Assembly (NCBI GenBank): GCA_947165025.1
Contig: CAMUYQ010000001.1
Span: 248,001 to 312,000, forward strand
DNA length: 64,000 nucleotides
DNA from: an uncultured Lachnospiraceae bacterium
GTDB taxonomy: Bacteria; Bacillota; Clostridia; Lachnospirales; Lachnospiraceae
Reading direction: 5' to 3'
Shown here: positions 1-64,000 of the stretch, one piece after another
Layout of the letters: the number at the start of each line of letters is the position of its first letter
Position numbering within the stretch: position 1 is the first letter of the stretch
Made by a program: the position numbers and the translations under genes
The notes under the pieces: generated by a model
Seen by the model: only the letters and a program-made list of their open reading frames with translations
Database searches by the model: none
Told to the model about the DNA's origin: nothing

Positions 1-853
1 GCCAACTACCAATATCTTCGTTGTAGTTTTCGGGGTAAACTGAATATCCAAGTAATTCCGATTCTGAATAGCTGCCAAAATTGACAGAGTAGTCTTTCCC
101 TACTACTACATTGATCGTTACATTACCGTTAAGATAATCACCAATCCCCTGTTCCCTAGTTCCTCTGTGAACAACATATGATGTTCCACCCCACTCACGT
201 GCATATATAGCAAGATCTTCCGTTTCACCATTTATATCAATTGTTGCAGAAACATTCTCAACATGATATCCATCATCAGGAACAATCTTTACCACAAGAG
301 AAGTGCCTGCAGGCGAATCTTCTGTATTATATAATTTGGAAACATAATAATTGTCGCCATCTTTTGTAATACCATTATTGTTATACGGATCATCCTCATC
401 CGGAAGAACAGTATAATGGTCAGTTCCCATATTATTCGAACAATTTACAGTATACTGACTTGGAATGCTATTACCATTTGCCAGGTTCGAATACTCAGCA
501 TTCATAGAACCAAGTTCAACGACTTGCTTCTCTGCCAGCGGATCTTCTGCTTCGTCTTTATTATCTTCCGAAGTTTCTCCTTCTTCTCCCTCTTCAGCCT
601 CACCTTCGAGTTCACCTTCATCGCCGTTGGCTTCAGACTCATCGTCTTCAACACTTAACGAAGGAGTGTGAGCATTTTCCCCGATGCTCTCATCGGCAGC
701 CTGCTCTTCCACTATCGCATCTTCTTCGTTTTCTGATGCGAGTGTGGGCTCAGTGGGAGCTGCGAAAGCATACTCAGGGAAGCTTGTAGCTATGACTGCA
801 GCTGCAAGAATGCCCGTTAAAAGCCGCTTAACGCTCGAATGTAGATTGTTCAT
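1..853 (-). CDS. Secreted acidic surface protein, N-terminal part (3' end outside the window)
   Basis: The frame is open from an ATG at 853 down to base 1, giving 284 codons with no stop, so the C-terminus is missing. A strong Shine-Dalgarno (AAGGAGG) lies 8 bases before the ATG. The N-terminus is a classical signal peptide: basic residues, a hydrophobic stretch LLTGILAAAVIATSF and a likely cleavage after AFA. It is followed by about 90 residues dominated by Glu and Asp, which look like a disordered acidic linker. After that comes Thr/Ser/Asn/Tyr-rich beta-type sequence reminiscent of surface repeat domains. I do not recognise a catalytic domain in the visible part. It is probably exported and either wall-attached or released. 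The specific role is unknown. Confidence 0.8.
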   Translation of the reverse strand, partial: MNNLHSSVKRLLTGILAAAVIATSFPEYAFAAPTEPTLASENEEDAIVEEQAADESIGENAHTPSLSVEDDESEANGDEGELEGEAEEGEEGETSEDNKDEAEDPLAEKQVVELGSMNAEYSNLANGNSIPSQYTVNCSNNMGTDHYTVLPDEDDPYNNNGITKDGDNYYVSKLYNTEDSPAGTSLVVKIVPDDGYHVENVSATIDINGETEDLAIYAREWGGTSYVVHRGTREQGIGDYLNGNVTINVVVGKDYSVNFGSYSESELLGYSVYPENYNEDIGSW

Positions 854-900
854 TTGAAATACCTCCTTAGACACTTTTGTATAATGTCGCAATTGTACAC

Positions 901-930
901 ATTGTACCCCTTCCCTATACTTTTTGTCAA
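901..930 (-). promoter_or_regulatory. Sigma-A-type promoter of the secreted acidic protein gene
   Basis: On the minus strand a perfect -35 TTGACA (925-930) and a -10 TACAAT (901-906) are separated by 18 bases, about 50 bases before the start codon at 853. Confidence 0.7.
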
Positions 931-977
931 TTTTTTATTCAAATGTGATTTTTCACAACATCTTGTGTCACATGCAA

Positions 978-1017
978 TAAAAAAGGAGAGGCAAACACTA
1001 AATAGCGTTTACCTCTC
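978..1017 (-). terminator. Rho-independent terminator after the Wzy-like gene
   Basis: Arms 986-999 and 1004-1017 form a 14-pair stem on the minus strand, where two positions are G-U wobbles that would be mismatches on the plus strand. The loop is 4 bases and a run of T residues follows (978-984). It lies just after the stop of the 1034-2830 gene and ends that operon. Confidence 0.85.
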
Positions 1018-1033
1018 TGTTTCCGGAAGATCA

Positions 1034-2830
1034 TTATTTCAGATCAAGTGAAGCGAGGCAGCCGAGGAGGCCGTAGAACATAGGTGTTACGGAGACAGAG
1101 CTGTCGTTGACAAGAGCAGCTATAAGGAATGAAATGAGACCGGCGCACAAGGATAACGCCAGATATTTATTCTCGAGAGTTGACACATCTTTGGTCATAA
1201 TGCCAGTTGTAGCACTATGGTTATTCTTAATTATCATGACGATCATAGCCAGAAATGCTATAAGCCCTGTTACACCGAAGGATAAAGCAAGCTGGAGGTA
1301 CAAGTTGTGTGGTTTGTCGTAGATACAGTTGACTTCAAGGCCGTGGGAATACCTGGCTGCATAGTCGGTCTGGGGGAATACGAACATAAATGTATCGGCT
1401 CCGGCACCGACAAAAACATGATCCCCGATAAGCGGGAGTGTCGTATCCCACAGATATCCTCTTCCGCTGGCGAATGAATAGTTTTTGAAGATGTTAGCGT
1501 GTCTTATAACATCAAGCTGCTCATCGCGTCCGATCTCATTAACGTATCTGACGCCTGCATCAGTGAACTTAAAGCGCCATACAGCATCTTCGGTCTCAAA
1601 TATTCCGAACACTGCACCATCATAAGCAAGAGGGGTAAACGATATCACCTCATTAAAGCGATCATCGTCAAACCAGAACTTTCTCTGATTCTCAGGGAGC
1701 ATGAACACATCAAGATCCATTCCTTCGTCATCCTTAATGTAGAACTCACCGACGGAAGCATCGTAGGTTGCCGCGAGGATATTGTCATTGATCTTTATCT
1801 CTACGGTACTGCCATAAGTCTTGATATATTCGATATCAGGTCTGTCGCAGCTGTCAGCCTTGAACGGTGAATACTTTGCTCCAAACGCACCGACTGAGAC
1901 AAGGACAGCTCCTGCAAGCATCAGTACTACGAATACTGTCTGTACCATTTTCTTTCTGTAAATTACAAAGCGTTCAATAATAACGGCCGCTATTCCAAAT
2001 ATTAGTCCGGGTACAGAGCCTATCGAATCAGCTCCCGCGATATTTACCACGATCATAACAAAAAGCAGTGCCAGCCATCCCAGATAGATCTTTCTCGAAC
2101 GTGAGACCTCTTCTTCCGTTCTGGTAAGTCTTATAACATCCAGTATACGGTCAATAACAAGCGGAACTACCATGCAAAGGTAGAATGCAACATAATTTTC
2201 GTTATAAACTGTCTGGTAAACCAGTTTGATATAGCCGTAGAAAGGTTCAGCGTCAAGTCCGCCCATCATAAGAGCGGTTCCTAACCCGGTCCTGAAGAAA
2301 TCATGATTCAATAATTGTGAAAGACCGATAAGACATGCTATGAAAACCGCAACAAACAATGTATCTATTATAAACCTGACCTCACGCTCACCGTCGATAC
2401 AGTTGATCGCATAGAACAGAATGACCAGATAGCTGAGATGAACTATAGTCCCCTCAAGCCTGTCAGGACTTCCGTAGAGGGCAAAGTACCTATATTTTGA
2501 GCAGAAATACGACAACAGAATGAAAAAGGCATATATTGCCATAGGGATATAGATATTTGTCTTCCTGATCTTACGTTTTCCGGTTATAAGTAAGAACACG
2601 AAGAAAACAAGCGCCATTGCAGCGGCTGATATCGTTGCCGCAGACTTGATATATGTGAAAATGTCATACATCATGGAATCGGATGTGATCGACAAATATG
2701 AATACTGTGACAGAGGCATAGAATATGCGCATGCCCGCACGAGCAGAAATACTACCGATACGGCTATGATAACGGGAAGAAGTCTGATAACGTCCGTTAT
2801 TTTTATAGATCCGTGTACTCTTTCAGCCAT
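1034..2830 (-). CDS. O-antigen ligase/polymerase-like (Wzy/WaaL superfamily) membrane protein
   Basis: This 598-residue protein has about ten or more hydrophobic segments. Near residue 520 it carries the HNLYLQLA...GVTGL signature typical of the O-antigen ligase/polymerase superfamily, whose members join undecaprenol-linked glycans on the outer face of the membrane. A hydrophilic, Asp-rich section of roughly 130-190 residues (starting near residue 330) lies between membrane segments and is predicted to be extracytoplasmic, which is larger than the usual periplasmic loop. The start ATG lies inside the end of the upstream aminopeptidase gene (28-base overlap), so translation is probably coupled. 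The family assignment is good. The glycan substrate cannot be read from sequence, and no other glycan assembly genes are adjacent. Confidence 0.75.
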   Translation of the reverse strand: MAERVHGSIKITDVIRLLPVIIAVSVVFLLVRACAYSMPLSQYSYLSITSDSMMYDIFTYIKSAATISAAAMALVFFVFLLITGKRKIRKTNIYIPMAIYAFFILLSYFCSKYRYFALYGSPDRLEGTIVHLSYLVILFYAINCIDGEREVRFIIDTLFVAVFIACLIGLSQLLNHDFFRTGLGTALMMGGLDAEPFYGYIKLVYQTVYNENYVAFYLCMVVPLVIDRILDVIRLTRTEEEVSRSRKIYLGWLALLFVMIVVNIAGADSIGSVPGLIFGIAAVIIERFVIYRKKMVQTVFVVLMLAGAVLVSVGAFGAKYSPFKADSCDRPDIEYIKTYGSTVEIKINDNILAATYDASVGEFYIKDDEGMDLDVFMLPENQRKFWFDDDRFNEVISFTPLAYDGAVFGIFETEDAVWRFKFTDAGVRYVNEIGRDEQLDVIRHANIFKNYSFASGRGYLWDTTLPLIGDHVFVGAGADTFMFVFPQTDYAARYSHGLEVNCIYDKPHNLYLQLALSFGVTGLIAFLAMIVMIIKNNHSATTGIMTKDVSTLENKYLALSLCAGLISFLIAALVNDSSVSVTPMFYGLLGCLASLDLK

Positions 2831-4578
2831 TGTTTTTCATCATCCGAAAGATCAGGTGATATCTTCTCCATGATAAGTTTATTGTAATCATCAAGAACCG
2901 CTCTCTCCTTCTCATCAAGCAGTTCAAGGTCTATCGACTCTTTATCATACGGCACGAGTGTGAGAGGTGCAAAACGGCACATCTCATATCCGTCGATACT
3001 TTCAGCCTTTTCACAAAGGAGCAGGTTCTCGATCCTTACTCCGAACTTTCCTTCAAGGTAAATGCCGGGCTCGTCGCTGACAACGACTCCGGGGAAGAAT
3101 GCAACTTCCCGCTCGGATGAACTTCTGCCTATCCTGGCCTCCGATTCATGGACCGACAGATAGCATCCGACACCATGACCTATTCCGTGGCCGCAGAAAT
3201 ACCCTTTCGACCAGAGCGGAGTCTCGGCAATACCGTCAAGAAGCGCGCCCTTAAAGCCCTGAGGAAATACTGCATTCATAAGCCTTAGATGGCCCTTAAG
3301 GACTGTCGTGTATACTTTCTTCTCTTCAGCTGTGACATTACCAAGCGATATAGTTCTAGTAATATCAGTTGTTCCCTCAAACTCGAACTGCCCGCCGGAA
3401 TCCACAAGAAGAAAACCCCTGGGTTTAATCTTCTTGGCAGTCTCTTTATGTGCGATAAAGTGTACTATCGCACTGTCCGAACCATATGCGCAGATAGTCT
3501 TGAATGACAGCATCTTACATCCTGATTCAATACGGCGTCTGTCAAGTTCCTTCCCGAGATCGTACTCATCGGGAAGTTCGCCCTTTGCGGCAAGGTCCTT
3601 CACATAGCGGATGAACCTTATCATAACAGCAGCATCCCTGAAGTGAGCCGATATCATTCCTGTCCTCTCTGCACCGTTCTTATATGCCTTCGGTATAAGA
3701 TAGGGATCGCTGCAGTCTGTCAATAAGCCTTCCTCGTCAAAAGCCTGCAGGATCTTAGCGTTATTGTAATACCTGTCGGCAAGAACGATATCCGTAGCGA
3801 TATCGGAAAGATCAGTATAAAACTGTGAGTATTCCTTGATCCTTATACCGGATTCTTCCAGTGCTTTCTTCGCGTCTTCACTCAGTCTGTCGCGCCTTAA
3901 GTAAATATCCGCACCGTATGCGGTGATCCTTGCGAATGAATATGCGACCGGAACATATGATATATCGCTGCCGCGCAGGTTAAACAGCCACATTATCGAT
4001 GTAAGATCCGAAAGAATATATGTCCAGCTTTCATCCGAGACGTAGCGTTTAGCTATCTTGTCCCTGAGTGCTTTCAGTTTGTCATCGGTGATTATTCCCG
4101 CCTTTTCAACGGGTACGGCAACGATCCCGGAGAACTCACGCTTCGGCATATCTTCTACAGAAGACCTTAATATCTCGGCTCCGTCTGTAACATAAACACT
4201 TCCCGGGAGTCGTCCGGTAAGCTTTGAGTAATAACTGTATGACACGGTCCTCAGATCAAATGAAAGCGTCTGTCCGTCCCAGATGTGAGCAGCAAGAAAA
4301 TCCTCAACAGATGCTACAGATGCCATGCCCTGTTTCATCAGCGTAATTCCTGAGCCTTCAAGCTGTCCTGAACCTTGAACCCAGTATCTGCTGTCTGTCC
4401 AAAGGTACGCTTCTTCAGACGATACGACAAGTGTTCCCGCGGACCCGGTAAATCCGGATAAAGCCGCAAGATACCTGTCGCTTTCGGAAGTATATTCCGA
4501 CAGATGCTCATCCTGCGAGAAGACGATGAACCAGTCCACGTCGTTCTCATACATCAGTTCACGAAGCTTATCAAGCAT
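2803..4578 (-). CDS. pepP: Xaa-Pro aminopeptidase, M24B family (long form)
   Basis: This 591-residue cytosolic metallopeptidase removes N-terminal residues that precede proline. The C-terminal half has the pita-bread fold signatures: VDSGGQFEFEGTTDITR with the two metal-binding Asp residues, GHGIGHGVG with the metal-binding His, SDEPGIYLEG and RIENL with the Glu ligands. The N-terminal half holds creatinase-type N domains, and the overall length matches the three-domain long form rather than the 440-residue E. coli type. Its first bases overlap the end of deoC by 8, so both are read from one transcript. The protein probably takes part in peptide recycling. Confidence 0.9.
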   Translation of the reverse strand: MLDKLRELMYENDVDWFIVFSQDEHLSEYTSESDRYLAALSGFTGSAGTLVVSSEEAYLWTDSRYWVQGSGQLEGSGITLMKQGMASVASVEDFLAAHIWDGQTLSFDLRTVSYSYYSKLTGRLPGSVYVTDGAEILRSSVEDMPKREFSGIVAVPVEKAGIITDDKLKALRDKIAKRYVSDESWTYILSDLTSIMWLFNLRGSDISYVPVAYSFARITAYGADIYLRRDRLSEDAKKALEESGIRIKEYSQFYTDLSDIATDIVLADRYYNNAKILQAFDEEGLLTDCSDPYLIPKAYKNGAERTGMISAHFRDAAVMIRFIRYVKDLAAKGELPDEYDLGKELDRRRIESGCKMLSFKTICAYGSDSAIVHFIAHKETAKKIKPRGFLLVDSGGQFEFEGTTDITRTISLGNVTAEEKKVYTTVLKGHLRLMNAVFPQGFKGALLDGIAETPLWSKGYFCGHGIGHGVGCYLSVHESEARIGRSSSEREVAFFPGVVVSDEPGIYLEGKFGVRIENLLLCEKAESIDGYEMCRFAPLTLVPYDKESIDLELLDEKERAVLDDYNKLIMEKISPDLSDDEKQWLKEYTDL

Positions 4579-5215
4579 TTATATCACCTACAACAGAGCT
4601 TGCGCCGACGCGCTCACAACCTGCCTTGATATACTCTTCTGCCTGTTTGGCGGTCTTAATGCCGCCTGCAGCCTTGATCTTAACACCAGGTCCGATATTA
4701 TCCTTAAAGAGCAGTATATCTTCCATCGTAGCTCCGGCTGTTCCGAATCCGGTAGATGTCTTGATATAATCAGCGCCCTCCTCGGTAACTATCTTGCAGA
4801 GCATCTTCTTCTCTTCATCGGTAAGATAGCATGTCTCAATGATGACTTTCAGTACAAAAGAATTATGGACTTTGCGCATTTCTCTTATCTCATTGGAAAT
4901 CGCATCCCAGTCACCGTTCTTGACATCACAGATGTTTACGACCATGTCTATCTCGCTTGCGCCGTCAATAAGGCACTGCTTTGCATCTGCTAGCTTTCCT
5001 TTAAGTGTCTCGTATCCGAGCGGGAATCCAATAACAGTGCATATATCAAGTTCAGGAAACGTTTCGTGGATCCTGCGTACATAACACGGGGGAACACAGA
5101 CCGAAGCGGTATGATTTTCGAGGGCTTCGGTGCAGAGCTTTTCTATCATCTCCCATGTTGCGAAGGGCTTGAGAAGTGTGTGGTCTATGTGGGATAGGAT
5201 TTCTGAATTCGTCAT
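4571..5215 (-). CDS. deoC: Deoxyribose-phosphate aldolase
   Basis: This 214-residue class I aldolase splits 2-deoxyribose 5-phosphate into acetaldehyde and glyceraldehyde 3-phosphate in deoxynucleoside catabolism. Family motifs are clear: HTLLKP near the N-terminus, ADYIKTSTGF with the Schiff-base Lys, and KIKAAGGIKT with the second active-site Lys. The RBS is AAGGAG with good spacing. It heads a deoC-pepP-Wzy transcript. A 29-base palindrome lies directly before the RBS (5240-5268) and could be its operator. Nucleoside phosphorylase and cytidine deaminase genes in the 11-13.7 kb operon could feed this enzyme. Confidence 0.95.
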   Translation of the reverse strand: MTNSEILSHIDHTLLKPFATWEMIEKLCTEALENHTASVCVPPCYVRRIHETFPELDICTVIGFPLGYETLKGKLADAKQCLIDGASEIDMVVNICDVKNGDWDAISNEIREMRKVHNSFVLKVIIETCYLTDEEKKMLCKIVTEEGADYIKTSTGFGTAGATMEDILLFKDNIGPGVKIKAAGGIKTAKQAEEYIKAGCERVGASSVVGDINA

Positions 5216-5239
5216 GTAGGAACTCCTTTACTTATTTCT

Positions 5240-5268
5240 TGTAACAGTGGTACGGTATCACTGTTACA
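5240..5268. promoter_or_regulatory. 29-base palindrome between deoC and cheY, candidate operator
   Basis: Perfect 10-base inverted arms TGTAACAGTG and CACTGTTACA are separated by 9 bases. The site lies in the divergent gap just upstream of the deoC ribosome binding site, and a TATAAA-like -10 for deoC sits beside its distal arm. It could be a repressor operator or an mRNA hairpin in the deoC leader. There is no T-run next to it suited to termination of either gene. Confidence 0.55.
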
Positions 5269-5286
5269 TTTTATACACAAATAACT

Positions 5287-5314
5287 TTGAAGTACAGTAT
5301 TTTTATGGTAAAAT
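5287..5314 (+). promoter_or_regulatory. Promoter of the cheY-cheX pair
   Basis: A -35 TTGAAG (5287-5292) and a -10 TAAAAT (5309-5314) are separated by 16 bases. A TGG just before the -10 gives an extended -10. The leader to the ATG at 5370 is about 50 bases. Confidence 0.55.
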
Positions 5315-5369
5315 CAATATGTCACGAACGCAATATGCGTTTCAGAAGGTCACTCACGGAGGTTACAAA

Positions 5370-5738
5370 ATGAACACGGACATAAAGATTCTTGTATGTG
5401 ATGACTCCATACTTGCCCGAAAGAGCCTGTGCGGTATACTCACCGAATTTGGTTTTTCAGATATATCAGAGGTAAGTAACGGCGAGGATGCCGTCAATTT
5501 CTGCAAAGAAAACAAGCCGGATCTTATATTCCTTGACATCGTTATGCCTATCAAGGACGGTGTTACTGCAACCAAAGAGATCATAGCGGAATTCCCCGAA
5601 GCAAAGATCATCATGGTCTCATCTGTCGGTACGCAGACACATATCAAGGAAGCGATCAAAGCAGGCGCGAAAGATTTCATCCAGAAGCCCATTGATGAGG
5701 ATTTGTTCAAGCACGTATTGGAGAATGTAAATGGATAA
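5370..5738 (+). CDS. cheY: Single-domain response regulator, CheY type
   Basis: The protein is a 122-residue receiver domain with no output domain. It shows the acidic pocket D11/D12, phosphoacceptor D56 (in LIFLDIVMP), switch Ser84 and Lys106 followed by Pro. An upstream in-frame start at 5247 is possible, but the ATG at 5370 follows a clear GGAGG and fits the domain boundary. The next gene overlaps it by 8 bases and encodes a CheX-like phosphatase. The pair therefore probably forms a phosphorylation/dephosphorylation module acting at the flagellar switch or on another target. No CheA lies in this window. Confidence 0.9.
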   Translation: MNTDIKILVCDDSILARKSLCGILTEFGFSDISEVSNGEDAVNFCKENKPDLIFLDIVMPIKDGVTATKEIIAEFPEAKIIMVSSVGTQTHIKEAIKAGAKDFIQKPIDEDLFKHVLENVNG

Positions 5739-6243
5739 CAATAAAGCATGTGCAAAGATCCTTGAAGCATCGAACTTTGCATCACTTACAAACATGTCGG
5801 ATTTTGTCCGCACATACATAGAGAAGCTTGTCTACAACATAAGCATGTATGTCGAGAATGAGTTCACTCTCGGAAGCATTGAGATACTGTCCGATTTCTC
5901 GGGTAAATGCGAGCTCTCCCAGGCGATCACTGGTGTTCCGAGTGCTTATTCATGCGTTGACGGTAAGGAAGACGCCCTCACGACATTTGCGGAGCACTAC
6001 TCTCATCTCGGGATAACATCATTTGATGTGCTTGCAAGAGAGGCGATACTTGATTTCCTGAATCTTCACAACGGACTGTTCGTTGTAATGCTCTCTAAGA
6101 GCAATATTTGCGAGCTCTCGCTTGATGCTCCCAAACAAAGCGGGAACTTCTCCATTGACCTTGCCCAGTACAAGTCAATAACAGTAATTCCCGTGATGTT
6201 TCCGTATGGAACGGTCAAGTTCTTCCTTTGTGAGAACGACTGA
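5731..6243 (+). CDS. cheX: CheX-like CheY-phosphatase family protein
   Basis: This 170-residue protein is translationally coupled to cheY (8-base overlap). The region around residues 98-115 resembles the CheC/CheX phosphatase helix. D108xxN111 followed by Gly115 matches the family ExxN...G motif with Glu replaced by Asp. In characterised family members these residues reach into the receiver active site and hydrolyse phospho-Asp. The assignment rests on this motif plus operon pairing, and overall similarity is weak by eye. The Glu-to-Asp change could lower activity. A hairpin with T-run inside the opposing thrC gene probably ends this transcript. Confidence 0.6.
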   Translation: MDNNKACAKILEASNFASLTNMSDFVRTYIEKLVYNISMYVENEFTLGSIEILSDFSGKCELSQAITGVPSAYSCVDGKEDALTTFAEHYSHLGITSFDVLAREAILDFLNLHNGLFVVMLSKSNICELSLDAPKQSGNFSIDLAQYKSITVIPVMFPYGTVKFFLCEND

Positions 6244-6245
6244 TA

Positions 6246-7730
6246 TCAGCTCAGCCTTTTCATAACCGTGGTTTTCATGTCCTCCACGCTGCAGATGCAT
6301 GTGTGGAGGATTTTTGCATCTCTTATACCCGTAACTGCTTCGGGGATCGCGACATTTGATATCTCGCTCAGTCTGTCAGCCATTTCAAAATCATCTGCCG
6401 ACACTTTATCGGGTGCTATCGCTTCAAGCACACTCTTTGTAAACTTATAAGGGCTTGCAGTTGAGTCGATCACTGTCGGAGTCGCATCACCTGTCTTGTC
6501 CCTGTATCCGAAGTATACGGAAGCAGCTACAGCTGTGTGGGGATCGATCAGATATTTTGATGTAAAGAATACGTCCTTGATAGTTCTCGAACACTCGCTC
6601 TCGTTTGCAAATCCGCCGTAGAACTTTTCAAGACCTGCCTTCATATCATCCGTTATTTCGTATTTTCCATTACCCGAAAGCTTCTTCATAAGTTCTGCAC
6701 ACTTAACGGGATCGTTTCCGGAAATATGGTATATCAGACGCTCAAGGTTACTTGAGATAAGGATATCCATCGAAGGCGATGATGTCAGGATGAATTCCCT
6801 GTTCCTGTCATATGTGCCGCTTCCGAAGAAATCATAGAGCACCTTGTTCTCGTTTGATGCGCAGATGAGCTTTCCTACAGGAAGTCCCATACGCGATGCA
6901 TAATATGCCGCAAGGATATTACCGAAGTTACCTGTCGGTACAGTGAAGTTGACAGGCTCACCCTTTTTGATCACCGACATTTTCACAAGCCTTGAATATG
7001 CGTAGAAATAATAAACGATCTGCGGAACGAGACGTCCGATATTTATGGAATTTGCGGATGAAAACTGCATCCCGTGCTCTTCCATCCATTTATGAAGCTC
7101 GGGATCGGTAAATAACTTCTTGACTCCGGTCTGTGCATCGTCAAAGTTTCCTTCGATACCGACAACAAACGTATTGTCACCCTTTTGGGTCACCATCTGC
7201 TTCTTCTGGATCGGGCTGACGCCGTCCTTCGGATAAAAGACGATTATCTGTGTTCCCTTAACATCAGCAAAACCGGCAAGAGCTGCCTTTCCGGTATCTC
7301 CGCTCGTTGCGGTGAGGATCACTATATCGTTCTTGACACCGTTCTTCTTTGCCGCCGTAGTCATAAGATGCGGCAGTATGGAAAGCGCCATATCCTTGAA
7401 CGCTATCGTCGCTCCGTGGTAAAGCTCAAGAAAATATGCCCCCGAAGCTTCCTTAACCGGTGCTATCTCTTTTGTGTCAAACTTATCGTCATATGCTTTT
7501 TCTATGCATGATCTGAGTTCTTCGTCGGTATAATCCGTAAGAAACAGACGAAGTACACGGTAAGCCGTCTCCTTATAGTCCATTAAGCACAGCTCATCAA
7601 GCGTAAAGTCCATCTCCGGAATACTGTCAGGCACGAAAAGACCGCCGTCATCGGCGATACCATGTATTATCGCCTGTGAGGCGGTGAATTCCTTTTTATC
7701 ACCTCTGGTGCTTCTGTATATCATTTCCAT
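6246..7730 (-). CDS. thrC: Threonine synthase
   Basis: This 494-residue PLP enzyme converts O-phosphohomoserine to threonine. The PLP Lys is K112 in GATIAFKDMAL. The phosphate-binding LTATSGDTGKAAL and the N-terminal STRG segment are also characteristic of the long ThrC subgroup. Its ATG overlaps the stop of the 51-residue membrane protein gene in a TAATG junction. It is the last gene of the long minus-strand operon and ends 2 bases from the convergent cheX gene. No other threonine biosynthesis gene is adjacent. Confidence 0.95.
   Translation of the reverse strand: MEMIYRSTRGDKKEFTASQAIIHGIADDGGLFVPDSIPEMDFTLDELCLMDYKETAYRVLRLFLTDYTDEELRSCIEKAYDDKFDTKEIAPVKEASGAYFLELYHGATIAFKDMALSILPHLMTTAAKKNGVKNDIVILTATSGDTGKAALAGFADVKGTQIIVFYPKDGVSPIQKKQMVTQKGDNTFVVGIEGNFDDAQTGVKKLFTDPELHKWMEEHGMQFSSANSINIGRLVPQIVYYFYAYSRLVKMSVIKKGEPVNFTVPTGNFGNILAAYYASRMGLPVGKLICASNENKVLYDFFGSGTYDRNREFILTSSPSMDILISSNLERLIYHISGNDPVKCAELMKKLSGNGKYEITDDMKAGLEKFYGGFANESECSRTIKDVFFTSKYLIDPHTAVAASVYFGYRDKTGDATPTVIDSTASPYKFTKSVLEAIAPDKVSADDFEMADRLSEISNVAIPEAVTGIRDAKILHTCICSVEDMKTTVMKRLS
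6280..6316 (+). terminator. Probable terminator of cheY-cheX, embedded antisense in thrC
   Basis: TCCTCCAC (6280-6287) pairs with GTGGAGGA (6303-6310) around a 15-base loop and is followed by TTTTTG on the plus strand. It lies 37 bases past the cheX stop, inside the thrC coding region. Confidence 0.6.
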
Positions 7731-7885
7731 TACTGTTCACCGTTTTCCTTTGCGGCGTCCTTGGCATCCTTCATCTCGCGAAGCTTCTTGCCGGAAACAA
7801 CACCTGCAACGATTACCGCCATGCTGATCACGACAAGGATCAGATACGACAGGAACGTATTGAAAAAACTTGTAAAATTTGCCAT
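7730..7885 (-). CDS. Small single-span membrane protein (51 residues), unknown function
   Basis: An ATG at 7885 with a GGAGG six bases upstream opens 51 codons ending in a TAA that overlaps the thrC start by one base. The product has one hydrophobic helix (about residues 11-31, FLSYLILVVISMAVIVAGVV) and a charged Lys/Asp/Glu C-terminal tail beginning GKKLREMKD. The good RBS, the TAATG coupling and the preserved hydrophobic pattern support a real gene. I do not recognise a function. It may be a small modulator of a membrane protein. Confidence 0.7.
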   Translation of the reverse strand: MANFTSFFNTFLSYLILVVISMAVIVAGVVSGKKLREMKDAKDAAKENGEQ

Positions 7886-7927
7886 GATTTTCCTCCGTTT
7901 ATACTCATACTCACTGTAGAAAATATA

Positions 7928-8404
7928 TCACATTGACACCACATCGTCCAGCAGATCGGATGAGAGCGCCGCTTCGACCGCCATCTTATCACATCTCTCA
8001 TTCTCCGGATGCTCGTTATGCCCCTTTACCCAGGTGAACGTAAGGTTATGATCTTTTGCAGCTTCAAGCAGCCTCTTCCACAGATCCACGTTGAGCACAG
8101 GCTTCTTGTCGGCCTTGCGCCAACCGTTCTTCTGCCAGTTATCGATCCACTTCTGGTTAAAAGCCTCGGTAACATATTTGCTGTCAGATACGATCTCAAC
8201 GTCACACGGGCGGTTAAGGCTCTCAAGGCCTGCGATAACGCCCATCAGCTCCATCCGGTTGTTTGTAGTTTTCTTATATCCGGCACTTCTGGTACTTTCG
8301 TGAAGCTCACCCTTCGGATCAACGTACTGGAGTATCACACCGTATCCACCGGGTCCGTCCGGATTACCTCTGGCACTGCCGTCGGTATATATGGTCACTT
8401 TCAT
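7928..8404 (-). CDS. rnhA: Ribonuclease HI
   Basis: This 158-residue cytosolic nuclease cuts the RNA strand of RNA:DNA hybrids. The full active site is visible: D8 (TIYTDGS), E52 (NRMEL), D74 (VSDSKY), H129 (KGHN) and D139. I place the start at 8404, where ATGA overlaps the stop of the upstream MutS-like gene. An ATG 12 bases earlier would add MGDQ. It has no N-terminal hybrid-binding domain, so it is the minimal bacterial form. Confidence 0.95.
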   Translation of the reverse strand: MKVTIYTDGSARGNPDGPGGYGVILQYVDPKGELHESTRSAGYKKTTNNRMELMGVIAGLESLNRPCDVEIVSDSKYVTEAFNQKWIDNWQKNGWRKADKKPVLNVDLWKRLLEAAKDHNLTFTWVKGHNEHPENERCDKMAVEAALSSDLLDDVVSM

Positions 8405-10053
8405 CTGGTCACCCATTTTCCTGTCTGTTTATAACCTGCAACAAGATCGTTCGCGCCGCTGACTATATTCTTATCAAATCCCAGAACATCAAGCAGCCTT
8501 ACGGCATTTGTCCTGTCGGTAACTCCGCTGTTTATCCTGTAAGGGAATACAACATTTCCATCCTGTATCTCTTCCGTGAAATAATAGCTGTCCATCACGC
8601 CTTCAAGCAGCGTGGGAAGTTCAAGATCATGCGTTGCTGCAAAGCAAAGTACGCTCGACTTTGCAAGCGACATCAGGATCCGCGTGCTTGCCGCTATCCT
8701 CTCAACGGTGTTTGTTCCCCTTAAAACCTCATCAACGATGCAAAGAACATTACCTTTATCTGCCGCATCACATATACGCTTTAATGACCTTGCCTCAACG
8801 ACGTAATAGCTCTCGCCCCCGAGAAGGTTATCGGAAAGTGTCATTGACGTATACAGGTCAAAATAACCCGTTTCATACGAATCGGCAAATGCAAATCCGA
8901 AGCTTCGCGCAAATAATGCGCTAATCCCGACAGCCTTTAAGAACGTTGATTTACCAGATGCATTCGAGCCTGTTATGACTATGCCGCGGACAGCTGATAT
9001 ATCGTTCTTTACCGGCTCTTTTACGAGCGGATGATAGAGTGCTGTTTCTTTAATGATACTCTTGTCCGATAACTTGACCGCACAGTTTGATCTGCATCTA
9101 AAGTATGACGATACCGCGATATGTGTATCAAGCCGTCCGATATCGGTGTATAGCAAAAGCAGTTCATCGTAATGATTTTTGATCGCTGAGATCTTGAGCT
9201 TGTAGGCGATAAGATCTATATGCGTGATCATCCGCAGATAATCATACAGTATCGAGAGCGGATTGGATGTCGTGCCGTCCGTATACGGAATGAGAAATCC
9301 GGCCTTTGTAAGTGAAAAGAGCGGTCTGTAATGATCAAACTCAGCCCTGCCGAGCTTTGCAAGTTTTTCGGCACATTCAATGTATCTTATCGCAAGCGAC
9401 AGTCCGCGGATGTTCTCATCCATCACGTTCTTTCCCGCAAAGTATGTCGCTATGCAGGCGATGATCATGACAATGACCGCAATGAGTCCGGGAAGCGGAT
9501 AAATCGGAGTTATCGCTATTGCTGCAACCAGAAGAACAAGAGGTATGATATCTGCTGCGATGCCCGATGTCTTTGCATTTATAAGTGCCTTTATGAGTGA
9601 GAATCCGTCTGTATCTTTAAGCTTTTTACAGTCAGAAAGTGCAAACAGCAGCGGAAATACTTCATCTTCCTTTTTTGACAGTTCGCATACGGCCTCATAC
9701 TCTTTTGCCGCCTCCTCATGATCCCTGTACATCTGATGAAACCTCGTGTACAGATACTCTTCGCCCGCGCCTGTTACCGTGCGGTTCATTCGGCTGTACA
9801 GATCCTTAAGTGCCAGGTCCGACACGGTGATATCATCGGGGTAAAAATCATCCACGGCGTTTTCTTTAATATGCCTGAACAGTTCCGGCTCGCTGTCAAA
9901 CCTGTCTGCAGAAAACACCGTATCATCCGACAGGTAGTCTTCTTTTATCTTTTCAAGTGCTGCTGCCCTGTTCTGTTTTGCTCTGTTTGCCCCTGTGATC
10001 AGAACAAGTATGAGAAGGATCGCAAAACAGATCCAGAATACGACGTTACCCAT
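8401..10053 (-). CDS. Membrane-anchored MutS-family ATPase
   Basis: The last 250 residues are a MutS domain V ATPase: Walker A GSNASGKST, a MutS-type DNLLGGESYY stretch, Walker B CIVDEVLRGTN and THDLELP. Unlike MutS, it has an N-terminal transmembrane helix (residues 4-22) and a pair of hydrophobic helices near 150-190, and it lacks the mismatch-recognition domain. It therefore belongs to the poorly characterised MutS-like group, probably anchored with its ATPase in the cytoplasm. It lies between nucleoside salvage genes and rnhA, coupled to rnhA by ATGA. A role in DNA processing at the membrane is conjecture. Confidence 0.8.
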   Translation of the reverse strand: MGNVVFWICFAILLILVLITGANRAKQNRAAALEKIKEDYLSDDTVFSADRFDSEPELFRHIKENAVDDFYPDDITVSDLALKDLYSRMNRTVTGAGEEYLYTRFHQMYRDHEEAAKEYEAVCELSKKEDEVFPLLFALSDCKKLKDTDGFSLIKALINAKTSGIAADIIPLVLLVAAIAITPIYPLPGLIAVIVMIIACIATYFAGKNVMDENIRGLSLAIRYIECAEKLAKLGRAEFDHYRPLFSLTKAGFLIPYTDGTTSNPLSILYDYLRMITHIDLIAYKLKISAIKNHYDELLLLYTDIGRLDTHIAVSSYFRCRSNCAVKLSDKSIIKETALYHPLVKEPVKNDISAVRGIVITGSNASGKSTFLKAVGISALFARSFGFAFADSYETGYFDLYTSMTLSDNLLGGESYYVVEARSLKRICDAADKGNVLCIVDEVLRGTNTVERIAASTRILMSLAKSSVLCFAATHDLELPTLLEGVMDSYYFTEEIQDGNVVFPYRINSGVTDRTNAVRLLDVLGFDKNIVSGANDLVAGYKQTGKWVTR

Positions 10054-10056
10054 TTA

Positions 10057-11346
10057 TCATTCCTTGTACTTGGCCATCATCTCATTGGCCTTCGCGTATA
10101 TCACCTCGGGATCGACGCCGTCGGCATACTTCCCGTCCATAAACAGGACCTTTCCGTCGCACATCGTCATCTTAATGTTTGTCTTGCTGCCGGAATATAC
10201 GATGTTATCTACGATATTGTTGATAGGCTGCATGTTCGGCTGTTCAAGATCGATCATGATGATATCCGCAAGCTTGCCTTCGGAAAGTGTATCGCTGTCA
10301 TTAAGGCCCATGCATCGTGCACCGTTAACAGTTGCCATCTTCATGACCTCTGCAGGAACAACCGCTGCAGCATCCATGTCATGAAGTTTTGCAAGTCCCG
10401 TAACAAGGAACATCTCGCGGAACATATCAAGGCAGTTGTTCGAGGAAGGTCCGTCGGTTCCGATCGCAACCTTTATGCCTTCCGAGAGATATTTTGAGAT
10501 CGGTGCAATACCGCTTGCAAGCTTAGTATTTGATCCGGGATTTGTGACCACGGTCATATCATGCTTTTTGAATATCTCAATGTCCTTATCGTCAAAGTAT
10601 ACGCAGTGATATCCGCCGCCGCCGTTCTCAAACATTCCGAGGCTTTCAAACAGCTGTGTGGGCGTGCATCCGTGACGCTCTATACACTCGTCTACTTCTT
10701 TTCTCGTCTCGGAATTGTGAGTAAACACAGGGGAGCCCAATGACTTTGCCATGTCGCTTATGGACTGCAGAAGTTCCTTCGTACACGTATATTCAGCATG
10801 AAATCCCATTATATAGCTTGTGAATCCGTCATTTTTGTTAAGTACTTTGTAACGTCTTTCGACCTCCTCAAGAGACGGTCCGAACTTGTTGATATCACAA
10901 CATCCAACGTAACGTACTCCCATCTCGTTAAGAGCCCGTGCACAGTATTCGGGATTCATGTACATATCAAACGCTGCGGTGATTCCGCCGGAGACATATT
11001 CAAGTGCAGCAAGGCGGGTAAACTCGTACATATCGTCCGCCGTAAGCTTGGCCTCAAGAGGGAATATCTTTGTCGAGAGCCACTCCCAGAGCGGCATGTC
11101 GTCTGCATAAGATCTCATTCCGGTCATGGCCGAATGTGTATGTGCATCCTTGAATGAAGGCATCAGGACATTGCGTTTGCAGTCGATCTCTTTATCAAAC
11201 TTAATTCCCTTCTTTGCAAGTTCATCAGCCGAAAGTGATCTTCCGACATATGCGATCCTGTTTCCTTCGATGAGTATCTCACCGTCGAAAAGATCCTTTC
11301 CCTCTTCCATCGTAAGAATACGTGCGTTATATAGACGTGTGTTCAT
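10057..11346 (-). CDS. Amidohydrolase, SsnA/MtaD-type deaminase family
   Basis: This 429-residue protein belongs to the metal-dependent amidohydrolase superfamily. Zinc ligands appear in order: DAHTHSA (HxH), GFHAEYT, FTHNSET and GTDGPSSNN (Asp). This resembles 5-methylthioadenosine/S-adenosylhomocysteine deaminases and SsnA-like enzymes. The surrounding genes (cytidine deaminase, BMP lipoprotein, purine nucleoside phosphorylase) suggest a nucleoside or base deaminase. The exact substrate, for example adenosine derivatives or guanine, cannot be fixed by eye. The RBS is GGAGG with good spacing. Confidence 0.8.
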   Translation of the reverse strand: MNTRLYNARILTMEEGKDLFDGEILIEGNRIAYVGRSLSADELAKKGIKFDKEIDCKRNVLMPSFKDAHTHSAMTGMRSYADDMPLWEWLSTKIFPLEAKLTADDMYEFTRLAALEYVSGGITAAFDMYMNPEYCARALNEMGVRYVGCCDINKFGPSLEEVERRYKVLNKNDGFTSYIMGFHAEYTCTKELLQSISDMAKSLGSPVFTHNSETRKEVDECIERHGCTPTQLFESLGMFENGGGGYHCVYFDDKDIEIFKKHDMTVVTNPGSNTKLASGIAPISKYLSEGIKVAIGTDGPSSNNCLDMFREMFLVTGLAKLHDMDAAAVVPAEVMKMATVNGARCMGLNDSDTLSEGKLADIIMIDLEQPNMQPINNIVDNIVYSGSKTNIKMTMCDGKVLFMDGKYADGVDPEVIYAKANEMMAKYKE

Positions 11347-11359
11347 CTGTATCCTCCTG

Positions 11360-11779
11360 TTACTTTACATGATCGGGCCCGAAGCTGTTCGGGAGCAGTT
11401 CTTCAAGAGTATATTCCCTGTAGTCGGATATACTCCTGGCAACGATCACTTTTAACTTTGCCGGATCCGAAAACTCCCTCAGTACCTGACGGCATACACC
11501 GCATGGATATGCGTAATCGGAAAGTTCATCCTTCTCAGAGCTCTTTCCGCCCGCGATCGCTATTGCGGAAAAACTTCTCTTGCCTTGCGCTGCAGCGGAG
11601 AATGCGGCACATCTTTCCGCACATACGGTAGCCCCGTATGAAGCGTTCTCAACGTTGCATCCGGTAACGATACTTCCGTCATCGCACAGGATGGCAGCGC
11701 CGACAAGATACTCCGAATAAGGTGCGTATGCATTTTGGCGTGCAGCTATGGCTGCACTAACAAGTTCTTTTATATCCAT
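11360..11779 (-). CDS. cdd: Cytidine deaminase
   Basis: This 139-residue zinc enzyme deaminates cytidine and deoxycytidine to uridine and deoxyuridine. The zinc site is C53-A-E55 (TVCAERCA) and the P92-C93-G-V-C96 pair, with E55 as the catalytic acid/base. Length fits the homotetrameric short form. It lies in one transcript with the BMP-type nucleoside-binding lipoprotein and purine nucleoside phosphorylase, consistent with salvage of imported nucleosides. Confidence 0.95.
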   Translation of the reverse strand: MDIKELVSAAIAARQNAYAPYSEYLVGAAILCDDGSIVTGCNVENASYGATVCAERCAAFSAAAQGKRSFSAIAIAGGKSSEKDELSDYAYPCGVCRQVLREFSDPAKLKVIVARSISDYREYTLEELLPNSFGPDHVK

Positions 11780-11789
11780 TCTTAAAACC

Positions 11790-12884
11790 TTAGAAATCTA
11801 TATATGTTACTTCTGTGTTGATAAGAGTCAGTTCCTCGCATGTTGCGACGTTTGTTTCCTTGTAAGGAACTATCATACCGTCGACAAGATGCGAAAATAC
11901 CGCATCATAGCTTTCCTGATCGAACTTCTCGAAACGTGAAGTATCCATCGGAAGACACACACCGTTCGTTTTTGCGGTCTTGTTTGTCGCCATTCCTCCG
12001 GCAAAATTTCCCTCAAAGAAAGCCTTCACATCATCGTATACGGCTGTTTTGATGCCCTTCATGGCTGAAGTTATAACAGTCTCCGACTCCGACGATTCGT
12101 CAACGTCAACGCCGATGACCTTGCCCCCATGATTTTCTGCAGCGCGGATAACACTCTGTCCGATCTGGCCGCCGCATGCGAATATGACCTCGGTGTCGTC
12201 TTCAAACCATGCACCGGCAAGCTCCTCTATCGAAGGATCCTCTGCAAATGTGTTCGTGTATGTGTATCTGATGTGGACTTTAACACCCATCTCGATAGCT
12301 GCATAGTCAGCGCCCTGAACAAATCCGTATCCGAACCTTATAACGGGGTCAACAGGCATTCCTCCGACAAATCCGAGTCCCTTGTAGCCGTCGCGCACAG
12401 CCGCGTAGCCTGCGAGAAAACCTGCTTCCTCCTCGGCAAATGTGATGCACGAAACGTTATCCGCGATACCGGTTTCCTTGTTTTCCTCATCATGCGGGAT
12501 ACCGTCAACGAGAATGAACGATGTGTCATCGTACTTCTTCATTGCCTTGTAAACGGGCACTTCCATCATCGCACCGGGGCAGACTATGAGCTTTGCGTCA
12601 TTAGATACCGCCCTTTTGATCTGGGCCATTATGCTGTCCGGATCATTATCCTCGGGCTGGTAGTACTCGTACTTAAGACCGGCTTCTTCCGCATACTGCT
12701 TTACTCCGTCCCAAGCACCCTGATTGTATGAATTATCATCTATGGTGCCAAAGTCGGTGACAAGAACTACATCCACAGGCTGGTCGGATGACGATCCGAC
12801 AGTGCTGCCACCACAGGCAGCAAGCGATAAGGCAACTATTGCCGAAAGAATTAATGCTGTTGTTTTTCTTATGTGTAAGTTCAA
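11790..12884 (-). CDS. BMP-family nucleoside-binding lipoprotein (ABC transporter substrate-binding protein)
   Basis: This 364-residue protein starts at a TTG (12884) with GGAG nine bases upstream. No ATG is available before the signal peptide. The lipobox LSLAACGG marks a lipoprotein anchored outside the membrane. The mature part has the BMP/PnrA fold signatures VVLVTDFGTIDDNSYNQGA and GLGFVGGM. Family members bind nucleosides for ABC uptake. No permease or ATPase gene is adjacent, so the partner transporter must be encoded elsewhere. It begins one base after the phosphorylase stop codon. Confidence 0.9.
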   Translation of the reverse strand: MNLHIRKTTALILSAIVALSLAACGGSTVGSSSDQPVDVVLVTDFGTIDDNSYNQGAWDGVKQYAEEAGLKYEYYQPEDNDPDSIMAQIKRAVSNDAKLIVCPGAMMEVPVYKAMKKYDDTSFILVDGIPHDEENKETGIADNVSCITFAEEEAGFLAGYAAVRDGYKGLGFVGGMPVDPVIRFGYGFVQGADYAAIEMGVKVHIRYTYTNTFAEDPSIEELAGAWFEDDTEVIFACGGQIGQSVIRAAENHGGKVIGVDVDESSESETVITSAMKGIKTAVYDDVKAFFEGNFAGGMATNKTAKTNGVCLPMDTSRFEKFDQESYDAVFSHLVDGMIVPYKETNVATCEELTLINTEVTYIDF

Positions 12885-12885
12885 A

Positions 12886-13716
12886 TTATAAAGCTCCGAT
12901 CCTGATTATTGATTCCCTGAGAATCTGCTTGAACAGAGGTGCTGCCTTGGCGGCTGCCTCCTGTACCTCGTCGTGCGTAAGAGGTGTTTCGCAGATTCCT
13001 GCGGCAAGATTGCATACGCATGATATCGCACATATCTTCATTCCCATATGGTTTGCGGCAATCGCTTCAACAACCGTGCTCATTCCTACCGCATCAACAC
13101 CGAGCTTTGAGAGCATCCTTATCTCTGCGGGACTCTCAAATGAAGGACCCGTAAGCTGTGCGTACACACCCTTCTGAATGCTTATGTCAAAATCATCTGC
13201 GACAGACATGATGATGTCCTGAAGTATCGGGTTATAAACGGATGACATATCCGGGAACCTCGTTCCGATCTCATCAATGTTCGGGCCGATAAGCGGATTG
13301 GGTGCGAACACAGATACATGGTCGGTCAGCATCATAAAATCACCGGCCTTAAAATCACGGTTGATACCGCCCGATGCGTTTGTAAGGAACAGATACTCTG
13401 CCCCAAGTTTTGCCATTAATCTTATGGGAAGAACAACATCCGTGATCGGATATCCCTCGTAATAATGTACCCTTCCCTGCATGCAGACTACAGGAACCTT
13501 GTCAATGTATCCGAAAACAAATCTGCCTTCGTGACCGGGAACGGTTGATGTCGGGAAGCCTTCTATCTCGGTGTAGGAAACTTTCTCGACAACATCGATC
13601 TCGTCTGCAAATTTTCCGAGTCCCGATCCGAGTACGATCGCTACCTTAGGTACAAAATCGGTTTTCTTTCTGACGCTTTCATAACAGTTCTGAAGTTTTT
13701 CAAATACCGGATTCAT
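12886..13716 (-). CDS. punA: Purine nucleoside phosphorylase (trimeric, inosine/guanosine type)
   Basis: This 276-residue enzyme splits purine nucleosides with phosphate into base and (deoxy)ribose 1-phosphate. It shows the phosphate-binding GSGLGKF near residue 30, the GHEGRF loop, YYEGYP and NASGGINRDF motifs of the trimeric family. The ATG at 13716 follows AAAGGAGGAG and is preferred over an upstream in-frame codon. The start overlaps the end of the large hybrid kinase gene by 17 bases, so a sensory operon runs into the salvage operon. Its deoxyribose 1-phosphate product could, after isomerisation, feed DeoC. Confidence 0.92.
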   Translation of the reverse strand: MNPVFEKLQNCYESVRKKTDFVPKVAIVLGSGLGKFADEIDVVEKVSYTEIEGFPTSTVPGHEGRFVFGYIDKVPVVCMQGRVHYYEGYPITDVVLPIRLMAKLGAEYLFLTNASGGINRDFKAGDFMMLTDHVSVFAPNPLIGPNIDEIGTRFPDMSSVYNPILQDIIMSVADDFDISIQKGVYAQLTGPSFESPAEIRMLSKLGVDAVGMSTVVEAIAANHMGMKICAISCVCNLAAGICETPLTHDEVQEAAAKAAPLFKQILRESIIRIGAL

Positions 13717-16486
13717 TTCTCCTCCTTTTAAGCTCATTAAGCTCTTCCTTTGCTTTGTGATAATCAAATATATCAAGGCAGTTCTTGACGTTTCTGAGCG
13801 CCTCGTTTACTTCCGTTCCGTAGTTTATGCCGACACATTCATTAACCCTGTCTTCCGTCTCCTTTATCGAGAAGTTAGACAGTGCTGTGATAAGCTCATC
13901 AATTATCGTATCATCGAATGGCACCTCATCGCCTTCGGGAAGCTTATCCTGTGCTTCACCCTCAAACACGTTGTTCTCGACAAGATAAGTCTTTACGATA
14001 TCAAGGACTTCCCTGAATGCTGAGAGAACGTGAGAGGTATGATTTTCTATGAACTCGATATTATCGGCCTTGCCCGCAAACTCAAGTTCCCTGAACTTAA
14101 GGCTCATTCCCTCTGCGCCTATCGCGGCACTTGAGGACTTAAGCGCGTGGACTTCAACAACGTAATTCGGGTAATCCTTGTTCTCGAGAAGATCCCTTAC
14201 AAGATCGACCTTGATAAGACCCTCCTTGTAATATGCATTAACAACCGAAGCAAATGCTTCCATGTTTCCGCCAAGGTTCTCAAGTCCGCCCTTGAAGTTG
14301 ATGTCACGCGTATCCTTGGGCTTATCCTCTTCCTTACGTTCGCTCCTTGTAATCTCCTGAACCGGTTCATCATCAATTACGATGTTAACGGCAAGTTCAG
14401 GCGGCATATACTTTCTGAGCATTCTCTCGAGATAGAACTTTCTGACGGGCTTTGCAAGATAATCCTGGAAGCCTTCGTTAAGGAGCATTCTTGAAACCTC
14501 GGGTCCGAAATCCGCAGTCGCGCACAGTATCGGGATCATAGCGTTGGCGTTATCAATTTTCCTGATAATGTGAAGCAGTTCGATACCATCCATTTCAGGC
14601 ATTCTCTGATCGAGAATGATAAGGTCGAACTCATCACGTTCAAGAATATCAAGCGCTTCGGCACCGCTCTTGCACTTCGTGATGTTGACGGAGAATGTCT
14701 GAAGCATTCCCTCGAGTACCTTAAGATTGACGATCGAATCATCGACGATCATTATCTTGCCTTCGGGATATGTGACCGCTTCACGCTTCTGCGCAACCTT
14801 ATAGCTTGATGCATCCCATGTGTTGTTAAGAGCGTTTGCCACACCGATACATGTCATCGGTTTGCGAAGTATCTTACAGTCGTCAAAATCGCTGTATATG
14901 CTTCCGGCCTCGGTGATAACGTATATCTCGTCTTTTATCTGGGCCGCTTTTATCGTATCCTTAAGTATCGGATAGAACACATCATCAACGAAGATGTGAG
15001 TATATTTCCTGTTCTCGATCGCCTGCCTGAACGCGTTAGGACCGGTAACGAAGTTCGGATACAGAGAGAACTGCCCGAGAATGTCGATCCATACATCATG
15101 ATCCTCTACGTTCTTCGTATAGATCAGCAGGTTGTATTCGTTAAGAGAGCTGACCCTGACGATAGGAATATCCTCGATGATATAGTTGATGAACTCGAAA
15201 TGAACGCTCATTCCGACGCCTTCGACACTTTGGATCGAAAGACTTCCGCCCATCAGCTCGAGTATCTCCTTGCATATCGAGAGTTCGAGACCCATACCCT
15301 TATAATCACTCTTCTGGCGGCTGTCGTACTTCGTGTACGCAGAGAGCATCGCCTCTATCTCAACTTCGGAAAGTCCGAATCCCGACTCGGATATCGTTCC
15401 CGACAGCATCACGGTGTTTGTAGCCATATCTACTTCGCCGGATACTTCCATCGAGATTCTACCGTGCGGCATGCGATGGATCGATGAGAACAGAAGGTAC
15501 ATGAATACCTGCTTGATCCTTATCGAATCTCCGAACAGAGTCTTGGGGATCGTCGAATCGATCCTTGCATAGAACTCTTTGTTCTCGGATGCATATTCGT
15601 TTGATACGGAATCTATGATCTCGCTTATGAGCTTCTTGAAATCATACTTTGTCGGATACAGCTCCATCTTGTTCGAATCAAGCTTGGAGAATTCGAGTAT
15701 GTTGTTGATGATCTTTAAAAGCTGGTTAGATGAGGTCTTGATGTTTTCTGCAAGCTCTCTTGATTCGGGATCAAGGTCTTCCCTGAGTATCAACTCATTC
15801 ATACCGATGATCGCATTCATCGGTGTTCTTATCTCATGCGTTACGTTTGCAAGGAATCTGCTCTTGTTAAATCTTGCCGATTCAATGATCCTGGCGGATT
15901 CATCAAGCTGTCTGTTCGTTCTCTCATGAATGACTGTCTGGTAGATGAATATGAATATCGGTGCAAACGCCGCAGATATGAAGCTTGCAGGAATACCGAT
16001 ATTTGCAGGTATCTTCGAATTAAAGTTTGAGTACTTTTCATAATCCAGTATCGGAAGTACAAGAACCATCGAATACCATATAAGCTCTGCTCCGAGTATC
16101 GCATATACCCACGCATCCCTGATCAGGAAGAACGTGAACACTATACCTATCAGGAAGAAGAAAAGTGTTCCGTTAAACAGGTTTCCGGTCATGTAGAAAA
16201 GCATCGGGAATATAAAAAAGTTATTTCCGATAACAAACACAAACTTAAAGAACGTTATCTCATCAAATCTTGTGACAAGATAAAGTACCAGACAATAATA
16301 GAACGTGATACCAAGCGATACGTACAGACACTCACGTGACACGTTCGTCACCGCAAAAGTAATGGCATACACGAGATTTGCGATGATACTGTAGATGATG
16401 ACCATATACAGGCTCTTCGCATCCATCGAGACATCATCGTTTCTCAGGAACTGTATGAAGTTTTTGATCTTACCCCATTTTTTCAT
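13700..16486 (-). CDS. Membrane hybrid histidine kinase with degenerate ATP site, receiver and HPt domains
   Basis: The protein has 928 residues. Order: about six hydrophobic helices (28-190), HisKA with H217 in NVTHEIRTPMN, a degraded HATPase region, a receiver-like domain without clear acidic pocket (430-550), a true receiver with D626 (LIILDQRMP), and an HPt domain with H780 (VHALKSSS). In the ATPase region the N-box reads YLLFSSIHR, lacking the Mg-binding Asn, and the G1 box reads SGTISESGFG instead of DTGxG. Autophosphorylation is therefore doubtful. It overlaps the upstream kinase gene by 4 bases. It may act as a phosphotransfer scaffold or partner of that kinase. Confidence 0.85.
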   Translation of the reverse strand: MKKWGKIKNFIQFLRNDDVSMDAKSLYMVIIYSIIANLVYAITFAVTNVSRECLYVSLGITFYYCLVLYLVTRFDEITFFKFVFVIGNNFFIFPMLFYMTGNLFNGTLFFFLIGIVFTFFLIRDAWVYAILGAELIWYSMVLVLPILDYEKYSNFNSKIPANIGIPASFISAAFAPIFIFIYQTVIHERTNRQLDESARIIESARFNKSRFLANVTHEIRTPMNAIIGMNELILREDLDPESRELAENIKTSSNQLLKIINNILEFSKLDSNKMELYPTKYDFKKLISEIIDSVSNEYASENKEFYARIDSTIPKTLFGDSIRIKQVFMYLLFSSIHRMPHGRISMEVSGEVDMATNTVMLSGTISESGFGLSEVEIEAMLSAYTKYDSRQKSDYKGMGLELSICKEILELMGGSLSIQSVEGVGMSVHFEFINYIIEDIPIVRVSSLNEYNLLIYTKNVEDHDVWIDILGQFSLYPNFVTGPNAFRQAIENRKYTHIFVDDVFYPILKDTIKAAQIKDEIYVITEAGSIYSDFDDCKILRKPMTCIGVANALNNTWDASSYKVAQKREAVTYPEGKIMIVDDSIVNLKVLEGMLQTFSVNITKCKSGAEALDILERDEFDLIILDQRMPEMDGIELLHIIRKIDNANAMIPILCATADFGPEVSRMLLNEGFQDYLAKPVRKFYLERMLRKYMPPELAVNIVIDDEPVQEITRSERKEEDKPKDTRDINFKGGLENLGGNMEAFASVVNAYYKEGLIKVDLVRDLLENKDYPNYVVEVHALKSSSAAIGAEGMSLKFRELEFAGKADNIEFIENHTSHVLSAFREVLDIVKTYLVENNVFEGEAQDKLPEGDEVPFDDTIIDELITALSNFSIKETEDRVNECVGINYGTEVNEALRNVKNCLDIFDYHKAKEELNELKRRRNESGI

Positions 16487-18609
16487 CCTTCATTGTCCCC
16501 ATTCATGCTCTTTGGTACGATAAGCTCTCTGCGAAGATACTTTTTGAGTACCTTTTCCATCTTGTCTATAGAGATCGGTTTTGCCAGGAAATCATCAAAT
16601 CCGGCTTCGAGGAACATCTCACGCGCACCGCTGACAACGTTTGCGGTAAGCGCGATAACAGGCATCGCAACATAACGTGATCCAGGGATCTTACGGATAT
16701 TTTCAAGAGTATCGATACCGTTCATCTCCGGCATCATGTAATCGAGGAATACCATATCGACCTCCTGATCGTTGAGTATCCTCAGACAGTCTTTTCCGGA
16801 AAGTGCGGTAAGAACGTTCGCTTTATACTTTGTCAGTATCGCGCTTGCAACGTTAAGGTTCGTATAGTTATCATCAACAACAAGGATCGTCGCATGAGGA
16901 CATTCAAAGCCGCCCTTTCTGTTGACTTCACGCACGTACGTGTTCGTCTCGTTACGAAGAAGGGAGGCGATATTAAGCGTATGTATAGGTCTTGTAAGTA
17001 CTGTTGAGGCCTTGCTGACATGAACGTTGTCATCGATATCAAGGAACGCGACAATGTTCTCCTCAACAAGACGCTTGTTAAGGATAGACTCGCACTCGTC
17101 GTATCTTTCGTTGGATATGAATACATGCGAATATCTGTTGACGTTCATAAGTCTCTCTATATCGCCGCGGTTTCTCGCAAAATCCGAAGTAATGTCGAAC
17201 GAATCAAGTATCTTCTTAACATGCTCCGCATATCTTATATCCTTTTCAAATATCAGGATCCTCAGGTTTCTTGAATCAGGAATATAAGCAAGCGTATCCA
17301 TGGAAGTGAACCGCTGTGGGATCTTGAACGTGAATATGGATCCGCTGTGGTATTCACTCTTGACACTTATCTCACCGTTCATTTCGTTAATGATCTCTGC
17401 ACAAATGGCAAGTCCGAGACCTGAACCGTCGATCGTTGCACTGTCCTCGGATACAGGCTCGTTGTCCGATCTGACAAAAAGTGACGGTATATTCTCTTTC
17501 TTGATACCGATACCCGTATCCTCGACATCTACGATAAGCTCGATGACGTCATTTCCTACGCGTCTGTAATCAACACGAAGTTCGATCTTTCCCGATTCGG
17601 TAAACTTTACAGCATTATTCAGAATGTTTACAAAAAGCTGGCGGAGCTTTGCCGCATCACCGTACAGGAACCTGGGGATATTTCTGTTGATGTCCACGAA
17701 GAAATCGAGATTGCTCTCGGTAAGACGGACAGTCATCATGTTGATGACTTCCATGAGAAGATCGGAAAGATCATATGTGGACGAGTACAGCTCTATCTCG
17801 CCGTTCTCAGACTTACTCAGATCCATCAGTTCATCGGTTATCGACAGGAGCGCGTTACATGAATTCAATATGTTATATACACTGTCGGAGACATGCTCGT
17901 TCACTTCCTGATCGAGAAGCAGGTCGACCGTTCCGACGATCGCGTTCATCGGTGTACGTATTTCATGAGACATGTTTATGAGAAACATATCCTTTGCAAC
18001 ATATGCGTCCATCGCCTCGGTCTTTAACTGTTCAGCTTGCTCACGTGACTTCATGTAAAACCTGAATCGGAACCTGATGGTAGCCCCGGCACATACACCG
18101 ACTATAACGAGAGATATTATTGCTGCAATATAGGAAAGACGGATATCTGACGGTGTCGGATCAGAAAGTCCCGTGGGGAGATTTATCACATTTGCATATA
18201 CAAGTATAGACGTATAAAATGCTGTTTCAATACCACCGAGAACAACCGCTGTCTTTGCATCGAGAAGTATAACGGAGTACATAAGCCCGAAAAGAAAATA
18301 TACCGGAATAACACTGATATTCCGGCCGAACATAAAGAAAATACTGGGCATGTAGACGAAATTGAACACGATCGACATGATGATGATCGATCGTTTTATC
18401 TTGCCGGTCCTGTTGGCCTCGGCCATCGTCAGAAGAAAGAAAACACAAATACCGAATGACAGATATACCGCATTCGGATTTTCAAAAAAGAAGCTCACAA
18501 TACAGCACACAAGGATCATACCGAGTATACAGATCGTATGTGTGATATTGAGAACATACATCTCTTCATTATTCTCTTTATTGTATAACGATCTTAAAAA
18601 ATCAATCAT
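16483..18609 (-). CDS. Membrane hybrid sensor histidine kinase
   Basis: This 708-residue protein begins with about six membrane helices (20-180) and no recognisable extracellular sensor domain. HisKA follows with H215 (NMSHEIRTPMN), then an intact HATPase: N-box NILNNAVKF, G1 DTGIGI and G2 DGSGLGL. A receiver-like segment without the phospho-Asp (about 447-545) precedes a true receiver with D623 (VFLDYMMP). Both flanking genes overlap it by 4 bases (ATGA), so it is made together with the HD-GYP regulator and the degenerate kinase. This is probably the active kinase of the set. Confidence 0.9.
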   Translation of the reverse strand: MIDFLRSLYNKENNEEMYVLNITHTICILGMILVCCIVSFFFENPNAVYLSFGICVFFLLTMAEANRTGKIKRSIIIMSIVFNFVYMPSIFFMFGRNISVIPVYFLFGLMYSVILLDAKTAVVLGGIETAFYTSILVYANVINLPTGLSDPTPSDIRLSYIAAIISLVIVGVCAGATIRFRFRFYMKSREQAEQLKTEAMDAYVAKDMFLINMSHEIRTPMNAIVGTVDLLLDQEVNEHVSDSVYNILNSCNALLSITDELMDLSKSENGEIELYSSTYDLSDLLMEVINMMTVRLTESNLDFFVDINRNIPRFLYGDAAKLRQLFVNILNNAVKFTESGKIELRVDYRRVGNDVIELIVDVEDTGIGIKKENIPSLFVRSDNEPVSEDSATIDGSGLGLAICAEIINEMNGEISVKSEYHSGSIFTFKIPQRFTSMDTLAYIPDSRNLRILIFEKDIRYAEHVKKILDSFDITSDFARNRGDIERLMNVNRYSHVFISNERYDECESILNKRLVEENIVAFLDIDDNVHVSKASTVLTRPIHTLNIASLLRNETNTYVREVNRKGGFECPHATILVVDDNYTNLNVASAILTKYKANVLTALSGKDCLRILNDQEVDMVFLDYMMPEMNGIDTLENIRKIPGSRYVAMPVIALTANVVSGAREMFLEAGFDDFLAKPISIDKMEKVLKKYLRRELIVPKSMNGDNEG

Positions 18610-19673
18610 TTCACATCATCAAACCGGATAGCATCGATCTGTCTTTCGATGTTAAGAAAAGCATCGACAAGTTCAGGATCAAAATGCGTACCGCTCCAGA
18701 AACGGATACGGTTGATCGCCTCGGCATGTGTCAGCGGGTCACCGCCGTCATTAGTCGTTCTGAAAATATCGTAGGAATTGACGATAGCCAGTATCCTTGC
18801 CTCTATAGGAATGTTCGTCGTCATGAGTTTGTCCGGATAACCTTTGCCGTCCCATCTCTCGTGATGGGATCTGCACATGTTATATGAATAGTTCAGGAAT
18901 TTGTTCTCAGATACTACGTTCATGACCTTCCTGACCGCTTCTGAGCCGAGTACCGTATGTGCATGATTGAACTCTTTTTCCTGGATCGAAAGATCTCCGA
19001 TATCAACAAGATACCTGTCAGACAGACATATCTTTCCTACATCATGCATCTTGGATGCGAACTTCAATATCTCGGCATCCTTAGGCTCGATCGAAAACTG
19101 CCTCGACTCGATGAGCGAATCAAGAAAGACAGACATGTATTTTTCAACTCTTATACAATGCTCCGAAATGATGAACGATCTGCTGGCCATAAGGGATGTG
19201 AACATCTCAACTATGGCATACTCAAGTTCGGAAATGTTATGGATCTTTTCGGTAAGTGCCTTCTGGAGCTGCTCGTTAACTTTCTCGGTATGCTTTCTCT
19301 CTTCTATGTTACTGATATGCACATCAACACGCTTACGAAGGAGAGTTGCCGTAAAAGGCTTCTTGATATAGTCTACCGCGCCGAGCGAATAACCTTCTAT
19401 CTCAGTCGTAATGTCATCCTGCGCAGTAAGGAAAACCACGGGAATACGTGAGAGTTTCTCCGAGTTCTTCATAGCCGATATGACAAAGAAACCGTTGATA
19501 TCAGGCATATCAACATCAAGAAGCACGACATCGGGAGGCTCAGGCATTTCCTCCAGGAATTCAAGAGCGATCTTTCCCGATGATACCGGAATGATCTCAT
19601 ACAGATCCTCCAGTGCCTTCTTGGCCATGATAAGGTTGGTCATGTTGTCATCGACGATCATTACTTTATGCAT
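18606..19673 (-). CDS. Response regulator with HD-GYP output domain
   Basis: This 355-residue cytosolic protein has an N-terminal receiver (D53 in VLLDVDMP, K104), a linker predicted to be helical and a C-terminal HD-GYP domain. The metal-binding H210-D211-xGK, H270-H271-E and the G278-Y279-P280 signature are all present, so phosphodiesterase activity on cyclic di-GMP is expected from the family. It is the first of three overlapping signalling genes and is the natural output partner of the two hybrid kinases downstream. Confidence 0.9.
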   Translation of the reverse strand: MHKVMIVDDNMTNLIMAKKALEDLYEIIPVSSGKIALEFLEEMPEPPDVVLLDVDMPDINGFFVISAMKNSEKLSRIPVVFLTAQDDITTEIEGYSLGAVDYIKKPFTATLLRKRVDVHISNIEERKHTEKVNEQLQKALTEKIHNISELEYAIVEMFTSLMASRSFIISEHCIRVEKYMSVFLDSLIESRQFSIEPKDAEILKFASKMHDVGKICLSDRYLVDIGDLSIQEKEFNHAHTVLGSEAVRKVMNVVSENKFLNYSYNMCRSHHERWDGKGYPDKLMTTNIPIEARILAIVNSYDIFRTTNDGGDPLTHAEAINRIRFWSGTHFDPELVDAFLNIERQIDAIRFDDVK

Positions 19674-19683
19674 AGTCTACCTC

Positions 19684-20895
19684 TTATTTCGTACGCATCA
19701 GGTACTTCATACCTTCTTTCAGGCCTTCAACGGTCAGCCTGTACATTGCGAACGTGTTCTTGACCGCGGTCTCCGCTTCCCTCCAGGGGGCATTGCCGCT
19801 CGCCATCTTGGGATTCAGCCATATCACACGTTTGAAATGCTTTTTCAGCCGCTGAAGCCATTCCATTCCGGAATATCCGTCATTGGGCCCTCTGTAGTTA
19901 CCGCTCAGCGAATAAAGCTCTTCAGGTGCCATTGCGGCATCCCCTACAATTATGACTTTGTATTCACTGTTAAGGTTTTTTAAAAGCCACTCTGTCTCTA
20001 TCCAGTCACCGTATTCGCATTCCGGTGTATTGTACACGTGCGAATAGATACAGTTATGGAAAAAGTAAGTCTTGATATCCTTAAAATGATTTGACTTGTT
20101 CACCGAATGAAACAGCTCGTTTAACAGGTTCGTGTACGGTATCATCGTACCGCCCGAATCCATCAGAAGGAGAAGCTTTACGGTGTTTTTTCGCGGACGC
20201 ATCATCTCGATCGACAGATGTCCGCCGTTGTTGCACGTCTTGTCTATCGTGCCGTCTATATCAAGCTCCGTCTTGTCTATATCAAGACGCGTAGAGAACT
20301 GTCTGAGCGACCTGAGTGCCATCTGGAACTGTCTGTTATCGAGCACCCTGTCATTTCGAAAATCACGGAATTTGCGTTCTCCGATAACCTGGAAAGCCGA
20401 CTGGTATCCCGTGGTCCCTCCGACCCTGACACCGCCAAGATGTCCGCCGAGATTACCGTATGAACTGTTTCCGGCGGTTCCTACCCACTGGTTACCGCCC
20501 TGGTGTTCGCTGTCCTGTTCCTTTTGACGCTGCCTGAACTTTTCGAGAACTTCCTCGTTATCGATGATCGGTATACCCTCTTCTTCAAGAAGAGCTTTCT
20601 TCTTTTCGAGGTCTTCCTGAAACGCCTGATACTCCGGCTTTTCGAGCCACTTTCTCATCTGTTCGGATATGTCATCGAATTCGTGCTTTATACCTTTGAA
20701 GTACTCTTCAAATATCTGGTCATACTTGTCGAACTCATACTCGTTCTTTACAAGTATCATGCGCGACACAAGATAGAACTCCGTAAAGTTCGCCTTTATC
20801 AGGCCCTTGTCCATGGCTTCGACAAGCGAAAGCCACTCGTTAAGGCCCACATCCATTCCTTTTTCCCTGAGGAAATAAAAGAATCCGGTAAACAT
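19684..20895 (-). CDS. VWA-domain protein, CoxE-like, partner of MoxR ATPase
   Basis: The C-terminal part of this 403-residue protein has a von Willebrand factor A-type metal site, seen as LLLMDSGGTM (DxSG-type, with Gly in place of the usual Ser) and a later VIVGDAAMAP. The middle carries a Gly-rich segment and QMALRSLRQFS, as in CoxE-like proteins. Its start lies 3 bases after the MoxR gene. MoxR-VWA pairs act as chaperone-like complexes that mature metalloenzymes or other assemblies. The client here is not evident. Confidence 0.8.
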   Translation of the reverse strand: MFTGFFYFLREKGMDVGLNEWLSLVEAMDKGLIKANFTEFYLVSRMILVKNEYEFDKYDQIFEEYFKGIKHEFDDISEQMRKWLEKPEYQAFQEDLEKKKALLEEEGIPIIDNEEVLEKFRQRQKEQDSEHQGGNQWVGTAGNSSYGNLGGHLGGVRVGGTTGYQSAFQVIGERKFRDFRNDRVLDNRQFQMALRSLRQFSTRLDIDKTELDIDGTIDKTCNNGGHLSIEMMRPRKNTVKLLLLMDSGGTMIPYTNLLNELFHSVNKSNHFKDIKTYFFHNCIYSHVYNTPECEYGDWIETEWLLKNLNSEYKVIIVGDAAMAPEELYSLSGNYRGPNDGYSGMEWLQRLKKHFKRVIWLNPKMASGNAPWREAETAVKNTFAMYRLTVEGLKEGMKYLMRTK

Positions 20896-20898
20896 TTA

Positions 20899-21723
20899 TC
20901 ACCCTATCCCCATATGGGATACCGTTTCAAGATCCTCGTCCTTTTTGACGACCGTTCCGATGAAAGGAAGCTTTGCCTTGATCGTATCGGCACTGATCCC
21001 GCCGAGCTGCAGTGCATTCACCCAATCGATCAGTTCACTTGTCGAAGGTTTCTTCTTGACTGATTTTTCATCCCTGATCTGATAGAACACATCCATAGCT
21101 TCACTGAGTATATGTTCATCCACCTTGTCAAAATGAGTCCTTACTATCTCGTCCATAAGCTCCCTGTCGGGAAATGCGATATAGTGGAACACGCATCTTC
21201 TGAGGAACGCATCAGGAAGTTCCTTCTCCGCATTAGACGTGATGATGACGACAGGTCTGTGCTTGGCCTTTATCGTCTCCTTCGTCTCATGGATGTAGAA
21301 CTCCATCTGATCAAGCTCCCAGAGAAGATCGTTCGGAAATTCCAGATCTGCCTTATCTATCTCGTCGATCAGAAGGACGACCTGAACATCGCTTGAAAAA
21401 GCTTCTCCGAGCTTTCCCAGCTTGATATATCTGGCAATATCGTCAACGCCTTCCTCACCGAACTGTCCGTCATAAAGTCTCTGGATCGTGTCATACATGT
21501 AGAGACCGTCCTGAGCTTTTGTAGTTGACTTGATGTTCCATGTGATGAGCGGCATATCAAGCGATTCCGCTATGGCCTTTGCAAGCATCGTCTTGCCCGT
21601 TCCGGGCTCACCCTTTATAAGGAGAGGCTTTGAAAGCGCTCTTGCAACGTTTACCGCACTCATCAGTTCGGGCGATGCTATATATGTCTGCGTACTGGAA
21701 AATCCGCCGGCATTAATATCCAT
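20899..21723 (-). CDS. MoxR-family AAA+ ATPase
   Basis: This 274-residue ATPase has Walker A GEPGTGKTML, Walker B VVLLIDEIDKAD, the TSNAEKELPDAFLRRC sensor/arginine-finger region and MoxR subfamily spacing. It probably works as a hexamer with the VWA protein encoded immediately downstream. Upstream is gpsA after a 23-base gap. Whether it belongs to the der-plsY-gpsA transcript or begins its own cannot be decided. Confidence 0.88.
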   Translation of the reverse strand: MDINAGGFSSTQTYIASPELMSAVNVARALSKPLLIKGEPGTGKTMLAKAIAESLDMPLITWNIKSTTKAQDGLYMYDTIQRLYDGQFGEEGVDDIARYIKLGKLGEAFSSDVQVVLLIDEIDKADLEFPNDLLWELDQMEFYIHETKETIKAKHRPVVIITSNAEKELPDAFLRRCVFHYIAFPDRELMDEIVRTHFDKVDEHILSEAMDVFYQIRDEKSVKKKPSTSELIDWVNALQLGGISADTIKAKLPFIGTVVKKDEDLETVSHMGIG

Positions 21724-21746
21724 ATCTTATCCTTTCCCAAAAGTTC

Positions 21747-22763
21747 TTATGACTCCTGCCATCCGAGCCCGTAATACTCTTCCTTCTTTTCTCTCGTCAT
21801 AAGTTCGCCAACAGCATCCTTGACACTGGAACCGTTAAAGAGGATATCATTGACTTTCTCAATGATCGGAACTTCAACATTGTACTTCTTTGCGAGGGCA
21901 AGTGCCGCCTTGGCGGAATACACACCCTCAACGACCATATGCACCTCTTTCATGGCCGACTCCATGTCCATTCCCTGTCCCATCAGCATTCCCGCTTTGC
22001 GGTTTCTCGAATGCTTACTCGCACAGGTAACGACAAGATCACCTATACCGGTAAGTCCCGCAAATGTCTCCGACTTACCTCCCATTTTCACGCCGAGACG
22101 TGATATCTCCGAAATACCTCTTGTAATCAGGGCTGCCTTGGTATTATCCCCATACCCCAGTCCGTCTGCCATCCCCGCTGCAAGAGCCACCACGTTTTTT
22201 AGGGCACCCCCGAGTTCTATCCCCAGCACGTCAGGACTTATATAAACCCTGAACACTTTGTTCATGAACATGTTCTGAACGAACTCTGCTGTTTCCTTCT
22301 GCTTGGCACCCACCACACAGGTGGTCGGAATCTTCTCCCCGACTTCTTCCGCATGTGAAGGACCGGACATCACAGCGACCTTGGCCTGGGGGATTTCCTG
22401 TTCTATTATTTCCGAAAGGGTCATAAGAGAATCCTCTTCTATCCCCTTTGCAACGTTTACGATGATCTGGTCTTTCTCAACATGAGGACTCATGAGAACA
22501 GCCGTGCTTCTTGTATATACGCTCGGTACGGCAAGTACGATAAGCTCCTTATTGTGGCAGGCTTCCTTGAGGTCCGTGGTGAAGACCATGTCGTCCGGAA
22601 GCTTAACCCCCGGCAGTTTGTCCTTGTGCTCGTGATATGTATTGAGCATATCGATCTCGCCTTTATCAATGGACCATATCGTAACACTGTGTCCGTTCTC
22701 GGCGAGCACAAGTGATAATGCGGTGCCCCAGCTTCCGGCACCTATCACGGTGACATCTGACAT
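21747..22763 (-). CDS. gpsA: Glycerol-3-phosphate dehydrogenase [NAD(P)+]
   Basis: This 338-residue enzyme reduces dihydroxyacetone phosphate to sn-glycerol 3-phosphate for phospholipid synthesis. The N-terminal nucleotide-binding GAGSWGTALS, the VPSVYTR segment, and GGALKNVVALAAGMADGLG with the catalytic Lys are diagnostic. It follows plsY, whose product uses glycerol 3-phosphate directly. The two adjacent genes therefore cover consecutive steps of lipid synthesis. Confidence 0.96.
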   Translation of the reverse strand: MSDVTVIGAGSWGTALSLVLAENGHSVTIWSIDKGEIDMLNTYHEHKDKLPGVKLPDDMVFTTDLKEACHNKELIVLAVPSVYTRSTAVLMSPHVEKDQIIVNVAKGIEEDSLMTLSEIIEQEIPQAKVAVMSGPSHAEEVGEKIPTTCVVGAKQKETAEFVQNMFMNKVFRVYISPDVLGIELGGALKNVVALAAGMADGLGYGDNTKAALITRGISEISRLGVKMGGKSETFAGLTGIGDLVVTCASKHSRNRKAGMLMGQGMDMESAMKEVHMVVEGVYSAKAALALAKKYNVEVPIIEKVNDILFNGSSVKDAVGELMTREKKEEYYGLGWQES

Positions 22764-22781
22764 GTCATAACCCTCCTGTAT

Positions 22782-23456
22782 TTATTTGACGTCTATCTCC
22801 GGATGCGAGCGAAGGTATGTCTTGCGCTCACAGCCTTTAAAGAGTCTCTTTATATTGTCCTTGTGCCTGAAGAGCATAAGGATCATAAGCAGTACGATAA
22901 CGATCAGATATTCCCTGTACAGATACGCTTCTCCGCCAAGGTCCCACTTGTAAAAATCAGTCTTCATGAAGACTATCGAACAGATAACAAGTGCTACATA
23001 GATCATTATCGATCCGAGAGAAACATAATGAGTTATAAAGAATATCGAGAAGAATACGATGATACCGACAAGTGTCATCATCGGATGAAGTCCGAAAATG
23101 ATGAATCCTGCAGTCGCAGCAATTCCCTTGCCGCCTTTGAATCCCATATAGAACGGGAAGTTATGGCCGAGAATAACTCCGGCTGATGCGTACACAAACA
23201 GAAGAGGCAGCATACTCTTAAAATCGGATGTGAACAATGCCCTTGTGATCATGATCGCAATCCCGCATTTAAGCGCATCGCCCAGAAGGACTATCAGAGC
23301 GTACTTTACTCCCATGGTACGGAGTATGTTTGTGGTCCCTGCATTTCCGCTCCCATGCTGTCTGATGTCGATCCCCTTTAGCTTACCGACTATGTAACCG
23401 GTCTGGAACAGACCGCAGAAATAGCCGATCAGAATGCAGATAAGACGTTCGGTCAA
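22782..23456 (-). CDS. plsY: Acyl-phosphate:glycerol-3-phosphate acyltransferase
   Basis: This 224-residue integral membrane enzyme acylates glycerol 3-phosphate with acyl phosphate to lysophosphatidate. The family loops SGNAGTTNILRTMG and GHNFPFYMGFKGGKG lie between hydrophobic helices. The start is a TTG (23456) that overlaps the der stop codon as TTGA, preceded by GGGGAG, so it is translationally coupled. The charged C-terminal tail of about 20 residues is slightly longer than usual. Confidence 0.93.
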   Translation of the reverse strand: MTERLICILIGYFCGLFQTGYIVGKLKGIDIRQHGSGNAGTTNILRTMGVKYALIVLLGDALKCGIAIMITRALFTSDFKSMLPLLFVYASAGVILGHNFPFYMGFKGGKGIAATAGFIIFGLHPMMTLVGIIVFFSIFFITHYVSLGSIMIYVALVICSIVFMKTDFYKWDLGGEAYLYREYLIVIVLLMILMLFRHKDNIKRLFKGCERKTYLRSHPEIDVK

Positions 23457-24775
23457 TTTTCTCCTCTTTCCCTGATGATGAACTTAAGCGGCGTTCCCCT
23501 GAATCCGAAGGCATTCCGGATCTGGTTCTCAATATACCTCGTATACGAGAAATGCATCAGCTCTCTGTCATTTACAAATATAACAAACGTAGGGGGCTTT
23601 ACTGCCACCTGCGTAATATAGAAAAGTTTAAGTCTCTTTCCTTTGTCACTCGGAGGCTGCTGAAGTGCAACCGCCTCTGTCATGATCTCATTAAGAACGC
23701 CTGTCGCGATGCGCATCGTGGAATTCGCGCATACCATGTCGACGAGTTCGAACAGTTTGTTAAGGCGCTGTCCCGTTACAGCCGATACAAAAGTGATCTC
23801 TGCATAAGGAATGAATGACAGGACATTTCTGACGTTCTTTTCGAATTTGTTCGTCGTCTTGTCATCCTTCTCAATGGCATCCCATTTATTGACGGCAACA
23901 ATTATGCCCTTTCCGGCCTCGTGCGCTATACCGGCGATCTTCGCTTCCTGTTCGGTTATGCCTTCAACTGCATCAACGACAAGGATAACGACATCACTTC
24001 TCTCGATGGCCGCAACCGTGCGCACCACCATGTAATGCTCAAGGTCCTCTTTGACCTTCTTCTTGCGGCGAAGGCCGGCCGTATCGATAAATACGTATTC
24101 CTTACCGCTATGTTTGATACGCGTATCAACGGCATCTCTAGTTGTTCCGGCAATATCCGATACTATAACACGGTCATTTCCGAGCATCTTGTTGATGATC
24201 GAGGACTTGCCGACATTGGGCTTTCCGACGATCGCAACCCTGGGACACTCGTCCTCATCCTCGCCTTCAGAAGCCGGTGGGAAATACTCCACGACCGTGT
24301 CAAGAAGTTCTCCGATACCGAGCCTGTTTGCGGCCGATACCGAGATGGGCTCTCCTATACCGAGATTATAGAACTCATAAACATCGTTACCGTATTTTTT
24401 GAAATCATCAACCTTGTTGACACACAAAACAACGGGCTTGCGGCTGCGTCTTAACATATCGCAGACTTTTGAGTCTGAATCAACAAGTCCCTGTTTTACA
24501 TCAACAATAAAAATGATGACGTCAGCAGTATCGATCGCGATCTGAGCCTGCTCCCTCATCTGTGAAAGAATGATATCCGAACTTTCCGGTTCTATGCCAC
24601 CGGTATCTATTATTGTAAATTCACGGTCGAGCCACGATCCTTCCGCGTAAATTCGATCCCTTGTGATACCGGGCGTATCCTTGACTATGGATATCCTCTG
24701 TCCGGCAAGTACGTTGAAAAGGGATGATTTTCCGACATTCGGTCGCCCGACGATGGCCACTATCGGCTTACTCAT
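23453..24775 (-). CDS. der: Ribosome biogenesis GTPase Der (EngA)
   Basis: This 440-residue essential GTPase helps assemble the 50S subunit. Two tandem G domains are visible (GRPNVGKSS near residue 10 and GKPNVGKSS near 185), each with DTxG and NKxD motifs, followed by a KH-like C-terminal domain. It overlaps the upstream DUF512 gene by 8 bases. The der-plsY-gpsA order is common in Firmicutes. Confidence 0.96.
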   Translation of the reverse strand: MSKPIVAIVGRPNVGKSSLFNVLAGQRISIVKDTPGITRDRIYAEGSWLDREFTIIDTGGIEPESSDIILSQMREQAQIAIDTADVIIFIVDVKQGLVDSDSKVCDMLRRSRKPVVLCVNKVDDFKKYGNDVYEFYNLGIGEPISVSAANRLGIGELLDTVVEYFPPASEGEDEDECPRVAIVGKPNVGKSSIINKMLGNDRVIVSDIAGTTRDAVDTRIKHSGKEYVFIDTAGLRRKKKVKEDLEHYMVVRTVAAIERSDVVILVVDAVEGITEQEAKIAGIAHEAGKGIIVAVNKWDAIEKDDKTTNKFEKNVRNVLSFIPYAEITFVSAVTGQRLNKLFELVDMVCANSTMRIATGVLNEIMTEAVALQQPPSDKGKRLKLFYITQVAVKPPTFVIFVNDRELMHFSYTRYIENQIRNAFGFRGTPLKFIIRERGEN

Positions 24776-26126
24776 AAAACTTCTCTTTCAGTATGAAATT
24801 GATAAGATCCAATCCGTTTGATTTTACAATATGTGTATGTACTTGTAAAGTCCTATCAAGGTCCGAAACCTTTACATTATCAAGGAAAATCTCCTCATCG
24901 GCCTTCATCATACAGTCGGGGATCAGGAGGTATTCACCGATGTCTTTTTGAGACAGCTGGGAAATGATATCCTGCCCTGTGATAAGGCCTGCGACCGTTA
25001 TGTTCTCTCCAAAAAAATCATTCCTTACGGCATATACGTTAAAGCTGACATTCGGAAAAAGGCTGCATATCTTCAAAGTGGCCTCTTTTACGTAACTTTC
25101 AGCCAGAAGGCCAGTGACTATCGAAAACTTTGTATTGTACTTTTGGGTATCTATCCTCCCCTTTTTGATATCCGCTTTCAGACGGGTGTATGCACTGTCG
25201 TACTCATCGGACATAAGGCGCAGCATACCGACACCGTTCTCAAGCTGCGGATAATCATCGTATTCTTCTGCAGGCGGGATAGGCTTTTGGGCGAGGATAT
25301 AGATCTCATCGGAAGCATGGGCAAAGTGTGTACCGTACTGTTTGAAAGCCTTTTTGGAAATGTCTTCTATAATGGAAAGTGCCGAAAGGGCGTCATCTTT
25401 TTCAAGTTTTTCAAGTGGATAGAGACCGTCGCGGTACCTGGTCAGGCCTACGGGAACAACTGAAACGCTCTGCATTACAGGTGCATATTTAAGAAGGTCT
25501 GTAAGGGTCCTCTTCAGTTCATCCTTATCGTTTACGTTCTTGCAGAGCACTATCTGGCCGTTCATCGTGATGCCGGCGTCGTACAGCCTTTGGATCTTTT
25601 CAAGTGCCTGTCCCGCAAAACGGTTATTGAGCATTTTGCATCGAAGTTCCGGATTTGTTGTCTGAACGGAAATATTGATCGGGCTGAGACGGTATCTGAT
25701 GATCCTGTCTATATCGTGATCATCCATATTTGTCAGGGTCACGTAGTTTCCCTGCAGAAATGAAAGCCTGGAATCATCGTCCTTGAAGTAGAGAGTCGGA
25801 CGCATCCCCTTAGGCATCTGGTCTATGAAACAGAAAATACACTTGTTGCGGCAGCTCCTGTACTCGTCCATCAGTGCGGACTCGAATTCGATCCCGAGAT
25901 CCTCGCCCTCGTCCTTCTCAATGTCCAGCTCCCACTCTTCGCCGTCGCTCTTTCTGATCACAACGGTAAGCTCCTCGCTTGCCATCATGAACCTGTAATC
26001 GAACACATCCTCAATCGGCATCCCATCTATCATAAGAAGAGCATCGCCGGGTTCAACACCCATCTCCTCGGCGATACTTCCCTTTTCAACGCTGCTGATT
26101 ATGTGCTCGTGATCTCTCATGCACAT
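24768..26126 (-). CDS. DUF512 radical-SAM-like protein with PDZ domain
   Basis: This 452-residue protein starts with a PDZ-like domain (about 5-70, IISSVEKGSIAEE and LLMIDGMPI). A CRNKCIFCF motif follows, giving the CX3CX2C spacing of a radical SAM 4Fe-4S cluster, and then a DUF512 C-terminal region. This family occurs across Clostridia next to der. Its reaction is not established. The ATG at 26120 (MRDHEH) may be the true start, because a -10-like TATAAT (26128-26133) lies almost on top of the first ATG. No RBS is visible for either, so the message may be leaderless if that promoter is used. Confidence 0.85.
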   Translation of the reverse strand: MCMRDHEHIISSVEKGSIAEEMGVEPGDALLMIDGMPIEDVFDYRFMMASEELTVVIRKSDGEEWELDIEKDEGEDLGIEFESALMDEYRSCRNKCIFCFIDQMPKGMRPTLYFKDDDSRLSFLQGNYVTLTNMDDHDIDRIIRYRLSPINISVQTTNPELRCKMLNNRFAGQALEKIQRLYDAGITMNGQIVLCKNVNDKDELKRTLTDLLKYAPVMQSVSVVPVGLTRYRDGLYPLEKLEKDDALSALSIIEDISKKAFKQYGTHFAHASDEIYILAQKPIPPAEEYDDYPQLENGVGMLRLMSDEYDSAYTRLKADIKKGRIDTQKYNTKFSIVTGLLAESYVKEATLKICSLFPNVSFNVYAVRNDFFGENITVAGLITGQDIISQLSQKDIGEYLLIPDCMMKADEEIFLDNVKVSDLDRTLQVHTHIVKSNGLDLINFILKEKFYE

Positions 26127-26127
26127 T

Positions 26128-26133
26128 ATTATA
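26128..26133 (-). promoter_or_regulatory. Extended -10 element before the DUF512-der-plsY-gpsA genes
   Basis: TATAAT preceded by TGG gives an extended -10 on the minus strand. No good -35 is seen. Transcription would start within a few bases of the ATG at 26120. Confidence 0.45.
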
Positions 26134-26162
26134 CCACAGGACAGTACAAAACTATCGCCAAT

Positions 26163-26678
26163 CTATCTCTTGGAATCCGTCGATCCGAACCCTCCGTTTC
26201 GTACTTCATCAACAACATCATCAACCGTGATGCCGTAAGGCATGAATATACCCTGTGCAAAGCCTCCGCCGGCAGCAACATCAACAATCCTGCCTTCGTT
26301 GGAGTCGTTGGTTATCTTGATGAAGATGTGGCCTTCGTTGTCGGAATCATAGTAGTCACTGTCTATTACGCCTACCGTATTGTTAAGCTGAAGCCTGAAC
26401 TTAAAGCCCAGACCGCTTCTCGGGAACACCATGAGAACCCAGTCTGCCTCCATCTTCGCCCTGATCCCCGTCGGGATCTTTATCGTCTGTCCGGGCTCAA
26501 GATGAATATCAACCGGCGTATAGAAATCATATCCCGCCGATCCGCTCGTGGCCCTTTTCGGAAGCTTTATCGAATCATATACCTTCCTGACTTCGTCGTC
26601 ACTTTCCCCGAAATCGTCCTTATACGCACCCGCAAACTGCTCGTAACTTACCTTCTGGAACTGTGCTATCCTCTGCAT
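26163..26678 (-). CDS. dut: dUTP diphosphatase (trimeric dUTPase family)
   Basis: This 171-residue enzyme hydrolyses dUTP to dUMP, keeping uracil out of DNA and supplying dTMP synthesis. Conserved motifs run in order: SGSAGYDFY, PRSGLGFK, NNTVGVIDSDYYD with the catalytic Asp, and the C-terminal GGFGSTDSKR that closes over the site. About 30 extra N-terminal residues precede motif 1. AGAGG lies 7 bases before the ATG. It follows nrdD-nrdG, fitting a deoxynucleotide supply operon, but a structured element on the opposite strand separates it from nrdG. Confidence 0.9.
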   Translation of the reverse strand: MQRIAQFQKVSYEQFAGAYKDDFGESDDEVRKVYDSIKLPKRATSGSAGYDFYTPVDIHLEPGQTIKIPTGIRAKMEADWVLMVFPRSGLGFKFRLQLNNTVGVIDSDYYDSDNEGHIFIKITNDSNEGRIVDVAAGGGFAQGIFMPYGITVDDVVDEVRNGGFGSTDSKR

Positions 26679-26694
26679 GTCATACCTCTCTTTT

Positions 26695-26850
26695 TACTAA
26701 ATAAGGTGCGTGGGTATAATTGTCCCGAGAAAACCTTGTGAAGGCGTCTGCGCTTGACGAGGTATTTCACGAGTCTAGCGTCAGTTACGCCGGAACAGGA
26801 GCGCGAGCGCGTTTTCGAGGGATTATTATATCCACGCACCTTATATAGTA
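26695..26850 (+). ncRNA. Structured RNA-like element, copy 1 (unassigned family)
   Basis: The outer stem pairs 26695-26720 with 26825-26850, 25 of 26 positions. One pair is G-U on the plus strand but would be A-C on the minus strand, favouring plus-strand transcription. Inside come TCCC/GGGA, a GA/GA internal loop, GAAAAC/GTTTTC, then GGCGT/ACGCC and CTGCGC/GCGTCAG (with one bulged T) enclosing the core TTGACGAGG...CGAGTCTA, then a hairpin GGAGC-GCGA-GCGC with a GNRA loop. GTGAA (26738) can also pair with TTCAC (26766), a possible pseudoknot. Copy 2 at 51311-51451 shares the core and the architecture. The element fills the nrdG-dut gap, antisense to both genes, and abuts the nrdG stop. No plus-strand promoter was identified. 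Confidence 0.65.
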
Positions 26851-27360
26851 TTAATAGTAGTCGTCACAATACGCCACCGGCACCTCGGGGGTGTCAGAAG
26901 CGAGAGTTGCTGCAACATCAATCACGCGCTGGTTCGCGCTTCCCTTCCACAGCAGCTTAACATCCCGCTCCTCTATATGAAATTCCCCGTCCACCAGTAC
27001 GTCAATAAGCTTCATTAACGGATCCTCGTACAGGTTCTCCCATACGTCACCGGTATATAACCATATATTCTTGTTCGGGAACTTTTCTCTTATTTCCTGT
27101 GCGAGCGCCTTCACGTCCGGATAATTGCTGCAGTACATCGGATCCCCGCCCGAGAAAGTTATCCCGCTGATGTAGGGTTTCCGAAGTTCGGCAAATATCT
27201 CTTCTTTGGCATCTTCATCGAACGGAATGCCACCGTTTGCATCCCATGTCGACGGATTCTGACAGCCTTCACAGCAATGAGAACATCCCGCAACCCAGAG
27301 AACGACTCGAAGCCCGTCACCGTTGAGCATGTCGTCCTTCGTGATATTATGATATCTCAT
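26851..27360 (-). CDS. nrdG: Anaerobic ribonucleoside-triphosphate reductase activating protein
   Basis: This 169-residue radical SAM enzyme generates the glycyl radical on NrdD. The 4Fe-4S site is C26-x3-C30-x2-C33 in GCSHCCEGCQNP, followed by a TFSGGDP motif for SAM binding. Its ATG overlaps the nrdD stop as TAATG. Small size and context make the activase assignment firm. Confidence 0.95.
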   Translation of the reverse strand: MRYHNITKDDMLNGDGLRVVLWVAGCSHCCEGCQNPSTWDANGGIPFDEDAKEEIFAELRKPYISGITFSGGDPMYCSNYPDVKALAQEIREKFPNKNIWLYTGDVWENLYEDPLMKLIDVLVDGEFHIEERDVKLLWKGSANQRVIDVAATLASDTPEVPVAYCDDYY

Positions 27361-29561
27361 TACATGCTCTTCCTTTCAGCTATCTCAGCCATCTTGGCGT
27401 CATTCAGACGTGTATCTCCGTGTACTCTCGAATATGACAGGTATCCGTTCATACGGTCGATCTTTGTAAGATTACGGCTGCCGCACTTGGGGCAGACATC
27501 CATTTCAAGTTCCTGGTGTCCGCAGTCATCGCAGTATGCAAGCGACATATTGACACCTTCATACAGTCCCATGTCCATTGCCCTGTTGATCAGGGTCCTG
27601 ATAGCCCCGAGATTGTAATCGATCGGGTAACGAACATACTGTATCTTGCCGCCGTTCGAAAGTTCCCAGAACCTGTATTCGCTGTCCTGTTTCTCGATCG
27701 GAGTGATATCCTCGGTAACATGGCAGTGGAAACTGTTGCTGACATATTCACGGTCCGAAACGTTCTCGACTATTCCGTACTTCTTGCGGAACTGCTTGAC
27801 CTGAAGACCGCACAGATTTTCCGCAGGTGTTCCGTAGATTGCGTAGAGGTTTCCGTCCTCTTCCTTGAACTCCTGGATCTTGCTGTTGATATATTCAAGT
27901 ACCTCGAGGGCGAACTGGCCGTCCTCATATAATGATTTTCCGTTGTAAAGTTCCTGAAGTTCATTAAGTGCCGTGATACCGAACGATGCGGTCGCATATT
28001 TAAGAAGCGGTTTGATCTTGTCGGTAAGCTTCAAATGGCCCTGATAAAATCCTCCCTCGCAGTACGCAAGCGGATTGGTTGAGGCTCTCATCTCGCCGAG
28101 GTACGCATATGTTCTGATGTGCAGCTGTCTTATCAGGTTCAGGTAGTAATCAAGTACAGAGTAGAACTCTTTTGATTCCTGGCGCGACTTAGCAAGAATC
28201 ATCGGAAGGTTTAATGAAACCGCTCCGATATTGAATCTTCCGACAAATACAGGCACATCATCGTCATCAGCCGGATGCATTCCGCCGCGCTCATACCACG
28301 GTGACAGGAACGCCCTGCAGCCCATAGGGGAAATGATCTTACCGTAGCGCTTGTACATCGAAGCGATGTAGCCTTTGCCCGTAAGTGAGAGCCAGTCGGG
28401 ATACATCGTCTTGCTGGAGCACCTTACACCTGCCTCGAACACATCCTCAAGCTCTTTGCCCGGTCCGTGAAGGTTCTCATCATATAAGAAAACGATCTTC
28501 GGGAACAGAACCGGCTTCTTGCACTCTTTCTTGCCCTGGCCCTTTCGTCTGACCTCGAGCATGGTGATCGTCGCCATCTTCTCAAACTTCTTTGTTCCCG
28601 TACCCGCTGTTACCGTTATGAACGGATAATCACCTCTCGATGATGCAACGGTATTGAACTTGTATTCCCAGCCCTGGAAGCCCTGTTCAAAATCACGCTG
28701 AACGTCCTTCTCTGCCTCCTCAATGGCTCTATCTTCATCTATGCCGAGATTTTTGTACTTCTCTATATATTTCGTGTAACTCTTCTGTGCGTATGGCTCG
28801 AGGATAAGATCGACCGAAGGTACCGTAAATCCGCCATACTGCTGGCTGGCAGCTGACAGGACGATATCTCCGATAACATCGAACGCAACATCAAGCGTCT
28901 TCGGCTCGTTATACCAGATGTTACCCATCTCAAAACCGCCGCGAAGCACGTTCTCGACGTCAAACAGGCAGCAGTTCATCGTGTCACGTCTGGCAGACAT
29001 GTCATGGATATAGATATATCCGTCCCTGCAGGCCTGGATCTCTTCGGTTGTCAGGAAAAACTTCTGATACAGTTCCTTGTTGAACTGGTTAAAGATAAGA
29101 CTTCTCTTTGTTGACACAAGCGCGGAATCCGTGTTGGCATTCTCCTTATCGCCGACATACATGATAGACTGGCTCTTCATGTAGACGTCATCGAGCATCC
29201 TGACGAAATCCTGCTTGTAGTTACGATAGTCCCTGTAGCTCTTTGCCACTATGGGCTTAACTTCCTCAAGTGCAGATTCAACGATATTATGCATTATCGG
29301 GATGGGGATCTCGTCGGCATCAAGCTCGTTGACACGGTCTACGACCTTCTGACATATGAAAGCCTTTTCCTCTTCCGAAAACTTGGTAAGAGCCCTGTAT
29401 GCGGACTTGCCTACAGCATCGACAACCTTCTGGACGTTAAAATCCTCGTGGGTTCCGTCCTTCTTGATCATCTTGACCGGTTTTGCCGGCTTGTAAAGCG
29501 ATGCGTAGTCAACGCTTTCGGTCTCTTTCTTAGAATCAACTTCCGTTGTCAAAACAGCCAT
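27360..29561 (-). CDS. nrdD: Anaerobic (class III) ribonucleoside-triphosphate reductase
   Basis: This 733-residue enzyme reduces ribonucleotides to deoxyribonucleotides without oxygen. An N-terminal ATP-cone (from MIKKDGTHEDF) gives allosteric control. The C-terminus has the zinc site C677, C680, C690, C693 and the glycyl radical G706 in RMNGYLS. Because the radical is destroyed by O2, this supports an anaerobic lifestyle. The gene heads the nrdD-nrdG(-dut) operon, and candidate NrdR boxes lie in its promoter. Confidence 0.97.
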   Translation of the reverse strand: MAVLTTEVDSKKETESVDYASLYKPAKPVKMIKKDGTHEDFNVQKVVDAVGKSAYRALTKFSEEEKAFICQKVVDRVNELDADEIPIPIMHNIVESALEEVKPIVAKSYRDYRNYKQDFVRMLDDVYMKSQSIMYVGDKENANTDSALVSTKRSLIFNQFNKELYQKFFLTTEEIQACRDGYIYIHDMSARRDTMNCCLFDVENVLRGGFEMGNIWYNEPKTLDVAFDVIGDIVLSAASQQYGGFTVPSVDLILEPYAQKSYTKYIEKYKNLGIDEDRAIEEAEKDVQRDFEQGFQGWEYKFNTVASSRGDYPFITVTAGTGTKKFEKMATITMLEVRRKGQGKKECKKPVLFPKIVFLYDENLHGPGKELEDVFEAGVRCSSKTMYPDWLSLTGKGYIASMYKRYGKIISPMGCRAFLSPWYERGGMHPADDDDVPVFVGRFNIGAVSLNLPMILAKSRQESKEFYSVLDYYLNLIRQLHIRTYAYLGEMRASTNPLAYCEGGFYQGHLKLTDKIKPLLKYATASFGITALNELQELYNGKSLYEDGQFALEVLEYINSKIQEFKEEDGNLYAIYGTPAENLCGLQVKQFRKKYGIVENVSDREYVSNSFHCHVTEDITPIEKQDSEYRFWELSNGGKIQYVRYPIDYNLGAIRTLINRAMDMGLYEGVNMSLAYCDDCGHQELEMDVCPKCGSRNLTKIDRMNGYLSYSRVHGDTRLNDAKMAEIAERKSM

Positions 29562-29586
29562 ATTATCCTCCCGAAGTGCCTTAAAA

Positions 29587-29632
29587 AAACAATATCTTGT
29601 ATCAGTATTAATAATTTACCACTAGATAATGT
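29587..29632 (-). promoter_or_regulatory. Candidate pair of NrdR boxes upstream of nrdD
   Basis: Box 1 (29587-29602) reads CAATATCTTG at its centre and fits the NrdR consensus acaCwAtATaTwGtgt at nearly all informative positions. Box 2 (29617-29632) is weaker (about 11 of 16). They start 30 bases apart, close to three helical turns, which is the spacing NrdR usually uses. They cover the spacer and start-site region of the nrdD promoter. Confidence 0.5.
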
Positions 29633-29642
29633 TGACTGTCAA
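29613..29642 (-). promoter_or_regulatory. Promoter of nrdD
   Basis: On the minus strand a perfect -35 TTGACA (29637-29642) is followed after 18 bases by TAAATT (29613-29618). Its -35 overlaps by one base with the -35 of the divergent plus-strand gene, forming the palindrome TTGACTGTCAA. Confidence 0.55.
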
Positions 29643-29660
29643 TGTAAAATTTGTAATAAT
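29632..29660 (+). promoter_or_regulatory. Promoter of the AP2/HNH-like gene
   Basis: A -35 TTGACT (29632-29637) and a -10 AATAAT (29655-29660) are separated by 17 bases, back to back with the nrdD promoter. Confidence 0.5.
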
Positions 29661-29717
29661 AGATACGTCGTGTAATACAAACAATTTTTAAATAAGATAA
29701 GACAGAGAGGTACCAAA

Positions 29718-30506
29718 ATGGCACTTGCCGGAGCATTCAAAGCCACACTCAAGAACGGTAAAACGTACTACAGAAGTTCCGTTACATACCGTAACAAACA
29801 CATCAGTCTCGGAAGCTACGACACTGAGGAGAAGGCCCACGCGGCATACAAGGTGGCCAAGGATATAATCGCCAATAATGCCATTACGATCGACGCGTAC
29901 CGTATGGATACGCCTCTTGATTTCGACAAGTTCGTTACCGTGATCAATTTCAGGGACAACAATGTTTACATCAAGAACCCGATCTATCTTGAGAAGACAT
30001 ACTTCTCCTACTATCTGACTCCCTCTGTCATATTCAAGTTTGATATAGACGATCTGTTCTATTTTGCATCACACAAGATAAGCAGGAGAAACGGACATCT
30101 GTGGGTAGCAGACTATGGCATGCAGGTCAACCTCTACAGCAGATACGGGATCAAGCCCCATGCTGTTTTAAACCGCGACTACAGATTCATAAACGGGGAC
30201 CGTTATGACTTCAGATATGACAATATAGAGATAATCAACCGATATACGGGCGTGTATGCGGTAAAAAGAAGCGTATATACTAAGTACAGCGCCCGGATAC
30301 TCGTTAACGGACTGTATACTATAGGAACATACGATACGGAGACCGAGGCGGCCATCGCATATAACAAGGCAGCCGACATAATCAAGAAAGCGCGCCCTAA
30401 CAAGAACTTCAGGCAGAACTACATAGAATCGCTGTCGGCAAAGGAATACGCGCTCATGTACATCAAAGTTCCGATATCCGACAGGATATTTGCCGACTTC
30501 ACGTAA
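29718..30506 (+). CDS. AP2-domain protein derived from an AP2-HNH homing endonuclease
   Basis: This 262-residue protein carries two AP2-like DNA-binding segments: residues 17-52 (YRSSVTYRNKHISLGSYDT) and 188-222 (YSARILVNGLYTIGTYDT). Between them, residues 145-175 resemble the HNH nuclease of AP2-HNH homing endonucleases (RFINGDRYDFRYDNIEI, compare DHINGDxxDNRxxNL). The catalytic His is replaced (D154-Y155), so nuclease activity is unlikely. A good RBS (GAGAGG) precedes the ATG. No intron or mobile element is seen around it. It may be a domesticated DNA-binding regulator. It is divergent from nrdD and shares its promoter region. Confidence 0.7.
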   Translation: MALAGAFKATLKNGKTYYRSSVTYRNKHISLGSYDTEEKAHAAYKVAKDIIANNAITIDAYRMDTPLDFDKFVTVINFRDNNVYIKNPIYLEKTYFSYYLTPSVIFKFDIDDLFYFASHKISRRNGHLWVADYGMQVNLYSRYGIKPHAVLNRDYRFINGDRYDFRYDNIEIINRYTGVYAVKRSVYTKYSARILVNGLYTIGTYDTETEAAIAYNKAADIIKKARPNKNFRQNYIESLSAKEYALMYIKVPISDRIFADFT

Positions 30507-30525
30507 ATCGGCGAAATAAGCGAAC

Positions 30526-30560
30526 AAAAAGGCGATCATGCACTGCATGATCGCCTTTAT
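30526..30560. terminator. Bidirectional terminator between convergent genes
   Basis: GGCGATCATGC (30531-30541) pairs perfectly with GCATGATCGCC (30545-30555) around a 3-base loop. A-rich sequence lies before it and T-rich sequence after it, so it can end both the plus-strand AP2 gene and the minus-strand SleB-like gene. Confidence 0.9.
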
Positions 30561-30571
30561 TATTTCTGTGA

Positions 30572-31321
30572 TTATTTATAGAACGAATGTGATCCGTGTC
30601 TGAACAGATATTTCTTGTCACCCCAGATCTTCGCATTACTCTTCTGGAAGTAGATCGCACCCTGCGAATCATCCTGTCCCATCAGTGCATTGATAACCGC
30701 CTTCTTCGTGACGCTGTCGGCATCAGTAACCTTATATGCTCCGTTACCGATAGGATCAAACTGTCCCTCTGCCATAATGACTGACATTATATCATCGCCC
30801 CATATACCCGTGTTAACGCGGTTGAGGACAACGTTGGCAACAAGGGTCCTGCCTTCCATATCTTCACAGCCCGCTTCACACTGCACGAGTCTTTCAAGAA
30901 CATCAAGAGTCTCGGGTGAGTATACTCTCGAAAGATCAACGTTAAAATCATTTGTTGCAACAAACTGCGTTACCTTCTCCTCAACGAGTTCGGGAAGGCC
31001 AGCCTGTCCATTTACAACCTCATCCGGCTCTTCTTCGCCCTCTTCCTCATTATAGTATTCATCGAACGAAGCAAGTACTTCTTCATCCTCAAGTATATCA
31101 GACGAAGACAGACTTCCGAGTACCGATCCGTATTCAATTGTCCTTGCCCTCGATACGGTTATAGTGTCATCTGCCGCTTCGTTTACAACTCTTGATGAAG
31201 GGTCAACGAAAAAGCTGACACAAAGCAGAACCGCACCGCCGAGAACGCTTACACACCACAGATGAGTATCAATATTGACATTCTTCATAATGGAGATGAA
31301 GCGCTTTAACATGTTGAACAT
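30572..31321 (-). CDS. SleB-type cell wall hydrolase, membrane anchored
   Basis: This 249-residue protein has one N-terminal membrane helix (about 22-38) and an acidic linker. Its C-terminal SleB/hydrolase_2 domain (from about residue 130) includes LVQCEAGCEDMEGRTLVANVVLNR, which here spans the catalytic Glu region, and IYFQKSNAKIW. The family cleaves peptidoglycan glycan strands. Members function in spore cortex lysis but also in vegetative wall turnover, and no spore gene is nearby. The ATG at 31321 after GAGGAG is preferred over a GTG six bases earlier. Confidence 0.85.
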   Translation of the reverse strand: MFNMLKRFISIMKNVNIDTHLWCVSVLGGAVLLCVSFFVDPSSRVVNEAADDTITVSRARTIEYGSVLGSLSSSDILEDEEVLASFDEYYNEEEGEEEPDEVVNGQAGLPELVEEKVTQFVATNDFNVDLSRVYSPETLDVLERLVQCEAGCEDMEGRTLVANVVLNRVNTGIWGDDIMSVIMAEGQFDPIGNGAYKVTDADSVTKKAVINALMGQDDSQGAIYFQKSNAKIWGDKKYLFRHGSHSFYK

Positions 31322-31358
31322 AAACACTCCTCAGTCAAATGCCTATAATGCGTTGTGT

Positions 31359-31388
31359 ATTTTAGCATATGTTATTACAAAGTGTCAA
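31359..31388 (-). promoter_or_regulatory. Promoter of the SleB-like gene
   Basis: A perfect -35 TTGACA (31383-31388), an 18-base spacer and TAAAAT (31359-31364), with TGC giving an extended -10. It overlaps the stop region of the GH25 gene by only a few bases. Confidence 0.65.
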
Positions 31389-31390
31389 AT

Positions 31391-32584
31391 TTATTTCTGT
31401 TCGTAGTTGATAAAACACATATCCAGATTGATATCGCCTGTTATTCCTTCTATCTGTCCCTTCTTACTGTACTGCCACATGCTGAATCTGTAGGGATAAT
31501 CTGTAGGTGTATCGTAATCGGCAAGCCAGACATCATAATCGGTCAGCTCCTCAAGATCGAGTCCGGCTATGAGCATCTCTTTACTCGCATATATGATAGG
31601 TTTGAAGCCGTATCCTTTTACAGTTTCGCAAAATGATTTAACAACAGCTGTTCTTTCTTTGCTTGTGAGCTTGTCGGTCCTGGCCTCATCGTTCTCAACT
31701 TTTTCAATATCGATTGCTATCGGATATTTGACGTTAAATCCAGAAACCGCGCCCACAATATAGTTTGCCTCTTCAACAGCCTCGGTCTCATTGATGGCCT
31801 GCGAGTAGAAATATGCGCCTACCTGTATACCCGCGACCTTCGCATTCTGGGCATATTCAACAAACTTCTCGTCAAGCTCGATCTTTCCCGTTCCATATCC
31901 GCGGCTTCCGAGACGGAGCATCGCAAATGCTACTCCGCTGTCCTTAAGTTTCATAAAATCAACCGTCCCGTTGTATTTGGAAAGATCGACACCTTTTATC
32001 GATTCCCTCTTGTTACCCTTATATGTAAGGATACCGTTTTCGTTTGTGAGATTATCATTTTCAAAGTCGTAATCATTCTTAGACACATCTTTTAAGAGCT
32101 CATACAGCTTCTTCTTGCCTTTGTCATCCGTGATCGCAATATATTTTTCCCTGTCGTAATTCTCATCGTTTTCTGAATCCTTGTTAAGCGATCCTTCTCC
32201 CTCGCCGTTATCATCGCGTTTACTCTTCTCGGTTGAAGAATCGGCAGTACTGTCTGTCTCCTCTTCATCCTTCTTCTCGGGATCCTTGTAAGGCGTCAGC
32301 TCTCCCTCTTCTTCTTTTTCAACGGGCCTGGTCTTCTTCTCATCCTTCCAGAATTCAAGTTCGCCTGATGTTATATTACGGCTGTCCTTTAAAAAATCTT
32401 CCTCCTCCTTCTCGGTCTCATTCTTGGCAGTTGTCGGTTTGGAAGTCTCCGGTGTATCCGAGTTGACATACAGTATGACAAGGAACAGAAGGATAACAAG
32501 CGATGCCGCTGCCACACACATGGCAACCGTTTTCTGATATGATCTGTTGTCATCACGATCGTCGTTATAAAAATTTGAAGCCAT
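31391..32584 (-). CDS. Glycoside hydrolase family 25 (lysozyme-like) membrane protein
   Basis: This 397-residue protein has a cytoplasmic N-terminus rich in Asp and Arg, one transmembrane helix (about 20-40) and a long Lys/Glu/Asp-rich linker (45-160). The GH25 domain starts at KGVDLSKYNG (D200) and continues through VAFAMLRLG, GAYFYSQA and the catalytic-type IAIDIE. GH25 enzymes hydrolyse the MurNAc-GlcNAc bond of peptidoglycan, and this one would act on the outer face while anchored. It precedes the SleB-like gene, which has its own promoter. Confidence 0.9.
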   Translation of the reverse strand: MASNFYNDDRDDNRSYQKTVAMCVAAASLVILLFLVILYVNSDTPETSKPTTAKNETEKEEEDFLKDSRNITSGELEFWKDEKKTRPVEKEEEGELTPYKDPEKKDEEETDSTADSSTEKSKRDDNGEGEGSLNKDSENDENYDREKYIAITDDKGKKKLYELLKDVSKNDYDFENDNLTNENGILTYKGNKRESIKGVDLSKYNGTVDFMKLKDSGVAFAMLRLGSRGYGTGKIELDEKFVEYAQNAKVAGIQVGAYFYSQAINETEAVEEANYIVGAVSGFNVKYPIAIDIEKVENDEARTDKLTSKERTAVVKSFCETVKGYGFKPIIYASKEMLIAGLDLEELTDYDVWLADYDTPTDYPYRFSMWQYSKKGQIEGITGDINLDMCFINYEQK

Positions 32585-32644
32585 AACGATGTACCCCGTT
32601 TAATGATTTTGACCGAAGGTCATAATTATGATAAAAATAGTCTT

Positions 32645-33646
32645 ATGAAATCTACGCGTATATTAATGATATCAGTAATAATGCTTCTTGCATCCGCACT
32701 TGCGGGATGCGGCAGAGCCGCGCACATAACAAAAAGTGCGCTGTTCTTTGACACCGTGGTATCCGTTGAGTTGTATGGTGATGATGAATCCGCACTATCC
32801 GCTATCGCAGATGAATGCATGAAAATGTGCGGTCATTATCAGGAGCTCTTTGACAGGCACACGGCCGGAAGCGATATCGCACGTATAAACGAAAACAGCG
32901 GCCAGGCGGTCAAAGTCGATCCCGACACGGCAGAGCTGATATCAAAAGCGCTTGAATACTCTTTACTTTCAAACGGAGAATACGATATAACGATCGCTCC
33001 GGTATCGGACCTGTGGGATTTTCACGAAGGTGGCAATACAATTCCCGATAAGGACCGGCTTGAAAAAGCCTGCCGTCTCGTCGACCACAACAATGTATCG
33101 GTTGATACTTCGGCTTCAACAGTCACCCTTCTGACTGAAGGTTCGGCGATAGATGTCGGAGGTGCGGCAAAAGGATTTGTCGCAGACAGGATCGCATCAT
33201 ATCTCAGGGGCCGATCGATAACGGGCGCTATTATAAATATGGGCGGCGATATGTATCTGCTCGGTCACAAGAGCGATAACAAGCCTTTCAATATCGGGAT
33301 AAACGATCCGTTCAACGAAGGGCAATGTGTTATGTCCGTCAGTGTTTCGGATATGGCCGTCGCAACAAGCGGTACATACGAGCGAATGTTCATAAAGGAT
33401 GGAGTCAGGTATCACCATATTCTCGATCCCGCAACCGGGATGAGTGCCGATACCGATATCGAATCAGTTACGGTCATAACAAAAAATGCTCTCGATTCCG
33501 ACTGCCTGTGCACCGTTTGTCTTCTGCTCGGATCGGATGAAGCACTTAAGCTCATCGGATCGATACCTGATACCGAAGTTATCATGATATTGACTGATTC
33601 TTCTATTGTAATGTCTGAAGGTGCATCAGACTATATCACACATTGA
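32645..33646 (+). CDS. apbE: FAD:protein FMN transferase ApbE, lipoprotein
   Basis: This 333-residue protein attaches FMN covalently to Thr residues of exported or membrane flavoproteins. The signal ends in a lipobox (SALAGC). The body shows the ApbE signatures SGEYDITIAPVSDLW and AIDVGGAAKGFVADR, and the C-terminal TSGTYERMF region. The gene lies tail to tail (11-base overlap) with rnfB. RnfG and RnfD of that operon carry the FMN attachment motifs, so they are the likely substrates. The start is uncertain: an ATG at 32603 would add 14 residues before the signal peptide, and neither start has a strong RBS. Confidence 0.92.
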   Translation: MKSTRILMISVIMLLASALAGCGRAAHITKSALFFDTVVSVELYGDDESALSAIADECMKMCGHYQELFDRHTAGSDIARINENSGQAVKVDPDTAELISKALEYSLLSNGEYDITIAPVSDLWDFHEGGNTIPDKDRLEKACRLVDHNNVSVDTSASTVTLLTEGSAIDVGGAAKGFVADRIASYLRGRSITGAIINMGGDMYLLGHKSDNKPFNIGINDPFNEGQCVMSVSVSDMAVATSGTYERMFIKDGVRYHHILDPATGMSADTDIESVTVITKNALDSDCLCTVCLLLGSDEALKLIGSIPDTEVIMILTDSSIVMSEGASDYITH

Positions 33647-34433
33647 TGATCTTCTTCGGACACTTTTCGGCGCAGGCACCGCATCTTGTACACTTGTCAT
33701 AATCTATATGAGCAACATTGTCGGTAACCGTTATCGCTCCGTATTCACATGTCTTGACACAGAGCGCACAGCCGACGCATCCGGCCTTGCATGCCTTCAT
33801 CGTAATGTTTCCCTTATCCTTTGACGAACATGCAACTCTGACGTTGGCATCGTAAGGCACAAGCTCGATCAGTCCCATCGGACATGCATTTACGCACTTG
33901 CCGCACGATCCGCATCTTTCAGGATCGATAACGGCAACCCCGTCAAGTATCTGTATCGCATCATTATCACATACCCGCTGACACGATCCGAATCCGAGAC
34001 ATCCGTAATTACATGCCTTGCTTCCTTTTCCGGGAGCCATCGCAGCACTCCTGCAGTCGGAAGGACCCGAATAATCATAATTCTCACCTGCAACATCGCA
34101 TGTTCCGTTACACTTTACAAATGCGACTCTTTTGACGAAGTTTGAGGCATCCACTCCCATGATCGCAGCGATCTCATCCGCAACCTTTTTACCTCCGACG
34201 GGACATCCTGACACTTCCGCTTCGCCGTTTACAATGGCAGCTGCCAGGCCCGAGCATCCGGGGAAGCCGCATCCGCCGCAGTTGTTACCGGGAAGCGCGG
34301 CAAGAACAGCCTCTTCCTTCTCATTTACCTCAACCGCAAACTTCTTGGCAAATACGCTTAAGAATATGCTGATAAGCAGTCCGCAGCCGGCTACCGTTGA
34401 TACCGATATGATAATACCTTCCAAATCCATCAT
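33636..34433 (-). CDS. rnfB: Rnf complex subunit B (iron-sulfur protein)
   Basis: This 265-residue subunit has an N-terminal membrane helix and a first 4Fe-4S motif NCGGCGFPGC. Several ferredoxin-type Cys clusters follow, including CGSCGKCVNACP, CVGCALCVKTC and CTRCGACAEKCP. RnfB is regarded as the entry point for electrons from reduced ferredoxin. It is the last gene of rnfCDGEAB, the gene order typical of Clostridia, and its end overlaps the convergent apbE gene. Confidence 0.96.
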   Translation of the reverse strand: MMDLEGIIISVSTVAGCGLLISIFLSVFAKKFAVEVNEKEEAVLAALPGNNCGGCGFPGCSGLAAAIVNGEAEVSGCPVGGKKVADEIAAIMGVDASNFVKRVAFVKCNGTCDVAGENYDYSGPSDCRSAAMAPGKGSKACNYGCLGFGSCQRVCDNDAIQILDGVAVIDPERCGSCGKCVNACPMGLIELVPYDANVRVACSSKDKGNITMKACKAGCVGCALCVKTCEYGAITVTDNVAHIDYDKCTRCGACAEKCPKKIINV

Positions 34434-34447
34434 GGTCTCCTTAAGGT

Positions 34448-35026
34448 TTATTTAAGTCCCGAAAATCCGAAAAATGCGATCGCCATAAGGCATGCCGTAA
34501 GAAGTACTATCGGCATTCCCCGAAACGATCTCGGAATATTGTTGTATTCTATCTTCTCACGAAGTCCCGCAAGAATGACTATCGCAATAAAGAATCCGAC
34601 AGCCGTTGCAAAACCGTTCACAACACCTTCAAGTATCGTGTAATCCTTCTGAACGTTTGTAAGTGCAACACCGAGTACCGCGCAGTTTGTAGTGATCAGC
34701 GGCAGGTAAACACCAAGTGCCTGATACAGTCCCTTCATCGTCTTCTTGAGAAACATCTCAACAAACTGAACGAGAGCCGCTATCACTAGAATAAATACTA
34801 TCGTCTGAAGATACGAGATATCAAACGGCACAAGAAGGAACTTGTATATCAGTCCCGTAACAAACGATGCCAGAGTTATTACAAATATTACGGCCCCGCC
34901 CATTCCCGCAGCGGTATTGATCTTCCTGGACACTCCGAGGAAGGGACATATACCGAGGAACTGTGATAAAACCACATTATTGATAAAAGCGGATCCTATC
35001 GCTATCATTATGAGCTTTGCTATCAT
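34448..35026 (-). CDS. rnfA: Rnf complex subunit A
   Basis: This 192-residue polytopic membrane subunit belongs to the RnfA/NqrE family, with NNVVLSQFLGICPFLG near the N-terminus and TTNCAVLGVAL in the middle; these motifs contain the Cys residues linked to an intramembrane iron-sulfur site in the family. The ATG at 35026, eight bases after GGAGG, is preferred. It overlaps the rnfE stop by 4 bases. Confidence 0.95.
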   Translation of the reverse strand: MIAKLIMIAIGSAFINNVVLSQFLGICPFLGVSRKINTAAGMGGAVIFVITLASFVTGLIYKFLLVPFDISYLQTIVFILVIAALVQFVEMFLKKTMKGLYQALGVYLPLITTNCAVLGVALTNVQKDYTILEGVVNGFATAVGFFIAIVILAGLREKIEYNNIPRSFRGMPIVLLTACLMAIAFFGFSGLK

Positions 35027-35715
35027 CTTGTCTCCTCCTCGGAATATCTTCTTCCGCCGCAGAGCTTGTTGGGACAAGCCTTACAGAGCTTGTCGCAGTC
35101 TCCGGTGATACCGGTATCTCTTCCGGCAGCAAGCTTGATCTTGTTCATGATCGCAACAAGGAATGCAAGAACGAGGAATGCTCCCGGTGCAAGAATAAAT
35201 ATCGTAAGCGGTTCATAGCTTTCGGGAAGAACGGCTATGTCAAATACCGATCCGTTACCGATAAGCTCTCTTACAAGGCCAATGCATGTAAGGCCGAGCG
35301 TAAACCCGAGTCCCATGCCGAGACCGTCAAATGCCGAATAGATGACCCCGTTCTTTGACGCATAGCTTTCCGCACGTCCGAGAATGATACAGTTAACGAC
35401 AATGAGCGGAATGTACAGTCCTAGCGCATCATAAAGCGTCGGTATGTAAGCTTTTAAAAGAAGCTCAACTATCGTAACGAAGCTTGCAATGACAACGATA
35501 AACGCGGGAATTCGTACACCGTCGGGTATGACCTTTCGAAGCATCGATATGATGATATTCGACATTATGAGTACTACGGTAGTCGTAAGACCCATACCTA
35601 TACCGTTTATGGCCGATGTCGTGACCGCAAGCGTAGGACACATTCCGAGCATCAGAACAAATGTCGGATTCTCTTTGATGAGGCCGTTGAATAATCTCTC
35701 AAAACACTTTTTCAT
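35023..35715 (-). CDS. rnfE: Rnf complex subunit E
   Basis: This 230-residue membrane subunit is the RnfE/NqrD homologue of RnfA. It shows NPTFVLMLGMCPTLAVT and VVNCIILGRAESYASKNG. It ends in a hydrophilic tail with Cys residues (CDKLCKACPNKLCG), which is longer than in many homologues. It overlaps rnfG and rnfA by 4 bases each. Confidence 0.95.
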   Translation of the reverse strand: MKKCFERLFNGLIKENPTFVLMLGMCPTLAVTTSAINGIGMGLTTTVVLIMSNIIISMLRKVIPDGVRIPAFIVVIASFVTIVELLLKAYIPTLYDALGLYIPLIVVNCIILGRAESYASKNGVIYSAFDGLGMGLGFTLGLTCIGLVRELIGNGSVFDIAVLPESYEPLTIFILAPGAFLVLAFLVAIMNKIKLAAGRDTGITGDCDKLCKACPNKLCGGRRYSEEETR

Positions 35716-36317
35716 ATGCTGCCACCTCCGAGCGAACGATAGAATTCAAGTGCCGCATTTACCGCATTTGTCACGGCCTTGGTTGTTATCGTGGCACCGC
35801 TTATCGCATCTATCTCAAACTCCTGTGATGCACCGCTCTTCGTATACGTGAACTGAGTTACGGTTTTGTTCCTGAACTGGTCCTTAAACGTTGGCTCTTT
35901 GGCCTTCATACCGAGTCCCGCCGTCTCCGAGATGCTCAGGATCTCCATTCCCTTTACGCATCCTTCGTTATCAACGCCGAGAGAGATACTGATATCTCCA
36001 CCGTAACCTTCATGCGTAGTTGAGTTGATGACGTAACCGATCTTGTTTCCGGAAGCATCGACAGCCTGTACAATCGAATCGATGTCAACGCCGCTTATTC
36101 CGGCATTTGCTATCAGAGCTTCTGATCCGGCAGTCGCCTCAGGCATATCAGAAAATGAAGCGGCTTCGGGGAACACCGTCTTATATGCCGTAAGCTTTGT
36201 GTTCTCTTCCATCTGTGCTATCGGCTCTCTTGTCACATCATGAACATATCCGAGCCCGACACCTGCAACAAGCGTAATAAGAGTAAGACATAATACATTC
36301 TTTACTGTTCCTGCCAT
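35712..36317 (-). CDS. rnfG: Rnf complex subunit G (covalent FMN)
   Basis: This 201-residue subunit has one N-terminal membrane helix and an exported FMN-binding domain. The attachment motif SGATITTKAV lies near the C-terminus, and ApbE would link FMN phosphate to its Thr. It overlaps rnfE by 4 bases and abuts rnfD. Confidence 0.95.
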   Translation of the reverse strand: MAGTVKNVLCLTLITLVAGVGLGYVHDVTREPIAQMEENTKLTAYKTVFPEAASFSDMPEATAGSEALIANAGISGVDIDSIVQAVDASGNKIGYVINSTTHEGYGGDISISLGVDNEGCVKGMEILSISETAGLGMKAKEPTFKDQFRNKTVTQFTYTKSGASQEFEIDAISGATITTKAVTNAVNAALEFYRSLGGGSI

Positions 36318-37246
36318 CAGATCTCACCCCCTTTACCGAAACATTTGGGGAATGTTATCTTCTCGATCAGCGGAACAAGAAGATTACTGATTATGATCGC
36401 ATAACTGACACCTTCGGGTGATGACGAGAATACCCTGAACAGGCCAGTGAGCAGACCGCAGCATATTCCGAACAGTACTCTTCCCTTCCTCGTTATCGGG
36501 CTTGTTACATAGTCCGTTGCCATGAAGAATGCACCGAGCATCAGTCCGCCACCGCAAAGCTCGGCTGACAGATAGGTCGTGTTCCATCCGTTTCCGGCAA
36601 ACAGTCCCATGAACAATATAAATGAAACAAGGTACGCGCAAGGTATCCTGAAATCTATTATCCCGAATATGATAAGGAAAATCGCACCAAGAAGAAGTGC
36701 AACAACGCTAACCTCACCGATAGTTCCGGGAATACGTCCGATGAACATGTCCATAAGATTGACGGGACTTCCCGCTTTAAGGTTTGCAAGCGGCGTCGCT
36801 GTTGTAACTCCGTCATATGAGAAGCTGTTCATCCTGGCCGTAAAGCAGATGAGCAGGAAACATCTTCCTGCAAGCGCAGGATTCATGAAGTTCTGCCCGA
36901 GTCCTCCGAACAGCATCTTAACAACAAGTATCGCAAACACGCTTCCAATTATGCCCATCCACCATGTCGCATCAGGCGGCAGGTTCAGTGCCAGAAGAAG
37001 ACCTGTAAGTATCGCACTTAAGTCTCCTATCGTAACAGGCAGTCTCATTATCTTCTCATAAAAGAACTCCGTCGCAACGCACGAGGCGATACAAACGGCA
37101 ACAAGAAGTGCCGAATTGAATCCGAACTGATATATTCCGTAAGCCGTTGCGGGAATGAGACTGATGATGACCATAAACATGATCTTTGAAGTTGACATCC
37201 GGCTTCTGACATGAGGAGAAGCCGAAACATTTATCCGATCGCTCAT
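36317..37246 (-). CDS. rnfD: Rnf complex subunit D (covalent FMN, ion path)
   Basis: This 309-residue membrane subunit of the NqrB/RnfD family has about nine helices. The DGVTTATPLA motif is the expected FMN attachment site. It contributes to the ion-translocating path of the complex, which couples ferredoxin oxidation and NAD+ reduction to Na+ or H+ export. It starts with GGAGG-type spacing after rnfC. Confidence 0.95.
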   Translation of the reverse strand: MSDRINVSASPHVRSRMSTSKIMFMVIISLIPATAYGIYQFGFNSALLVAVCIASCVATEFFYEKIMRLPVTIGDLSAILTGLLLALNLPPDATWWMGIIGSVFAILVVKMLFGGLGQNFMNPALAGRCFLLICFTARMNSFSYDGVTTATPLANLKAGSPVNLMDMFIGRIPGTIGEVSVVALLLGAIFLIIFGIIDFRIPCAYLVSFILFMGLFAGNGWNTTYLSAELCGGGLMLGAFFMATDYVTSPITRKGRVLFGICCGLLTGLFRVFSSSPEGVSYAIIISNLLVPLIEKITFPKCFGKGGEI

Positions 37247-37255
37247 TTCGCCCTC

Positions 37256-38581
37256 CTATTTCTTCTTCTTTCTGTTAGCCAGTACTGTCTGTCTCATCAT
37301 CTTGATCTCCTGCGTCAGATGTCTCTTGGCAGGACATATGTAACTGCAGCATCCGCATTCAACGCATTCAAGTCCGTTCATCGACACGAACTTTTCTTCG
37401 TCATAGTGTTCAGCTATATCGGCAAGCTTTGAAGGCAGAAGCCTTGAAGGGCATGCCTCAACACAACGTCCGCAGTTGATGCAGGCAGATGCGACCGATT
37501 CGGATACGATATCGTCGGTAAACGCAACGATCGCAGATGATGACTTGGTAACCGGAACGTGAGTATCAAACAGAGCAAATCCCATCATCGGGCCGCCTGA
37601 GATCACTTTTCCGGGATGTGACTTGAACCCGCCCGCAGCTTCGATCAGATCATCGTAGCACGTGCCGGTATAGACTCTGTAGTTCTGCGGATACTTGATG
37701 GCAGGTCCCGTTACGGTAACTATCCTCTCCATAAGGGGCAGACCCTCGATGACCGCATGATATATCGCAACGATCGTATCCACGTTGTTGACGATACACC
37801 CAGCATCTGCAGGAAGCATCGTGGAATTGATCGCTCTTTGAGTTGTCGCATAAATAAGCTGTCTCTCTGAACCCTGAGGATATTTGGTCTTGAGAACCTT
37901 GACGCTTATCCTGGGCTCGTCGATGCAAAGATCCTTAAGTATCCTGATGCAGTCGGGCTTGTTGTCCTCAACCGCAAGTATTCCCTTTGCATGTTCAAAC
38001 AGGCACAGTATGATCTTAAGACCCGCAACAAGCTTCTCGGGCTCTTCGATCATCCTTCTGTAATCGGAAGTAAGATACGGCTCACATTCCGCACAGTTTG
38101 CTATGACGTAATGGATCTTTTCCGGATTCTTCGGCGAAAGCTTAACGTGCGTGGGGAATCCCGCACCGCCCATTCCGACGATCCCGGCCTCAGCTATGAC
38201 GGCGATGACCTCTTCCTTCGTCATCTCCGCTATAGGCTTAACGGGGATCGGAGCTGCCGACTCGTAAAAATCATCGTTTGCGATCACTATCGACGGCGTC
38301 ATTACACCCTGGACATTGCGCCTGGGCTCTATCGCCTTGACTGTTCCCGAAACCGATGAATAGATGTTTGCCGACACAAAACCGTTTGCCGCAGCAATCT
38401 TTTGTCCGCGAAGAACACGGTCGCCGATATTAACAACAGGTTCTGCCGGTGCACCGATATGCTGTGACAGCGGATAGACAAGTTCCCAACTTGACGGAAG
38501 AAGATCGATTATCTTCTTATCCTTTGTAAGATCTTTGCCGTCATAAGTATGGATACCACCCTTGAATGACAGATTTGACAT
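37256..38581 (-). CDS. rnfC: Rnf complex subunit C (NAD/FMN and iron-sulfur subunit)
   Basis: This 441-residue peripheral subunit is the first gene of the operon. It has a Gly-rich nucleotide-binding GMGGAGFPTHVK, an SLBB-type region and two 4Fe-4S motifs (CINCGRCVEACP and CVECGCCSYICP). In the family it exchanges electrons with NAD. The ATG follows AAGGAGAG, and an extended -10 promoter lies about 30 bases further upstream. Confidence 0.96.
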   Translation of the reverse strand: MSNLSFKGGIHTYDGKDLTKDKKIIDLLPSSWELVYPLSQHIGAPAEPVVNIGDRVLRGQKIAAANGFVSANIYSSVSGTVKAIEPRRNVQGVMTPSIVIANDDFYESAAPIPVKPIAEMTKEEVIAVIAEAGIVGMGGAGFPTHVKLSPKNPEKIHYVIANCAECEPYLTSDYRRMIEEPEKLVAGLKIILCLFEHAKGILAVEDNKPDCIRILKDLCIDEPRISVKVLKTKYPQGSERQLIYATTQRAINSTMLPADAGCIVNNVDTIVAIYHAVIEGLPLMERIVTVTGPAIKYPQNYRVYTGTCYDDLIEAAGGFKSHPGKVISGGPMMGFALFDTHVPVTKSSSAIVAFTDDIVSESVASACINCGRCVEACPSRLLPSKLADIAEHYDEEKFVSMNGLECVECGCCSYICPAKRHLTQEIKMMRQTVLANRKKKK

Positions 38582-38610
38582 GTTAACTCTCCTTGGATCA
38601 AATTGCTATC

Positions 38611-38619
38611 ATTATACCA
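38611..38619 (-). promoter_or_regulatory. Extended -10 promoter of the rnf operon
   Basis: TGGTATAAT on the minus strand (a perfect TATAAT preceded by TG) lies 30 bases before the rnfC ATG. No clear -35 is present, as is usual for extended -10 promoters. The divergent plus-strand gene starts at 38703. Confidence 0.6.
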
Positions 38620-38702
38620 TAAAATCACAGGCCGAATCACAAAAAACTATACTTAAAAACCGAGATGTTTTATACTGTTTCTTGTCTGAAAGAAGGTATA
38701 AA

Positions 38703-39812
38703 ATGCAGATCATAGATAAACTGTACGAAGGCCTTGAGCCGCTCTACCCCATAGAACGTTTCTGTAAAAGAGACAAGGCACTTTTTATCGACATAGAAAC
38801 GACCGGACTGAAGAAGGAGACAACATCGCTCTACCTTATCGGGCTCGGATATTACACGGATGAAGGCTTTATGACAAAGCTTTTATTTGCTGACAGCGAA
38901 GACGAGGAAAAGCTTCTGCTTGATGATCTAAAAGCCTTGATAAATGATTTTTCCCATCTCTTTCATTTCAACGGGATGAAGTTTGATATACCGTATCTGG
39001 AATACAAGGCCGCCCAGCATAACGTTGACGGACTGTTCGGATCCTGTGAACAGGTCGATATATACAAGCTGTGCAAGCCTCTGCGCTATCTTCTCTTTGC
39101 CGACTCGATGCGGCAGAAATCTATCGAACAGTTTCTCGGGATCAACAGGGAGGATAAATATAACGGCGGCGAGCTTATTGCCGTATACAAGGAATATACC
39201 GTATCACGCAGGCCGTCCGATCTTAACGATCTGATCACGCACAACCGCGAAGACGTTCTCGGCATGCACCTTATAATGCCTATACTGTACTATCTCGAGT
39301 TTCGTGATGCACAGCTTAAATACACCGGTCACACAGTAAACAGTTACTGTGATTACAACGGAAATGAATGCGAGGAGATAATACTCGAATATACGACCGA
39401 TCTTTATTTCCCGCGGTCTTTTGTGGCAAAGACCGAGACGATGTATGTCCGCGCCTCCGCCGAAAATCATACGCTCTCGATCCGGCTTCCGATATACGAT
39501 TGTGAGATGAAACTGTTCTTTGAAAACTACAGAGATTACAGCTATCTTCCCGGTGAAGACAGAGCGATACTGAAAACGGTCGCTGCGTCCCTTCCGAAAG
39601 AAAGCTTTGTCAAGGCGACGCGAGAAACGTGTTACCGGAAGGTTACGGGAAGGTTCGTAAAAGAGCCGTGTTCGGTCTTTACTCCCGTCCTTCGTGAAAA
39701 CTACAAAGATAAAAAGAAATACTTCAAATATCCTGACAGCTTCAAAAAAGAAGCGGCCGATGAATTCGGCCGCGAACTTATCAACATATTCTTTACAATG
39801 AAGAGACGCTAA
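38703..39812 (+). CDS. YprB-like RNase H-fold exonuclease
   Basis: This 369-residue protein has a DnaQ/RNase H-like exonuclease domain: FIDIETTGL (DxE), HFNGMKFDIPYLEY (second Asp), and HNREDVLGMH (HxxxxD). The SMRQKSIEQFLG segment is typical of YprB proteins. The last 130 residues are not recognised. The ATG at 38703, after AGAAGG, is chosen. An in-frame codon at 38562 would run back over the rnfC start. The substrate is unknown and the protein probably acts on nucleic acid ends. Confidence 0.85.
   Translation: MQIIDKLYEGLEPLYPIERFCKRDKALFIDIETTGLKKETTSLYLIGLGYYTDEGFMTKLLFADSEDEEKLLLDDLKALINDFSHLFHFNGMKFDIPYLEYKAAQHNVDGLFGSCEQVDIYKLCKPLRYLLFADSMRQKSIEQFLGINREDKYNGGELIAVYKEYTVSRRPSDLNDLITHNREDVLGMHLIMPILYYLEFRDAQLKYTGHTVNSYCDYNGNECEEIILEYTTDLYFPRSFVAKTETMYVRASAENHTLSIRLPIYDCEMKLFFENYRDYSYLPGEDRAILKTVAASLPKESFVKATRETCYRKVTGRFVKEPCSVFTPVLRENYKDKKKYFKYPDSFKKEAADEFGRELINIFFTMKRR
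39744..39773 (-). terminator. Terminator of the cheR transcript, embedded in the opposing gene
   Basis: On the minus strand GCGGCCGA pairs with TCGGCCGC (39753-39760 and 39766-39773) around a 5-base loop, followed by TTCTTTTTT. It lies 43 bases past the cheR stop, inside the 3' end of the YprB-like gene. Confidence 0.75.
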
Positions 39813-39815
39813 ACA

Positions 39816-40601
39816 TCACTTCAGAAGTGACTCATCCTTTTCGTAGTAGAACGATCCTCTTCTTTGATATCCGTACTTTTTGTGGTTCATGATCTGCTCC
39901 GTACTTCCGATGAAGAATATTCCGCCGTTCACAAGATTCTGTGCAAACTTTCCGAATATCTCGTCCTTCGCTTCCTCCGTAAAGTATATCAGAACATTAC
40001 GGCAGATGATGAAATGACATCCCGACGGATACGGATCCTTGAGCAGGTTATGCTCCTTGAACTCAACTCTTGATTTGATCTCATTACTGATCTGGTAAGA
40101 GTTCCCAACCTTCGTGAAATACTTCTCTCTAAGATCCTTTGGTACACCCGCAAGACTCTTCTCGTTGTAAATACCCGTCTTGGCTGCAGCAAGTACCTGC
40201 TTGTCGAGATCGGTTGCAATGATCTTGATCTGGTTCAGCGGGATGTGCTTTGACAGTGCCATAACGAGCGAATAAGGCTCATCTCCCGTGGAGCATGCAG
40301 CACTCCATATCTTGAGATTCTTGCCGAACTTCTTGATGAGCTCGGGAATGAACTCTTTGTCCATCAGTTCCCACTGATCAGTATTTCTGTAGAACTCAGA
40401 TACGTTGATCGTAAGATAATTGACAAATTCCTCGAACAGAGCTTTGTCAGTCTTGATCGTATTAACAAAATCCTCGTATCCGGATATCTTGTGCTTGTCT
40501 ATCAGAGTGTTTATCCTGCGCTTCATCTGGTTCTCTTTGTAAGCGCTCAGATCTATTCCCGTAAGACGAAGTATGGAATCCTTAAACTTTTCGTAATCCA
40601 T
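39816..40601 (-). CDS. cheR: Chemotaxis protein methyltransferase CheR
   Basis: This 261-residue enzyme methylates Glu residues of chemoreceptors using S-adenosylmethionine. It has the all-helical N-terminal domain and the catalytic domain with SAACSTGDEPYSLVM, ATDLDKQVL and FIICRNVLIYF. It follows the S1 gene by 19 bases and is the last gene of the cmk-ispH-S1 transcript. Together with cheY-cheX at 5.4 kb it points to chemotaxis, although receptors, CheA and CheW are not in the window. Confidence 0.93.
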   Translation of the reverse strand: MDYEKFKDSILRLTGIDLSAYKENQMKRRINTLIDKHKISGYEDFVNTIKTDKALFEEFVNYLTINVSEFYRNTDQWELMDKEFIPELIKKFGKNLKIWSAACSTGDEPYSLVMALSKHIPLNQIKIIATDLDKQVLAAAKTGIYNEKSLAGVPKDLREKYFTKVGNSYQISNEIKSRVEFKEHNLLKDPYPSGCHFIICRNVLIYFTEEAKDEIFGKFAQNLVNGGIFFIGSTEQIMNHKKYGYQRRGSFYYEKDESLLK

Positions 40602-40620
40602 TAAAGATCAACCTCTGTTA

Positions 40621-41754
40621 TTATTCTTCAGTCGCAGCTTCAGCAGTCTCTTCTTCTGCAGCGCTCTCAACATCTACAGACTTCGCTTCCTCTTCGGGTT
40701 CATCGGGAAGAAGTGCTTTCATAGAAAGACTGATCTTCTTGTTATCAAGATCAAAGTCAACGATCTTGGCTGTAACTTCCTGGCCGACTGAAAGGATGTT
40801 TGAAGGCTTGTCAACATGATCTCTTGATATCTGGGATACATGAAGAAGTGCATCTATACCTTCCTCGAGTTCGATAAATGCGCCGAAGTCTGTCATCCTG
40901 GCAACCTTACCGGTAACTTCCTTGCCGACAGCAAACTTCTCAGCTGCATCAACCCAGGGATTCTCATCGTCGAACTTACGTGAAAGTGCGATCTTTGTTC
41001 CGTTGATCTCCTTAACGAATACTCTGACTTCCTGGCCGGGCTTGTAAACCTTCTTGGGATTCTCAACACGTCCCCAACTCATTTCCGAGATATGGAGAAG
41101 TCCGTCTGCTCCGCCAAGATCTATAAACACACCGAAATCGGTAACGTTCTTGACTACACCGTTTATAACATCGCCGACCTTAAGATGCTCGAACAGTTCC
41201 TTCTGAAGCTTCTCTCTCTCAGCCATAAGCAGCTGCTTGCGGTCACCGATTATACGACGCTTTCTCGGATTGAACTCTGTGATAACGAATTCGATCTCCT
41301 GACCGAGATACTTGGAAAGATCCTTCTCGTATCCGTCAGAAACAAGACTTGCGGGAATGAATACTCTCGACTCCTCAACAAGAACGCTGAGTCCGCCGTC
41401 AAGTACCTGAGCAACCTGAGCCTTGAGGACTTCTTTGTTCTCAAATGCCTCTTCGATCCTCTTGTTGCCCTTATCAAAAGCAAGACGCTTATATGACAGA
41501 AGAACCTGTCCGTCACCGTCATTCACCTTAATGACCTTCGTATCCATCTTGTCGCCAACATTCACAACGGTCGTAAGATCGATATTGGGTGTATTGGAAT
41601 ACTCGTTACGAGTAACTATACCATCAGCTTTATAACCTATGTTGAGAATGATCTCTTCAGGTTTAACCGCAATAACAGTTCCTTCAACTACCTCTCCATT
41701 GTGTATTGTTTTGCAAGATTCTTCTAACATTTGTTCAAAAGTTAATTCTGACAT
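40621..41754 (-). CDS. rpsA: S1 RNA-binding domain protein (RpsA-like)
   Basis: This 377-residue protein has four S1 domains, the last two clearest (VVKNVTDFGVFIDLGG and VARMTDFGAFIELEEG), and an acidic C-terminal tail of about 30 residues. The length matches Firmicutes RpsA-like proteins rather than the six-domain E. coli S1. The ATG at 41754, after GGAGG, overlaps the end of ispH by 20 bases in a different frame. In some Clostridia the same two domains form a single IspH-S1 protein, so the adjacency is old. A role in translation or mRNA binding is expected. Confidence 0.9.
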   Translation of the reverse strand: MSELTFEQMLEESCKTIHNGEVVEGTVIAVKPEEIILNIGYKADGIVTRNEYSNTPNIDLTTVVNVGDKMDTKVIKVNDGDGQVLLSYKRLAFDKGNKRIEEAFENKEVLKAQVAQVLDGGLSVLVEESRVFIPASLVSDGYEKDLSKYLGQEIEFVITEFNPRKRRIIGDRKQLLMAEREKLQKELFEHLKVGDVINGVVKNVTDFGVFIDLGGADGLLHISEMSWGRVENPKKVYKPGQEVRVFVKEINGTKIALSRKFDDENPWVDAAEKFAVGKEVTGKVARMTDFGAFIELEEGIDALLHVSQISRDHVDKPSNILSVGQEVTAKIVDFDLDNKKISLSMKALLPDEPEEEAKSVDVESAAEEETAEAATEE

Positions 41755-42589
41755 AATTTTGAACCTCCTCAATAATATTTTTCGGGGTGGAAGCCCCTGC
41801 AGTAATGCCTACACGTTGGAGTGATCCTTTCGGACCGGTTTCAAGGTTATCCTTGGTCTGCACATACAAAGTGTTCCTGCATTCACGACTGCATATTTCG
41901 TAAAGCTTTTGTGTGTTGGAGCTCTTGCTATCTCCGATAACAATCATCATATCGACCGAAGCCGCAATACTGCGTGCTTCTTCCTGCCTCTCGGCGGTCG
42001 CATTGCAGATTGTATTCACAACGTTAATATTGTACCCTTTTTTTCGCAAGATTTCAACTAAATCTTTAAATTTAGCCGCCCGGAAAGTGGTCTGTGATAC
42101 GACTGTAATTTCGTCATCTTTATCTGCCTCAAAAGCATTCGCTTCATCCTCGTTTTCGATAACTGTCGCAGCGCTTTGGGGATCGCACCATCCGATGATA
42201 CCTGCCACTTCCGGATGCAGTCTGCTTCCGATCACGATGACACGTTTTCCTTCAGACGAATCTTTTTCAACTATACGGTGTATCTTCTTAACGAAAGGAC
42301 ACGTTGCATCAACGACTTTCATACCGGATCGTTCAATCGCGTCAAACTCTGCTTTTGACACTCCGTGAGACCTGATGATCACTGTCCCGTTTCCGATACG
42401 TGCAAGTTCTCTGACATCATCGATCACCGTTACACCCTTTTTTTCCAGATCCGATACAACCCGGTCGTTATGTATGATAGGTCCGTATGTGTATATCCTG
42501 TTTCCGTTTTCTATCTCGGAATATACCGTATCAACGGCCCTTTTGACACCGAAACAGAATCCGGCAGTTTTAGCAAGAATGATCTCCAT
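41735..42589 (-). CDS. ispH: 4-hydroxy-3-methylbut-2-enyl diphosphate reductase
   Basis: This 284-residue iron-sulfur enzyme does the last step of the methylerythritol phosphate isoprenoid pathway, giving IPP and DMAPP. The cluster Cys residues are in AGFCFGV (N-terminal), DATCPFVKKIH and NTICNAT. The ESP-type substrate motif appears as GDSKSSNT. It abuts cmk and overlaps the S1 gene. No other pathway gene is in the window. Confidence 0.95.
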   Translation of the reverse strand: MEIILAKTAGFCFGVKRAVDTVYSEIENGNRIYTYGPIIHNDRVVSDLEKKGVTVIDDVRELARIGNGTVIIRSHGVSKAEFDAIERSGMKVVDATCPFVKKIHRIVEKDSSEGKRVIVIGSRLHPEVAGIIGWCDPQSAATVIENEDEANAFEADKDDEITVVSQTTFRAAKFKDLVEILRKKGYNINVVNTICNATAERQEEARSIAASVDMMIVIGDSKSSNTQKLYEICSRECRNTLYVQTKDNLETGPKGSLQRVGITAGASTPKNIIEEVQNYVRINF

Positions 42590-43254
42590 CAGAGTTTCCT
42601 TTTTGCCTCTGCAAGTATCGCGTCCTTAACCTCTTCTATCGTCATGTCCGAACTGTCGATGAGCACCGCATCTTCCGCCTGTTTAAGCGGAGAATGCTCT
42701 CTTGTCATGTCACGGTGGTCTCTCTCTATGATGTCGGCCTCGATCTTATCGATATCGCATGTCTCGCCCTTTGCCGTAAGTTCATCATATCTTCTCTTTG
42801 CCCTGACGGCGCTTGATGCGGTCAGATATATCTTGCATTTACTGTCGGGAAGCACCACGGTCCCGATATCCCTTCCGTCCATGACAACATCCTTTTCGGC
42901 TGCAAGCTTCTGCTGAAGGGCAACAAGCTTTTCCCTGACCCTGGGATTTACGCTTGAAGCGGAAGCCATATTCCCGACCTCTTCGGTACGGAGAAATGCA
43001 TTGACGTTTTCTCCCATAAGAAGAACTACCTGCTGTCCGTTCTCATAACTGATCGAGATATCCGCATCCTCACATGCTTTCTCTATGGCCGTCGTATCAT
43101 TCCTGTCAACGCCCTTTCTCAGAAGATAAAGTGCCATCGCGCGGTACATGGCACCGGTATCAACATAGATATACCCGAGTTCCTTTGCCGCCATCTTTGC
43201 AATTGTGCTTTTGCCGGCACCGGCCGGTCCGTCGATCGCTATACTTTTTCCCAT
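42589..43254 (-). CDS. cmk: Cytidylate kinase
   Basis: This 221-residue kinase phosphorylates CMP and dCMP. It has the P-loop GPAGAGKSTIAK, VDTGAMYRA, and MDGRDIGTVV for nucleotide binding. Two adjacent ATG codons occur. The second (43254), six bases after GGAGG, is preferred. It starts the cmk-ispH-S1-cheR run, following the HI0933-type flavoprotein gene by about 20 bases. Confidence 0.95.
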   Translation of the reverse strand: MGKSIAIDGPAGAGKSTIAKMAAKELGYIYVDTGAMYRAMALYLLRKGVDRNDTTAIEKACEDADISISYENGQQVVLLMGENVNAFLRTEEVGNMASASSVNPRVREKLVALQQKLAAEKDVVMDGRDIGTVVLPDSKCKIYLTASSAVRAKRRYDELTAKGETCDIDKIEADIIERDHRDMTREHSPLKQAEDAVLIDSSDMTIEEVKDAILAEAKRKL

Positions 43255-43275
43255 CATAAACCTCCGTATCAAAAA

Positions 43276-44523
43276 TCATTTCATCCGGCACTGTCCGCTC
43301 AGATGCCCTGTTGACCAGGCTATCTGCAGGTTGAACCCTCCGGTTAAAGCATCTACATCTATCATCTCGCCCGCGAAATACAGGCCCTTTATCTTTTTGC
43401 ATTCCATCGTGGACGGATCTATCTCAGATGTTGCGACACCGCCCCTTGTTATTATAGCCTCATCAAATCCGCGGTTGCCGTCAATCTCGATCACGAATCC
43501 CTTTAATACTTCACAAAGTCTCTTCCTTTCCTGTCTGGTGACAAGATTCACTTTCTTTGCAGGATCGATCCCGGATCTTTTGATAACTGCCGTTATCATT
43601 TTTGAAGGAAGGAGTTTGTTAAGAGAATTTCCAAAGTCCCTGTTCTGTCCCTCTTCAAAATCCCTCAGTATCCTTGCATCAAGTTCTTCATCCGAAAGAG
43701 CAGGCTTAAGATCGACCGTGACCGTTATACCGTCTTTGTAATCATCCTCTTTTACATATGAGGAAGCCGATAAGATGAGCGGTCCGGATATACCGAAATG
43801 CGTAAAGAGCATCTCACCGAAACCTGTGTAAAGGACTTTTTTTGCCTTTTTTACTTCAACCGATACATTCTTAAGAGCCAGTCCCTGCATGTCGGTTATC
43901 AGTCTGTCGCGGCATGAAAACGGAACGAGTGAAGGTTCTCTTCTGTTCACCTTTAAGCCAAGCTTTTCAAGCTTTGCAAAACCTGATCCGTCTGATCCGG
44001 TAAGCGGATAAGACTGCCCGCCCAACGCAAGTATCACAGCATCGGCATTTATCCCGGGGTCCTTCCCGCCGCTAATGATAACGCCCGTTATGTGATCGCC
44101 GGTCCCATGATTTTCGATCATAAGATCTGTAACACGGGTGCCGCACATGATACGGACGCCGAGCTGTTCAAGTCTGTTCTTAAGTACCTTTATGACATCG
44201 GATGAATGATCGCTGACCGGGAATACCCTCTCTCCTCTCTCAACTTTCGTTTTCAGTCCCAGAGAATTGAAAAAAGAGACCGTTTCCGAGTTGTCATAGT
44301 CATAAAATGCACTGTACAGGAACTTCTTATTGGTCACAATATTGTCAAAAAGCTCTTCCACCGGGCAGGCATTCGTGATATTACATCTACCCTTTCCCGT
44401 CAGGAACAGCTTTTTGCCGAGCTTATCATTCTGTTCGATAAGCGTTACCTTATTACCGTTTTGGGCCGCAGTTATCGCAGCCATCATGCCGGCGGGACCG
44501 CCGCCAACAACACATACGTTCAT
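43276..44523 (-). CDS. HI0933/BaiN-like FAD-dependent oxidoreductase
   Basis: This 415-residue flavoprotein has the dinucleotide-binding GGGPAGMMAAITAA at the N-terminus, LTGKGRCNITN, the LALGGQSYP motif and the C-terminal YFAGEMIDVDALTGGFNLQ. These define the HI0933 family. Some members (BaiN) reduce bile acid intermediates, but most have no proven substrate. It follows the TetR gene by 3 bases, so it may be under control of that regulator. Confidence 0.88.
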   Translation of the reverse strand: MNVCVVGGGPAGMMAAITAAQNGNKVTLIEQNDKLGKKLFLTGKGRCNITNACPVEELFDNIVTNKKFLYSAFYDYDNSETVSFFNSLGLKTKVERGERVFPVSDHSSDVIKVLKNRLEQLGVRIMCGTRVTDLMIENHGTGDHITGVIISGGKDPGINADAVILALGGQSYPLTGSDGSGFAKLEKLGLKVNRREPSLVPFSCRDRLITDMQGLALKNVSVEVKKAKKVLYTGFGEMLFTHFGISGPLILSASSYVKEDDYKDGITVTVDLKPALSDEELDARILRDFEEGQNRDFGNSLNKLLPSKMITAVIKRSGIDPAKKVNLVTRQERKRLCEVLKGFVIEIDGNRGFDEAIITRGGVATSEIDPSTMECKKIKGLYFAGEMIDVDALTGGFNLQIAWSTGHLSGQCRMK

Positions 44524-44526
44524 GAT

Positions 44527-45075
44527 TTAAAAGAATCCCTCGATAGTCTCCTTAAGTGTCGGAAGGATCTCCTCGGTCGTAAGATCAAGTTCACCGCAGA
44601 TCGCCATGCAGGCCATACCGTGCATGAAGATAAACACCTTCATGAAAATGTCACCGGCCTTGTTCATATCAAGGTTCTTGATCCGGCGGAGCTGCTTGAT
44701 GACAAATCCGTTCTCGGCACCGTTTATAAGATCATACATCGTATTATTGTCATCATGGGCTGTCAGGAAAAGAAGCTTGAACAGGTTGAGCTCTTTCTTT
44801 GCAAAAGTTATATAGCATAATCCGAGATCAACAAAAGGAGTCTCGTTCTTCTGTTCAAAGTTTAGGCAGAACTCCTCATAAAACGCTTTTGCCTTTATAA
44901 ACACTTCATTTGAAAGTTCTTCCATATTCGTGTAAACGCGGAAGATAGGCTGTGTACTGCATGAGATATGTGCGGCAAGCTTTCTTGCCGTGAGCATCTC
45001 GATCCCCTGTGTCCTTACAAGATCGAACGCTCCGTCTAAGATCATCTGTTTTGAAATCTGTTCTTTTCTGGCCAT
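44527..45075 (-). CDS. TetR-family transcriptional regulator
   Basis: This 182-residue protein has an N-terminal helix-turn-helix (about 12-55): GAFDLVRTQGIEMLTARKLA, then a recognition region around CSTQPIFRVYTNMEEL. The C-terminal ligand domain is not specific. The ATG at 45075 after GAGGGT is chosen over upstream codons that would extend into the preceding terminator. Its gene starts a new transcript with the flavoprotein gene. Confidence 0.85.
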   Translation of the reverse strand: MARKEQISKQMILDGAFDLVRTQGIEMLTARKLAAHISCSTQPIFRVYTNMEELSNEVFIKAKAFYEEFCLNFEQKNETPFVDLGLCYITFAKKELNLFKLLFLTAHDDNNTMYDLINGAENGFVIKQLRRIKNLDMNKAGDIFMKVFIFMHGMACMAICGELDLTTEEILPTLKETIEGFF

Positions 45076-45131
45076 GGTACCCTCACAAAGATTAGTATTA
45101 TGCCCCTTATCCATCTCTCCCCTGATGGAAC

Positions 45132-45163
45132 AAAAAACAGGCAGCCACATCGCGACTGCCTGT
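45132..45163 (-). terminator. Terminator of the carboxyltransferase/Na+ pump operon
   Basis: On the minus strand CAGGCAG and CTGCCTG (45138-45144 and 45156-45162) form a stem with an 11-base loop, followed by six T residues (45132-45137). Confidence 0.88.
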
Positions 45164-45222
45164 TAATTGTAACACACGTTATGATATATTGCATCAACAA
45201 ATTTAAAAAATTTTAATGTCTG

Positions 45223-46659
45223 TTATACCGGATATGCCGCTGATGCAGTATCCGCCTTCTTCATATCGACTTTACTCTGCTGAGCCTCACGATATTTGAA
45301 GAAATCCGTAGCAACCTGAGGGAACAGTGCATATGTGAGCACGTCCTCATCCTGCTGCTTGTACTGCTTCATTTCTGCTTCAAGTGACTCAAGCTCGGGC
45401 TTGTCGTGACCTGTTGCTTCCGCAGAACGGGCTGTTGATCTCTTCTCGCCCGGGATAACCTTATTGATCACTTCCTCGTTCATAGGCTTAACGGTCTGGC
45501 CGTAGTTACCACGAAGAAGATCCTTGAACTCACCTGTTGCCATCTTGTATCTCTCGCCCATAAGAACGTTGAAGATAGCCTGAGTTCCGACGATCTGAGA
45601 TGAAGGTGTAACAAGAGGCGGCTCACCGCAGTCCTTACGAACCTTCGGGATCTCCTCAAGAACCTGCTGGTACTTGTCTTCAGCATTCTGCTCTTTAAGC
45701 TGTGATACCATGTTTGAAAGCATTCCGCCGGGAACCTGGTACAGAAGTGTCTTGATGTTTACACCGAGAACCTTTGTGCTCATAAGACCGGACTCGATGC
45801 ACTCCTCCCTGTAAGGGCGGAAGTAATCGGCGATCTCCGCAAGCTTTGTCTGTGACAGTCCGGTATCGTAAGGTGTTCCCTTGAATGTCTCAACCATAAC
45901 TTCTGTTGCAGGCTGGCTCGTTCCGAGTGCGAAAGGTGAGATCGCACAGTCGATAACATCAACACCTGCCTCAACAGCCTTGAGCTGTGTCATGGACGCG
46001 CAGCCCGATGTATAGTGTGTATGAAGCTGGATAGGAAGCTTTGTGTTCTCCTTCATAGCCTTGATAAGATCAGCTGCCCTGTAGGGAACAAGAAGACCTG
46101 CCATATCCTTGATACAGATCGAATCAGCACCCATCTCCTCGATCTTCTTTGCCATGTCAGCCCAGTACTCAAGCGTATAAGCATCACCGAGCGTATATGA
46201 GAGTGCAACCTGTGTGCTTCCTCTTCCTTCCTGCTTCTTGACGCGGTTTGTTGCATCAACTGCAGCCTGAAGGTTACGAAGATCGTTAAGGCAGTCAAAT
46301 ATCCTTATGATATCGATACCGTTGGCGATTGATTTTTCAACGAATGCATTTACAACATCATCTGCGTAAGGTCTGTAACCAAGGATGTTCTGACCTCTGA
46401 AGAGCATCTGAAGCTTTGTCTTCTTAAATCCGTCCTTTAACTTACGAAGCCTCTCCCACGGATCCTCTTTAAGGAAACGAAGGGAAGCGTCAAATGTGGC
46501 ACCACCCCAGCACTCTACCGAGTAGTAACCTATCTCGTCCATCTTAGCGATGATGGGAAGCATAACCTCGGTGGGCATTCTCGTTGCGATGAGCGACTGA
46601 TGCGCATCACGCAGAACGGTTTCCATTATGCCGACCGGTTTCTTTTCAACTTCAGCCAT
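45223..46659 (-). CDS. Biotin-dependent carboxyltransferase, oxaloacetate/pyruvate type (5S/OadA-like)
   Basis: This 478-residue protein is a TIM-barrel carboxyltransferase. It shows ETVLRDAHQSLIATRM and the DAH metal/substrate motif, CWGGATFDASLRFLKEDPWERL, and QLHTHYTSG with metal-binding His residues. The biotinyl domain found at the C-terminus of many OadA proteins is missing, and the separate carrier two genes upstream would replace it. It resembles the 5S subunit of transcarboxylase and OadA. It could move CO2 between biotin and pyruvate/oxaloacetate. GGAGG lies 8 bases before the ATG at 46659. Confidence 0.88.
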   Translation of the reverse strand: MAEVEKKPVGIMETVLRDAHQSLIATRMPTEVMLPIIAKMDEIGYYSVECWGGATFDASLRFLKEDPWERLRKLKDGFKKTKLQMLFRGQNILGYRPYADDVVNAFVEKSIANGIDIIRIFDCLNDLRNLQAAVDATNRVKKQEGRGSTQVALSYTLGDAYTLEYWADMAKKIEEMGADSICIKDMAGLLVPYRAADLIKAMKENTKLPIQLHTHYTSGCASMTQLKAVEAGVDVIDCAISPFALGTSQPATEVMVETFKGTPYDTGLSQTKLAEIADYFRPYREECIESGLMSTKVLGVNIKTLLYQVPGGMLSNMVSQLKEQNAEDKYQQVLEEIPKVRKDCGEPPLVTPSSQIVGTQAIFNVLMGERYKMATGEFKDLLRGNYGQTVKPMNEEVINKVIPGEKRSTARSAEATGHDKPELESLEAEMKQYKQQDEDVLTYALFPQVATDFFKYREAQQSKVDMKKADTASAAYPV

Positions 46660-46685
46660 AATATAATCCTCCATTAATCTGATTA

Positions 46686-47837
46686 TTAAAAGATTCCGAA
46701 AATAGCCATAAATGTTCCTGCTGCAACGGCAGTACCGATTACGCCCGCAACGTTAGGGCCCATCGCATGCATGAGAAGGAAGTTTGTCGGATCTTCTTCC
46801 GCACCGACCTTCTGTGATACACGTGCTGCCATCGGAACAGCCGAAACGCCGGCCGAACCTATGAGCGGGTTGACCTTTCCGCCCGTAAGAACACACATTA
46901 TCTTTCCGAATAATACTCCGGCCGCCGTACCGAACGCAAATGCAACAAGTCCGAGAACGACGATCTTAAGTGTATTTGCATTAAGGAATGCTGCAGCTGA
47001 TGTTGTCGCACCTACGCTTGTTCCGAGCAGGATAACGACTATGTACATAAGTGCATTGCTGGCCGTATCGGTAAGCTGTCTGACAACGCCTGACTCCCTG
47101 AAGAGGTTACCGAGCATGAGCATACCTACAAGAGGAGCTGTCGTCGGAAGAATCATGCAGACAACTATCGTAACGATTATAGGGAACAGGATCCTCTCAA
47201 GCTTTGTAACGGGACGAAGCTGTTCCATCTTGATCTTTCTTTCTTTTTCGGTCGTCAGCAGTTTCATGATGGGCGGCTGAATGATCGGCACGAGCGACAT
47301 GTACGAATATGCCGCAACGGCTATAGGCCCGAGAAGTGCTGTCTGTCCGAGCTTACTTGCAAGGAAGATCGATGTAGGGCCGTCGGCACCGCCGATGATG
47401 GCGATTGCTGCGGCTGCCTTATCATTGAATCCCATGGCGATGGCCATGAAGTAAGCGGCATAAATACCGAACTGTGCTGCCGCACCGAGAAGGAAACTCT
47501 TCGGGTTGGCGATGAGCGGTCCGAAGTCGGTCATGGCTCCGACGCCCATAAATATGAGTGACGGCAATATTGCCCATTCATCCAGTTTATAGAAATAGTA
47601 CAGCAGTCCACCGGTTCCGTTGGCTGCCTCTTCAATCTTCAGCATAATATCCGGATAGATATTTACGAGAAGCATTCCGAATGCAATGGGAGTCAGCAAC
47701 AGCGGTTCAAAATCCTTCGCTATCGCCAGATACAGGAATACACATGCTACAGCTATCATAAGATAGTTTCCCCAGCTCAGTCCGAGGAATGCCGTCTGCT
47801 GCAGGAGATTCCCTAATGTATTAGCTACATAAGACAT
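46686..47837 (-). CDS. Na+-transporting decarboxylase beta subunit (OadB/MmdB/GcdB family)
   Basis: This 383-residue integral membrane protein decarboxylates carboxybiotin and exports Na+. Family markers include GVGAMTDFGPLIANP, AIIGGADGPTSIF with the ion-binding Asp, and MGPNVAGVIGTAVAAG near the C-terminus. Length and helix pattern match the family. Beta subunits are shared by oxaloacetate, methylmalonyl-CoA and glutaconyl-CoA decarboxylases, so the substrate is set by the carboxyltransferases of this operon. Confidence 0.93.
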   Translation of the reverse strand: MSYVANTLGNLLQQTAFLGLSWGNYLMIAVACVFLYLAIAKDFEPLLLTPIAFGMLLVNIYPDIMLKIEEAANGTGGLLYYFYKLDEWAILPSLIFMGVGAMTDFGPLIANPKSFLLGAAAQFGIYAAYFMAIAMGFNDKAAAAIAIIGGADGPTSIFLASKLGQTALLGPIAVAAYSYMSLVPIIQPPIMKLLTTEKERKIKMEQLRPVTKLERILFPIIVTIVVCMILPTTAPLVGMLMLGNLFRESGVVRQLTDTASNALMYIVVILLGTSVGATTSAAAFLNANTLKIVVLGLVAFAFGTAAGVLFGKIMCVLTGGKVNPLIGSAGVSAVPMAARVSQKVGAEEDPTNFLLMHAMGPNVAGVIGTAVAAGTFMAIFGIF

Positions 47838-47865
47838 TTTTAATCCTCCACACTACCTTCGTTGA

Positions 47866-48237
47866 TTAGTTAAGTGTTGCGAGAAGCTGACCTGCTGCGC
47901 AGGCATCACCTACTGCACAGTCAATACTTGCTACCGTGCCGTCCTTGGGAGCGACGACAGGGATCTCCATCTTCATTGCCTCGATGATGATGACAGCATC
48001 TCCGGCCTTAACAGCCTGTCCGACGCTTGCCTCGATCTTAAATACCTTACCTGCTGCACCTGCTTCGATCCTTACAGATCCTGCACCAGCTGATGCTGCT
48101 GCCTTGGGTGCTGCAGCGGGAGCTGCCTTGGGAGCTGCCTTTACGGGAGCTGCTGCGGGCGCTGCACCTGATCCTGTTCCTTCTTCTACTGTAACGTCAT
48201 AAACGTTTCCGTTAACGGTGATCGTATAGTTTTTCAT
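47866..48237 (-). CDS. Biotin carrier protein (biotinyl domain with Ala/Pro linker)
   Basis: This 123-residue protein has the biotinylation site EAMKM (K89), an Ala/Pro/Lys-rich flexible linker (about 24-54) and an N-terminal segment that anchors it to its partners. It is the GcdC/MmdC or 1.3S-type carrier for the neighbouring carboxyltransferases and the Na+ pump. A monofunctional biotin ligase gene lies at 57.7-58.4 kb. Confidence 0.93.
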   Translation of the reverse strand: MKNYTITVNGNVYDVTVEEGTGSGAAPAAAPVKAAPKAAPAAAPKAAASAGAGSVRIEAGAAGKVFKIEASVGQAVKAGDAVIIIEAMKMEIPVVAPKDGTVASIDCAVGDACAAGQLLATLN

Positions 48238-48248
48238 GATATGTCCTC

Positions 48249-49043
48249 CTACTTATTCCATAAACTGTTAGGTCTTCTGACAATACTTCTTACGACAAAA
48301 TCATCCGATGAGCCGCTCGTGCCTGCCGCAGCGATCGCCGCAGTGATAACGGCAACAAGTTCAAGGTCATCGGCCTCTTCTTCTTTTTCGACGATCTGTG
48401 CGATCGTATTGTCAACCGCAGCAGCTTTGACGTCGGTCTTGTCTTTGTTAAATGCATTCTGTATCTTCGGAATGAAATTAAAAAGACTGATTATGATCGA
48501 AATCAGGATCAGTACAACAAATACCGTTCCCATTCCGAGAAGTGTGTTAAGTCCGGCCTTCTCCATCTTCTCACCAAACGTCCAGTCAATGTTGGTGGTA
48601 AGTGAGTTAAGTGTCTTGTAAAGATCATCTTTGAAGATAGCCTCAACCTGGGCATTCCTCTTTGACCCGACCACATCAAGTTTTACTATTATGTCTTTGC
48701 CTGAATCATCATAATCCGCACTCATTCCGGTAATCGAAACGAAATCACCGATGTCCGGTTTTGCACTGTTCCATGATTGAAGTGCATTGACCATTCCGTT
48801 TCCGTTAGCCTTAACTCCGAAATAGTTGGAGATCACATATTCAAGATACTCGCCGCCCTGCTCAGAGATCTCTGCAGACTGCTGTTCATCAAGAGCTGCA
48901 AGAAACTGCGTTACAAGGTTGCTCGTCGTTTCCTCAAGTGCCGTAGCGACTTCGGGATCGAGAGTCTTCTTTGTGCTGCCACCGCAAGCGGTAAGTCCAA
49001 GGACACAGGCTGTCAAACATAATATCAATCTGAACTTTTTCAT
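48249..49043 (-). CDS. Lipoprotein-OadG fusion, Na+ pump small subunit
   Basis: This 264-residue protein has a lipobox (GLTAC, C20), an extracytoplasmic domain of about 140 residues, a transmembrane helix (165-190, TLLGMGTVFVVLILISIII) and a cytoplasmic tail. The helix plus tail match the OadG/delta subunit, which holds the decarboxylase complex together. The tail ends RSIVRRPNSLWNK, a pattern like other OadG C-termini. Canonical OadG proteins are about 80-120 residues and have no lipoprotein domain, so the N-terminal extension is notable. Its role is unknown. Confidence 0.75.
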   Translation of the reverse strand: MKKFRLILCLTACVLGLTACGGSTKKTLDPEVATALEETTSNLVTQFLAALDEQQSAEISEQGGEYLEYVISNYFGVKANGNGMVNALQSWNSAKPDIGDFVSITGMSADYDDSGKDIIVKLDVVGSKRNAQVEAIFKDDLYKTLNSLTTNIDWTFGEKMEKAGLNTLLGMGTVFVVLILISIIISLFNFIPKIQNAFNKDKTDVKAAAVDNTIAQIVEKEEEADDLELVAVITAAIAAAGTSGSSDDFVVRSIVRRPNSLWNK

Positions 49044-49063
49044 ATTACGTATCCCTATCCTTT

Positions 49064-50494
49064 CTAAACTGTTCCGTGCTTTTTGGCAGGTCTGTCCTCT
49101 CTCTTTGTATAAAGCATTTCTAATGCGCCTATCACATACTTCCTTGTATCGGATGCAGCGATAACCTGATCAACATAACCGCGTCTTGCGGCTGTATCAA
49201 CACTGTTTTGCAATTTGTCGTATTCTTTTGCGCCCTCGGCGATCCTGTCGGAACCCTTTCCGTCAAAGATGACCTTTGCGGCAAGATTGGCATCCATCAT
49301 ACCGATCTTAGCGCTGTCCCATGCCATCGTGATATCTGCACCGAGTGATTTTGAATTCATAACGATACCGGCTGTGCCGAAAGCCTTACCGGTAACAACG
49401 TTAACCTTGGGAACCGTTGCATTTGCGAATGCGAATGCAAGCTTTGAAGCAGCCTTTGCGATACCCTTCTCGCATTCAACGTCAGCAGCGAATCCGTCAA
49501 CGTTTGTAAGCGAAAGTACAGGAATATCAAACGAATCACAGAAGTTAACAAAATCAGCGGCCTTGTTTGCTGCCGCAACTGTGAGGATGGCATCGCCGTC
49601 CCAGAGCTTGTTTCCTTCGTCGTCATAGCCTTCGGATCTGTTTGCAACACATCCGACCGTCTGACCGTTAAGTCTGATGAAGCCGCATGTGATCTCTTTT
49701 CCGTATCCTGCCTTAACTTCAAAGTAAGAATTGTCATCGGCGATCATCGAAAGAGCTATCGCTGAATCACCTGTGCAGTTTGCGATATCCGAAACCGCAC
49801 GGTTAAGATCATCGGTGCAGTCACTTACTGCTCCGAACTCATCATTGTTGGAAGGAAGAAGTGAAACAAAGCTTCTGATCTCCCCGTATATCTCAGCTTC
49901 ACTTGCCGTAATGTCAACATTTCCTGCCTCGTCAGCCTGGAAAGCCGCTGCACTCGTATCGTTCTTCTCCTCATAATTGCCGCTCAGTGCATTGGGGGAA
50001 TTCACGAAGAGTCTGGCATCCTTTTCCTCCATGAACACAAAATCGCTCATACCGGTAAGAAGCGAAAGTCCTCCGCCGCATTTACCGAATACTGCTGTGA
50101 TCTGGGGAATGACACCGCTTGCCATCGCCTGCGCCTTATAGATCCTGCCGAATGCCGAAAGAGCATCGGTTGCCTCATTAAGACGAAGTCCTGCGGAGTC
50201 GATAAGTCCGATAACGGGAGCGCCTACCTTAAGTGCAAGATTGTAAAGATTTACGATCTTCTTGGCATGCATCTCACCGACGGAACCGCCGAGTACGGCT
50301 GAGTCCTGGCTGTAAACGTATACAAGTCTTCCGTCGATAAGACCGTAACCCGTTACAACGCCGTCAGCAATGCTCTCCTTCGGTTCCATGTTAAAATCGG
50401 TGGAACGTGCAGTAACACTCGCGCCGATCTCAACGAAACTGTTTTCATCAAGCAAACTTGAAACACGTTTGCCTGCAAGTGAAGAATTACTCAT
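49064..50494 (-). CDS. Acyl-CoA carboxyltransferase, 12S/MmdA-like
   Basis: This 476-residue protein belongs to the crotonase-fold carboxyltransferase family (MmdA, PccB, 12S subunit). It shows VYSQDSAVLGGSVGEMHAKKI, IGLIDSAGLRLNEA and the oxyanion-type GKAFGTAGIVM. It is the first gene of the operon and has its own promoter. It probably transfers carboxyl groups between an acyl-CoA (methylmalonyl-CoA likely) and biotin. At 476 residues it is a little shorter than typical PccB (about 510). Confidence 0.85.
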   Translation of the reverse strand: MSNSSLAGKRVSSLLDENSFVEIGASVTARSTDFNMEPKESIADGVVTGYGLIDGRLVYVYSQDSAVLGGSVGEMHAKKIVNLYNLALKVGAPVIGLIDSAGLRLNEATDALSAFGRIYKAQAMASGVIPQITAVFGKCGGGLSLLTGMSDFVFMEEKDARLFVNSPNALSGNYEEKNDTSAAAFQADEAGNVDITASEAEIYGEIRSFVSLLPSNNDEFGAVSDCTDDLNRAVSDIANCTGDSAIALSMIADDNSYFEVKAGYGKEITCGFIRLNGQTVGCVANRSEGYDDEGNKLWDGDAILTVAAANKAADFVNFCDSFDIPVLSLTNVDGFAADVECEKGIAKAASKLAFAFANATVPKVNVVTGKAFGTAGIVMNSKSLGADITMAWDSAKIGMMDANLAAKVIFDGKGSDRIAEGAKEYDKLQNSVDTAARRGYVDQVIAASDTRKYVIGALEMLYTKREDRPAKKHGTV

Positions 50495-50546
50495 TGCAAA
50501 ACCTCCATATAAAATATATTAATAACCGCAAATACGCACTTTTGTT

Positions 50547-50574
50547 ATTTTAACATAGGAAAGGGGATTTTCAA
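50547..50574 (-). promoter_or_regulatory. Promoter of the carboxyltransferase/Na+ pump operon
   Basis: A -35 TTGAAA (50569-50574), a 16-base spacer and TAAAAT (50547-50552) with TGT giving an extended -10. It lies about 55 bases before the first ATG. Confidence 0.65.
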
Positions 50575-50597
50575 AGAATAAAATTTAAGAAAAGATC

Positions 50598-50624
50598 AAA
50601 AAAGAAAGGGGCCATACGGTCCCC
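50598..50624 (-). terminator. Terminator of the scpA-scpB transcript
   Basis: On the minus strand GGGG-A-CC pairs with GGCCCC around a GTAT loop (50608-50624) and is followed by TTTCTTTTTT. It begins 2 bases after the scpB stop. Confidence 0.85.
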
Positions 50625-50626
50625 TC

Positions 50627-51292
50627 TCAGATATCGAGTTTAAGCTGTATTTCCTCTGCCGCTTCACGCTTGAATTCCTCCAGGCGGTCAGGTGCTATAT
50701 CGGGCAGATCCTCTATCGACTTGACGCCGAATGAACGCAGGAACTGTTCCGTCGTTCCGAACAGGAGCGGACGGCCGGGCGCATTAAGCCTTCCGAGCTC
50801 CGTGATAAGCCCGAACTCGAGAAGCCTGTTGATCGGATGATCGCATGACACACCGCGGATCTTTTCAACCTCTGCTCTTGTGACCGGCTGTTTGTACGCT
50901 ATTATTGAAAGCGTCTCAAGTGCAGTATCAGACAGATGCATGTTCTTCGGGATCTTGGCAACCTTGATGAGATACTCATACATCTCTGTCTTCGAGCACA
51001 TCTGTACAGCATTGTCGAGTTCAACGATAGTAAGACCGAAATCCTTGTTGCGCTCAAACTTCGCTTTCATCTTCTCGATGACTTCTTTCGTCTCGTCCTC
51101 ACTAAAGCCTATCGCTTCGGAGAGCTTTTTGATCTCGACGGAGTCTCCCATCGCAAACAGGATCGCGGAGATCGCTGCCTCGGGATGCTCTGCACGAACA
51201 GTTTCCTCGTGCTGCTCTTCCTCTGCCGCCGGCTCTGCGATGTCCATGTCGTCTATATTCTCTTTTAATGATTCTTCAAATTCTTTCTTCAT
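50627..51292 (-). CDS. scpB: Segregation and condensation protein B
   Basis: This 221-residue protein forms the SMC-ScpAB condensin with ScpA. It has the paired winged-helix signature region with SDTALETLSIIAYKQPVTRAEVEKIRGV and the GRPLLFGTT motif. The N-terminus carries an unusual acidic extension of about 40 residues before AISAILFAMG. The ATG at 51292 is the likely start, because a TTG upstream (51340) would begin inside the structured leader. The RBS is weak (ACAGG), so the upstream RNA element could influence translation. Confidence 0.93.
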   Translation of the reverse strand: MKKEFEESLKENIDDMDIAEPAAEEEQHEETVRAEHPEAAISAILFAMGDSVEIKKLSEAIGFSEDETKEVIEKMKAKFERNKDFGLTIVELDNAVQMCSKTEMYEYLIKVAKIPKNMHLSDTALETLSIIAYKQPVTRAEVEKIRGVSCDHPINRLLEFGLITELGRLNAPGRPLLFGTTEQFLRSFGVKSIEDLPDIAPDRLEEFKREAAEEIQLKLDI

Positions 51293-51310
51293 ACCTGTAA
51301 TTCTCAATAG

Positions 51311-51462
51311 CGCCGCATGTATATTTACACATTTGTTCAAAAAGGCGCTTTCGCTCCTTTCCGGACGTCACGTTACTAGGCTCGAAAAAACCTCGTCAAG
51401 TAACAACGTCCTCCAAAGCTTTTCTCACAAACGGTAAACATGCATGCGGCGGTGTTTGTGAG
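51311..51462 (-). ncRNA. Structured RNA-like element, copy 2, in the scpA-scpB gap
   Basis: On the minus strand the outer stem pairs 51451-51434 with 51328-51311 in 17 of 18 positions. Inside lie CGTTTGT/ACAAATG, a GA/GA internal loop, AAAAG/CTTTT, then GGACGT/ACGTCC and GTTAC/GTAAC around the core TTGACGAGG...CGAGCCTA, and a hairpin GGAGC-GAAA-GCGCC with a GNRA loop. Core and layout match copy 1 at 26695-26850, while the helix sequences differ but keep pairing. Upstream, CTCACAAAC (from 51462) can pair perfectly with GTTTGTGAG (to 51424), which competes with the inner stem. The element ends 18 bases before the scpB ATG. Confidence 0.7.
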
Positions 51463-51486
51463 AACAGACTGAGGTGTAAAATACAA

Positions 51487-52233
51487 TTAAGCTGCAAGCG
51501 ATGTTATCATGATATCATCGAAAAGGTTGTCCTGCACGATACGTATCTTGCCGACCTTCATCATCTCGAGCATGACAAGGAACGTGACCACGATCTCCAT
51601 CTTCGTGGGCTGCGCCTCGAGAAGAGCACGGAACGAAAACTTCTTGTGGGTCCTGACATACATCTCGATGTACAACTGCTTCTCTTCAAGATTGATCTCA
51701 TCCTTCTCGATGTTACCGAACTTACTTCTGACGGGATCGATCTTGTCCTTCTGCTTGCGTACTACCGAACGGAATATCTCGTTAAGTCTCGTCAGGTCGA
51801 TATCACCGACAAGCTTCTCATAGTCGATCGGCTCAACGTATTCCATGACCTCCTTCGGAAGTGTCGCAGTCTTGTATACGTTCCTGACAGCATCGATCTG
51901 TCTGTCCTTAAGTTCGAATGACATATACTTGTACATCTTGTACTCGATGAGCTTCTCAACAAGCTCTGCTCTCGGATCTTCCTCTTCGCCGTCTTCATTG
52001 ACCTCGGCAGGAAGGAGCATCTTTGCCTTGATATCAAGAAGCGTTGCTGCCATCACAAGGAACTCGCTCATGATATTAAGATCCTCGATCTCCATCTGCT
52101 TCAGATAATCAAGGTACTGGTCGGTAATCAGAGAGATCGGTATGTCATAAATATCCACCTTGTTCTTCTCTATAAGATGAAGGAGAAGATCGAGCGGACC
52201 TTCGAATTTTTCAAGTTTAACGTTTATCGACAT
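51487..52233 (-). CDS. scpA: Segregation and condensation protein A
   Basis: This 248-residue kleisin bridges the SMC dimer with ScpB. The N-terminal FEGPLDLLLHLIEKNKVDIY is diagnostic, as is the C-terminal winged-helix VTFLVMLEMMKVGKI. It starts 17 bases inside the end of the metallophosphoesterase gene, indicating translational coupling. The gap to scpB is about 195 bases and is filled by the structured element. Confidence 0.95.
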   Translation of the reverse strand: MSINVKLEKFEGPLDLLLHLIEKNKVDIYDIPISLITDQYLDYLKQMEIEDLNIMSEFLVMAATLLDIKAKMLLPAEVNEDGEEEDPRAELVEKLIEYKMYKYMSFELKDRQIDAVRNVYKTATLPKEVMEYVEPIDYEKLVGDIDLTRLNEIFRSVVRKQKDKIDPVRSKFGNIEKDEINLEEKQLYIEMYVRTHKKFSFRALLEAQPTKMEIVVTFLVMLEMMKVGKIRIVQDNLFDDIMITSLAA

Positions 52234-53101
52234 CTGTTACTGTCTCCCCCTGAGGTAAAATGTTCACCGCAACTATCTCGGCTTTATTGAATATTCTGAT
52301 CGGTATCGAATGCCATCCGATACCGCGGCTGACTATCATTGTTGTATCATTCTTTGTAAACGTTCCGAAATCGTACTTCGGAAAAGGCTTGAGCTGAGGT
52401 GATATGATGCCTCCGATGCCGGGAATCGCGATCACTCCTCCGTGAAGGTGTCCGGCAAGCACAAGGTCAGGTCCATACGATACATAATCTTCAAAAAAGT
52501 CGGGATTATGCGCTATGACAATGTTGTACCTGTCATCATCAAGTCTTCCGAGCGTGTCAGGCAATATCCCGTCCGGAAGTTCGGTATGGACAACCCTTCT
52601 GTAATTATCTATCGGCACATCAAACCCGTATATCCTGATACCGCATTCCATATCAGCGTGATCATCATCAAGGAATGTGATCCCAAGCTCTTTTACATAC
52701 TCTTCTATATGCGAAAATCGTCCGGGGAACCTTTCCGGTTCAGCCTTATACCGCTGTTCGTGATTACCGAGTCCGTAATAAACACTGAATGATTCCGCCA
52801 GTCCCTTAAGCAGGCCGAATGCCTTGTCATGCCCGTAAGAATCGCCCGAATAGCTTGTTATCATGTCTCCGGCAAGCACAACAAACTCCGGCTCAAGACC
52901 CTTTATCGCCTCAAGGAGCCGTGCATTACCGTCATGAGTGACATCGGTATCATGCAGATCCGACAGCATAACAAATCTGACAGGGCCTTTTATATCCTTG
53001 CCGGTATACAGGTTATATTCGACTATATTGAATCCGCTGCTCTCTTTATAAACGAATATGATCAGGATAAGAACGATCGCAGCGACAACTATCCATACCA
53101 A
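52217..53101 (-). CDS. Membrane-anchored metallophosphoesterase (YkuE-like)
   Basis: This 294-residue protein has an N-terminal membrane helix (VVAAIVLILIIFV) and a calcineurin-like phosphoesterase domain with metal motifs LSDLHD, LAGDMI, GLGNHE, IAHNPD and LAGHLHGG. YkuE-type enzymes work at the outer membrane face on lipid or wall substrates, but the substrate is unproven. No ATG precedes the membrane helix. The start is probably TTG at 53101 with a weak AAAGGA. A CTG after AGGAG 36 bases upstream is an alternative. Confidence 0.85.
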   Translation of the reverse strand: MVWIVVAAIVLILIIFVYKESSGFNIVEYNLYTGKDIKGPVRFVMLSDLHDTDVTHDGNARLLEAIKGLEPEFVVLAGDMITSYSGDSYGHDKAFGLLKGLAESFSVYYGLGNHEQRYKAEPERFPGRFSHIEEYVKELGITFLDDDHADMECGIRIYGFDVPIDNYRRVVHTELPDGILPDTLGRLDDDRYNIVIAHNPDFFEDYVSYGPDLVLAGHLHGGVIAIPGIGGIISPQLKPFPKYDFGTFTKNDTTMIVSRGIGWHSIPIRIFNKAEIVAVNILPQGETVTDVDKR

Positions 53102-53234
53102 AGCTGATAAGACGTATCCTTTGCAATATTTTGTTACCAGTCTCCTGCCTCATACAACATATGGTATTATAGCATGCGATCCGGGATAAAAAAAGGGGAA
53201 TTTTCAAAACTTGAAAAGTTTATGCAAATTGCAA

Positions 53235-53260
53235 TAAAAAACCCCGGACATGTCCGGGGT
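53235..53260 (-). terminator. Terminator of rpsU
   Basis: On the minus strand a perfect CCCCGGAC/GTCCGGGG stem (53241-53260) is followed by TTTTTTATT. It directly follows the rpsU stop. Confidence 0.95.
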
Positions 53261-53265
53261 AATCA

Positions 53266-53442
53266 TCAGTTATACTTTCTCTTACGAGCAGCTTCAGACT
53301 TCTTCTTACGCTTAACACTGGGCTTCTCGTAGTGCTCTCTCTTGCGGATCTCCTGCTGGATACCGGCCTTTGCACAGCTTCTCTTGAAGCGACGCAGCGC
53401 ACTGTCCAAGCTTTCATTCTCTTTTACTATTACTTCAGCCAT
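53266..53442 (-). CDS. rpsU: 30S ribosomal protein S21
   Basis: This 58-residue basic protein begins [20 protein letters not shown] and has the [12 protein letters not shown] segment and a Lys/Arg-rich C-terminus, all typical of bS21. It binds the 30S subunit near the anti-Shine-Dalgarno. A GGGGAGG lies 8 bases before the ATG. It is monocistronic, with a near-consensus promoter and a strong terminator, as expected for abundant expression. Confidence 0.97.
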
Positions 53443-53507
53443 CTTCCAAACCTCCCCTCAAGTCATAGATTGTGCCGACCCGTGGGTTCTTTATTCGCAC
53501 TGACAGA

Positions 53508-53536
53508 ATTATATCCATTAGAATTACAATAGTCAA
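53508..53536 (-). promoter_or_regulatory. rpsU: Promoter of rpsU
   Basis: TTGACT (53531-53536), exactly 17 bases, then a perfect TATAAT (53508-53513). It is the closest match to the sigma-A consensus seen in the window. Confidence 0.85.
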
Positions 53537-53548
53537 GAAAAAAATGGA

Positions 53549-56191
53549 TTATATCAATTCCTCAAGAAATGCCTTTGCAGACGAAAGCATTTCACCGATC
53601 TTTGACGGATCCTTTCCGCCTGCCTGGGCCATGTTGGGACGTCCGCCGCCGCCACCGCCTACAACGGGTGCCAGCTTCTTGATCAGATTACCGGCATGAG
53701 CACCTTTTTTAACGGCTTCATCGGCACACATCACAACAAGATTTACCTTTCCATCGGATGAAGATGCAAGTACGAACACACCGTCAGCATATTTCTCTTT
53801 CATCTGATCGGCCAGATCTCTGAGTGAATTCATATCGGCCGAAGGTATCTCTGCACTGATAAGCTTTAAACCTTTAACATCCGTGATCTTATCGGCGATA
53901 TCCGAAGCCGCATCCTTTGCTGCCTTTGATCTGAGTGATTCAAGTTCCGAGTTCAGGCTCCTGATCTCGGCCATCATCTTTGAAAGCCTGTCGGTAAGTG
54001 CAGCGGGAGTTGATTTTACAGCTGCTGCCGCCTCCGCAAGAGTCTTCTCCATATCCCTGTAGTACAAAGTTACCGCAGGTCCCGTGATACCCTCGATCCT
54101 TCTGACACCGGCTGCTATTCCGCCTTCGGAAGTGATCTTGAAGCTGTGTATCATACCGGTTGAGGATACATGTGTACCACCGCAGAGTTCCTTGGAGAAC
54201 TCTCCCATCTTAACTACACGGACAACCTCGCCGTACTTTTCACCAAACAGTGCCATGGCACCGGTCTTCTTTGCATCCTCTATCGACATCACATCGGTTG
54301 CAACAGGAAGATCCTCAAGGATCTTCTCATTTACGATATCTTCAACCTTTGTGATCTCATCGGCTGTCATCGACCTTGAGAAGGAGAAGTCAAACCTTGT
54401 CCTCTCGCCGTCCTGATATGAACCCTGCTGCTTTACATCATCTCCGAGAACGGTCTGGAGAGCCTTCTGGAGAAGGTGTGTTGCGGAATGGTTCATGCAT
54501 GTGCGTTTTCTGTTTGTCTCATCCACGCTGAGCGTTACAGTATCTCCGACCTTGAGTGTTCCGCTCTCAATTACTCCGACATGACCTGTCTTCTGGCCGG
54601 GAAGCTTTATCGTATCCGTAACCTTGAACGTCCCGTTACCGCTTATGATACCGAAATCACCCTTCTGTCCGCCCATCGTTGCATAGAACGGTGTCGAGTC
54701 AGTAACGATCGTGCATTTTGTTCCTTCCGATGCGCTGTCAACGAGGCTGTCACATCCGATAGCAATGATCTTTCCGGTTCCCTTAATACTGTCATAACCG
54801 GTGAACTCGGTGGCCTTACCGTCATCGATATCATCAAAGATGGCGGTATCGGCAGAATCCTTTATCGAGAAGTTGGCGTTATCCCTGGCCTTCTGTTTCT
54901 GCTCTTCCATTGCCTTGGCAAAGCCTTCCTCGTCAACCTTAACGCCTTTTTCTTCAGCCATCTCCACAGTCAGCTCGAGCGGGAATCCGAACGTATCATA
55001 AAGATAGAACGCATCCTTTCCCGAAATGATTTTCGACGCGGAAGCGGCGGGCTCGAGTATCTTGACGAACTCCTTCATGCCGTTTTCTATAGTGGCGCTG
55101 AAACGGTCTATCTCTTTCTTCAGTTCGGAAAGAACAAACTCACGGTTTGAAACGAGGTTTTCAAAGCTTTCGGCATATACTTTGTCAATGAAGATCTTTG
55201 CGATCTCAAGAAGATCCTCTGTCGTAAAGCCGAGTATCCTGCTGTGTCTTACCGCTCTTCTGATAAGACGGCGCAGAACATAACCGGCACCCGTGTTTGC
55301 GGGAACAAGTCTTGCTTCGTCACCGATGAGCATTACGGATGTTCTCATGTGATCAGCAAGAACGCGCATCGAACGGGTAAGCTTTTCGTCTTCGTCATAC
55401 TTGCTCTTTGATCTTGATTCTATGTACTCGATGACCGGAAGGAACAGATCTGTTTTGTAAACATCCTTTGTTCCGTTGAGGAATGCGAGGTTTCTCTCAA
55501 GTCCCCATCCGGTATCGACATTCTTCTTGGAAAGCGGTGTCAGATGTCCGTCCTTATGCTTTTCATACTGCATGAACACGTCGTTTCCAAGCTCAGTGTA
55601 TTTACCGCATGAACAGCCCGGTCCGCAGTTAGGTCCGCAGTCAGGAACATCAGCTATATAGAACATCTCCGAATCGGGTCCGCAGGGGCCGTATTCAAGT
55701 CCCCACCAGTTGTCCTCTGCCGGAAGGTAATATATGTTCTCGGGCAGAAATCCCGAATTGATCCTGCACTGAGCGCCTTCCTCGTCTCTGGGCGCGTTTT
55801 CGTCACCTGCAAAAACAGTTGCCGCAAGATGCTCTTTGTCAAATCCGAACACCTCTGTCAGAAGCTCCCAGCTCCATTTGCATCTGTCTTCCTTGAAGTA
55901 ATCTCCGAGGCTCCAGCTTCCCATCATCTCGAAGAACGTAACGTGTGATCTGTCACCGACGGAATCGATATCGTTCGTCCTGACACATCCCTGGACATTG
56001 CAGAGTCTCGTTCCGAGAGGATGCTTCTGGCCAAGAAGATACGGCATGAGCGGCTGCATTCCGGCAACGTTGAACATAACGCCGGTCGAACCATCCGATA
56101 CGAGTGATACCGCACCGACATCCACGTGTCCTCTCTCCTTATAGAATTCTTTCCATGTGTTTCTGAGTTCTTTTGATGTAAACTGTTTCAT
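53549..56191 (-). CDS. alaS: Alanyl-tRNA synthetase
   Basis: This 880-residue class II synthetase charges tRNA-Ala. The N-terminal catalytic domain, the editing domain with HSATHLL and CGGTHV zinc-type motifs, and the C-terminal DHHA1-like GGGGGGRPNMAQAGG are all present, so the enzyme is full length. It follows asnA by 22 bases. There is no room for a T-box leader, so it is expressed from the upstream operon. Confidence 0.97.
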   Translation of the reverse strand: MKQFTSKELRNTWKEFYKERGHVDVGAVSLVSDGSTGVMFNVAGMQPLMPYLLGQKHPLGTRLCNVQGCVRTNDIDSVGDRSHVTFFEMMGSWSLGDYFKEDRCKWSWELLTEVFGFDKEHLAATVFAGDENAPRDEEGAQCRINSGFLPENIYYLPAEDNWWGLEYGPCGPDSEMFYIADVPDCGPNCGPGCSCGKYTELGNDVFMQYEKHKDGHLTPLSKKNVDTGWGLERNLAFLNGTKDVYKTDLFLPVIEYIESRSKSKYDEDEKLTRSMRVLADHMRTSVMLIGDEARLVPANTGAGYVLRRLIRRAVRHSRILGFTTEDLLEIAKIFIDKVYAESFENLVSNREFVLSELKKEIDRFSATIENGMKEFVKILEPAASASKIISGKDAFYLYDTFGFPLELTVEMAEEKGVKVDEEGFAKAMEEQKQKARDNANFSIKDSADTAIFDDIDDGKATEFTGYDSIKGTGKIIAIGCDSLVDSASEGTKCTIVTDSTPFYATMGGQKGDFGIISGNGTFKVTDTIKLPGQKTGHVGVIESGTLKVGDTVTLSVDETNRKRTCMNHSATHLLQKALQTVLGDDVKQQGSYQDGERTRFDFSFSRSMTADEITKVEDIVNEKILEDLPVATDVMSIEDAKKTGAMALFGEKYGEVVRVVKMGEFSKELCGGTHVSSTGMIHSFKITSEGGIAAGVRRIEGITGPAVTLYYRDMEKTLAEAAAAVKSTPAALTDRLSKMMAEIRSLNSELESLRSKAAKDAASDIADKITDVKGLKLISAEIPSADMNSLRDLADQMKEKYADGVFVLASSSDGKVNLVVMCADEAVKKGAHAGNLIKKLAPVVGGGGGGRPNMAQAGGKDPSKIGEMLSSAKAFLEELI

Positions 56192-56213
56192 TGCCTCTCC
56201 CGTTTATAGATGA

Positions 56214-57221
56214 TCACAATAATGTAATACCGGCTTTTTCCGCCTTCTTCCTGTCTTTTTCAAGCCATACCGAACTCTGTACCTCTCCGATATGAGCTCT
56301 TCTTAAAAAGAACATACAGATCCTCGACTGTCCGATACCGCCGCCGATAGTGTATGGAAGCTTTTTCTCAAGTATCGCCTTATGAAAGGGAAGCTTGGAT
56401 CTTGAAGTACATTTAGCCTTTTTAAGCTGTTCTGCAAGCGAATCCTCATCAACCCTTATACCCATCGACGATATCTCAAATCCGAGATCGAGAAGCGGAT
56501 AATATATGATGATATCACCGTTAAGTGCCCAGTCATCATAGTCCGGAGCCCTGCCGTCATGCGGTTTGCCGTTTGAAAGCTTGTCTCCGATCTGCATCAG
56601 GAAGATCGCACCGTACTCTTTTGCTGCGGCCTTTTCACGCTCCTTCGGTGAAAGCTTGGGCCATCTGTCGAGAAGTTCCTGAGTCGTGATGAACTTAATG
56701 TTCTCGGGAAGCAGCCTTGTTATCTCCGGATGCCTTGAATTGATGAACACCTCGGTATTCTTAAGAGCTTCATATACTTTACGGACGATCGACTTGAGCG
56801 TCGACACGGTCCTGTCCTTTTTGCTGATTATAAATTCCCAGTCCCACTGATCGACATAAAGAGAATGAAGGTTGTCGGTATCCTCATCGCGCCTGATCGC
56901 GGTCATATCGGTATAAAGGCCTTCGCCCGTCTTAAACCCGTAATCCGAAAGAGCTTTTCTCTTCCACTTTGCGAGCGAATGAACGATCTCTACTTCCTTA
57001 TCGTCCTGTTCCCTTATCCCGAAAGTAACAGGGCGCTCAACACCATTTAAGTTGTCGTTAAGACCCGAATCGGGTGTTACGAAAAGAGGGGCCGATACAC
57101 GTGTCAGGTTCAGTTCCTTTGCAAGCATCCTTTCAAAGTAATCCTTGACCTCTTTGATAGCGATCTCTGTTTCCTTGATCGATGACGGACTCTTATATCC
57201 GTCGGGAATGATGATACTCAT
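56214..57221 (-). CDS. asnA: Aspartate-ammonia ligase
   Basis: This 335-residue enzyme makes asparagine from aspartate, ammonia and ATP. It resembles a class II aminoacyl-tRNA synthetase core and shows family motifs TRVSAPLF, HSLAKWKRKAL, LYVDQWDWE, GIRVDEDSL and the C-terminal GGGIGQSR. It lies between an HPt gene and alaS, an arrangement whose purpose is not obvious. Confidence 0.95.
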   Translation of the reverse strand: MSIIIPDGYKSPSSIKETEIAIKEVKDYFERMLAKELNLTRVSAPLFVTPDSGLNDNLNGVERPVTFGIREQDDKEVEIVHSLAKWKRKALSDYGFKTGEGLYTDMTAIRRDEDTDNLHSLYVDQWDWEFIISKKDRTVSTLKSIVRKVYEALKNTEVFINSRHPEITRLLPENIKFITTQELLDRWPKLSPKEREKAAAKEYGAIFLMQIGDKLSNGKPHDGRAPDYDDWALNGDIIIYYPLLDLGFEISSMGIRVDEDSLAEQLKKAKCTSRSKLPFHKAILEKKLPYTIGGGIGQSRICMFFLRRAHIGEVQSSVWLEKDRKKAEKAGITLL

Positions 57222-57232
57222 CTTCTGTCTCC

Positions 57233-57604
57233 TTATCCTCTGAATGCTTCTATTCTCTCGGGTATGAGAGTCAGCAGTCTTTCAAGTTCTGCTATTATCG
57301 GCTCATGAAACTTTTTGGATGCTTCCCAGTTTCCTTCCTTAATGAGTGCATTTGACTCGGTAGCCATCCCGACAAGAAACTTCGCACCCGCAGATCCGCC
57401 CGAACCCTTGAGTCCGTGTACAAGGATCCTGTAGTTGTCGGCATCTTCCTTTGCAAACGTATCTTTCATTCCGGTGATAGTTTTTTCTATCTCACCGCAG
57501 AATGTTTTTAATACCATTATGTAAAAATCATAGCTGTTGTCGTACATCGGAAGGCAGTTGTCTTCGTCTATCCCGTCTTCATCCATGAACAGTCTCTCTG
57601 CCAT
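57233..57604 (-). CDS. Stand-alone HPt (histidine phosphotransfer) protein
   Basis: This 123-residue four-helix protein has the phosphotransfer motif VHGLKGSGGSAGA (HxLKGxxxxxG), with the His as phosphate carrier. No kinase is adjacent. In a multistep phosphorelay it could link the hybrid kinases encoded at 13.7-18.6 kb to a final response regulator such as the HD-GYP or CheY protein, but this is inference. The ATG at 57604 fits the domain boundary. Upstream in-frame codons would run into the birA gap. Confidence 0.85.
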   Translation of the reverse strand: MAERLFMDEDGIDEDNCLPMYDNSYDFYIMVLKTFCGEIEKTITGMKDTFAKEDADNYRILVHGLKGSGGSAGAKFLVGMATESNALIKEGNWEASKKFHEPIIAELERLLTLIPERIEAFRG

Positions 57605-57675
57605 TGTCTGTCTCACTTTCCCATATTCAAAAAAGCAACGATTTATTATATACTTTCGCACATAAATACGCAAGA

Positions 57676-58425
57676 TTACAGATCAGTCACTCTGATACGG
57701 ATCTCACCATCGCTGTATGCTTTCCTAATACCGTCCCTCTCAAGAATGATCGCTCCCCCGTCATCAATGCCGCATACAGTTGCTCTGACGGCTTTATCTC
57801 CGCTTAAGTATTCGACCTGCTTACCTTCAAGGACGGAATATTTTCTGTACTCACCGATATGCGAATGAACATCACCGGATTCATATATCTTTGCAAATGA
57901 GAACACTATCTTTTCGGCAAGATCACGTGCAAGAATGAGCTGCTCATCATGCTTAAGATCACACTCTGTTTCGATCACACTTCCGTATATGCCGGCGATC
58001 TCCTCAGGTATCTCTCCGGAAGCATAAATATTGATCCCGATGCCAAGTATGATATACATATCATCCGATGAAAAGTTGTGAGCCTGAGCAACTATCCCGC
58101 ACACCTTACGGTCCCTGTATATTATGTCGTTGACCCACTTGATACCGGCATCTACACCAAAGTGTTCCTTTAATGCGCGCACGACAGCAACAGCAGCCAT
58201 CGTCGTTATCATCTTTATCCGGTCCTCATCTGACGGCCTTAACAAAAGGCTCATATAGAGATTGCCGCCTTCAGGCGAATAAAATGTCCTGCCGCTTCTC
58301 CCCTGACCCTTTGTCTGTGCAAGTGCCACAACGCATGTTCCTTCGGGTGCACCTTCATCGGCAAGTTTTGATAAGGTGATGTTTGTACTCTCAACTGTAT
58401 CAAAAATCTTCAGATCTGCTTCCAT
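57676..58425 (-). CDS. birA: Biotin-[acetyl-CoA-carboxylase] ligase, monofunctional
   Basis: This 249-residue enzyme attaches biotin to carrier proteins. Motifs GQGRSGRTFYSPEGGN and KWVNDIIY are diagnostic. It lacks the N-terminal helix-turn-helix of repressor-type BirA, so it is not expected to regulate biotin genes. A likely substrate in this window is the carrier protein with K89 at 47.9-48.2 kb. Its start overlaps the DUF6472 gene by 16 bases. Confidence 0.93.
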   Translation of the reverse strand: MEADLKIFDTVESTNITLSKLADEGAPEGTCVVALAQTKGQGRSGRTFYSPEGGNLYMSLLLRPSDEDRIKMITTMAAVAVVRALKEHFGVDAGIKWVNDIIYRDRKVCGIVAQAHNFSSDDMYIILGIGINIYASGEIPEEIAGIYGSVIETECDLKHDEQLILARDLAEKIVFSFAKIYESGDVHSHIGEYRKYSVLEGKQVEYLSGDKAVRATVCGIDDGGAIILERDGIRKAYSDGEIRIRVTDL

Positions 58426-58592
58426 ACAACCTCATACTCGTTTCCGAACCTGTAATACGGACATTTGTAGTTTGAGTCCGACATCAGCCTTCCGTATTCA
58501 TCCTCATCAAGGTTCATCTGGCAGTAATACTCTTCAAACTCCTCGTCATATATGTAGTTTGCGCATGTCTCACAGTTAACCTGCACGCTCAT
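58410..58592 (-). CDS. Small Cys-rich protein (DUF6472-like)
   Basis: This 60-residue protein has CETCANYIYDEEFEEYYC and a later YKCPYY, giving four to five Cys residues spaced like a small metal-binding (probably zinc) knuckle. It is acidic overall. Its ends overlap both the ABC exporter gene and birA, so it is translated in the same message. The type of protein is common in Lachnospiraceae, but I know of no function. Confidence 0.75.
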   Translation of the reverse strand: MSVQVNCETCANYIYDEEFEEYYCQMNLDEDEYGRLMSDSNYKCPYYRFGNEYEVVWKQI

Positions 58593-60432
58593 TTGTATCA
58601 CCGTCCTCAGCTTCTTTTCCATCGACCTTTCCCGAATCATAAAGCTTCTTATAGAACCCTCCGGCCTTTATAAGGGTATCATGATCACCCTGCTCTATGA
58701 TCCTGCCGTCCTTCATGACAAGAATGATGTCCGCATTTCTGATCGTCCCGAGCCTGTGTGCAACAATAAAGCTTGTACGTCCCTTCATCAGTTTCTCGAA
58801 CGCACTCTGTATCTTCATTTCGGTTCTCGTATCTATCGAGCTTGTTGCCTCATCAAGTATGAGCATCGGCGGGATGTTGAGCATTACCCTTGTGATGCAC
58901 AGAAGCTGTTTCTGTCCCTGGGACAGTCCCTCTCCGTCTTCTCCGATCACGGTATCATATCCCCTTTCGAGTCTCCTGATAAATCCGTGAGCATGGGTTT
59001 CCTTTGCGGCATTTATTATCTCATCGTCGGTCGCATCACTCTTTCCCATCCTCAGGTTTTCCATGATGGTCCCGTGCCTGAGCCACGTATCCTGAAGGAC
59101 CATTCCATATGATCTTCGAAGGCTCGTTCTCGTGCACGATCTTATATCATTTCCGTCAACGCTGATACACCCCTTGTCTACATCATAAAAACGCATCAGA
59201 AGGTTAATGATGGTTGTCTTGCCGCATCCTGTCGGACCTACAATGGCGACTCTCTGACCGCTTTTAACGCTGATGTTCAGGTCTTTGATAAGCTCTCTGT
59301 CAGATGAATAAGAAAAATCAACATCCGACACTTCGACTTTACCGCTGCAGTCTGAAAGCTCCTTTGCATCTTCACTTTCTGCCTCACACTCCTCATCGAG
59401 TATCTCAAATACCCTTGCTGCACATGCAAGGGCATTCTGCAGTTCCGATATCACTGACGAGATCTCATTGAAAGGCTTCGTGTACTGGTTTGCATATGAC
59501 AGAAACACGGTAAGTGTTCCGATCGTCTGAACAGACACTATATCAGCAAGCGATGACGGATAACCTATACAGAACATTGCTCCACACAGTGCAACAAGTG
59601 CATAACAAATTGCATTTACAAATCTCGTGGAAGGATTTGTAAGCGAGGAGAAAAATACCGCATTAAGCGAAGATGTCGAAAGCGAGGAATTTATATCATC
59701 AAAGCGCTCGAGCACTTCCCTTTCCTTGGAAAATGCCTTGACGACCTTCTCGTTTCCTGTCATCTCATCGATGAGAGCGGTCATGCTTCCTCTCTCAACG
59801 CTCTGTTTTTTGAACATTGAGTAAGTACGCTTTGATATAAACCTCGCGATAAATATCGAAAGCGGTGTCACAAATACGACGACAACGGTAATGATCACGT
59901 TCATTGAAAGCATGAGCGCGAGCGTCACTATAATCGTGAGGATTCCGGTAAATGCCTGCGTAAATCCGAGAAGCAGTCCTTCGGCAAACTGGTCGGCATC
60001 AGCAACGATACGGCTGACGATATCACCCTGAGGATTGGTATCGATATATGAAAGCGGAAGGTGTTCTATCTTTTTGATCGCTTCATTCCTTATATCCTTA
60101 ACGGTCCCGTAGGTGATCGAATTGTTGATCAGGTTCATCGCATACTGCGAGATGCCTACGATCAAGGCACATACTACGGCGATAAGAAGCGGTCTTACTA
60201 TTGACTGTGGCTGTCCTATCGTATCTATGGCTCTTCCGATGAATATCGGGACAAGAAGCGTTGCAGCCACGGAAACAACAGCAAGAAGCAGGGAAATTAT
60301 GACCTTGCCCATGTGATTTTTAAGGAATGACAGAACCCTTTTGACCGTCTGTGTTCTTCCGCCGCGAAGAAGAGCCTCCGAGTCGGCATTTAAATTTCCT
60401 TTTGGCACGAAGCCCGAGGTGTCCATTGCCAT
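58576..60432 (-). CDS. ABC exporter half-transporter, subunit with complete ATP site
   Basis: This 618-residue protein has six membrane helices followed by an ATPase domain: Walker A GPTGCGKTT, signature LSQGQKQ (SQGQ in place of SGGQ) and Walker B LILDEATSSID with the catalytic Glu. It starts at a TAATG overlap with the upstream ABC gene. The two form the usual heterodimeric multidrug or lipid exporter pair. The substrate is not predictable. Confidence 0.92.
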   Translation of the reverse strand: MAMDTSGFVPKGNLNADSEALLRGGRTQTVKRVLSFLKNHMGKVIISLLLAVVSVAATLLVPIFIGRAIDTIGQPQSIVRPLLIAVVCALIVGISQYAMNLINNSITYGTVKDIRNEAIKKIEHLPLSYIDTNPQGDIVSRIVADADQFAEGLLLGFTQAFTGILTIIVTLALMLSMNVIITVVVVFVTPLSIFIARFISKRTYSMFKKQSVERGSMTALIDEMTGNEKVVKAFSKEREVLERFDDINSSLSTSSLNAVFFSSLTNPSTRFVNAICYALVALCGAMFCIGYPSSLADIVSVQTIGTLTVFLSYANQYTKPFNEISSVISELQNALACAARVFEILDEECEAESEDAKELSDCSGKVEVSDVDFSYSSDRELIKDLNISVKSGQRVAIVGPTGCGKTTIINLLMRFYDVDKGCISVDGNDIRSCTRTSLRRSYGMVLQDTWLRHGTIMENLRMGKSDATDDEIINAAKETHAHGFIRRLERGYDTVIGEDGEGLSQGQKQLLCITRVMLNIPPMLILDEATSSIDTRTEMKIQSAFEKLMKGRTSFIVAHRLGTIRNADIILVMKDGRIIEQGDHDTLIKAGGFYKKLYDSGKVDGKEAEDGDTNERAG

Positions 60433-62168
60433 TATGCCGTCACCTCCTCTTCATCGCCGTACTGTGAAGAATATATCTCCTTATAAACATCGCATGTTGC
60501 AAGAAGTTCCCTGTGCTTACCAAAGCCTGCCATCTCACCGTCATCAAGAACGAGAATATTGTCGCAGTCACTGACGGATATCGTTCTCTGTGCGATTATA
60601 ATGACCGTCGGATCATAGGAAAGCGATGCTATATTGGCACGCAGCTTTTTGTCAGTCATATAGTCAAGCGCAGATGCGCTGTCATCGAGAATGAGTACCT
60701 TCGGTTTCTTGGCAAGAACACGTGCGATGGAAAGTCTCTGGCGCTGTCCGCCGGAAAAGTTCTTACCGCCCGCCTCAACCTTTGCATCAAGGCCGCCCTT
60801 TTCTTCAATCACCTTGCGGCACACGGCAAGATCAGCAGCCTCGAGAAGTTCTTCATCGGTCGCGTTTTCATTTCCCCATTTGAGATTATCCCTAATCGTT
60901 CCTTCAAACAGAACGCTCTTCTGCATGACAACGCTAACATGATCCCTGAGCGCAGTAACTTCGATATCCCTGACATCAATACCGCCTACAAGGACAGTTC
61001 CTGAAGTGGCATCGTAAAATCTCGGGATAAGGGATGCAACACTTGTTTTACCCGATCCGGTTCCGCCAATGATCCCGAGCGTCGAACCTTTCGGGATCGC
61101 AAATGAGATATTACTGATCGCTTCATCGGATGACTCATGGTATTTAAGTGAAACGTCTTTGAACTCAACGGCACTGTTACCGTTATCATCAGGTATTGAC
61201 GATGTCCCTTCACCTTGACTCATTGTCGGTCTGACGTCAAATATCTCGTTGACCCTTATCGCCGATGCGAACGATCTGTTGAGCGTAACGATCAGATTGG
61301 CAAATTTGATAAGCTCCAGAAGTATCTGGGACATGTAGTTATAAAGAGCGACAACCTGTCCTGTCGTAAGTGTTCCCGACTCGACCTGGATGTTACCGGT
61401 ATATATGAGAAGAACAATGGCAAGATTGACGATAACATACGTCAGAGGATTCAACAGTCCCGATACTTTTCCGGCACGAAGCTGAAGTGCCGTCAGGCCC
61501 TCATTCGTATCCTCAAATTCCCCTGTCTGCTCATCCTCAAGTGTGAATGCTCTTATCACTCTTGCTCCGGAAAGGTTTTCCCTGACAAGACAGAGCACTT
61601 CATCAAGCTTTTTCTGGGCAGACTTAAGAAGCGGGATGTTCGATCTCATGATAAGAGTGACCGCGATCGAAAGCGCGACTATGACGAGTACAAATATCAT
61701 CGCGCTCTTTACATCTATCGTAAATGCCATGATCATGGCGCCCGCGACTATGAACGGAGAGCGAAGAAACAGGCGCAGGAACATGTTGACACCGTTCTGA
61801 AGGATGTTCACGTCCGCCGTCTGACGCGTGATAAGCGCGCTCGTTCCGTACTGATCGATCTGAGAAAAATCAAATGACAGAATGTGTTTGAACAGATCAT
61901 GTCTGAGTTCCTTCGAAAAACCCGTCGCTGCTTTTGCGGCAAAGAACTGTGCCGTGCATGATACGCAAAGTCCCACAGCTGCCAGTACAACAAGAATTCC
62001 GAAGGACCTTACGATCACTTCGGATTTTCCCTGTCTGATGCCGTTATCGATCATGTACGCAATGACGAGCGGTACTGTAAGTTCGAATATGGCCTCAAGC
62101 ATTTTAAAGAGAGGTGCGAGCACACACTCTTTTTTGTAATTATCAAGGTAGTGGATTAATCTTTTCAT
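60432..62168 (-). CDS. ABC exporter half-transporter, subunit with degenerate catalytic Glu
   Basis: This 578-residue partner of the downstream ABC protein has six membrane helices and an ATPase with Walker A GGTGSGKTS, signature FSGGQRQ and Walker B LILDDSASALD. The catalytic Glu is replaced by Asp, as is typical for one subunit of heterodimeric exporters with one degenerate site. It starts 3 bases after galE. Confidence 0.92.
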   Translation of the reverse strand: MKRLIHYLDNYKKECVLAPLFKMLEAIFELTVPLVIAYMIDNGIRQGKSEVIVRSFGILVVLAAVGLCVSCTAQFFAAKAATGFSKELRHDLFKHILSFDFSQIDQYGTSALITRQTADVNILQNGVNMFLRLFLRSPFIVAGAMIMAFTIDVKSAMIFVLVIVALSIAVTLIMRSNIPLLKSAQKKLDEVLCLVRENLSGARVIRAFTLEDEQTGEFEDTNEGLTALQLRAGKVSGLLNPLTYVIVNLAIVLLIYTGNIQVESGTLTTGQVVALYNYMSQILLELIKFANLIVTLNRSFASAIRVNEIFDVRPTMSQGEGTSSIPDDNGNSAVEFKDVSLKYHESSDEAISNISFAIPKGSTLGIIGGTGSGKTSVASLIPRFYDATSGTVLVGGIDVRDIEVTALRDHVSVVMQKSVLFEGTIRDNLKWGNENATDEELLEAADLAVCRKVIEEKGGLDAKVEAGGKNFSGGQRQRLSIARVLAKKPKVLILDDSASALDYMTDKKLRANIASLSYDPTVIIIAQRTISVSDCDNILVLDDGEMAGFGKHRELLATCDVYKEIYSSQYGDEEEVTA

Positions 62169-62171
62169 AAC

Positions 62172-63188
62172 CTACCTGTCGTATCCGTTCGGATTGTTGC
62201 TCTGCCAGTTCCATGAATCCCTGCACATATCAACTATGTCATGCTTGGCCTCCCAGCCGAGTTCTCGCTTTGCCTTTGATGCATCGGCATAACACATAGC
62301 TATATCACCCGCACGGCGCGGCTTGATATCATAAGGGATCGTGATACCGTTTGCCTTCTCGAAGCTCCTGACGAGTTCAAGAACGCTTACACCGTTTCCG
62401 GTTCCCAGATTGTAAATGCACAGTCCGGCTTTCTCTTTTATCTTCTTAAGCGCCTTGATATGTCCGTCGGCAAGATCCGAAACGTGAATGTAATCCCTGA
62501 CTCCGGTACCGTCGGGTGTGTCGTAATCATCTCCGAACACACCGAGTCGCTCAAGCTTTCCTACAGCGACCTGTGTAACATACGGCATCAGATTGTTAGG
62601 TATTCCTTTGGGGTTTTCTCCGATGCGCCCTGACGGATCCGCACCGATGGGATTGAAATATCGCAGGATGACGATGTTCCACTCTTTGTCGGCCTTTGCC
62701 ATGTCCATGAGGATCTGCTCGATCATCGACTTCGTCCAGCCGTAAGGATTGGTGCACTGACCCTTCGGACACTCTTCCGTTATCGGTATCATTGCAGGAT
62801 CACCGTAAACAGTCGCCGATGACGAGAAAATGAAATTCTTCATGTTATGTTTGCGAAGCGAATCAAGGAGATTGAGTGTACCGGTGATATTGTTGTTGTA
62901 GTATTCCCAAGGCTTCTCAACAGACTCCCCGACTGCTTTGAGTCCTGCAAAATGAATGCAGCAGTCAAAATCATTCTCATCGCATATCCTGTCAAGAAGC
63001 TCTCTGTCAAGTATGTCTCCTACATACAGTTTTGCTTCTTTTCCTGAAAGCTCCTTTACTCTTTTAAGGGACTCTTCGGATGAATTGCATAGATTGTCAA
63101 GAACAGCCACATCATGTCCTTCACGAAGAAGCTGCAGTACAGTGTGCGATCCTATGAATCCGGCACCTCCGGTAACGAATATGTTCAT
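62172..63188 (-). CDS. galE: UDP-glucose 4-epimerase
   Basis: This 338-residue short-chain dehydrogenase-type enzyme interconverts UDP-glucose and UDP-galactose. It has the NAD-binding TGGAGFIGSH, the active-site Ser/Thr region FSSSATVYGDP and YGWTKSM (YxxxK), and the RYFNPIGADPSG motif. The ATG at 63188, seven bases after GAGGAG, is chosen over upstream codons. It could supply UDP-galactose for surface glycans. Confidence 0.95.
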   Translation of the reverse strand: MNIFVTGGAGFIGSHTVLQLLREGHDVAVLDNLCNSSEESLKRVKELSGKEAKLYVGDILDRELLDRICDENDFDCCIHFAGLKAVGESVEKPWEYYNNNITGTLNLLDSLRKHNMKNFIFSSSATVYGDPAMIPITEECPKGQCTNPYGWTKSMIEQILMDMAKADKEWNIVILRYFNPIGADPSGRIGENPKGIPNNLMPYVTQVAVGKLERLGVFGDDYDTPDGTGVRDYIHVSDLADGHIKALKKIKEKAGLCIYNLGTGNGVSVLELVRSFEKANGITIPYDIKPRRAGDIAMCYADASKAKRELGWEAKHDIVDMCRDSWNWQSNNPNGYDR

Positions 63189-63209
63189 GCTCTTTCTCCT
63201 CATAATGAG

Positions 63210-63238
63210 CCACGACACCCATGGATCAGGTGTCGTGG
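63210..63238 (-). other. Strong hairpin between ppdK and galE without a T-run
   Basis: CCACGACACC and GGTGTCGTGG (63210-63219 and 63229-63238) form a perfect 10-pair stem with a 9-base loop. No T-run follows on the minus strand, so it is not a classical terminator. It may protect or process the ppdK 3' end while letting some transcription reach galE. Confidence 0.6.
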
Positions 63239-63260
63239 CGTATTGATGACTGTATATGTT

Positions 63261-64000
63261 TTACTTCTGTGCAATAGCTGCCTGAGCTGCTGCAAGTCTT
63301 GCGATAGGAACTCTGAACGGCGAACATGATACATAATCAAGTCCGAGGCTGTTACAGAACTCTACGCTGGAAGGATCACCGCCGTGCTCACCGCAAATAC
63401 CGACGTGAAGCTTCGGATTAACAGGCTTGCCCAGATCCATAGACATCTTCATAAGCTTGCCGACGCCGTCTCTGTCGAGCTTCTGGAACGGATCGTTCTC
63501 GAAGATCTTCGTATCGTAGTAAGCATTCAGGAACTTACCCGCATCGTCTCTCGAGAAACCGTATGTCATCTGTGTAAGGTCGTTTGTACCGAAGCAGAAG
63601 AAATCCGCATTGGCTGCGATCTCGTCAGCAGTAAGTGCTGCTCTCGGGATCTCGATCATGGTTCCGACTTCATATTCAAGCTTGAAGCCTGCAGCTTTAA
63701 TCTCTTCATCGGCCGTCTCAACAACTATCTTCTTAACGAAATTGAACTCTTTTACATCACCTACAAGAGGGATCATGATCTCGGGCTTAACGCTCCAGTT
63801 GCTGTGCTTCTTGGAAACGTTGATAGCTGCCCTTATGACTGCTCTTGTCTGCATCTTTGCGATCTCGGGATATGTGACCGACAGACGGCATCCGCGGTGT
63901 CCCATCATAGGGTTGAACTCGTGGAGCGAATCTATGATCGCCTTTATATCGTCAACACTCTTGTTCTGTGTCTTGGCAAGCTTCTCGATATCAGCTGCCT
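63261..64000 (-). CDS. ppdK: Pyruvate, phosphate dikinase, C-terminal part (5' end outside the window)
   Basis: About 246 C-terminal residues are in the window and the frame remains open to base 64000. The FNPMMGHRGCRL segment, TNDLTQMTYGFSRDDAG and GICGEHGGDPSS with the catalytic Cys belong to the PEP/pyruvate-binding TIM barrel of PPDK. The enzyme interconverts pyruvate, ATP and phosphate with PEP, AMP and diphosphate, and serves as the PPi-linked pyruvate kinase in many anaerobes. Confidence 0.96.
   Translation of the reverse strand, partial: AADIEKLAKTQNKSVDDIKAIIDSLHEFNPMMGHRGCRLSVTYPEIAKMQTRAVIRAAINVSKKHSNWSVKPEIMIPLVGDVKEFNFVKKIVVETADEEIKAAGFKLEYEVGTMIEIPRAALTADEIAANADFFCFGTNDLTQMTYGFSRDDAGKFLNAYYDTKIFENDPFQKLDRDGVGKLMKMSMDLGKPVNPKLHVGICGEHGGDPSSVEFCNSLGLDYVSCSPFRVPIARLAAAQAAIAQK

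Follow-up and report, generated by a model that had tools for sequence, protein, structure and literature searches.

A dispersed non-coding repeat family in Lachnospiraceae, with a conserved core, probably folded as RNA, inside mostly copy-specific palindromic arms

The window, that is, the whole analyzed stretch of 64,000 nucleotides from an uncultured Lachnospiraceae bacterium, contains between its dut and nrdG-like genes a palindromic segment that the initial annotation described as a structured RNA candidate of this gap, at 26695-26850. This raises the question of whether the segment is an RNA of a single locus and, if not, what kind of element it represents. It proved to be one copy of a dispersed repeat family, each copy consisting of a core of ~95 nt in self-complementary inverted-repeat arms that mostly differ between copies. 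The two window copies and their neighbors are as follows; R1 is a covariance model built from 24 pattern-found copies of the source genome.

26701..26844, plus strand: element copy 1, whole, in the nrdG-dut gap (R1 match G000:C1:274709-274845, 130.7 bits)
26701..26726, plus strand: 5' arm of the outer stem of copy 1, a locus-specific inverted repeat
26818..26844, plus strand: 3' arm of the outer stem of copy 1
26727..26817, plus strand: conserved core of copy 1, comprising a GA/GA loop, an AAAAC/GUUUU helix, and a three-way junction from which a long arm and a short GNRA hairpin extend
26751..26780, plus strand: apical hairpin of copy 1 with tandem G-A pairs (CGC-TTGACGAGG...CGAGTCTA-GCG), the highest conservation in the element
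26801..26808, plus strand: small hairpin of copy 1, GNRA loop GCGA at 26803-26806
51311..51451, minus strand: element copy 2 in the scpA-scpB gap, on the gene strand, GNRA loop GAAA at 51349-51352 (R1 match G000:C1:299309-299444, 124.2 bits)
26163..26678, minus strand: dut (dUTPase; PF00692), flanking copy 1
26851..27360, minus strand: nrdG-like activase (PF13353, PF04055; the name nrdG is that of the initial annotation), flanking copy 1
50627..51292, minus strand: scpB-like gene on the downstream side of copy 2; its ORF as listed starts at 51340, within the element
51487..52233, minus strand: scpA-like gene upstream of copy 2, from sequence reading

The names scpA and scpB are assumed from the sequences. 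Elsewhere in the window, a 262-aa ORF at 29718-30506 (plus strand) matches the AP2 domain weakly, at 22.7 bits against a Pfam cut-off of 33.3.

The observation from which the analysis started is confirmed. Copy 1 has the outer stem, the GA/GA internal loop, the nested helices, and the GNRA hairpin ascribed to it, the single wobble of its long stem is G-U on the plus strand as stated, and the second element reported at 51311-51451 is present on the minus strand with the helix order of copy 1. A pseudoknot proposed between 26738-26742 and 26766-26770 is not conserved, being complete in 1 of the 24 source-genome copies. The search with the covariance model yielded many further copies in the source genome and its relatives, and their very strong covariation supports the earlier reading as a selected RNA structure. 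In the alignment A2 (the 24 pattern-found source-genome copies, aligned without structure information), 88.2% of cells are paired versus 70.2% in shuffles, and 35 of the 45 pairs vary in both partners. The alignment A4 comprises R1-aligned copies of the genus (107 rows from 100 fetched loci, 106 distinct copies after removal of one duplicate), including all but two of the 46 source-genome matches and all but a few genus copies. Here 92.1% of cells are paired versus 63.0% in shuffles, both partners vary in 44 of the 45 pairs, and covariation scores 0.729 versus 0.192 in shuffles; A4 is fitted to the model, so that its pair statistics lean toward R1, and A2 is unfitted.

The strand of the structure is fixed, as it had been chosen initially, by two RNA-like constraints. 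First, the loop of the small hairpin, read from the alignment columns, follows the GNRA rule established for RNA in 105 of the 106 distinct A4 copies (GAAA 28, GGGA 26, GCAA 24, GAGA 21, GCGA 4, GGAA 2, and GCGC once). A search restricted to the GNNA pattern in the named-genome set (A3) found such a loop in 55 of 62 long rows, 54 of them GNRA, and none in 7, counts that differ from the column read-out, which was used. Second, tandem G-A pairs are exchanged with standard ones: among the 106 copies, both are G-A in 40, both are paired in 46, 14 are mixed, and six are other. G-U prevails over A-C in the whole structure (69 versus 20) and in the core (143 versus 44, in the fitted alignment), both counts being partly inherited among related copies. 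For the outer arms alone, no significant strand bias was found in a stricter symmetric arm alignment of 98 of the 110 genus elements, 12 having been dropped for low score (29 G-U versus 21 A-C, p = 0.32); a looser alignment gave 154 versus 110. The RNAfold-based arm counts, 26 versus 3 and 36 versus 2, were dropped as biased by the energy model. Thus the argument for RNA depends mostly on the core, and the complementarity of the arms could come from template switching during replication. Judging from these sequence comparisons, the conserved unit is probably a folded RNA.

The initial annotation could place the element in no known RNA class. Rfam release 15 had no match at the element at gathering score in the whole window or in 16 loci from other genomes, and none at E <= 1 in eight genus loci; at E <= 10, both window copies gave merely chance matches to mir-3015 (20.2 and 15.5 bits versus a cut-off of 59). 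A known class was rejected on these Rfam results. No account of the element was found in the open-access papers searched, judged at the level of search results; candidate RNAs of human microbiomes were surveyed in 2021 (PMC8040213), and the supplements of that study could include it.

The element is dispersed in the genome well beyond chance expectation. The core pattern TTGACGAGGN{3,12}CGAGYCTA occurs 24 times in the source genome, and 0 times when read backwards, and R1 has 46 matches at E < 1e-9 (one of just 81 nt) and three weak ones in the 2.70 Mb of this genome. Among 61 genomes scanned at E <= 1e-3, 25 of the 37 from the genus and none of the 24 from other families of the order were positive. 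Besides the source genome, G023 has 24 matches and the other positive genomes one to eight each, with none in 12 of the 37; some of the small counts reflect weak or partial matches, those of G009 (eight) and G036 (seven) being mostly 43-nt pieces of another repeat. A second dispersed repeat of ~240 bp, with the ends GTAACTATTCAGAACA...TGTTCTGAATAGTTAC, occurs in these two genomes (L083-L088, L307). It resembles the element in its two hairpins, which are related to the apical hairpin, and differs in having terminal repeats that look alike by eye (L085, L086, L088, L307) and in lacking the unique arms of the long form. A relative of this repeat without the hairpins follows nrdG in G009.

The apical hairpin pattern CTTRRYGAGGTNTTNTCGARYYTAG was found in eight of 391 genomes of the class, namely in eight of the 16 from the same family and 0 of the other 375. 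None of 393 phylum genomes drawn from beyond the family has it, and the reversed controls gave 0 in both the class and the phylum draws. In named genomes, at least 117 stretches matched the hairpin, and the 80 record titles among the matches listed are mostly Lachnospiraceae or genera that belong there; the remaining titles comprise several unspecific ones (Clostridium, Clostridiaceae, Eubacteriales, bacterium) and one MAG each labelled Ruminococcus and Bacteroides. A scan of 100 of these at least 117 loci with R1 gave 134 matches, 59 of them at E < 1e-9. Of 20 named genomes, 13 were positive at E <= 1e-6, the top four having 145, 127, 105, and 94 matches with up to 150 candidates scored per genome; the 145 are those of Clostridium transplantifaecale. 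The family thus appears so far in one bacterial family, the Lachnospiraceae. Carriage by plasmids or phages is disfavored by the result that the 86-base core has no blastn match in the plasmid and phage collections, with one stretch in viral_contigs matching the hairpin. On one viral contig (L287, IMGVR_UViG_2225789004_000059), about four related hairpins are clustered by eye in an apparent array of tRNA genes.

The core and the arms occur in different combinations and evolve separately. In 88 of the 110 genus elements the two arms are complementary to each other beyond the 95th percentile of swapped partners. Nevertheless, the 30 copy pairs of the source genome with core identity of at least 0.95 have a median arm identity of 0.35 (maximum 0.88), and the 39 such pairs of G023 one of 0.31 (maximum 0.68), the between-genome background being 0.28. 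Conversely, at one orthologous locus (L151/L134) the arm pairs are identical and the core identity is 0.68; for the orthologous L139/L134 the values are 0.80 and 0.59. Nine of the 28 orthologous pairs compared exceed the 95th percentile of arm identity, with L135/L150 excluded because of an alignment shift. Wholly identical arm pairs were found across genomes in three pairs, each at one shared locus. In the arms of several orthologous pairs, double changes outnumber single ones; for instance, in L129/L137 the core pairs are unchanged, and the arm pairs comprise six double changes, still paired, eight unchanged pairs, and two single changes.

Orientation varies as well. The scpA-scpB copies L131 and L153 have identical arm pairs and a core identity of 0.85, in opposite orientation. 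L137 and L160, also opposite, have a core identity of 0.96, and by eye their distances to one shared stop codon agree within ~2 nt. Their arms appear homologous on inspection, and in the model alignment the arm identity is 0.50, under the 95th percentile of 0.53. Altogether, orthologous pairs have the same orientation in 41 cases and the inverted one in 38, counts that are non-independent because loci are shared among pairs and the two-element loci L096, L116, and L124 enter both classes. The median arm identity of inverted orthologous pairs (30 rows) is 0.40 versus a background of 0.27, with several pairs at background, and in one subfamily some arms are found again at unrelated loci. Part of the inversions may thus reflect separate insertions into one gap.

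We regard these elements, with a probability of roughly 60%, as a MITE-like family of non-coding dispersed repeats, in which the conserved unit is a folded RNA and the core and arms reassort. A more specific possibility, for which L151/L134, L131/L153, and L137/L160 are the clearest cases, is that a selfish folded RNA core spreads as a cassette, swaps core types, and flips in place inside palindromic arms that are specific to the locus, so that the arms would belong to the locus and the cores to the genome; we hold this only tentatively, at odds well short of even.

A rather doubtful alternative is that the family is a palindromic repeat at the level of DNA, its arms kept complementary by template switching, with no role for RNA. 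Quasipalindrome correction is such a template-switching mechanism, and the lack of a significant strand bias in the outer arms, the presence of elements in either orientation to genes, and the excess of double over single arm changes in several orthologous pairs, such as L129/L137, are consistent with it. Against it speak GNRA loops with variable N and R in nearly all copies, the exchange of tandem G-A with standard pairs, and covariation that extends from the arms to the short core helices.

Sites of the element are occupied in some relatives and empty in others, with diverged flanks, as seen at both nrdG-dut and scpA-scpB. The nrdG gene was found in 32 of the 37 genus genomes, and of 30 loci read, two have an R1 match at E < 1e-10, those of the source genome and of G031, where the element is interrupted and on the other strand. 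At 19 loci dut follows nrdG; the two genes are 175 nt apart in the source genome, 269 nt in G031, and 2 to 145 nt in the other 17. The scpA-scpB gap is filled in the source genome, G004, and G031. In G011 it measures 5 nt, in G023 and G033 it is likewise short, and all three gaps are armless. In the short gap of G026, a 16-nt stretch matches one arm of the G031 element and is perhaps the trace of an element since lost, or an earlier state. At another locus of G004, a truncated piece of the element remains. Two G031 loci (L294, L336) have a similar insertion of ~100 nt at the apical loop. The relatives are too diverged for the comparison to define an element boundary, and with it a target-site duplication. 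The idea that the core entered a palindrome already in place was rejected for the short nrdG-dut and scpA-scpB gaps of relatives, which by eye have no such arms. However, the longer nrdG-dut gaps L291, L305, and L306 hold other small palindromes, which together with the G026 stretch makes such insertion possible in places.

Some copies occupy orthologous places across species, which fits function in place as well as mobility. It is therefore conceivable, if slightly less so than a repeat of DNA alone, that the elements are a family of non-coding RNA genes working where they stand. Every copy would then be transcribed, perhaps with a promoter of its own, and would bind one common protein, the cores being kept alike by concerted evolution. 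A core conserved whatever its orientation and different cores inside identical arms agree with this, whereas the range from 46 matches to 0 within one genus, the empty orthologous gaps, and the result that no promoter-like conserved columns were found in A1, which covers ~20 nt upstream of the arms, speak against it.

The family is indifferent to the direction of neighboring genes. By an ORF heuristic, the flanking genes are co-directional at 85 of the 110 genus elements; of these elements, 40 share the strand of the genes and 45 are opposite to it. The initial placement of the RNA opposite the genes thus holds for copy 1 and not as a rule. Of the others, 14 lie between convergent and five between divergent genes, and six are without a gene call on one side. 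Stop-free frames reaching 30 codons past both ends cross 10 of the 110, so that some elements may lie inside genes; in named genomes, an ORF longer than 150 aa overlaps five of 139 hairpin matches. Neighboring elements no more than 1 kb apart are usually arranged head to head, as in 19 of 20 pairs among the matches listed for G069 and G077 and in three of four in the genus. A role as terminator stems was rejected, as no regular T run was seen by eye past the arms among the matches listed, and a boundary consensus 5' CA-stem-GT 3' glimpsed by eye was weak when counted.

Although several copies lie, by eye, shortly upstream of likely start codons, a riboswitch-like leader regulating the downstream gene in cis is highly improbable, given antisense copies as frequent as sense ones, gaps that are empty in relatives, and no Rfam match. 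In eight species the element is found upstream of one shared gene, with the start MARRRIIAGNWK, which looks tpiA-like (L099, L147, L128, L167, L070, L169, L149, and L168; two in opposite orientation). Short hairpin forms in the Butyrivibrio records L177, L178, and L248 come, by eye, directly after the apparent stop codons of genes that resemble one another at their 3' ends, and recall intercistronic REP elements. In other genomes, the hairpin forms tandem pairs ~44 nt apart (L173, L212, L238, L253, L254, L266, and L285), some adjoining TATAAT-like sequences.

If the elements are a MITE-like family, their cores could be copied or exchanged between loci by a putative enzyme or by gene conversion, and the arms could be remade or drift locally under base pairing, aided by template switching within the palindrome. 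Since antisense copies keep the same fold, the fold would be needed at propagation of the element or in an RNA whose production does not depend on the host operon. Among candidate mobilizing genes, Y1_Tnp and RVT_1 were searched in the source genome, and neither had a match; thus a RAYT/REP origin and a reverse transcriptase origin were both rejected. RVT_1 is present in 15 of the 37 genus genomes and does not follow the number of element matches.

The nearest kind of known repeat, compared by description only, would be the bcr repeats of the Bacillus cereus group and the bacterial MITEs. Like the element, bcr1-bcr18 (of which bcr1-bcr3 are MITE-like) are dispersed and intergenic, and some have a conserved secondary structure; in two strains, mRNAs were found to contain 84 of 165 and 62 of 155 copies, respectively (PMC3446304); they differ, also by description only, in belonging to another bacterial group. 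Bacterial MITEs, which include RUP, NEMIS, Bcr1, ERIC, YPAL, Nezha, and EFAR, have terminal inverted repeats of 15-30 bp and can be mobilized by transposases recognizing them, and REPs are palindromes of 20-40 bp tagged GTAG or CGTC (PMC3733652). The element shares with MITEs its short, non-coding, palindromic, multi-copy, and mostly intergenic character and its presence or absence between relatives, with occupied and empty sites; in contrast to their shared terminal inverted repeats, its arms are mostly unshared between copies. It resembles REPs and REPINs with RAYT as a dispersed extragenic hairpin with close pairs inverted, but it is ~140 nt long with a three-way junction, and its source genome has no Y1_Tnp. 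We know of no report of copy-specific arms around an exchangeable core in bcr repeats.

Dozens to more than 100 copies occur in some genomes of this large family of gut bacteria, and the absence of the element from Rfam leaves their annotation incomplete. If the cores truly reassort and flip inside local arms, a strong RNA fold would stand sense or antisense to neighboring genes, for example dut and scpB; further neighbors, named from their N-termini, are presumably glmS or tpiA. Such reassortment and flipping would also be a mode of propagation that is not usual for MITEs or REPs.
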